This document shows positions 1 to 24,634 of a stretch of DNA of 24,634 nucleotides, piece after piece (positions within the stretch are counted from its first letter, which is position 1; every line of letters starts with the position of its first letter). The translations under genes were made by a program, and so were the position numbers. Origin of the DNA: a virus; IMG/VR virus record IMGVR_UViG_3300012964_000055, positions 1-24,634 of that record; one strand, 5' to 3'. The notes under the pieces were generated by a model. That model saw nothing but the letters and a program-made list of their open reading frames with translations. It was not told the origin of the DNA and ran no database searches.

Positions 1-1208
1 ACAAAACTGCGCCACGTATTGTTACCCGTACCCACTTGATGACCAGCCACGTTACCCAACTCGTCTAAGTACCTCACGTACCTGCCGAACCACTTGCCCA
101 CCCCGCCATCGAACCAGTACTGCGCGTTGGCGTCCTCCCGTACAATTTCCACCGCGTTTTCCCGATACCAATTCACTACCGATTTTACCGCACACCAATA
201 TTTAAAATTATCCCAGCCCGGCTTTTTGAACTCTGACGCGATTTCCGCCACTTCCTCCGGCAAGGATTCGTACACGTTATCCGCAAACGTTTCCTGAATG
301 CGGTACGGAGGGCGGTTTATGCAGGCCAAAAAAAGCGACCCTGGTTTATATTCGCCTCGCATCCAGGTTTGCAGGTTATAACCCTCTAACCAGTCTTTAC
401 CCTGCGGCTCATATTGAGGGTCAAACCACAACCGGAAATTGGCGGCGGCGTCCAATACCAATTTTTCCACGGCTTCCCACGACCCCTTTGCCGCGTTTAA
501 TTTTTCACGGGTTTGCTCGTTAATTAAATGCTTATTGCTTTTATGCGCTTCCATAAATTCCGGAGGCGCCCATTCATGAAAATGAACTTTGCCTGCGTAA
601 ATATCCAGTAAATTTTTTTCGACAGCGTACAGTTGCTTTGTCCATTTACCGCCGTGTTCGTGCGCCATTTTAAATTTGAATAATTTCGGGCTTTTCGGAT
701 TCGCGGGATCGTGGCGCAATTGCTGTAATTTTTCAAGAATGCGTTGCACTGGTTCGGATATGGGCTTGTTACTTGGCGGTAATAATACGATAGGGGTTTC
801 GATAAAAGGGTCTGAGGTCATAATTTTCTCCAAATATTCTTTACGTTTGTTTTTATAGTCAGGAATTATTATTTCATTCATTTTTAAGGCATTGAAAGCC
901 AAATAAATTTCCGTGCCATTTTGTTTTTTTATGATATGCCGAAATAATACCCCGCGTTCCACCAATGATTTAACGGCCTTTTGTACGGTAATAATCGACA
1001 TTTTATTTTCCCGCGCCGCCCGCTTATATTGAAGCCAAAAATAATTTGTAGTTTTAAATCGCTTCATGTCGTTAGTTTCCGCCCAATGCAAAAACCATTC
1101 CATTAAAATACACTCGGAACGCCTCCAATCAATATTTTGAAACATATGGTACTGAGAATAATCCGCAGGAGAATTATGCTCGTAAGAATTTACACTTGCT
1201 GCATTCAT
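1..1208 (-). CDS. Winged-helix replication/control protein, partial (runs off left edge)
   Basis: Reading leftward, an open frame starts at ATG 1208-1206 and stays open for 402 codons to the window edge, so the C-terminus is missing. The start overlaps the stop of the upstream gene as ATGA, which implies translational coupling. The N-terminal part (about residues 60-110, around MSIITVQKAVKSLVERGVLF) has the look of a winged helix-turn-helix with a following beta wing. The rest is hydrophilic, rich in Trp and Lys, with no catalytic motif I recognise. Together with the neighbouring wHTH gene and a repeat-rich intergenic region upstream, a replication initiator or primosome-loader role is a reasonable inference, but a regulator is equally possible. 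The frame is certain; the function is not. Confidence 0.75.
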   Translation of the reverse strand, partial: MNAASVNSYEHNSPADYSQYHMFQNIDWRRSECILMEWFLHWAETNDMKRFKTTNYFWLQYKRAARENKMSIITVQKAVKSLVERGVLFRHIIKKQNGTEIYLAFNALKMNEIIIPDYKNKRKEYLEKIMTSDPFIETPIVLLPPSNKPISEPVQRILEKLQQLRHDPANPKSPKLFKFKMAHEHGGKWTKQLYAVEKNLLDIYAGKVHFHEWAPPEFMEAHKSNKHLINEQTREKLNAAKGSWEAVEKLVLDAAANFRLWFDPQYEPQGKDWLEGYNLQTWMRGEYKPGSLFLACINRPPYRIQETFADNVYESLPEEVAEIASEFKKPGWDNFKYWCAVKSVVNWYRENAVEIVREDANAQYWFDGGVGKWFGRYVRYLDELGNVAGHQVGTGNNTWRSF

Positions 1209-1639
1209 AATAATTTTTTATCCTTTTTAAATTGCTCGAATTCTTTGACTAAAGCCGCTTCTATTTGGCGGTCTAATCTATCTTGATCTAATTTATTGAA
1301 TACCCCTGGAGCAAAACTTATTAAAACATCGAAGGACTTGTATCCGGTTTCTATCGTCCATCTATAAAGTAATTTATTGTCTACTAATGATTTAATACAA
1401 CGATCCGTAGCCGCTTCGGAATACCCAAATTCGTCCGCAGCCTCATCATAAGGAATATAAAAAAAATTGGAGGGAGAATTTACATCTTTAAACACTTCAT
1501 AAATATAATCTTCATAGGTAACAAACAACCAGTCCAAAAACCGCAAATACTTTTCAGACGGCGGCTTCGGTTTGTCCTCCCGTATAGAAGTTTTTATAGG
1601 ATTAAAAGTGGATGGAAATTCTAATAACTTTTTAGACAC
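1205..1639 (-). CDS. Small winged-helix DNA-binding protein
   Basis: A 144-residue protein. The start is GTG at 1639, chosen because an AGGAG Shine-Dalgarno lies at 1649-1645, five bases upstream. Residues about 35-105 look like a winged helix domain: a Trp-rich first helix, a helix-turn-helix around EFGYSEAATDRCIKSLVDN, then a hydrophobic wing (LLYRWTIETG). The C-terminus is charged and probably helical. It overlaps the next leftward gene by ATGA, and both have a similar plan (Trp-rich helix, HTH, wing), so they may be distant relatives. Their joint position beside a repeat-rich, ORF-free region suggests replication or early control. No family name can be given from sequence alone. Confidence 0.7.
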   Translation of the reverse strand: MSKKLLEFPSTFNPIKTSIREDKPKPPSEKYLRFLDWLFVTYEDYIYEVFKDVNSPSNFFYIPYDEAADEFGYSEAATDRCIKSLVDNKLLYRWTIETGYKSFDVLISFAPGVFNKLDQDRLDRQIEAALVKEFEQFKKDKKLL

Positions 1640-1644
1640 TTAAA

Positions 1645-1661
1645 CTCCTGCCTTTTGCAGG
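1645..1661 (-). promoter_or_regulatory. Hairpin overlapping the Shine-Dalgarno of the wHTH gene
   Basis: On the minus strand CCTGC (1661-1657) can pair with GCAGG (1651-1647) over a 5-nt loop. The AGGAG Shine-Dalgarno of the GTG-start gene at 1639 occupies 1649-1645, so three of its bases fall in the 3' arm. Folding would lower translation initiation. The pairing is visible; regulation is inference. Confidence 0.4.
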
Positions 1662-1915
1662 GGCGTCCGCTTCCTCCCCGGATAAATCCACGCAGAAGAA
1701 CGAAAACCCCGGTTCAGAACACCCCTGAAAAAAGCAGGAATCGTTCTGCATTCAATTTATTTGACGCAAGTTGCGGAAACTCATTCGTCGATACTAAGAT
1801 ATAAAACTTTTTCAAATCGTCTACTTTTTTTCGTGTATTTATATATTATTATTTTAACGCCGGATATTAAAATAAATACGCCGATTTTTGTAAAACTGGT
1901 TTCGGAACGAAATCA

Positions 1916-1988
1916 ATATCCGCCGACATGAGGGTGCTTTAAAGCGAAAGCGTAAAAGCATCCGGTAGCCCGAAAGGGCGGCGGATAT
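1916..1988 (+). repeat. Nested inverted repeat, possible three-way-junction RNA or DNA structure
   Basis: ATATCCGCCG (1916-1925) is perfectly complementary to CGGCGGATAT (1979-1988). Between them sit two further hairpins. One is a 9-bp stem (1932-1940 with 1955-1963, one G-U pair) whose loop contains GCGAAAGC. The other is a 4-bp stem GCCC/GGGC (1968-1971 with 1976-1979) closed by GAAA. The GAAA tetraloops are read on the plus strand, which favours a plus-strand RNA upstream of the operon starting at 2138. I do not recognise it as a known riboswitch or ribozyme. An alternative is a DNA cruciform used in replication. Confidence 0.6.
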
Positions 1989-1991
1989 ATT

Positions 1992-2014
1992 TACAGTAAT
2001 AATTATACAGTAAT
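1992..2014 (+). repeat. Direct repeats TACAGTAAT
   Basis: Two exact 9-bp copies at 1992-2000 and 2006-2014, start to start 14 bp, immediately right of the nested inverted repeat. They are possible protein-binding half sites, but the copies are short and AT-rich, so chance is not excluded. Confidence 0.35.
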
Positions 2015-2024
2015 TCGAGGCGTA

Positions 2025-2065
2025 TTTTAGGTAGGGTGCGCACGCATACTTTTAGGTGGGGTGCG
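2025..2065 (+). repeat. Two 16-bp direct repeats, iteron- or operator-like
   Basis: TTTTAGGTAGGGTGCG (2025-2040) and TTTTAGGTGGGGTGCG (2050-2065) differ at one base and are spaced 25 bp start to start. GTGCGCAC at 2036-2043 is a palindrome overlapping the end of the first copy. The array lies about 70 bp upstream of the first rightward gene and is a plausible binding site for one of the wHTH proteins or for a replication initiator. Confidence 0.55.
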
Positions 2066-2123
2066 AAAATTGCACTATACCTATGGACAGGAAAAATCCT
2101 CCGCGAAAACTACCAATTCAATT

Positions 2124-2129
2124 TATAAT
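2124..2129 (+). promoter_or_regulatory. TATAAT -10 box positioned for a near-leaderless transcript
   Basis: A perfect TATAAT ends 8 bp before the ATG at 2138, so the expected start of transcription falls at or next to the start codon. No Shine-Dalgarno is visible between the box and the ATG, and no good -35 hexamer is found 16-18 bp upstream. The same 11-mer AATTTATAATA recurs at 3710-3720 in front of the structured non-coding region. Confidence 0.45.
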
Positions 2130-2137
2130 AGAAACGT

Positions 2138-2374
2138 ATGGAACTAAAAATTGATTATGACTGGTTGGACGAAAAGCTGAAAAGCATAGAACATGAATTG
2201 CAAGCAGCAGCGGAAACAGAAACCGCTTTGCGGAAACTTATTAAAAAAGAAATCCAGGCGGAAACTGTGGACACGATTATTGGCTACATTGACACAGCCC
2301 GCGACGAAATAAACGATTTACGCGCCGACCTGCATTTAATGAAAATAAAGCAACAGGAGTCCAAACTAACATGA
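2138..2374 (+). CDS. Small coiled-coil protein of unknown function
   Basis: A 78-residue, highly charged, almost certainly all-helical protein. The heptad-like pattern runs through residues 10-75, with no Cys, no membrane segment and no known motif. It lacks an evident ribosome binding site and may be translated from a leaderless message (see the TATAAT box). It overlaps the next gene by ATGA (2371-2374), so the two are co-translated and perhaps act together. It could be an oligomerisation partner for the membrane-anchored wHTH protein that follows. Confidence 0.6.
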   Translation: MELKIDYDWLDEKLKSIEHELQAAAETETALRKLIKKEIQAETVDTIIGYIDTARDEINDLRADLHLMKIKQQESKLT

Positions 2375-3690
2375 CAAAACGCAGCGTAAAAGAAGCCTTA
2401 CAAACCGAAATCCGGCGGCTCGGCCATTTCCCGTCCCTTGACGAGTTTTCCGAGGCGCTCAAACTCAAACCCGGCCAGACCAAACAGGTATTGAATATAC
2501 TTGCCAAGGACGGGTACTTAATCGCAGACGGCGACAACTGGCAGGTAAACCCGACACAAAAAAGTAGGGAAGTCAGCGGCGCGGTGACGGGGGCGGAACA
2601 GGCGGGCGTGGTGGAACCCGAACTGGTTATCAATGACGACGCCCAAGATGCGGTACGAGAGGCGGTGGAAACAGAATTACCAGAAACCCCTTTACAGGCT
2701 ATGCAAAGAGCGTCAGAAACTTTAATGCGGTATGGGGAAAAAGCCCCTAACACCTCCCATTTATTAAATAAATCGCAATGGGAATCCTCAATGGAAAACG
2801 CTTGCGGTAAAGCCGAAAATTGGCAGGCGTTTTGGCGTAAAAAACTCGCGGCATGGAAATGGAAAAAGAACACTAAACCGCCCGCCCGCAAAAAGCCGCA
2901 ATCCGCAGCCGGGGTGATAACGTTTATCCGCGCGGTCATGGGCGCAATCGGTATCGGTGCGGCGGCAATATCTATGTATTACACGTCCCGTTTTACTGAG
3001 GAGCTTTTTCCATACACAACTTTGGCTTACCTGCTTTCCGGCATTATGATCGGATTCAACGTCATGGCGTTTGAACTCATTTTGCTTTTCGGTAATGGAC
3101 AAGCGACTACACACTGGTTTCGCTGGCCGGCGGCGTTCGTGTTTTTCTTGCTGTGGCTTGTCGTAGGCGGGTTTAGTATTACCGCAACCGTGGCAGGGCA
3201 GTACAACCAACACGCAAAAAACACAATGGCAACGGCGGTGACTTCCGGCAATCCGCAGGCAGTGGCGGCAAAGTGGCAAAACATTACCGCGCGAAAATCC
3301 GTATGGGAAAACCAGATAAAAAATGCGCAGGAACAAAATTCTACCCTTAATAATAAATTAAAGGATATGAAGCCCGACGACACGGCATACGCAAACACAA
3401 ACTGGTATATTACCGACAACAACGCCAAAATAGCCGACGCCAATGCGAAACTAAATGAAATCCGCATTGAAGAAGCAGCAATGCTTAAAGAGCATCCGGA
3501 GGTGTTGCAATTGGCGCAAAGGGCAAATGATGGGGGAGGCGTGCCGGATTTTTACGGATTTTTGGCGCGGATCTTTGGGGCGACTCGGGACGTTATACAA
3601 TTTTGGGTGTCGCTATTTCCGGCGGTATTTGTGGATTTGATTGCCCCTATTGCGGCGGCGGCGGCGTTGTTTTTGCGGGGTAAAAAATAG
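2371..3690 (+). CDS. Membrane protein with N-terminal winged-helix-like domain
   Basis: A 439-residue protein with an unusual layout. Residues about 5-60 look like a small winged helix (helices, then GYLIADGDNWQV as the wing). Residues 60-175 are a polar, flexible, Lys/Arg-rich linker. Three hydrophobic segments follow at about 181-203, 214-241 and 252-276. A polar helical stretch rich in Asn, Gln and Lys spans about 280-390, and a last hydrophobic segment lies at about 408-435. The start overlaps the previous gene by ATGA. A DNA-binding head tethered to the inner membrane could serve partitioning, superinfection exclusion or membrane attachment of the replicon. These are inferences; I do not recognise a named family. 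Confidence 0.65.
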   Translation: MTKRSVKEALQTEIRRLGHFPSLDEFSEALKLKPGQTKQVLNILAKDGYLIADGDNWQVNPTQKSREVSGAVTGAEQAGVVEPELVINDDAQDAVREAVETELPETPLQAMQRASETLMRYGEKAPNTSHLLNKSQWESSMENACGKAENWQAFWRKKLAAWKWKKNTKPPARKKPQSAAGVITFIRAVMGAIGIGAAAISMYYTSRFTEELFPYTTLAYLLSGIMIGFNVMAFELILLFGNGQATTHWFRWPAAFVFFLLWLVVGGFSITATVAGQYNQHAKNTMATAVTSGNPQAVAAKWQNITARKSVWENQIKNAQEQNSTLNNKLKDMKPDDTAYANTNWYITDNNAKIADANAKLNEIRIEEAAMLKEHPEVLQLAQRANDGGGVPDFYGFLARIFGATRDVIQFWVSLFPAVFVDLIAPIAAAAALFLRGKK

Positions 3691-3713
3691 TCGGAATTTT
3701 TAGCGGCTAAATT

Positions 3714-3719
3714 TATAAT
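3714..3719 (+). promoter_or_regulatory. -10 promoter box ahead of the structured non-coding region
   Basis: A perfect TATAAT lies 24 bp after the stop of the membrane-protein gene, inside the 11-mer AATTTATAATA that also precedes the gene at 2138. No strong -35 is seen. Expected transcription start is near 3726, just ahead of the tRNA-like and helix-rich stretch. Confidence 0.4.
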
Positions 3720-3725
3720 ATAAGT

Positions 3726-4050
3726 AGCTGACGGTGTTTCGGCCTGTCGGCGGTTGCGGAGTATATCAGCGGTAGAACAGGCGACGGTCTGGGCGCGGGT
3801 TCGAGTCCCGCCTCCGTGGAGTCTTGGGGAGTGTGCGGTTCACCAGGGAATCTGGTTTGCAAATACGCGGACAGGCCGTATGGATTGCATTGAACCTGGT
3901 AGTCAGTGGGGAGGGTATGGGTAAACCTGAATGAGTCCCAGAGAGTACCTGCTTGAATGAAATGTCGGTAAATCTTTCCGGCAAAACTGTGACGACATGG
4001 CGGCACACACATAAGCGTTTTTCGGTATCGTAAACCGTTGGCAATAATAA
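3726..4050 (+). ncRNA. Candidate structured non-coding RNA, about 325 nt
   Basis: The stretch has no credible coding frame but several perfect helices in plus-strand RNA. ACCAGG (3842-3847) pairs with CCTGGT (3895-3900). Inside it GCAAATACG (3859-3867) pairs with CGTAT (3877-3881) and TTGC (3885-3888) around a GGA bulge. GGTATGGG (3914-3921) pairs with CCCA (3937-3940) and TACC (3946-3949). ATGTCG (3962-3967) pairs with CGACAT (3993-3998). CGGCCTGTC (3740-3748) is perfectly complementary to GACAGGCCG (3870-3878), a long-range pairing or pseudoknot. A tRNA-like domain lies at 3755-3818. It follows a TATAAT box. No known RNA family is recognised, and the boundaries are estimates. Confidence 0.5.
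3755..3818 (+). tRNA. tRNA-like element with shortened anticodon arm, probably not a decoding tRNA
   Basis: The T arm is perfect (GCGGG, loop TTCGAGT, CCCGC; 3795-3811). TGCGGAG (3755-3761) pairs with CTCCGTG (3812-3818) as a 7-bp acceptor with two G-U pairs at the end. AGCGGTAGA (3768-3776) matches a D loop, but the D stem keeps only two pairs. The central arm folds as CAGGC/GTCTG with a 4-nt loop GACG instead of a 7-nt anticodon loop. The total is 64 nt rather than the usual 72 or more. No CCA is encoded. It may be a decayed phage tRNA, a tRNA mimic within a larger RNA, or a recombined attachment-site remnant. Confidence 0.4.
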
Positions 4051-4062
4051 AGTAGAGGGTGA

Positions 4063-4260
4063 ATGAATAAAATATATTGGCAACTGGTTTTTAATTTGAT
4101 CGTATTCGCGGCGGCTGGTTTCGCCGTTCAAACCTATTTCGATATCCCGGATTTCAGTTTCGGTTTGCGGGTTAACGCGATGGTGTGGGTGTTATATGGA
4201 ATTTCCATGGAACGCCTATGGCAAAAATATCAATCAGCAAAGGCGGCGAATCATGATTGA
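4063..4260 (+). CDS. Small inner-membrane protein
   Basis: A 65-residue protein whose ATG follows a GAGGGTG ribosome binding site. Two hydrophobic segments are visible, about residues 7-24 and 35-50, with a short Lys/Gln-rich C-terminus. It opens the rightward operon that leads into the Rad50/Mre11 genes and overlaps the next gene by 8 bp. No family is recognised. Small two-helix membrane proteins in this position are often holin-like or exclusion proteins, but nothing here distinguishes these options. Confidence 0.55.
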   Translation: MNKIYWQLVFNLIVFAAAGFAVQTYFDIPDFSFGLRVNAMVWVLYGISMERLWQKYQSAKAANHD

Positions 4261-4570
4261 TATAAAAAATGACGATTTGAAAAAGTTAAAATCCGAGGCG
4301 GAACCGGAAAACAAATCCGGGCTAAAAAATTATGGTTGGCAAAACCTATTTGCGCGTAAGCAAATAGACCGCAAGCGCAAAATGTATTCCGCTGCATGGA
4401 AACAGCTCGAAGGACTCGACATTCACGCCGAATACGAGTTGATAATGCGTAAAGCGTCGGCGTTGCCTCGGGTAAAGCGGGATTTGGTGATTGCGTGTGT
4501 AATCGCCGAGCAGCAAGAAGCAGCGGAAAAGGCGACCAAAGCCGCACAGGACGTGGCGGATAAACCATGA
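4253..4570 (+). CDS. Hypothetical soluble helical protein
   Basis: A 105-residue protein. I place the start at ATG 4253, preceded by AAGGCGG, rather than at an in-frame ATG further upstream (4196) that lies deep inside the previous gene. The sequence is Lys-, Ala- and Glu-rich, with a likely helical C-terminus (EQQEAAEKATKAAQDVAD). It overlaps its neighbours on both sides (8 bp and ATGA), typical of an early phage operon. No motif is recognised. Confidence 0.55.
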   Translation: MIDIKNDDLKKLKSEAEPENKSGLKNYGWQNLFARKQIDRKRKMYSAAWKQLEGLDIHAEYELIMRKASALPRVKRDLVIACVIAEQQEAAEKATKAAQDVADKP

Positions 4571-4869
4571 AACCAAAAGAAATAGCAACTAAACTATCTT
4601 TAAAAGTATTATTTTCCGACAATCATTTTTCTATCTGTCGCCTGAAAGATTTATTGGATTTGAATGAAATAACTCCAGATTCAGAATTACTACTAATTCT
4701 TCAAGCGCTGCATTGTGTCCCTTATTCTGATATGGATTCAGAATTTAAAAAATGGTTATTCGATAACGTTCTGCTATTATTTGGAACTTACAGTAGTGTT
4801 CTTGGATTTGATTTTCAAAAAATAATGGATGTAGTTTCGCAATCAGAATTGCCTGAGGATAGAACATGA
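4567..4869 (+). CDS. Hypothetical small protein upstream of the Rad50-like gene
   Basis: A 100-residue acidic protein, overlapping the previous gene by ATGA at 4567-4570 and the Rad50-like gene by ATGA at 4866-4869. It is rich in Leu, Phe and Asp and probably helical. Its base composition is more AT-rich than the flanking genes, which may mean a later acquisition. No known domain is recognised. Tight coupling to the nuclease genes suggests a shared time of expression rather than a proven common function. Confidence 0.55.
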   Translation: MKPKEIATKLSLKVLFSDNHFSICRLKDLLDLNEITPDSELLLILQALHCVPYSDMDSEFKKWLFDNVLLLFGTYSSVLGFDFQKIMDVVSQSELPEDRT

Positions 4870-6083
4870 TCCAGCAACTTGAATTACAAAACTTCCAGTC
4901 GCATAAAAAAACGACGCTCAACTTGCACGCCAACGTCAACGCCATAGTAGGCGAAAGCGACACCGGCAAGACCGCTATTTTACGCGCCTTAAATTGGCTG
5001 TATTACAATCGACCTTCTGGCGTGGAATTCGTATCGCATTGGAACCAAGACGACAAAGGCAATCCAATAGAACCTACTTACGTCCGCGCCGATTTTACAC
5101 CCGATTGTTTTGTGCGGCGGGTACGCGAAAAGGCGTTGAACGGATACGATTTAAACGGGCAGATGATGGAAGCGGTCAAGACAGACGTGCCGGAAACCCT
5201 ATTGCCGATTTTCAACATATCGGAAGTAAACATTCAGCGTCAAATGGACGCCCCGTTTTTGCTGTCGGAAAGCAGCGGCGAGGTCGCCCGGTTTTTCAAT
5301 CGCATCATACGCCTTGACCTTATCGACCGCGTGTTGAGCCGGGCAGAACAAATGCGGCGGGCGCTTAAAAAGGATGTCGAAGCGGCAGAAGCGGAGGAAA
5401 TCCGGCTGACGGAAAGCCTGAAAACGTTTGCGTGGACGGATGCCGCCGAAACGTTATTGAAAAAAGCGGTAAACGTGGAAACGCGATTGGCGGAAAATAA
5501 AAAACAATACGAAACCCTGTTTGAAAAATCGGCGGTTTTGCATATCGACTTAATGACAATTGAAAAATCGAAGTGGATTGTTGAGGCGGAAAATCTGGTT
5601 GCGGAATATGTGGCAGTGGAAAAATCGCTGGCAGGTAATAAGCAAAAACTTAATTTACTTTCCGCTGCTAAAGTAAATTTAGAAAATAATAAGTTTACTT
5701 TGAAAAATTCTAACTGGATTCCCAAAGCCGAAAAACTACTCACACAATTCGTAAACGATGAATGGAACTTATTATTGCAACGAAACTTAAAAACCGAATT
5801 AGAAATCGCAAAACAAACATACGAAACAAACATGGAAACACTCGCAACACTTCCCGACATACCGAAAACCGAAACGCTCGTCCGGGAACTGGAAGCGCAA
5901 ATCAAGACCGTAACCGAGTCTCAACGCAGGTACGCCGGGTTGAAATCGACGTGGATGCAAATCAATAAACTGGAAGCCGATGCGTTAGATGCGGCGGCGG
6001 AATTGGAGCGGCTGGCAAATCAGTTGCCGGATACCTGCCCCACATGCGGACAAGAATGGAATCATGAGGAGGCGTGCGTATGA
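4866..6083 (+). CDS. Rad50/SbcC-like ATPase, N-terminal half (Walker A plus coiled coil, ending at zinc hook)
   Basis: A 405-residue protein. The start (IQQLELQNFQSH) is the usual Rad50/SbcC first strand and its Q-loop-side fold. Walker A is GESDTGKT at residues 29-36, followed by a lobe I core to about residue 160. A long coiled coil with a repeated Lys/Glu pattern runs from about 160 to 385. The protein ends 11 residues after CPTC (391-394), the Rad50 zinc-hook motif. Signature motif, Walker B and H-loop are all absent here and occur in the gene at 7434-8045. In the family these parts normally lie on one chain, with the hook at the middle. The likely role is the ATP-driven DNA-end-processing complex with the Mre11-like product encoded immediately downstream (ATGA overlap). 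Confidence 0.88.
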   Translation: MIQQLELQNFQSHKKTTLNLHANVNAIVGESDTGKTAILRALNWLYYNRPSGVEFVSHWNQDDKGNPIEPTYVRADFTPDCFVRRVREKALNGYDLNGQMMEAVKTDVPETLLPIFNISEVNIQRQMDAPFLLSESSGEVARFFNRIIRLDLIDRVLSRAEQMRRALKKDVEAAEAEEIRLTESLKTFAWTDAAETLLKKAVNVETRLAENKKQYETLFEKSAVLHIDLMTIEKSKWIVEAENLVAEYVAVEKSLAGNKQKLNLLSAAKVNLENNKFTLKNSNWIPKAEKLLTQFVNDEWNLLLQRNLKTELEIAKQTYETNMETLATLPDIPKTETLVRELEAQIKTVTESQRRYAGLKSTWMQINKLEADALDAAAELERLANQLPDTCPTCGQEWNHEEACV

Positions 6084-6982
6084 GATTTATTTTATCGGCA
6101 GACTATCATGCCCGCCCCGACATGCCCCGTTGCCGCCTTGACGCGGACTGGATGGCGACGCAACGCGCCTGCTTGACAGAAATCCGCGAAATCGCAAACA
6201 AGTTAAAACTCCCGCTGGCAATAGTGGGCGACATTTTCCACGTGCCGAAAGTGGGCGACCGCGTGCGCAATATGTTTGTCGAGTTTTTGCACTCCATAAA
6301 CGCAGGCGTTTGCCTGATTGCCGGAAACCACGACCTGCCCCATCACGCATGGGAAAACGTCATGGACTCCAGTTTTGGTGCGATAAAATTGTTGATTGAA
6401 TCGCCAGACGTGCCGAAAATAAATCACTTAAATCGGATAGGCGTTGCCGCGCATTTTGGCACTGAACAAATGGCCGACCCTCACGCCGATACGTCGATTG
6501 TATTCACACACCGCCTTGTATTCCCGGACGCCTTGCCACATTGGGCGCAAAACGATCCCGACGCCATTACTGCATCGGACTTACTCAAACAATACCCGTC
6601 AGCGAAATGGATTTTCACTGGCGACTACCATCACGCCTTTATTTACGAGGAAAACGGACGTTACGTCGTGAATCCTGGTTGCGTAAACCGGCAAAGTGCA
6701 AAAATGAAGGATTACAAACCGCTCGTCTATATTGTCGACACCGACGCGGGAACCATAGATCCTAATTACCTGAAGGCCGATACCGGCAAGATGGTGACTG
6801 ACGCATACTTGCGAGTAGAGGAGGAACGGGAAGACCGCATCACCGCGTTTGTGGATAGCGTGCGCAAATCGGAAAACGTGAGCCTGGATTTTCTGGGCAA
6901 CCTGAAATCCGCTATGTCGGCAAACAAGGAACTTGAACCTGTAGTGCGGGGAATGATTGAAATGCTGATAACGGAGGAATGA
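6080..6982 (+). CDS. Mre11/SbcD-like metallophosphoesterase nuclease subunit
   Basis: A 300-residue protein. The start is ATG 6080, overlapping the previous stop (ATGA) and preceded by GAGGAGG. An in-frame GTG two codons earlier is less likely. The metal-binding motifs of calcineurin-like phosphoesterases appear in order: D8-x-H10, GD (50-51) with H54, GNHD (82-85), H144 in FTHRLVF, and the GDYHH motif (181-185). These are followed by NPGCVNR (198-204), the motif that follows the last metal site in SbcD-type enzymes. The C-terminal part (about 220-300) would carry the Rad50-binding region. It should act with the split Rad50 pieces as a Mn-dependent exo/endonuclease on DNA ends, in phage recombination or genome processing. 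It lies between the two Rad50 halves. Confidence 0.9.
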   Translation: MRFILSADYHARPDMPRCRLDADWMATQRACLTEIREIANKLKLPLAIVGDIFHVPKVGDRVRNMFVEFLHSINAGVCLIAGNHDLPHHAWENVMDSSFGAIKLLIESPDVPKINHLNRIGVAAHFGTEQMADPHADTSIVFTHRLVFPDALPHWAQNDPDAITASDLLKQYPSAKWIFTGDYHHAFIYEENGRYVVNPGCVNRQSAKMKDYKPLVYIVDTDAGTIDPNYLKADTGKMVTDAYLRVEEEREDRITAFVDSVRKSENVSLDFLGNLKSAMSANKELEPVVRGMIEMLITEE

Positions 6983-7179
6983 AAATGGAAAAATTACGTC
7001 AAACCCGTCACATGATTCATGCGTTGACTGGGGCTTTAAATTTCGTGGGAGGAGGGTTCACAGAAGATGGGCTGTCTAATATGTGCGTTGAGGATTTATT
7101 AGATTCCTGTTTTCGGAATGGCATAATCATCCACGTAAGTATATCCCCTGATAAGATATTTAAAAGCGATAGAGTATAA
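6979..7179 (+). CDS. Hypothetical small protein between Mre11-like and Rad50 C-half genes
   Basis: A 66-residue protein starting at ATG 6979, which overlaps the preceding stop as ATGA and follows CGGAGGA. It contains a His- and Gly-rich middle and two Cys residues, but no motif I can name. It is AT-richer than the neighbouring nuclease genes. It sits in an otherwise coupled operon, so it is probably translated. An accessory or unrelated insertion between the nuclease genes are both possible. Confidence 0.5.
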   Translation: MKMEKLRQTRHMIHALTGALNFVGGGFTEDGLSNMCVEDLLDSCFRNGIIIHVSISPDKIFKSDRV

Positions 7180-7182
7180 GGA

Positions 7183-7437
7183 ATGAAAATGGAAGCAAAA
7201 ACAATAAACATAGAGGAACTGAAAACGAAAATCGAAGCCGCTAAGGGCAAAAAAAGCCGCGCCGAGGGTGCGATTGAACAAGTCACCGCACAGGTGAAAA
7301 AGGATCACGGCATAACTGATCTGTCGGAAATCCCGGCGAAATTAACCGAGTACGAAACCGCAATCCAGCGGGACGAAACCCGGTTGGCGGAACTCGTGGC
7401 GGAAATTGAGGCTGTGACGGATTGGACGGCGATATGA
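7183..7437 (+). CDS. Short coiled-coil protein, possible detached Rad50 coiled-coil segment
   Basis: An 84-residue protein preceded by AAGGA; ATG 7183 or the in-frame ATG at 7189 could be used. Nearly all residues fit a coiled coil (KTKIEAAKGKKSRAEGAIEQ and onward), with a short break at HGITDLSEIP. It overlaps the next gene, the Rad50 C-terminal half, by ATGA (7434-7437), so the two are made in step. It looks like a piece of the descending Rad50 coiled coil that has become a separate chain. This is inference from position and composition. Confidence 0.6.
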   Translation: MKMEAKTINIEELKTKIEAAKGKKSRAEGAIEQVTAQVKKDHGITDLSEIPAKLTEYETAIQRDETRLAELVAEIEAVTDWTAI

Positions 7438-8045
7438 CCGCCCTTACCGATTACCAAAACAAACTAACCAGAGCCCAGGAACGCAAACGCATAGCTACTG
7501 AATCGCTTTCGCAGGTATCCGCCAAAATCGGAAAACTGAAAACCGATGCCGCGAACCTGGAAAAGGCGCAGGCGTTTATACAAGGTGTGGCGCGGGATAC
7601 GCAGGAACACCTGCGTTTTCACATTGAGAACATAGTGCAACTTGGCCTTGACTCCTGTTTCCCAGGTAAGTATAAATTCCAACTCATTTTTGAAATCAAG
7701 CGCGGGCAAACCGAGGCGCGGCTGGTATTCGTGAACGCCGCCGGACATGAAGTGTCACCTATGGACGCCAACGGGGGCGGGGTTGTAGACGTGGCGGCGT
7801 TTGCGTTGCGGATTGCCGCGTGGACGCTGGGCAAGACCGACAACCTGATTGTGTTGGATGAACCCTTCCGGTTTTTGAGCCGGGACTTGCGACCCCGCGC
7901 CGCCGCTATTATGAGCGAACTATCGAAGCGGCTGAACTTGCAGTTTATTGTTGTGACGCATGACGCGGATATTGTAGAGGTTGCCGACCGCGTGTTTACG
8001 GTTACGCAGGCCGAGGGCGTAAGCGGTGTTGCGGCGTCGGGGTAA
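7434..8045 (+). CDS. Rad50/SbcC-like ATPase, C-terminal half (signature motif, Walker B, H-loop)
   Basis: A 203-residue protein from ATG 7434, overlapping the previous stop; an in-frame TTG at 7422 lies upstream but the ATGA coupling favours 7434. A coiled coil runs over residues 1-60, followed by the lobe II fold. The ABC signature appears as NGGG (113-116) before VVDVAAFALRIAAW. Walker B is LIVLDEPF (138-145, D142 and E143), followed by a D-loop-like stretch and the H-loop THD (175-177). There is no Walker A, which is supplied by the gene at 4866. The chain should pair with the N-half to form one ATPase head. It ends the coupled nuclease operon. Confidence 0.88.
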   Translation: MTALTDYQNKLTRAQERKRIATESLSQVSAKIGKLKTDAANLEKAQAFIQGVARDTQEHLRFHIENIVQLGLDSCFPGKYKFQLIFEIKRGQTEARLVFVNAAGHEVSPMDANGGGVVDVAAFALRIAAWTLGKTDNLIVLDEPFRFLSRDLRPRAAAIMSELSKRLNLQFIVVTHDADIVEVADRVFTVTQAEGVSGVAASG

Positions 8046-8053
8046 AAGTGATA

Positions 8054-8083
8054 TTGAAAAATAAATTGGTATAAACGTATAAA
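8054..8083 (+). promoter_or_regulatory. Candidate sigma-70-type promoter before the Lar-like gene
   Basis: TTGAAA (8054-8059), an 18-bp spacer and TATAAA (8078-8083) fit a housekeeping promoter. The next gene starts at 8142, giving a leader of about 50 nt. This separates the cassette-region genes from the nuclease operon. Confidence 0.5.
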
Positions 8084-8141
8084 ATAACGGGGCATGAGGC
8101 CGAAGACTATTGATTTGTAGTAAGTTTGTAGGAGGAATGTT

Positions 8142-8480
8142 ATGAATAACTATCATATTGAGGTATTCAATGAGATTGGTACTAAAGTTGATGAAAAGTC
8201 AAATGTACCAGCCTGGACGAGATGGGAGGCGTATATTAGTGTTGCAAGTAGTTTAAAGTCTCACAGTAAGTGGGATGCAGAAATAGAACTCCTGCCTTGC
8301 CCTGTATGTGGGGGAGAGCCTATGGCTTGCGAAGACGAAATAATGAACGGTATGGATAGAACTTACTTTTACGATTGCTGTAATCTAGAGTCTACTGACC
8401 ATCGAAGTATAGATGTAGCTATGTCTAATTGGAATACAGCAGTTACGAATTACGTTTCGGAGAAGAAAAAGAGTGAGTAA
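8142..8480 (+). CDS. Lar-like restriction alleviation zinc-ribbon protein
   Basis: A 112-residue protein with a strong GGAGGAAT ribosome binding site. The central part reads LLPCPVCGGEP at about residues 49-59, then a second zinc-ligand region YDCC near residue 80, and ends with AMSNWNTAVT. This is the usual layout of Lar/phage restriction-alleviation zinc ribbons (CPxCG ... C ... W-N). Such proteins modulate type I restriction in the host cell in the Rac-prophage example. The first 45 residues are an extra, unassigned segment. The gene is clearly AT-richer than the nuclease genes. An attC-like site follows 88 bp after its stop, so it may be the first cassette, although no matching left boundary was found. 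Confidence 0.7.
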   Translation: MNNYHIEVFNEIGTKVDEKSNVPAWTRWEAYISVASSLKSHSKWDAEIELLPCPVCGGEPMACEDEIMNGMDRTYFYDCCNLESTDHRSIDVAMSNWNTAVTNYVSEKKKSE

Positions 8481-8567
8481 CCAAAGGTACTAATCCTGAC
8501 AAGGGGAAGAGTACTGCGATTAATTGAGGAATTGAACAAATTGATACGGATGAAACGCCCGTTCTTT

Positions 8568-8669
8568 CGCACAACGTTCCGGCATAAATGACGGCTGCCA
8601 AAGGCAACTGTGGTTGAACGAAGTGAAACCCGATGCCGCAAGGCCGATGCTTTTATGCCGTGTTAGGTG
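8568..8669 (+). repeat. attC-like integron recombination site A
   Basis: The left core is CGCACAAC (8568-8575), then GTTC. Stem arm CGGCATAAA (8580-8588) is perfectly complementary to TTTATGCCG (8652-8660), then T and the right core GTTAGGTG (8662-8669), which fits GTTRRRY. The internal segment folds further, with GGTT/AACC around ACGAAGT and GCC-GCAA-GGC. Length is about 102 nt, within the known attC range. The segment between the Lar-like and nucleotidyltransferase-like genes is non-coding. Confidence 0.65.
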
Positions 8670-8694
8670 ATTGGCGGCATTCAAGGAGAATTAC

Positions 8695-9033
8695 ATGGCA
8701 AAAACAATAGATCAAATTAACACCGAAGGCAGAGCGGTCTTTTACGCGGTATTATGGCCTTCACTCCGTAAGGCGGCAATTGAATGCGGCTGGGGTTTGG
8801 CTTTACATGGCAGCATGGAATCCGATTTGGATTTAATGGCTATGCCGTGGGTAGAAAACTGTAAACCAGTTGAAGAACTAATTAAGGCGTTATCGGATTG
8901 CTTAGGTAATACCAAATGGAAAGATCACCATTTAATCCCGCATCACGGGAAGCCCCATGGACGAGTAGTCTACTCTTTAAGTATTATGGGTGATTGGTAT
9001 CTGGATGTAAGTTGTATGCCGCCTTTCACCTAA
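8695..9033 (+). CDS. Nucleotidyltransferase-like phage/cassette protein
   Basis: A 112-residue protein. ATG 8695 is chosen over an in-frame TTG at 8671 because AAGGAG lies at 8683-8688. Residues about 32-48 (LALHGSMESDLDLMAMPW) carry a pattern like the nucleotidyltransferase motif G-S followed by D-x-D. Downstream are HHLIPHHGKPHGRVVYS and a final strand with LDVSCMP. Similar small proteins are common in phages, where no activity is established to my knowledge. The stop codon lies inside the left core of the following attC-like site, as is frequent for integron cassettes. Catalytic activity is uncertain because the chain is short for the fold. Confidence 0.6.
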   Translation: MAKTIDQINTEGRAVFYAVLWPSLRKAAIECGWGLALHGSMESDLDLMAMPWVENCKPVEELIKALSDCLGNTKWKDHHLIPHHGKPHGRVVYSLSIMGDWYLDVSCMPPFT

Positions 9034-9087
9034 CGTTTGCGGATTAGGCGACGTGCGCAGCATGTCTGCCTATCCGCTGTTGCCAGA
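9027..9087 (+). repeat. attC-like integron recombination site B
   Basis: The left core CACCTAAC (9027-9034) is the exact complement of the right core GTTAGGTG of site A. Then GTTT and the arm GCGGATTAGGC (9039-9049), which pairs with GCCTATCCGC (9068-9077) except for one extra T on the left arm. An unpaired extrahelical base of this kind is a hallmark of attC. T and GTTGCCAGA (9079-9087) follow. The size of 61 nt is close to the shortest known attC sites. Confidence 0.7.
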
Positions 9088-9100
9088 TGCGATTGGTTAG

Positions 9101-9106
9101 TATAAT
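9101..9106 (+). promoter_or_regulatory. Possible -10 box ahead of the second cassette gene
   Basis: TATAAT at 9101-9106 lies within a palindromic ATAATATATTAT, 20 bp before the ATG at 9127. GGAGG at 9114-9118 is the ribosome binding site. No convincing -35 is visible. Cassette genes occasionally carry their own promoters, so this is a weak but reasonable candidate. Confidence 0.3.
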
Positions 9107-9126
9107 ATATTATGGAGGACAATTAT

Positions 9127-9411
9127 ATGCAACAAGTATTCACAAACGGATCATTAGGCGCGGCAAGACCATTTGACCCAGAATTGCTCGAAAAATTATT
9201 ACAGGATAAGAATGTTGATCATGTTAGATTATTTGACATGGAACGTGGTAATAAAGTCGGGATTCCTGAGATAGAAGAAAAAAACATTGAAATGACCGTT
9301 GAGCGCATTGTCGATGAAAAATTAAAAGACCGCGCTATGGTAGAGAAACAACATAGGGAACTTGAAATATTAGTTAAACAGTTTAACGATAAAAACACCA
9401 ATCGTTTCTGA
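9127..9411 (+). CDS. Hypothetical cassette-encoded protein
   Basis: A 94-residue protein. I use ATG 9127, nine bases after GGAGG; the ATG at 9112 overlaps that ribosome binding site and is unlikely. The N-terminal part is mixed (FTNGSLGAARPFDPELLEKL), and residues 50-90 are strongly charged and helical with a coiled-coil look. No motif is recognised. The stop codon lies in the left core of attC-like site C, so the gene fills its cassette. This placement supports it being a real gene. Confidence 0.6.
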   Translation: MQQVFTNGSLGAARPFDPELLEKLLQDKNVDHVRLFDMERGNKVGIPEIEEKNIEMTVERIVDEKLKDRAMVEKQHRELEILVKQFNDKNTNRF

Positions 9412-9493
9412 CAACGTTAGTTTTAACCGAAGTTTTTTGTACTCAAAAAATTTGGGCGAAACGAAGTGAAGCCGGTTAAAACTTGTTGTCGGC
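9407..9493 (+). repeat. attC-like integron recombination site C
   Basis: The left core TCTGACAAC (9407-9415) matches the complement of the cassette's own start GTTGCCAGA at 8 of 9 bases. The arm AGTTTTAACCG (9419-9429) pairs perfectly over 11 bp with CGGTTAAAACT (9473-9483), followed by T and GTTGTCGGC (9485-9493). The loop side contains ACGAAGTGAA, a 10-mer also present in site A (around 8618-8627), which shows that the sites are related. Confidence 0.68.
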
Positions 9494-9561
9494 TGTGCCA
9501 CATCGAAGGATAAAACGTAAGCCATGGATGGCCGAGGAAATAAAATAAGAAGGAAAAGAAA

Positions 9562-9918
9562 ATGGATTTAAAAACAAGATACGAAAAAGAGACAGGTAAA
9601 TATAGACCAACTTTAAGTAAATGCGTAACATTAAACGATTATAATAAAGAATGGGCGAAATGGTTGTCATCATACTTAGAGTGGGTTGAAATTCAATTCC
9701 CAAGATTGGTAAGCGTGAAAGATAGATTGCCGAATAAACCTGGTCATTATTTGGTTTATGCTCCATTATCGTTCCCAAAAAATTGTAGATTCGTTGTGGC
9801 TGAATTCTATGATGATAATAATACATTTTATTCCGAATCATCAGATCAACCGATGGAAGATGTAACGTATTGGTCAGAATTACCTATATTTGAGCGAGGC
9901 ACGGAGGCCGAGCCGTAA
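9562..9918 (+). CDS. DUF551-like phage protein
   Basis: A 118-residue protein preceded by AAGGAAAAG. The second half has the order VSVKDRLPNKPGHYLVYAP, then VVAEFYDD, then VTYWSELP. This is the layout of DUF551 domains, small phage proteins of unknown function (W/V-S-V-x-D-R-L-P ... YLV ... V-T-H/Y-W-x-x-L-P). The first 45 residues are a helical extension. It is AT-rich like the other cassette genes and is the last rightward gene before the convergent late operon. A degraded attC-like left core follows at 9928-9936. Confidence 0.65.
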   Translation: MDLKTRYEKETGKYRPTLSKCVTLNDYNKEWAKWLSSYLEWVEIQFPRLVSVKDRLPNKPGHYLVYAPLSFPKNCRFVVAEFYDDNNTFYSESSDQPMEDVTYWSELPIFERGTEAEP

Positions 9919-9927
9919 CTTGGCATT

Positions 9928-10006
9928 GACGACAACTACATTTATCCGCAATGCGCAAAATGTCGAAATGTCGAGTTAATGCGAAATATGTGATAATTCT
10001 TATAAA
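9928..10006 (+). repeat. Degenerate end of the last cassette, attC remnant
   Basis: GACGACAAC (9928-9936) matches at 8 of 9 positions the complement of GTTGTCGGC, the start of this cassette. The usual GTTN does not follow. A weak fold TTATC ... GATAA with an inner CGCA ... TGCG is possible, together with a tandem AATGTCGA repeat, but no right core is recognisable. It may be a decayed attC or the scar where the array joins phage DNA. Confidence 0.35.
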
Positions 10007-10017
10007 AGGTTTGCCAG

Positions 10018-10860
10018 TCAAATCCCATCGCTCACGCACAACACGTTTCCCGACACAGTTCGCGCTTGCGTAGTCGCGGCATTATTTACAATATCCACGC
10101 CACGTACCGGATTAGCGTCCGCCGTCCAGAAAAACCCACTCGGCATACGATCCCATACCGACGCGTTGTTGGCGTAGTGTCCCGCCATACCAGATAACTC
10201 GACATAAGTAGGAACGCGCCAAACCCTCATTTGGTAGTGGTTAGCGGTCATTCCCTCGCAAGCGTGCCAAACCGCACTGTAATTGCCGAGCGCGTAAAGC
10301 ACCGATCCATTGTCACAACTCATATCGTTTATCGCGCAAAAAGCAAACGTTCCTGCGGAACCGTAACTGCAATCATAAGGGTAGGCTTGTAATGTAGTGC
10401 CGCCTGTTAAAGTTGCGGTGGCGCATTTAGCCCATGTTAAATTTTGCGCGTAAATATACACGGTGCCGTTGTCGTTATCAATAATACTGGTTTCCGCTGT
10501 GGCGGTTTGAGATAGTAAGCTTTCGCCGTTAGTGTATACTGCCGTGACTGCGTAATGGTAAATGGCTTGGCTGATTAATCCGGTAAACGTTACCGGGCTG
10601 GTTGCGCCAGTTATTTTATTGCTGGATACGGATACTGGAACGCCTTGCGCCCAATACAGATTGTATGACGCTGCGCCGGGAACCGCGTCCCAGGTTACGG
10701 TCATGGAAGTCATGCCCGCGACGGCTCGTAGATTAGTAGGGGCTGGCGGTAAATTGGTTTGAGAAGCGGTTGAAGTTGCAGCCTGTCCAGTAGTTGGCGC
10801 GGGTATTTGCCCACAATGGAAAACTAAAAAGGTTAAAAGTATCGTTAGTATTTTTTTCAT
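10018..10860 (-). CDS. Phage-encoded lipoprotein with FN3 and DUF1566-like domains
   Basis: A 280-residue protein. The signal peptide is MKKILTILLTFLVFHC with Cys16 as lipid attachment site, in a spirochaete-like lipobox. A Ser/Thr/Ala-rich linker follows, then a fibronectin type III domain at about residues 38-125 (PPAPTNLRAVAG, VTWDAVPGAASYNLYWAQG, IYHYAVTAVYTNGES). Residues about 130-280 resemble the DUF1566/Lcl C-terminal domain (GTVYIYAQNLTWAKC, WRVPTYVEL, FFWTAD, VLCVSDG), Cys-rich. The start has only a weak ribosome binding site. As the last gene of the late operon it could be a lysogenic-conversion surface protein, a receptor-blocking protein or a virion decoration. The lipid anchor favours the cell surface. 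Confidence 0.75.
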   Translation of the reverse strand: MKKILTILLTFLVFHCGQIPAPTTGQAATSTASQTNLPPAPTNLRAVAGMTSMTVTWDAVPGAASYNLYWAQGVPVSVSSNKITGATSPVTFTGLISQAIYHYAVTAVYTNGESLLSQTATAETSIIDNDNGTVYIYAQNLTWAKCATATLTGGTTLQAYPYDCSYGSAGTFAFCAINDMSCDNGSVLYALGNYSAVWHACEGMTANHYQMRVWRVPTYVELSGMAGHYANNASVWDRMPSGFFWTADANPVRGVDIVNNAATTQARTVSGNVLCVSDGI

Positions 10861-10892
10861 ATAGGTAAAATACTAAGGTAAAATTAAAGCGG

Positions 10893-11459
10893 CTATTTTT
10901 TAAGAACTAACGACCAAAATTCAGAACCATTTCCTGATAGCACTTGGCGGATTTTGTCATATTCGTACAAAACATTATCGCCATTGCGGTTTACGTAGCC
11001 ATGCGCCCAATCCCCCCAAGGGTCGGTGCAAATAAAACCGAGCGAGTTATACCCCACAATGCAAATAATATGCCCACCATGCGTAAATAATCCGCCTACC
11101 ACTATCGGATTCCCCGCATCTATTTGATCGGTAATTGCTTGCAAAGTCAGCCAATCGGTTTTGAATTGGGCGTGGCAGTGTTCATTTGCGAGTTTTTCAA
11201 GTATCGCCCAAACCTGCGCAAGTTTTTTGTCTTTAATGAAGCCCGCGACGCCGATTTGCTGTGCGTAGGCCACGTATTCCGGGGAATTAGCGCGCTTGAA
11301 TAATTCCATTGGCGGTATTTCAATGCCCAAACACGATAGTGCCATTGACAAACTGGTAACATTGCAAGTGACATACGCCTCTACTTGCGGCGTGGAGGGG
11401 TCGTCTGCGTTATCGCGTTGGGAATGGTAGGTATGTGGCAATATTTTTTCGTTAGTCAT
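10893..11459 (-). CDS. C39-like papain-fold cysteine peptidase, candidate endolysin
   Basis: A 188-residue protein that overlaps the previous gene by ATGA. The catalytic layout of C39-like peptidases is visible: Cys32 in CNVTSLSMAL with an upstream Gln (Q25), a His in GGHIICIVGYN near residue 129, and Asp in CTDPWGDW near 144-149. The middle has a helical region. There is no signal peptide, so release to the periplasm would need the holin. Its place between the spannin/holin candidates and the end of the late operon suggests that it cuts peptidoglycan cross-links. A peptidase used in the virion is an alternative. Confidence 0.7.
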   Translation of the reverse strand: MTNEKILPHTYHSQRDNADDPSTPQVEAYVTCNVTSLSMALSCLGIEIPPMELFKRANSPEYVAYAQQIGVAGFIKDKKLAQVWAILEKLANEHCHAQFKTDWLTLQAITDQIDAGNPIVVGGLFTHGGHIICIVGYNSLGFICTDPWGDWAHGYVNRNGDNVLYEYDKIRQVLSGNGSEFWSLVLKK

Positions 11460-11917
11460 TGGCGGTTGGCCTCCATTTTAATGTTCAAGTAATTTAATCC
11501 TATGTTAATCCCTAAAATAATAATGGCAGCCGGAACCAGCAAAGTATCGAAAATGGTTTGAATACAAAAATCAAATACGGTTAAAAGCCTGTCTCCGAAA
11601 TCGTAAAAGCTGCAACATTTCCATTGCTGTCGGAAATATTCCCCGGAAATAATACCGCAAAACAATTTACTAAAAAATAACCAGTCCACGACAATATTAG
11701 TGCGCGACTGTTCTGCAGACTTAAACGCGCCGAAATAAACTTGCGAGGCGCCTTTATCCCGAAATGCGATGTCGTGTATTTTGGCGTAGTAGTCGAATCC
11801 GGTACGTGGTTGCGAGTCGTAGGAACCCCGGCGAGTAGGGCCAGTGAACTTGTGCCAAGGCGGAATAGTGCGGAAAAAATACGCGGTTGCGGATAAAAAC
11901 TTTGTTAATGTTTTCAT
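11456..11917 (-). CDS. Phospholipase A2-like protein with C-terminal membrane helix
   Basis: A 153-residue protein. I choose ATG 11917, which overlaps the preceding stop (ATGA), rather than an upstream in-frame codon inside that gene. Residues 22-53 (HKFTGPTRRGSYD then GFDYYAKIHDIAFRD) resemble the PLA2 fold seen in parvovirus VP1 unique regions: a G-P calcium-loop remnant, then A-x-x-H-D-x-A-Y/F with H48 and D49 as catalytic and calcium-binding candidates. A further Asp (D78) could complete the site. The typical GPGN loop is replaced by GPTRRG, which weakens the case. Residues about 124-146 form a membrane helix. In a lysis-type gene group it could attack membrane phospholipid. Confidence 0.55.
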   Translation of the reverse strand: MKTLTKFLSATAYFFRTIPPWHKFTGPTRRGSYDSQPRTGFDYYAKIHDIAFRDKGASQVYFGAFKSAEQSRTNIVVDWLFFSKLFCGIISGEYFRQQWKCCSFYDFGDRLLTVFDFCIQTIFDTLLVPAAIIILGINIGLNYLNIKMEANRQ

Positions 11918-12351
11918 TTTTTTATTCCTATAAAACTTAATAAACTGGTTTTGGTTAGAATCAAATAAATCATATACAACGCAAATCCGCCGCCACCTAC
12001 TATAAAAATCCATTTAAATGCTTTTCCAAATCCAGCGTTTTCAGCGCACTTTTCGATTTTGGTTTCGGATTTTTCAGTCAAAGCTTCCATTTTATTGGAG
12101 GCTTTGGTAGTTTCCCTTTGATACGCTTGGATTATTTTATTTTGAGACGCTATTAATTGATCTTTAGATTCTAATTCATTCTGTATCAATTTTTTTTCCG
12201 TGGAAGTCAATTTTGAATCTTGTAGAATTTCCAACAAAGTTTTAGTACGTTCTTTTTCTATTTTGGCCTGATCTTCGTTTGCAGTTTTGATAATTTGAGC
12301 GGACGAACAATTCAAAATAAAAAATAAAAGTAGGAGCCAGTATCGAATCAT
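11914..12351 (-). CDS. Candidate unimolecular spannin (lipoprotein with C-terminal TM)
   Basis: A 145-residue protein starting at ATG 12351, overlapped with the upstream stop (ATGA) and preceded by GAGGAT. A signal peptide with lipobox (LLLLFFILNC, Cys15) would place the N-terminus in the outer membrane. A long polar helical or coiled-coil part spans about 20-100. A C-terminal transmembrane helix follows at about 112-134, with a Lys-ended tail. Lipid anchor plus C-terminal TM on one chain is the diagnostic plan of u-spannins such as T1 gp11, which fuse inner and outer membranes after peptidoglycan loss. Size and location between the holin and endolysin candidates agree. Confidence 0.65.
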   Translation of the reverse strand: MIRYWLLLLFFILNCSSAQIIKTANEDQAKIEKERTKTLLEILQDSKLTSTEKKLIQNELESKDQLIASQNKIIQAYQRETTKASNKMEALTEKSETKIEKCAENAGFGKAFKWIFIVGGGGFALYMIYLILTKTSLLSFIGIKK

Positions 12352-12572
12352 TTTTTATCCTCTGATAAATTCATATTTTTATTGTTCCAATTGTACAAAC
12401 CTGCAAGTGCGGTGTGCGCTCCGACAAAAACCGCGATACTTGTAGAAGCGAATCCGTAGTCAATGATTTTAAAGTATGCCCCGAAAAAAGCAGATACCGC
12501 TAAGCAACTATAAATTGCCATATACAAATATGGAGGCTGAAAGTCATCCCCTTTGAAAAAAAATCGTTTCAC
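12348..12572 (-). CDS. Small two-TM protein, holin candidate
   Basis: A 74-residue protein with a GTG start at 12572 after AGAGGT. The N-terminus is charged (MKRFFFKGDD), then hydrophobic segments at about residues 17-36 and 40-63, and a charged C-terminal tail. Two-helix proteins of this size next to spannin and endolysin genes are usually holins or antiholins. There is no sequence motif to prove it. It overlaps the next gene by ATGA and follows the coiled-coil membrane protein by 3 bp. Confidence 0.55.
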   Translation of the reverse strand: MKRFFFKGDDFQPPYLYMAIYSCLAVSAFFGAYFKIIDYGFASTSIAVFVGAHTALAGLYNWNNKNMNLSEDKK

Positions 12573-12575
12573 ATT

Positions 12576-13115
12576 TTACCTCTTTATAAACGCCATCGCC
12601 ACTGAAAATGCGGCTCCCAGTATCGCCGTCATAGCGACAATTTGAGCCGCTTTTACGCGAACGTCCGATTTATCGCTTGCAATCTTTTCCACCCGCTCCA
12701 CAAATTCTTTACTGGTAAACAGTTTTTCGGCTTGCTCTGACGATATTTTGCGCACGTTATCATAAATACTATTTCGGAATTGTTTTTCCTCTATTTCGCT
12801 TTTTGATTGTGCTTCTTTGTGATTATCCCAATTGGTTTCCAGCACAGTAACACGTTCCCCCATTGCGTCCTGCTTTTCCGCTATTTGATTGACTTTTACT
12901 TCCAACTTGTCTACAACTTCCCGGGTCAAATGCACTTCCGCTTGCACTGCCTGCAATACGCGGTTATTAGTGTCGATATGTTCCAATATTGCAGCTTGGT
13001 TTTTTATCGCAGATTCTTGACTTTCGGAAAGCTTTTTTTGTGCTTCCAGTACCAATGCCGAACTGGCGGATACTTGGCTAAGAAGGGCAACGTCTTCTGG
13101 GCTTAAATTCACCAT
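12576..13115 (-). CDS. Coiled-coil protein with C-terminal membrane anchor
   Basis: A 179-residue protein. Residues about 25-95 form a heptad-rich coiled coil (EAQKKLSESQESAIKNQAAI and onward). Residues 100-155 are charged, and one hydrophobic helix lies at about 157-175 before a short KR end. The layout resembles XhlA-type or tail-anchored accessory lysis proteins, but the family is not certain. It overlaps the DUF4376-like gene by 7 bp and lies just ahead of the holin candidate. A virion-associated role is possible. Confidence 0.55.
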   Translation of the reverse strand: MVNLSPEDVALLSQVSASSALVLEAQKKLSESQESAIKNQAAILEHIDTNNRVLQAVQAEVHLTREVVDKLEVKVNQIAEKQDAMGERVTVLETNWDNHKEAQSKSEIEEKQFRNSIYDNVRKISSEQAEKLFTSKEFVERVEKIASDKSDVRVKAAQIVAMTAILGAAFSVAMAFIKR

Positions 13116-13615
13116 ACAATTTTATCCAAATCCGCTTTAGTGGTCGCGGCTTCTATTTGCGCATCTTTGCCGTGCTTTTTTTCGTAAAGCTGAACAAGGG
13201 CGTATTGAGCCATTTCCAATGAGGCGGCCTGCAGTTGCGCTACGGTTACATTTTTTGCGACTTGCGTTTTCCCCACATAGTCGCAGGTGGGAGTATTAGT
13301 TGCGATCATGCCTTTGATAAGTACTTCGATGTTTTGTAAATCGTTATCGGTATCGTTGCGGCGGGCGTCAATTTCAATGCCCAATGCTTGAGATTGTATA
13401 CTACCTGCGCGCATTTGTTGCGCCCACGAGGCTTTAATCTCTGTGCGTTTGATTTCACGCAAATCCTGTATGGATGGTTGTAAATCTGCGTGAGTGTCTA
13501 AAAGGGATTCTTGCCCTTCATATTGCTTATATAGCCACTTACCCGTTATTTTACCAATACCATGATCGGTGCAAATTCCATTTAAAAATTTAACGTCTTC
13601 GCGTTGTACGTACAT
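13109..13615 (-). CDS. DUF4376-like tail-fibre-associated protein
   Basis: A 168-residue protein. ATG 13615 is chosen because AGAGG lies just upstream and because an earlier in-frame start would lie inside the fibre gene. After an N-terminal part of about 45 residues, the C-terminal two thirds has the helical DUF4376 pattern. It begins with IQDLREIKRTEIKASWAQ, then a region ending QALGIEIDARRNDTDN, and ends with AQIEAATTKADLDKIVW. Such proteins follow fibre genes in many phages and are thought to be fibre components or assembly factors. Exact role unknown. Confidence 0.65.
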   Translation of the reverse strand: MYVQREDVKFLNGICTDHGIGKITGKWLYKQYEGQESLLDTHADLQPSIQDLREIKRTEIKASWAQQMRAGSIQSQALGIEIDARRNDTDNDLQNIEVLIKGMIATNTPTCDYVGKTQVAKNVTVAQLQAASLEMAQYALVQLYEKKHGKDAQIEAATTKADLDKIVW

Positions 13616-13616
13616 T

Positions 13617-15224
13617 TTAAAACCTCTTCCAAATAAAATATAACACAGAAACCCTGTATGTGTCAGTGGTAGCAACATCTGATCTTGCCGCTATTAGTTT
13701 GCTTGAATTCGTTTTGACAGTCATATTTATATTCGCAGCCAATGTCGTCAGCCATGAACCTGTCCTATACGGAGGCACAGTACTGGAAGGGGCTGTGTCG
13801 GCAGAGTCTGGATAAACGACAAGAAAACTGCCAGCAGTAGTTGCATCGAATACCAATGCGTTTATATTAGCTAAACACTCAAATCCATTTGGCACGCCTA
13901 TGGCGTCAGTTCTCCGCGCGGTAGTTAATGTATTTGTATCAATATCAGCTACGGGAGTTGTGATGCTCTGAATCACAGTTCCAAAAGCAGTCTCTGAAAC
14001 ATCGAAGGGAATGAATTGTGTAGACCCGTCAGTAGGACACCAACCCACCATTCTGTATTTAGTAAATCCGCTGGGGAGTGCGTGATTTGGAACAGCTACG
14101 CCGCCAGTTACGGTATACGTGTCATACATAGCGTCATACACTCCGGTCGTAGGATTGTAAATTACAAATGCTCCATATTCCGTAGAAAGAGCGAACGCAG
14201 CTCCGGTATTTAGTCCCCCGTTACCAGAACCAGCCGCCCACGCAGACGATGTTTTGGTCATGTCGGCTGCAAGTTTAAGCTTAGTACTGCGTAGGGAATC
14301 GGGACACTGGCCAGCTTTAAACGTAAGTGAGGTAGTGCTTACAAAGGCAATAGTCAAACCAAACCATTGATTAGCTAACAATCCTTCTGCATCTAAAATT
14401 CCTGTTTTGTTTACTGTCATGTCATTCGTCCATGCGGAAATCGTATCATCCGCCGTGCCGGAATAATGGTCGAACGTGACCGATCCCGTGGATACGTTTA
14501 TTTGCAGGCGATTTGCGGTTCCTGTGGCTTTGAGTTTTATAGTTGCTCCGCTTAAATATACGTTGGTCATGGACCAGTGGGAACCGTCTGTGTCTATAAA
14601 TTCGACCGCTTTTATGACGCCGCTGGTCGTGTATTTGATATAGGTTTCTAAGTTTACCGATCCACTTAAAAAAAGCTCTTTGGCGTAAAAATCTACATAG
14701 GTACTATCCGCCGCGTTTCTTGCGTTTACTTTTGAAGCGTCTCCGGTTAATTTAGCTCCGGCGGACGAGCCAAGTTGAAGTGCCGCAGTAAGTAGGCGCT
14801 GAACGCTATTGTCCGCAAGTTCCCAATGCGTACCTTCAAAATACAAAAATGCGTATCCTTCTGGAGGCAAAACCACGCTAATACCGGTTTGATAGGTTAC
14901 TGTTAGGTTATTTGCTCCACTGGCATTTACTGCCATGACACACGCTCCACTCGGAGCTCCCCCGCCTGAAAATGGAAGGGTGAATGTCAAATTACCAGCT
15001 GTAGTATCAAATAAATATTGCTTAAATTGCGCCGTAATGGCGGTCAAAGTAGTGTTAACAGCGAGATTTTCACCTTGAAATCCTTGATCGGAACCTTTGA
15101 TAATGAATTGCGCTAACGTGCCAAGTGTTTCCTTTTTGTCTAAAGCCGCTTGATTTACGTGGTATAAATCCGTTTTGGCTAACCCTCCAGCAAAAGGTAA
15201 ATCTACTAATTTTTTAGTCGCCAT
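13617..15224 (-). CDS. Tail fibre / receptor-binding protein
   Basis: A 535-residue protein with AGGAG before the ATG. The N-terminus (MATKKLVDLPFAGGLAKTDLYHVNQA) has the short helical start typical of fibres attached to a baseplate. The rest is rich in Thr, Ser, Gly and Ala with alternating beta strands, as in trimeric fibres. The C-terminus ends in YRVSVLYFIWKRF. No enzymatic motif, no chaperone domain and no obvious sequence repeats are seen. Position right after the I-like wedge gene (DUF2612) and before the DUF4376-like gene supports the call. It is the most likely host-range determinant in the window. Confidence 0.75.
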   Translation of the reverse strand: MATKKLVDLPFAGGLAKTDLYHVNQAALDKKETLGTLAQFIIKGSDQGFQGENLAVNTTLTAITAQFKQYLFDTTAGNLTFTLPFSGGGAPSGACVMAVNASGANNLTVTYQTGISVVLPPEGYAFLYFEGTHWELADNSVQRLLTAALQLGSSAGAKLTGDASKVNARNAADSTYVDFYAKELFLSGSVNLETYIKYTTSGVIKAVEFIDTDGSHWSMTNVYLSGATIKLKATGTANRLQINVSTGSVTFDHYSGTADDTISAWTNDMTVNKTGILDAEGLLANQWFGLTIAFVSTTSLTFKAGQCPDSLRSTKLKLAADMTKTSSAWAAGSGNGGLNTGAAFALSTEYGAFVIYNPTTGVYDAMYDTYTVTGGVAVPNHALPSGFTKYRMVGWCPTDGSTQFIPFDVSETAFGTVIQSITTPVADIDTNTLTTARRTDAIGVPNGFECLANINALVFDATTAGSFLVVYPDSADTAPSSTVPPYRTGSWLTTLAANINMTVKTNSSKLIAARSDVATTDTYRVSVLYFIWKRF

Positions 15225-15247
15225 GTATGTTACTCCTAATTATTATT

Positions 15248-15874
15248 TTACAATAAAACGTCTACTGCTAAAATACTTCCATCGTTTAATTCCACAAGGG
15301 ACTCGTCATCCCATACTAAAGAGAATTGATCCACAATCACTAACCCAACCCCGGAAGGGCAAGCCGCTTCTAATAACGCGATACCGACCTCGTTAGATTC
15401 CGCAAACACAAATTGGCTGCCGTCGTCGGAAATCAGCAAATCCCCGGTATCCAATTCCACGTCAAAGTAATTATAAAAATTCGCACTTCCGTCTTGTTCT
15501 ATGAATACTTTTGCAGGAGCTATTATTTGATAATGAATAAAGGTGGGATTGAATAATATGCGCACCGCTTCTATTAACGTTTCGTGGGTCGCCCCGGACG
15601 TGCTAATGATTATTACCAATCGCAGCGTATTGCGATAATTAAGATCGTCCATTCCGGCGCGGGGATAGTTTAAATGTATCCCCAAAACGTCTAACTGAAC
15701 GCCTTCCGCGTAATCCAGCCACACCATTGTAAACAGCGGAATCATAGCGGCTTCGAGTTCGTTGAATTGCCGGTCGGACATTTCGATTAGTTTGTGGATG
15801 TCCTGATCTACAAATTGTTGCAGCAGGTACGGAGGCTTGTTGAATGTTTTGTACTCTGTTATTTGCTCGACCAT
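15248..15874 (-). CDS. DUF2612-type baseplate wedge protein (P2 gpI role)
   Basis: A 208-residue protein. Its features are those of DUF2612 or gpI-like proteins: an N-terminal QQFVDQDIHKLIEMSDRQ, a conserved-looking WLDYAEGVQLDVLGIHLNYPR, then YRNTLRLVIIISTSGATHETL and FIHYQ. The C-terminal part is acidic beta structure. Such proteins close the outer wedge and attach the fibre. The gene follows the J-like wedge by 3 bp with no strong ribosome binding site, and precedes the fibre gene. Confidence 0.8.
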   Translation of the reverse strand: MVEQITEYKTFNKPPYLLQQFVDQDIHKLIEMSDRQFNELEAAMIPLFTMVWLDYAEGVQLDVLGIHLNYPRAGMDDLNYRNTLRLVIIISTSGATHETLIEAVRILFNPTFIHYQIIAPAKVFIEQDGSANFYNYFDVELDTGDLLISDDGSQFVFAESNEVGIALLEAACPSGVGLVIVDQFSLVWDDESLVELNDGSILAVDVLL

Positions 15875-15877
15875 ATT

Positions 15878-17326
15878 TTATACCGCAGTCACGTCCAGCC
15901 GCGACACGTCTAACTCCGCGATTTCTCGAATACCAATTGGAATGTTTACAGTTACATAAGATCCTGGAGGCGTCAAAGAGGAGGTAGCCGCAATAGCTCT
16001 TGTAGCGGACTTAATACCGGGTACGCTGTAAATCGGAATGTTTAATTTATCTATCAAAATGTCGATACTGACTTTTTGATTTTCGTTTGCCCAGTTTACA
16101 ATTGCGGATTTTACCAAGTCCACGCCATTTGTCGGGAACGCTTCCTCAGTGGATTTTGTGAGTACGATTTGCGCCCATGCGTATTTCGGGGTAGGGCGGC
16201 TGAATTTTACGGTTTGCGGGTCTCCGTTGCTGTCGGTTATTAATACCGAAGTGGCGCCATAAAACGCGATACCCGACGGGGATAATAACCACAGTCGTTG
16301 CGCTACATCGGCATCGGTTCCGCCTTGAATCACGACTTCCAGTGAGTGCGCGTCGCGCCCGTCCGCATCCACGGAGTCGGTTCGGTTTGAATACACTTTG
16401 CAGTAAGACACGTTTGCTACTTCTTGTAACAATCGCGCTTGTATAGCCGGATCGGTACTCCATCCCAAAGTGGACAACGCCCCGCGCCGGCGCACTCGCA
16501 ATTCGTTTGAGGTTTCCACGTTTCGGCCAGCGGTTCCGGCGGTTAGGTTCGTGATTTGCGTTAATCCGGGAACATTTTGCGTGATTGCAGTCAGTGAACC
16601 AATAGGGGCTTCGACTTTACCGGCAACGTCGGCTACGTAAACGCCCGGACTGCCGATTTTATCGAATTGAAGTGTGGCAGTAAGCGCCACGGAAAACGCA
16701 GTAGTGCCGTCATCCGATACAACGCGCAACGTGCTGCCGATCAGCGAGGCGGTTATGGCAAGGCTGCCCGCATTTATTGCCGTTATTAGTGCCGTAACGA
16801 CTATGAGTTTTGTATCCAAACTTACAGCGGTGTACGTGTATGGGATTGAGTTTATAGTTACAGTGAATACTTGCGCAGCTACTGGGTCGCTGGGCAGGGA
16901 TATTATTATGTCGGCAAAATTGGCTGCGGAAATTGTTATGCCCGCACTGAGTAAAAACAAAGTGGCATTGGGAAAACTGGCTTGGTGTCCTACTGGAATA
17001 GGGGTTCCGGAACTGCCGTAAAGCACGGCTGGAATTACCGTTTTAGTGGCTCCAAGTGGTTTAATGCCCACCAATCCCGCAATGCCTGCCAAGGATACCC
17101 CGGTTGCGGTATCTGGATTGAAACTGGCGTGGACGGCTCCTGCCAATTCCCAAAGCTGCGTAAATTTAAGCGCTTGATTGTTTACGTGGTTTCCCATGCG
17201 GGAAGTTTCGGACAAATCTACCGCACTGCCAAATAAAGCTTGCGCATCGGCTTCGAGTTCGGATTTGATGACGGCAAAAGGTTTTGGCACCCATCCATTG
17301 ACAGTTAATCCGTATTGAGTCGCCAT
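15878..17326 (-). CDS. Baseplate J-like wedge protein
   Basis: A 482-residue protein. The start overlaps the upstream stop as TAATG, with GGAGG 11 bp before it. Residues near 265-285 (GTAGRNVETSNELRVRRRGAL) are the hallmark of the gpJ/gp47 family, and the C-terminus holds VKSAIVNWANENQ and a final beta domain. The middle (about 130-250) carries an extra beta-rich insertion. J-like proteins form the wedge ring around the hub that opens on contraction. The next gene upstream is gp25-like, the usual neighbour. Confidence 0.87.
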   Translation of the reverse strand: MATQYGLTVNGWVPKPFAVIKSELEADAQALFGSAVDLSETSRMGNHVNNQALKFTQLWELAGAVHASFNPDTATGVSLAGIAGLVGIKPLGATKTVIPAVLYGSSGTPIPVGHQASFPNATLFLLSAGITISAANFADIIISLPSDPVAAQVFTVTINSIPYTYTAVSLDTKLIVVTALITAINAGSLAITASLIGSTLRVVSDDGTTAFSVALTATLQFDKIGSPGVYVADVAGKVEAPIGSLTAITQNVPGLTQITNLTAGTAGRNVETSNELRVRRRGALSTLGWSTDPAIQARLLQEVANVSYCKVYSNRTDSVDADGRDAHSLEVVIQGGTDADVAQRLWLLSPSGIAFYGATSVLITDSNGDPQTVKFSRPTPKYAWAQIVLTKSTEEAFPTNGVDLVKSAIVNWANENQKVSIDILIDKLNIPIYSVPGIKSATRAIAATSSLTPPGSYVTVNIPIGIREIAELDVSRLDVTAV

Positions 17327-17694
17327 TAAACTATTACCTCCACAGGTACAATTTCGCCCGTCTTTATGCGTACTGTAAAATTAAGCTTTGCGGTTCGTAA
17401 ACTACTATTTACGACGCCTGTAAACGTTAAAAGTTCCTCCACGTATTGAGTATCTAAAATTTCTTGTTTAATTAACGCCCAGCCCAAATCAGGATTATTG
17501 TTTTTTTCCAAAATGGAACCAAACCAGTCAATCCCTTTAGTGACATCCAAAAAGTATTCCCCCAATACCATTTTAATTTTAGCTTGCAGCTTTTGCGCAA
17601 CCCATTCCGCACCTGAAGCGTTGGTGGATCGAAAATCAAAATTTTCCCAAATAAAATTACCGTTTTGATCTGTCGCTATGTCGGTTGTTATCAT
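17326..17694 (-). CDS. gp25/gpW-like baseplate wedge protein
   Basis: A 122-residue protein that overlaps the spike gene by ATGA and the J-like gene by TAATG. The central VAQKLQAKIKMVLGEYFLDVTKGIDWF and the following IKQEILDT stretch resemble lysozyme-like gp25 family wedge proteins, with the E-Y/F-F-L-D motif common to the group. Length is typical. It would tie the wedge to the sheath start. Confidence 0.8.
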   Translation of the reverse strand: MITTDIATDQNGNFIWENFDFRSTNASGAEWVAQKLQAKIKMVLGEYFLDVTKGIDWFGSILEKNNNPDLGWALIKQEILDTQYVEELLTFTGVVNSSLRTAKLNFTVRIKTGEIVPVEVIV

Positions 17695-18368
17695 TCTGTT
17701 TTTACCTTTGTAGTCAATGCCGACGCAAAATTAGTGGGAATAGCCGTAGCCGTAGTCGTGAATGCGCTTGCAGCCGCCGCAGCCCCTGGGCCGAGCGTCG
17801 CCCCTAACCCCGTTGCGATTGCCGCCAATAACGCCGCCCACATAGGATCAAATATACTTTGAAACGTGTCAGTCATTATTTTGCGTGCCGCGCCATTTAA
17901 TTCTAAATCCCCGTTATCGTTTAAAACTACTTTCAAATTTTTATACAGCATTTCCATGCCGACGTTACTACCAACTTTCCCAAGTTTACCGGGCTGAAAT
18001 AAGCCAGGGATACAAAACGCATCGGACAAATCAAAGCGGCGCACGTCGCCAGCCTCGGTTTCGCCCCCGGACGAGTCGTTAATCCATTTTTCGAGGCTGG
18101 AACTGGATACGATTATCAAGCAGCCGTCCCCTTTTTTAAGTGGGAACTGAAACACCGCTTCCGCCGTGCCAGGAAACACTACCGGTACTTTTGAGATAAT
18201 CGGCATGGATTTTATAGAACCGTCCGCAAACTCGGTTTTGATAGAAGGCAATACCGATACCGTTTTTTTAGCGGCATCATACGTTTGAATAATTCCAGGC
18301 ATGGAAAAGTGCATTGTCGCCAGTTGAGCGGTTAGAACGTGCCGGATTGTAGTGTCTAAAGTTTCCAT
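17691..18368 (-). CDS. Gp138-N/gpV-like baseplate spike
   Basis: The true start is ATG 18368, overlapping the upstream stop as TAATG. This gives 225 residues; an upstream in-frame codon at 18446 lies within the preceding gene. Residues about 20-115 form an OB-like fold (MPGIIQTYDAAKKTVSVLPS, VPVVFPGTAEAVFQFPLKKG, DGCLIIVSSSSLEKW, RFDLSDAFCIPGLF) as in the Gp138 N-terminal spike domain. A beta segment with VVLNDNGDLELNG follows, then a long hydrophobic Ala/Gly-rich region at about 170-210. That tail is unusual for a membrane-piercing spike, which normally ends in a rigid beta helix. Confidence 0.78.
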   Translation of the reverse strand: METLDTTIRHVLTAQLATMHFSMPGIIQTYDAAKKTVSVLPSIKTEFADGSIKSMPIISKVPVVFPGTAEAVFQFPLKKGDGCLIIVSSSSLEKWINDSSGGETEAGDVRRFDLSDAFCIPGLFQPGKLGKVGSNVGMEMLYKNLKVVLNDNGDLELNGAARKIMTDTFQSIFDPMWAALLAAIATGLGATLGPGAAAAASAFTTTATAIPTNFASALTTKVKTE

Positions 18369-19267
18369 TACGCTAAATTTCCTGTATCGGCTAAATTGCC
18401 GGATTGCAGCGGCAAAGGTTCTGGCGCAAGGGCTAAGGCTTCGCATTCTGCGTTGGCGTCACCGTCTCGGTTGTCCGCTGTGAGTTTGCACGACAATATT
18501 ACCGCGCGCCCGGACACGTCCGCCGATTCTATTTTTACGGTGCTGCTGGGTATGAGTTGCGGGAATATGAGCGATACTATTTTATAATTGCCTTTGAATG
18601 CTTTTTTGCCGCCTGTCAGTGCCGCGTCTTGTTCCACGGGGGAAATGCTGAGTAAGCCGGTGTTGGGAGTGAGTAAGAGTTCTTGCACGGCAACATCTCT
18701 ATAAGACTCGCCCTCTTTGTAAAAATAAAGTTGGTTGTTTTGAATTGTCCATTGGTATTTGTTTTTTGCGACTACTTTAGATAAAGCCTGTATAGTTTTG
18801 CCGATAAAAGCAAACCCGCCGGAATAATTACCGGTAAATTTCGGGATGGGGCTGGCTACTGGCAACCCCAAGTTATCAATAAGGTCTTGTAATATATTAG
18901 CATCTAATGCGTTTTCGCCATAAGAAGCGTCAAAATTTTTTTCTAAAGAATTTGAAAGTCCGTCAAAGGCTTCTATTTCCAATATTTTTTCAGTGGACTC
19001 TTTGCGATATTCCGATTTATTTATTGAACCTATAAATACGATTTGCGCCCCGCTCTCATCTTCATACCCAAATTTAATAGTGAGGGTGTTTTTTATTTTC
19101 CCAAATTTTACCGCCGTGTCTTTGCTCAAATTGTATATTTTTATCGTTGCTTTATTGGGGGTCGTGACATCTGTTTTTTCCACTTCAAACGACATAAATA
19201 AATCCGTTATACTAATTTTTTCTGTATCGGATGCGCTGGACATTTCTATTATTCGTTTAAATGCCAT
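18368..19267 (-). CDS. Baseplate hub protein (gpD-like role)
   Basis: A 299-residue protein joined to both neighbours by TAATG overlaps. The N-terminal part with VEKTDVTTPNKATIKIYNLS, then IKFGYEDESGAQIVFIGSI, is the first hub beta barrel. EIEAFDGLSNSL and a helical segment with ILQDLIDNLGLPV follow, then the second barrel (QWTIQNNQLYFYKEG). This order matches gp27/gpD-type hubs as reduced in small contractile tails. It binds the spike encoded immediately downstream. Confidence 0.78.
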   Translation of the reverse strand: MAFKRIIEMSSASDTEKISITDLFMSFEVEKTDVTTPNKATIKIYNLSKDTAVKFGKIKNTLTIKFGYEDESGAQIVFIGSINKSEYRKESTEKILEIEAFDGLSNSLEKNFDASYGENALDANILQDLIDNLGLPVASPIPKFTGNYSGGFAFIGKTIQALSKVVAKNKYQWTIQNNQLYFYKEGESYRDVAVQELLLTPNTGLLSISPVEQDAALTGGKKAFKGNYKIVSLIFPQLIPSSTVKIESADVSGRAVILSCKLTADNRDGDANAECEALALAPEPLPLQSGNLADTGNLA

Positions 19268-19602
19268 TATTGAAGTTCTCCAGGTTCCGCGTACATTAAC
19301 ACAAACCGACTTTCAAATCCATCATAAGCAATTTCAGAATCCGCCAAATCGAATTTAGTATCCGTAACAAATAAATCCCCCGGTGGGATATTGGAAAGAT
19401 ATCGGTACTGTTCTAATAAAAAATAACTTGGCACCAATTTAATGCCGCAAAGTATTGGATTTTTTTGAGCGTCATAAATACCCAAAATCCAGGACGCATC
19501 ACGAGTGTTCCAATAAAAATCAAAATAGTAAATGACCCTGGTTAAGGTTTTAAAATACCCAAATTTAGAAGACACGGTGCTACTTACAGGTAATTGTGTC
19601 AT
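19267..19602 (-). CDS. Baseplate plug protein, cyanophage Pam3 gp18-like
   Basis: A 111-residue protein, ATGA overlap upstream and TAATG overlap downstream. Features fit the small plug domain first described in Pam3: VIYYFDFYWNTRDASWILGIYD, LCGIKLVPSYFLLEQYR, PPGDLFVTDTKFD, and a C-terminal RFVLMYAEPGE. The domain sits at the bottom of the hub. The position between the Dit-like and hub genes is the expected one. Confidence 0.72.
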   Translation of the reverse strand: MTQLPVSSTVSSKFGYFKTLTRVIYYFDFYWNTRDASWILGIYDAQKNPILCGIKLVPSYFLLEQYRYLSNIPPGDLFVTDTKFDLADSEIAYDGFESRFVLMYAEPGELQ

Positions 19603-20210
19603 CGAATGACCGCCCCGGTAGCGTCGTATAAAGGCTTTATAGTATTCGCAGATTGCACAAATCCGTCTTTAGCCACAGAAGGTGCTATTTGATTGTTGAT
19701 ATAATTTACTTTAGGCGCCGCTTCTTCTACTTTCGGTTTTACTTGATTGGCTTGTGCGGTTGGTTTTACGTTTTTAGCCGGTATAGTCGACGTTTGGGAT
19801 TTGACTATTTTCACGTTTGTTAAATTCATAGCAAAGGACAAACTGCCGCCCGTGTCCTTTGTTCTGCTTACTGTGTAGGATTCTATCACCATGTTTTTAT
19901 AGGATTTAAGCCCTGTCACAATAGTAATAGGTTCTTTGGCTTCTTTTAATTTTAATAGTTTTAAATGAGTATCATAAATACGAGTGGTACTGTAAGAAGG
20001 CAAATCCAAAGCGTAAATACTTACTGGGGCTATTTTCCCAGTTAAATTTATAGAATCTGGGTCATCTACTACATGATCGGATATTTGCGCGCCTTCTTCA
20101 ATCGGATATTTAGTAACGACGGCGGTGTGGTTGTAAACCTCTTCTACCATGGCGTCGATCTTAATGCCGCCAATGAATTTAGCTTTGCCGAATAACAAAA
20201 ATCCAGGCAT
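19599..20210 (-). CDS. Dit-like baseplate hub protein
   Basis: A 203-residue protein whose start lies 3 bp after the tape measure stop. The pattern includes IDAMVEEVYNHTAVVTKYPIEEGA, HVVDDPDSINLTGKI, and later MVIESYTVSRTKDTGGSLSF with AMNLTNVKIVKS. These are hallmarks of Dit N-domain proteins of small myoviruses, the ring joining tube and hub. The last 50 residues are Pro/Lys/Ala-rich and likely flexible. It is coupled to the plug gene by ATGA. Confidence 0.78.
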   Translation of the reverse strand: MPGFLLFGKAKFIGGIKIDAMVEEVYNHTAVVTKYPIEEGAQISDHVVDDPDSINLTGKIAPVSIYALDLPSYSTTRIYDTHLKLLKLKEAKEPITIVTGLKSYKNMVIESYTVSRTKDTGGSLSFAMNLTNVKIVKSQTSTIPAKNVKPTAQANQVKPKVEEAAPKVNYINNQIAPSVAKDGFVQSANTIKPLYDATGAVIR

Positions 20211-20213
20211 ATA

Positions 20214-21725
20214 CTACCCTTTTGGGTTTGCTCCTTTAGTTTGTCTGTAAGCAGATTGCAATTTTTCGTCCACATGATCGTTCACTACTTTTTTCAAAAT
20301 TTCTGCGTGATCTTTAGACGTTCCCGGAGGCAATTCAGCGTTTACAGTTACATTATTAATCACGGCGGAATTGGATTTGTTACTATTGACGACTCCGGCT
20401 TTTTTACCTGCGGATTGTGCTTTTATTTGCTCTGCGGCGGCTTTTCGATCTTCTTCTGGATTGCCTCCTATACCGGTTATTTTCATAGTCCAAGCCCAAG
20501 CTTCCTTTATAGTCTGCACAATAGCGTCCCAATGTTTATAAATTTCATAAATTATAAACGCTAAAGCAGTTGCCGCTGTGATAATAGCTCCTATAGGATT
20601 TGCCCGCATTGCGGCTGTTATTGCATACATAATTTTAGGCAAATCTGCCCATAGACGCACAAACGTGATGAGTTTTGAAATCATTCCGACTGCAACTAAT
20701 GCCATAGCATGAATTCTTAAAGCTATTAATCCCGCGGCAACGAATCCGATCACGGCTTTCCAACTCCAAAGCGCGGTAATGATCCACCAAATAATGCCCC
20801 CAATTATTTTAAGAGTCCCCCAAACATTTTTTGCTATGTTATCCAGCCCTCCAAAATAATGAACAACCATGCGCAGCCCGACAATCAAATACCCGATTGC
20901 GTAGGCAACGGCCGTGAATAATTTAACAAAGGATTTTATGATAAGTTCCCTATGCGCCCCGAAAAAGTCTGTAAACACTTCCAAAATATCTTTGCCGTAA
21001 GGCAGTAACCGCGTACCGATTTCTGTGCCAATATTATGAATGGCGTCTTTGAATGTTGACCAACGACCTTGAAACGTTTTACCCATTTTATCCATCATCA
21101 TGTAAAAATGTCCGCCCTCGGACGTGGCGTCCTTAAACGCTTTTTTAACCATTTCAGCGCTGATTTGTCCTTGTTCCATTTGTTTTCGTAGAGCCGCCAT
21201 TTTAGCAGGGTTTACATTGTCCCAGTCATTGCCTGCGGCCATTTGTAATAAGGGGTTGAACCCGGCATTAATCATTTGTTCTAAATCTTGACCTTGCAAA
21301 CGTCCTGTACTACTCATTTGGGAAAACGCAAGGGTCATACCCTTTAATTTTTCCGCATTGCCCATAGATATGTCGCCAAGCGTGGAAAGCGTAGGTAAAA
21401 TATCTTTTCCCGCAATACCAAAATTTAACATCTCTTCAGTAGCCGCTATAAGGTCTTTAGATTCGTAAGGCGTTTTATCTGCCATTTCATGCAAATCTTT
21501 GACCATTTTTTTGGCTTTATCCGCTGACCCCAAAAATACTTCAAACCCTACTTCGGCCTGTTCTAAGTCCCCAGCCATTTTAATAGCAAACCCGCCAATA
21601 CCCAAAATGGCCGTGCCAGCTATGGCCGCAGTCTTGGTAACGGCTCGGATACTGTTTTCATAGGATTTCAGTTTTGAGTCGTCAACTTTAAAACCGAGAA
21701 GGGTTATGAGTTCGCGTACTACCAT
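20214..21725 (-). CDS. Tail tape measure protein
   Basis: A 503-residue protein. The N-terminal LLGFKVDDSKLKSYENSIRA and the following hydrophobic-helical stretch (AVTKTAAIAGTAILGIGG) are typical of tape measures. Residues about 60-190 carry the TMP repeat-like core (YESKDLIAATEEMLNFGIAG and LQGQDLEQMINAG). Several hydrophobic helices lie at about 265-420. The C-terminus is polar. If each residue spans about 0.15 nm, the tail would be about 75 nm long. The gene follows the tail chaperone and its predicted frameshift product. The frameshifted stop (21732-21730) is 4 bp before this ATG. Confidence 0.87.
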   Translation of the reverse strand: MVVRELITLLGFKVDDSKLKSYENSIRAVTKTAAIAGTAILGIGGFAIKMAGDLEQAEVGFEVFLGSADKAKKMVKDLHEMADKTPYESKDLIAATEEMLNFGIAGKDILPTLSTLGDISMGNAEKLKGMTLAFSQMSSTGRLQGQDLEQMINAGFNPLLQMAAGNDWDNVNPAKMAALRKQMEQGQISAEMVKKAFKDATSEGGHFYMMMDKMGKTFQGRWSTFKDAIHNIGTEIGTRLLPYGKDILEVFTDFFGAHRELIIKSFVKLFTAVAYAIGYLIVGLRMVVHYFGGLDNIAKNVWGTLKIIGGIIWWIITALWSWKAVIGFVAAGLIALRIHAMALVAVGMISKLITFVRLWADLPKIMYAITAAMRANPIGAIITAATALAFIIYEIYKHWDAIVQTIKEAWAWTMKITGIGGNPEEDRKAAAEQIKAQSAGKKAGVVNSNKSNSAVINNVTVNAELPPGTSKDHAEILKKVVNDHVDEKLQSAYRQTKGANPKG

Positions 21726-21729
21726 TTAT

Positions 21730-22424
21730 TTATTCCGGGTCTTTTTGAATGCCTTCCATTGCGATGTCATAATCAGAGTCCATGTCCAATATCGCCAACG
21801 CCTTTAATACGTCCGCGTAAGTCCACTGCCATCGCAGTTCTTTCAGCGGCACTCCCTTGGCGTTCCAAAGTCGCCAAATCGGCCACTCGTCTTGTATTTC
21901 CGGGTCTAACTCTCCGACGGTTCCGATTTCGTCGAGGGTTTTTGATCGCTTGTCGCGGCCTTTTTCAACAGCGTAGTTTGGATGCGGCTGCCAAAACCCC
22001 CGACCTTGGCGAAAAAATCGGGAAAATTTACCTCCAGTATAAAATACATGAGAGGGTAGAGTGTCATTAATTTGCCGCCAAACACGAGGTCTAATTTAGC
22101 GTCAAATTCACTTTGAAAATCCACCACGGTATTCCCGCCACCAGCGGCAGGTACTTCGCATATTACAGATTTTAAAAACCGCTTTACCAAATCTATATAA
22201 TCAGCATCGGATAATTGGCTGAAAAGCGTTTGCAACGCTCCCGCCATTTCCTTGCCGTTTATGTTCAGGCCGTCGCCGCCGGAATTCAGGCTTCCCAACG
22301 CCTGCCCGAGTGCCGGGCTGAACGTTCGCAATAAATAGGCTTTGAGTTTTAGCGCCTCAATAGCGGGAAGCGGCATCACTTTGAAGTTGATGTCGTCAAT
22401 GGTTTTGCTTTTTGGTTCAAACAT
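21730..22424 (-). CDS. Tail assembly chaperone, predicted -1 frameshift product (gpGT role)
   Basis: The frame 0 chaperone is read to codon GGT (21998-21996), then shifted to -1 at G-GGT-TTT. The -1 frame is open for a further 87 residues to TAA at 21732-21730, for a total of 231. The extension starts FWQPHPNYAVEK and contains LDPEIQDEWPIWRLWNAKG and LKELRWQWTYADVLKAL, a compact, Trp-rich domain of the kind found as the T extension in other phages. Without the shift this 180-bp coding-looking stretch would have no start. Frameshifting itself is inferred, not shown. Confidence 0.68.
21906..22424 (-). CDS. Tail assembly chaperone, unshifted product (gpG role)
   Basis: A 172-residue mostly helical protein. 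It begins KTIDDINFKVMPLPAIEALK, a start common in tail assembly chaperones of small myoviruses, and contains SQLSDADYIDLVKRFLKSVI. GGAGG lies upstream inside the tube gene. A slippery site at 21993-21999 can shift ribosomes into the -1 frame, which gives a longer product. The position between tube and tape measure genes is diagnostic for the chaperone pair. Confidence 0.78.
   Translation of the reverse strand: MFEPKSKTIDDINFKVMPLPAIEALKLKAYLLRTFSPALGQALGSLNSGGDGLNINGKEMAGALQTLFSQLSDADYIDLVKRFLKSVICEVPAAGGGNTVVDFQSEFDAKLDLVFGGKLMTLYPLMYFILEVNFPDFFAKVGGFGSRIQTTLLKKAATSDQKPSTKSEPSES
21993..21999 (-). promoter_or_regulatory. Slippery heptamer GGGTTTT for -1 ribosomal frameshift
   Basis: In frame 0 the minus-strand reading is G GGT TTT, an exact X-XXY-YYZ heptamer. 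After -1 slippage GGG and TTT pair with the same tRNAs in the first two positions. It lies 28 codons before the frame 0 stop and inside the zone where the -1 frame is open. Two A runs downstream (near 21962 and 21945) are weaker alternatives. Confidence 0.65.
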
Positions 22425-22853
22425 TTATATCGACCCTCCAATCAAGTCCAGAGCTGACTGTCCGGTTTCAAATTCCACGCTTAAGGATTTTAGTTCTTTG
22501 GCGCGTTCCCAATCGGGCATTTTGGTAATCCAGGCTTGCAACCAAAAAAACCGAGACACTCCGGACAAGTCCGCTATGTTTAGCGGCAAAATACCCCCCA
22601 GCCCAGTCAGTTTATCAGCAACCCGGATAGCGTTTAAATACGTGCCTGATGCGCTGGTTTGCATAAGTTCCAAAGTTACTTTGTGCGTGTCATCCATAGA
22701 TTGCCCGCGCGCAATTTCGCCGTCGGCTCCGACTTCCTTATTCCATGTAGGCGAGTTTGCCACCACTTTGACCGAAATCCATCCAGTCAGCCGGATGCCC
22801 CCAAACGTGATGACCTGATTTTTTGGCGTATATGTTTGTACTGTATTTCCCAT
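22425..22853 (-). CDS. Tail tube protein (DUF3277-like)
   Basis: A 142-residue protein with AAGGAG before the ATG. The order YTPKNQVITFGGIRLTGW, then EVGADGEIARGQSMDDTHKV and VTLELMQTSASGTYLNAI, is that of DUF3277 tube proteins of myoviruses. The C-terminus has FETGQSALDLIGGS. It stacks as rings under the sheath, which is encoded immediately upstream. Confidence 0.87.
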   Translation of the reverse strand: MGNTVQTYTPKNQVITFGGIRLTGWISVKVVANSPTWNKEVGADGEIARGQSMDDTHKVTLELMQTSASGTYLNAIRVADKLTGLGGILPLNIADLSGVSRFFWLQAWITKMPDWERAKELKSLSVEFETGQSALDLIGGSI

Positions 22854-22863
22854 GTTTTACTCC

Positions 22864-23967
22864 TTATAACACCACGGTTCCCGCGACCTGCGCTTTGTGG
22901 ATAGCCCCGGACAAGTTGCCAAGAAACTGCATATTCGGTAGCAATCGCGCGGCTTTGTTTACGCTCAACACATTCGCGGCTTTGGGCACGGTAGTCGTGT
23001 AAGACGATAACAAATTACCGTCTACGCCTTCTTGCAACGCGGCTTTGAGTTGCCCTTCTTCGGTTATGATACCGGGGTCGGTGAACGGCACTTTGTCTTG
23101 CTGAACAATCGGCGTGAACATAGATTGTTGTATTCTCGCAGTAAGCCAATCCAGCCCGTACATGATGTCCAAATATTCTCCACTACCCACCGTACCATAC
23201 TGTGTCAGGTTTACGTCCGATATTGACGTGTATATGTTTCCGCGTTTGTCGGTGACTGCCTTGGTAATTTGTGCCGGGGTCAACGTGTCTACAGGCACTC
23301 CTGCCAAGGTCTTAAATGCCCACGTTGCGCCGCCCGGTATTTTTCCGGGGGAGGCCGCAATTGCGAACATTTTACCCAGCCATGCCGCGTCTATACAAGG
23401 GTCAGTTGCGGAACCGTCGGCCTTGCTGTGATAAACCGCCGCAGACCGCTCATAAGAAGCGGCTTTAATTGCGCTGGCAATATCCAGAGGAGTGCCTGCG
23501 CTGTATGCAGAGTTGACGAAATCCGCATCAGAGGAGCTGAACACCGCCAATTTTTTATTGGTTTCGACCCATGCTGCGGCAACGATTTGCCCGGCTTGCG
23601 TTCTGTCGTCAATTGCCACGCCATACCAACCGCTGTTTTCCAACGCCATAGCCGTTAGGGCGTCTGTCCAGGTTTCCGTACCGTCAGTGCTTGTGGACTT
23701 GCGCCCGACATATACTTTGTCGATTGATGGATTTTGGGCGAAAACCGCTTGAGCCATCAAATATACGATATGCGTGCTGGCAAAGCCCGCCGCCAATACC
23801 TCTGCCGCGCTCGCGTATGTGCGCACACGCTCATTAGCACCAAAAGGCACTGTCGGATATGATTTCAAAAATTCAGCCGCCAGTAACAAGCCGCTAAAAC
23901 TTGCCATGGACGGGGTGGTGGTTTGCCGCGAAATCACCACCTGTATTATTCTGTCAATGTCTGCCAT
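22864..23967 (-). CDS. Contractile tail sheath protein (DUF3383-like)
   Basis: A 367-residue protein with GAGGAA before the ATG. The start (DIDRIIQVVISRQTTTPSMA) and the body with DKVYVGRK, WYGVAIDDR, TWAFKTLAGV, NIYTSISDVNLTQYGTV, and EYLDIMYGLDWLTARIQ follow the DUF3383 sheath plan. The length is typical for compact sheaths. Presence of a sheath directly upstream of the tube gene identifies the phage as a contractile-tail virus. Confidence 0.88.
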   Translation of the reverse strand: MADIDRIIQVVISRQTTTPSMASFSGLLLAAEFLKSYPTVPFGANERVRTYASAAEVLAAGFASTHIVYLMAQAVFAQNPSIDKVYVGRKSTSTDGTETWTDALTAMALENSGWYGVAIDDRTQAGQIVAAAWVETNKKLAVFSSSDADFVNSAYSAGTPLDIASAIKAASYERSAAVYHSKADGSATDPCIDAAWLGKMFAIAASPGKIPGGATWAFKTLAGVPVDTLTPAQITKAVTDKRGNIYTSISDVNLTQYGTVGSGEYLDIMYGLDWLTARIQQSMFTPIVQQDKVPFTDPGIITEEGQLKAALQEGVDGNLLSSYTTTVPKAANVLSVNKAARLLPNMQFLGNLSGAIHKAQVAGTVVL

Positions 23968-23988
23968 TTTATTTCCTCACTTTTAATT

Positions 23989-24634
23989 TTATGCTGGGGG
24001 GTTGTACGACCCCGCCCATTGTACTGTTTCAATCCAATTTCGACCTTTACCGCCGCCGTCATCTTTAAGCAGCAAGCCCACGCCAAAAACCACCTCAAGC
24101 AACCATCGCTTTTCATTGGTTCCATCCAACACAGCGGCTATGTTTGTGACCGTGCCGAAATCCCGGACGGCTAAAAACTTTGAATCCAGGTATTCCTGAA
24201 TAGTAGGTAAATTCAAACTATCCTGTAACGTATCCAGATAGTCTTTAGAGTTATATCCAAATCCTTGTACGGATAAAGTCAGTTCTTTTTCAATGCGCAT
24301 TTCCTGATAATCTGGCGGTTTTGCCGCTGGAAGCGCGGGCGTTGGCGGAATTTTTATGTCGGATTCCCACGCTTGCCCAAGTTGCGGAAACGCAATTGTT
24401 TTCATAGTCACATATGCTTTATCCGATATGATTCCATTTTCATCGCCCCACACGATAGGTATAGGGTTTGCGGGAACGGTTCCAGCCACAGGCGTATTTA
24501 AAGTGGCGGTATATGTTGCCCCCAGGGCGTTTATAGCCGCCAATAAATCCCCGCCAGCCGATCCAAAAGTGCCCGCGGCAATTAGCATGGACGAAGCGGT
24601 TCCGGCGGTTCCGCTCATGAATTTAATCAGACCA
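23989..24634 (-). CDS. Neck/tail terminator protein, LIC_12616-like (partial at right edge)
   Basis: The gene is read leftward from the window edge. The frame is open from the edge, and the first ATG (24618) has no ribosome binding site, so the true start is probably outside. About 210 residues are visible. The C-terminal two thirds (EMRIEKELTLSVQGFG, KDYLDTLQDSLN, NIAAVLDGTNEKRW, LEVVFGVG, WIETV) fits the neck terminator family named after Leptospira LIC_12616. It caps the tail and follows the sheath gene in the late operon. Confidence 0.68.
   Translation of the reverse strand, partial: GLIKFMSGTAGTASSMLIAAGTFGSAGGDLLAAINALGATYTATLNTPVAGTVPANPIPIVWGDENGIISDKAYVTMKTIAFPQLGQAWESDIKIPPTPALPAAKPPDYQEMRIEKELTLSVQGFGYNSKDYLDTLQDSLNLPTIQEYLDSKFLAVRDFGTVTNIAAVLDGTNEKRWLLEVVFGVGLLLKDDGGGKGRNWIETVQWAGSYNPPA

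Follow-up and report, generated by a model that had tools for sequence, protein, structure and literature searches.

A probable integrase-less array of attC-type cassettes between the early and late genes of an uncultivated tailed phage

Three short non-coding segments in a virus sequence share an inverted-repeat plan like that of attC recombination sites, and the question raised by this locus is whether they delimit integron cassettes or are ordinary phage hairpins. The window, which is the whole stretch of DNA that was analysed, is an IMG/VR virus record of 24,634 bases and represents a fragment. A sequence-only reading had described the segments as an integron-type cassette array, without an integrase, inside a phage genome. 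Our results agree with this description: the locus is very probably an integrase-less cassette array (CALIN) between the early (+) and late (-) genes of a tailed phage, with cassettes that would have originated in a host integron.

The phage setting was evident from the flanking genes, which are SbcC/SbcD-like (ATPase and nuclease) to the left of the array and encode tail proteins, the sheath and baseplate among them, to its right. The main phage genes are as follows.

4866-6083, + strand: SbcC-like ATPase, early gene
6074-6982, + strand: metallophosphoesterase (SbcD-like), early gene
7422-8045, + strand: second SMC-type ATPase, early gene, left of the array
15878-17326, - strand: baseplate wedge, late gene
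18368-19267, - strand: baseplate hub, late gene
22864-23967, - strand: tail sheath, late gene

Four small + strand genes, P1 to P4, lie between these two arms, within 8046-10017, and the GC content by cassette is 36-46%, compared with 45-46% in the two phage arms. The distance from the stop codon of the second ATPase to the opposing late gene is 1,973 bp in the window phage, whereas the same gap is about 40 bp in two relatives (L014 and L015) and 446 bp in a third (L013). No attC-like chain was found at the L013 junction, and the array is absent from all three relatives at this position. As the gap is nearly nil in relatives, the array fills an otherwise nearly empty junction. The sequence-only reading had named segments fixed in position across unrelated phages as the pattern that would speak against it, and the opposite was seen, with relatives of the phage lacking the array. 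The ATPase used as a query against 84,980 reference genomes returned no relative. Elsewhere in the window, the strongest stem belongs to a hairpin with about 22-bp arms at 1643-1745, upstream of the - strand gene 1205-1639 and without an attC partner, and a tRNA scan of the window found no tRNA.

The anatomy of the three sites was analyzed by hairpin scans; a scan without bulges misses S2, and a scan allowing bulges was therefore used. The scans reproduced the three segments with the plan and arm lengths previously described (9 bp, 10 bp with an extrahelical T, and 11 bp). The sites, and a further box to their right, are listed below.

8568-8669, + strand: S1; R'' CGCACAAC (8568-8575), GTTC, L'' CGGCATAAA, L' TTTATGCCG, T, R' GTTAGGTG (8662-8669); 9-bp arms
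9027-9086, + strand: S2; R'' CACCTAAC (9027-9034), GTTT, GCGGAT[T]AGGC, GCCTATCCGC, T, R' GTTGCCAG (9079-9086); 10-bp arms with one extrahelical T in the left arm
9408-9492, + strand: S3; R'' CTGACAAC (9408-9415), GTT, L'' AGTTTTAACCG, L' CGGTTAAAACT, T, R' GTTGTCGG (9485-9492); 11-bp arms
9930-9983, + strand: fourth R''-type box CGACAAC (9930-9936), then a hairpin, weak or partial, whose z-score of folding (-1.5 to -1.7) is not significant

Three sites in the same orientation, each with the R''-L''-loop-L'-R' plan, thus occur within 925 bp, where a CALIN is defined by at least two in a few kb. They had been considered similar in structure only; this does not hold, since the motifs AACGTT (left side), TGTT (right side) and CGAMGTG (loop) are common to all three. 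The canonical RYYYAAC/GTTRRRY consensus fits the R'' of S2 and the R' of S1. The other boxes deviate from it (GCACAAC in S1 R'', GTTGCCA in S2 R', TGACAAC/GTTGTCG in S3), and each deviation is mirrored in the partner box. An extrahelical base is present in the L stem of S2; the stems of S1 and S3 have none over their first 9-11 bp. The folding of S2 and S3 is better than that of nearly all shuffles on both strands, while that of S1 is not significantly above its shuffles (z -1.6). Stems scoring 28 or more are expected 0.64 times per strand in shuffled windows, and AAC-stem-GTT matches of about equal or higher score occur elsewhere in the window, at 1643-1745 and 23898-24028. As such hairpins are common by chance, the anatomy alone is not decisive.

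A more specific test came from the boxes themselves. An integron cassette is excised as a circle by G|TT cuts in two successive sites, and the attC site of the circle is composed of the R'' box from the right end and the TT... bases from the left end, which must pair. Because the two meet when the cassette circularises, the R' of one site has to be complementary to the R'' of the next. This pairing was absent from the sequence-only reading, and it allows a test that goes beyond resemblance. The R' of S1 (GTTAGGTG) pairs with the R'' of S2 (CACCTAAC) at 8 of 8 positions, the R' of S2 (GTTGCCAG) with the R'' of S3 (CTGACAAC) at 7 of 8, and GTTGTCG in the R' of S3 with CGACAAC after P4 (9930-9936) at 7 of 7. 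With all three junctions paired, the claim of a cassette array with attC-type sites stands.

We also applied the rule blindly, demanding that four of the five bases beyond the triplets pair. Under this rule, the window gives two links across three sites. A three-site chain appeared once among 300 second-order shuffled versions of the window and in none of 64 phage or prophage relative loci without an integron (0.80 Mb). The same chain was found in 11 of 20 Bacteroidota loci surrounding an integron integrase, in 4 of 6 class 1 integron loci and, as counted in the control set, in two of the three Qi et al. phages. The chain rule is specific to integron cassettes and constitutes the strongest evidence for the array.

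The cassettes were delimited by the predicted G|TT crossovers, and each consists of one small gene and the attC site that follows it. The cassettes and their genes are given below.

8142..8480, + strand: P1 gene, 112 aa, Lar-like zinc-finger protein of the restriction alleviation type (PF14354, E=3.9e-6, just under the Pfam cut-off; phrog_599, E=1.5e-6)
8663..9079, + strand: cassette P2, 417 bp, between the predicted G|TT crossovers of S1 and S2
8698..9033, + strand: P2 gene, 111 aa, phrog_31354 family (E=6.9e-16), HGS..DLD motif
9080..9485, + strand: cassette P3, 406 bp, from S2 R' to S3 R'' (7/8)
9112..9411, + strand: P3 gene, 99 aa (or from the ATG at 9127), orphan
9486..9936, + strand: cassette P4, right end incomplete, from S3 R' to CGACAAC (7/7)
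9562..9918, + strand: P4 gene, 118 aa, DUF551 (PF04448, E=1.6e-6, over the cut-off)

When the P2 and P3 circles were folded in silico, the bottom strand of each formed a full attC site, in which an 8-bp R box and an L stem are accompanied by two unpaired spacers, of 1 and 4 bases in P2 and 1 and 3 bases in P3. The R box of S2 forms in the circle and not in the array context. P2 and P3 each carry a single short gene, both on the same strand, and the stop codons of both genes fall inside the following R'' box (TAA at 9031-9033 in S2 for P2, TGA at 9409-9411 in S3 for P3). The proposal that the genes end inside the next site is accordingly right for P2 and P3 and wrong for P1, whose stop codon lies 88 bp before S1.

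Both ends of the array are less well defined. To the left of P1, an attC-like site was sought and nothing convincing was found, nor an R' box that pairs with the R'' of S1. The GC content over 8046-8567, the P1 region, is 38.5%, compared with 46% in the phage part to its left, and P1 is probably a first cassette whose left boundary is not recognisable. To the right, a search for a complete fourth site after P4 gave nothing convincing; the fourth box and partial hairpin at 9930-9983 mark the right end of the array as degenerate or truncated.

The P2 family is present in 42 phage records and also occurs in Bacteroidota genomes. A search with the predicted fold of P2 gave Z scores up to 6.6, which is middling, and nearly all of the matches listed belong to the nucleotidyltransferase superfamily, so P2 is predicted to be nucleotidyltransferase-like from its motif and from the consistency of these listed matches. 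The family combines the HGS..DLD motif with this small predicted fold and is common in phages, with no known function. No P2 relatives were found in attC arrays; those retrieved sit in phages and in prophage-like regions of Bacteroidota. P3 gave no relative in Pfam, PHROG, PADLOC or IMG/VR, P1 gave none in IMG/VR, and neither P1 nor P4 has relatives among isolated phages. The cargo, comprising a Lar-like protein, a DUF551 protein and a nucleotidyltransferase-like family spread among phages, looks like phage accessory genes, and would thus be likely to benefit the phage, e.g., against restriction.

A complete integron comprises intI and attI, and no intI is present here: a search for the integron integrase (TIGR02249) gave no match in the 24.6-kb record, itself a fragment, in agreement with the earlier description of an array lacking its integrase. 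The sequence-only reading had called for a match to an attC covariance model; we scanned the sites with R1, a home-made model of this type whose training set comprised TJE1-type, class 1, Shewanella and P12002L sites, and obtained no significant match at S1-S3. R1 was likewise blank in five integrase-linked Bacteroidota loci rich in attC sites; because it is blind to these genuine integrons, its miss at S1-S3 is uninformative about whether they are attC sites and indicates only that they belong to another subtype. The subtype was searched for with the pattern AACGTT..ACGAAGTGAARCC..TGTT, which had no match in 395 sampled Bacteroidota genomes, and the pattern search found no sequenced integron with the attC subtype of the window. 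One match to the pattern, in L157, was rejected as a chance occurrence inside tail genes. Among the same 395 genomes, 107 have an integron integrase match with E below 1e-60, 105 of them over the NCBIfam cut-off (L112-L136, L137-L156). Many of these genomes carry chained attC arrays, and their contigs often stop near the array.

Further arrays were identified in other phage sequences. A relative of P4, 67% identical over 60 aa, lies inside an attC array on L072, a different and unrelated phage contig with SSB and terminase genes. The boxes of this array pair (CATCCAAC with GTTGGATG) and its circle folds fully, and the attC type, AACAACTGCTTCAAC...GTTAAGCAAATGTT, differs from that of the window and is the type found in Tetrasphaera phage TJE1. 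A single TJE1-type pattern retrieved nine IMG/VR contigs (labels L072, L075-L080, L082-L084), often with several sites arrayed, and R1 scored 27 sites in these phage contigs with E below 0.01. No integron integrase was found in the records of the nine contigs. Among the contigs checked, phage genes are present in L072 (terminase), L082 (portal and major head protein), and L076 and L080 (phage-type replication).

Several of these contigs contain half-sites, in which a TJE1-type R''+L'' is followed directly by a ribosome-binding site and a start codon (L072:5492-5516, L075, L076, twice in L082, and L083). The junction CTGACA|AGGAGGGACTATGACAAACGAAGAGCG follows different upstream genes in three contigs, as if modules had been swapped at the half-site. 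A Dam-type DNA methyltransferase gene (L082:12515-13018) adjoins a phage attC array, and Dam-type methyltransferase cargo was also noted by Qi et al. (PMC9892861).

The cassettes of the window could have entered the phage one by one, if a host integrase used phage DNA as its substrate, or recombination could have brought them in as a single block. The incomplete right end and the missing R' box on the left favour block capture or later decay. A host integrase that acts on the folded bottom strands of P2 and P3 could remove or swap these cassettes during phage replication. We infer from the sequence that the cassettes may be mobile and may be spread by the phage.

The alternative that survives best accepts the array as real and holds that its cassettes are locked: a CALIN on which no integrase acts, made up of decayed remnants whose only movement is with the phage, through homologous recombination. 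The record without an integrase, the incomplete array ends, the absence of the customary extrahelical base from S1 and S3 and the half-sites running into genes in L072, L075, L076, L082 and L083 all speak for such remnants. However, P2 and P3 keep complementary boxes and complete circular attC folds, which decay would erase. We regard this variant as a real though somewhat doubtful possibility.

A second alternative is that the segments are ordinary phage hairpins that follow small early genes as terminators or RNA structures and have AAC and GTT at their sides by chance. Stem-loops are frequent between phage genes, the two AAC-stem-GTT matches elsewhere in the window have scores similar to those of the sites, and S1 folds no better than many shuffles. 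Nevertheless, no terminator T-run closes any of S1-S3 on the coding strand, an Rfam scan of the window matched no family, and terminators give no reason for R'/R'' pairing, yet all three junctions pair; the explanation is very unlikely. An assembly artefact joining a bacterial integron fragment into a phage contig is more improbable still, for even though the record is uncultivated and the frequent ending of Bacteroidota contigs within a few kb of integrons indicates that repeats break assemblies, the array has phage genes on both sides in the gene order of L013-L015, two matching false joins would be needed, and arrays of this kind are present in several other phage contigs and in isolated phages.

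Several points do speak against an integrase-less cassette array, namely the R1 miss, the off-consensus boxes, the missing extrahelical bases, the weak fold of S1, the unclean array ends and the failure of the pattern search to find a sequenced integron with this subtype. Nevertheless, the preferred reading is the integrase-less array of host-integron cassettes. On this basis, the window adds a solid case, with an attC subtype missed by a model of the commoner types, to the few phage-borne arrays; such arrays can occupy a junction with almost no sequence in related phages, and one cassette gene (DUF551) is common to unrelated phages. Together with the nine TJE1-type contigs, it suggests that phage cassettes are commoner than the 21 phages reported to carry them in 2023 (PMC9892861), which is relevant to the transfer of cassette genes between bacteria. 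Because DUF551 occurs on two attC types in two unrelated phages and the nine TJE1-type contigs have no intI, it is conceivable, if rather unlikely, that phages have a common cassette pool distinct to them, in which small accessory genes (Lar-like, DUF551, Dam methylase, nucleotidyltransferase-like), packaged as attC cassettes, move between unrelated phages via host integrases; this possibility draws on a single gene in common and on few contigs. If true, host integrons would serve as exchange hubs for phage counter-defence genes.

Compared with known systems, the window follows the same plan and the same chain rule as the cassettes of class 1 plasmid integrons (aadA1, aadA2, cmlA, qac), which combine canonical GTTRRRY boxes, an extrahelical C and antibiotic resistance cargo, a set of traits that the window lacks. 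Sedentary chromosomal integrons, represented by the IntI-linked Bacteroidota arrays and by Treponema (PMC3607928), likewise have long-stem attC sites chained by R'/R''; unlike the window, they have intI and longer arrays, and many Bacteroidota sites have spacers of 2 and 6 bases. The sequence-only reading had also brought up spirochaete chromosomal integrons such as that of Treponema denticola; none of the present results supports a spirochaete link.

The closest systems are the CALINs of virulent phages, already described by Qi et al. 2023, who reported 17 CALINs in phages and demonstrated recombination for five sites; two TJE1 attC sites were recombined by IntI1 (PMC9892861). The TJE1-type array has the core AACAACTGCTTCAAC...GTTAAGCAAATGTT and is scored by R1, whereas S1-S3 are not scored and fall outside this type, and the spacers are 4 and 1 bases in the window, compared with 3 and 3 in the TJE1 type. 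In the chain test, the sites of Polaribacter phage P12002L form a three-site chain and TJE1 has a linked pair of two sites. The sites of the phages of Qi et al. recombined with attI1 by assay (PMC9892861), whereas those of the window are described from their sequence. Like TJE1, P12002L and Pseudoalteromonas phage PH101 (PMC9892861), the window carries an integrase-less attC cluster with single small genes in a phage genome, with the same-strand gene order also seen in TJE1 and PH101, and it is an added case of the phage CALIN.
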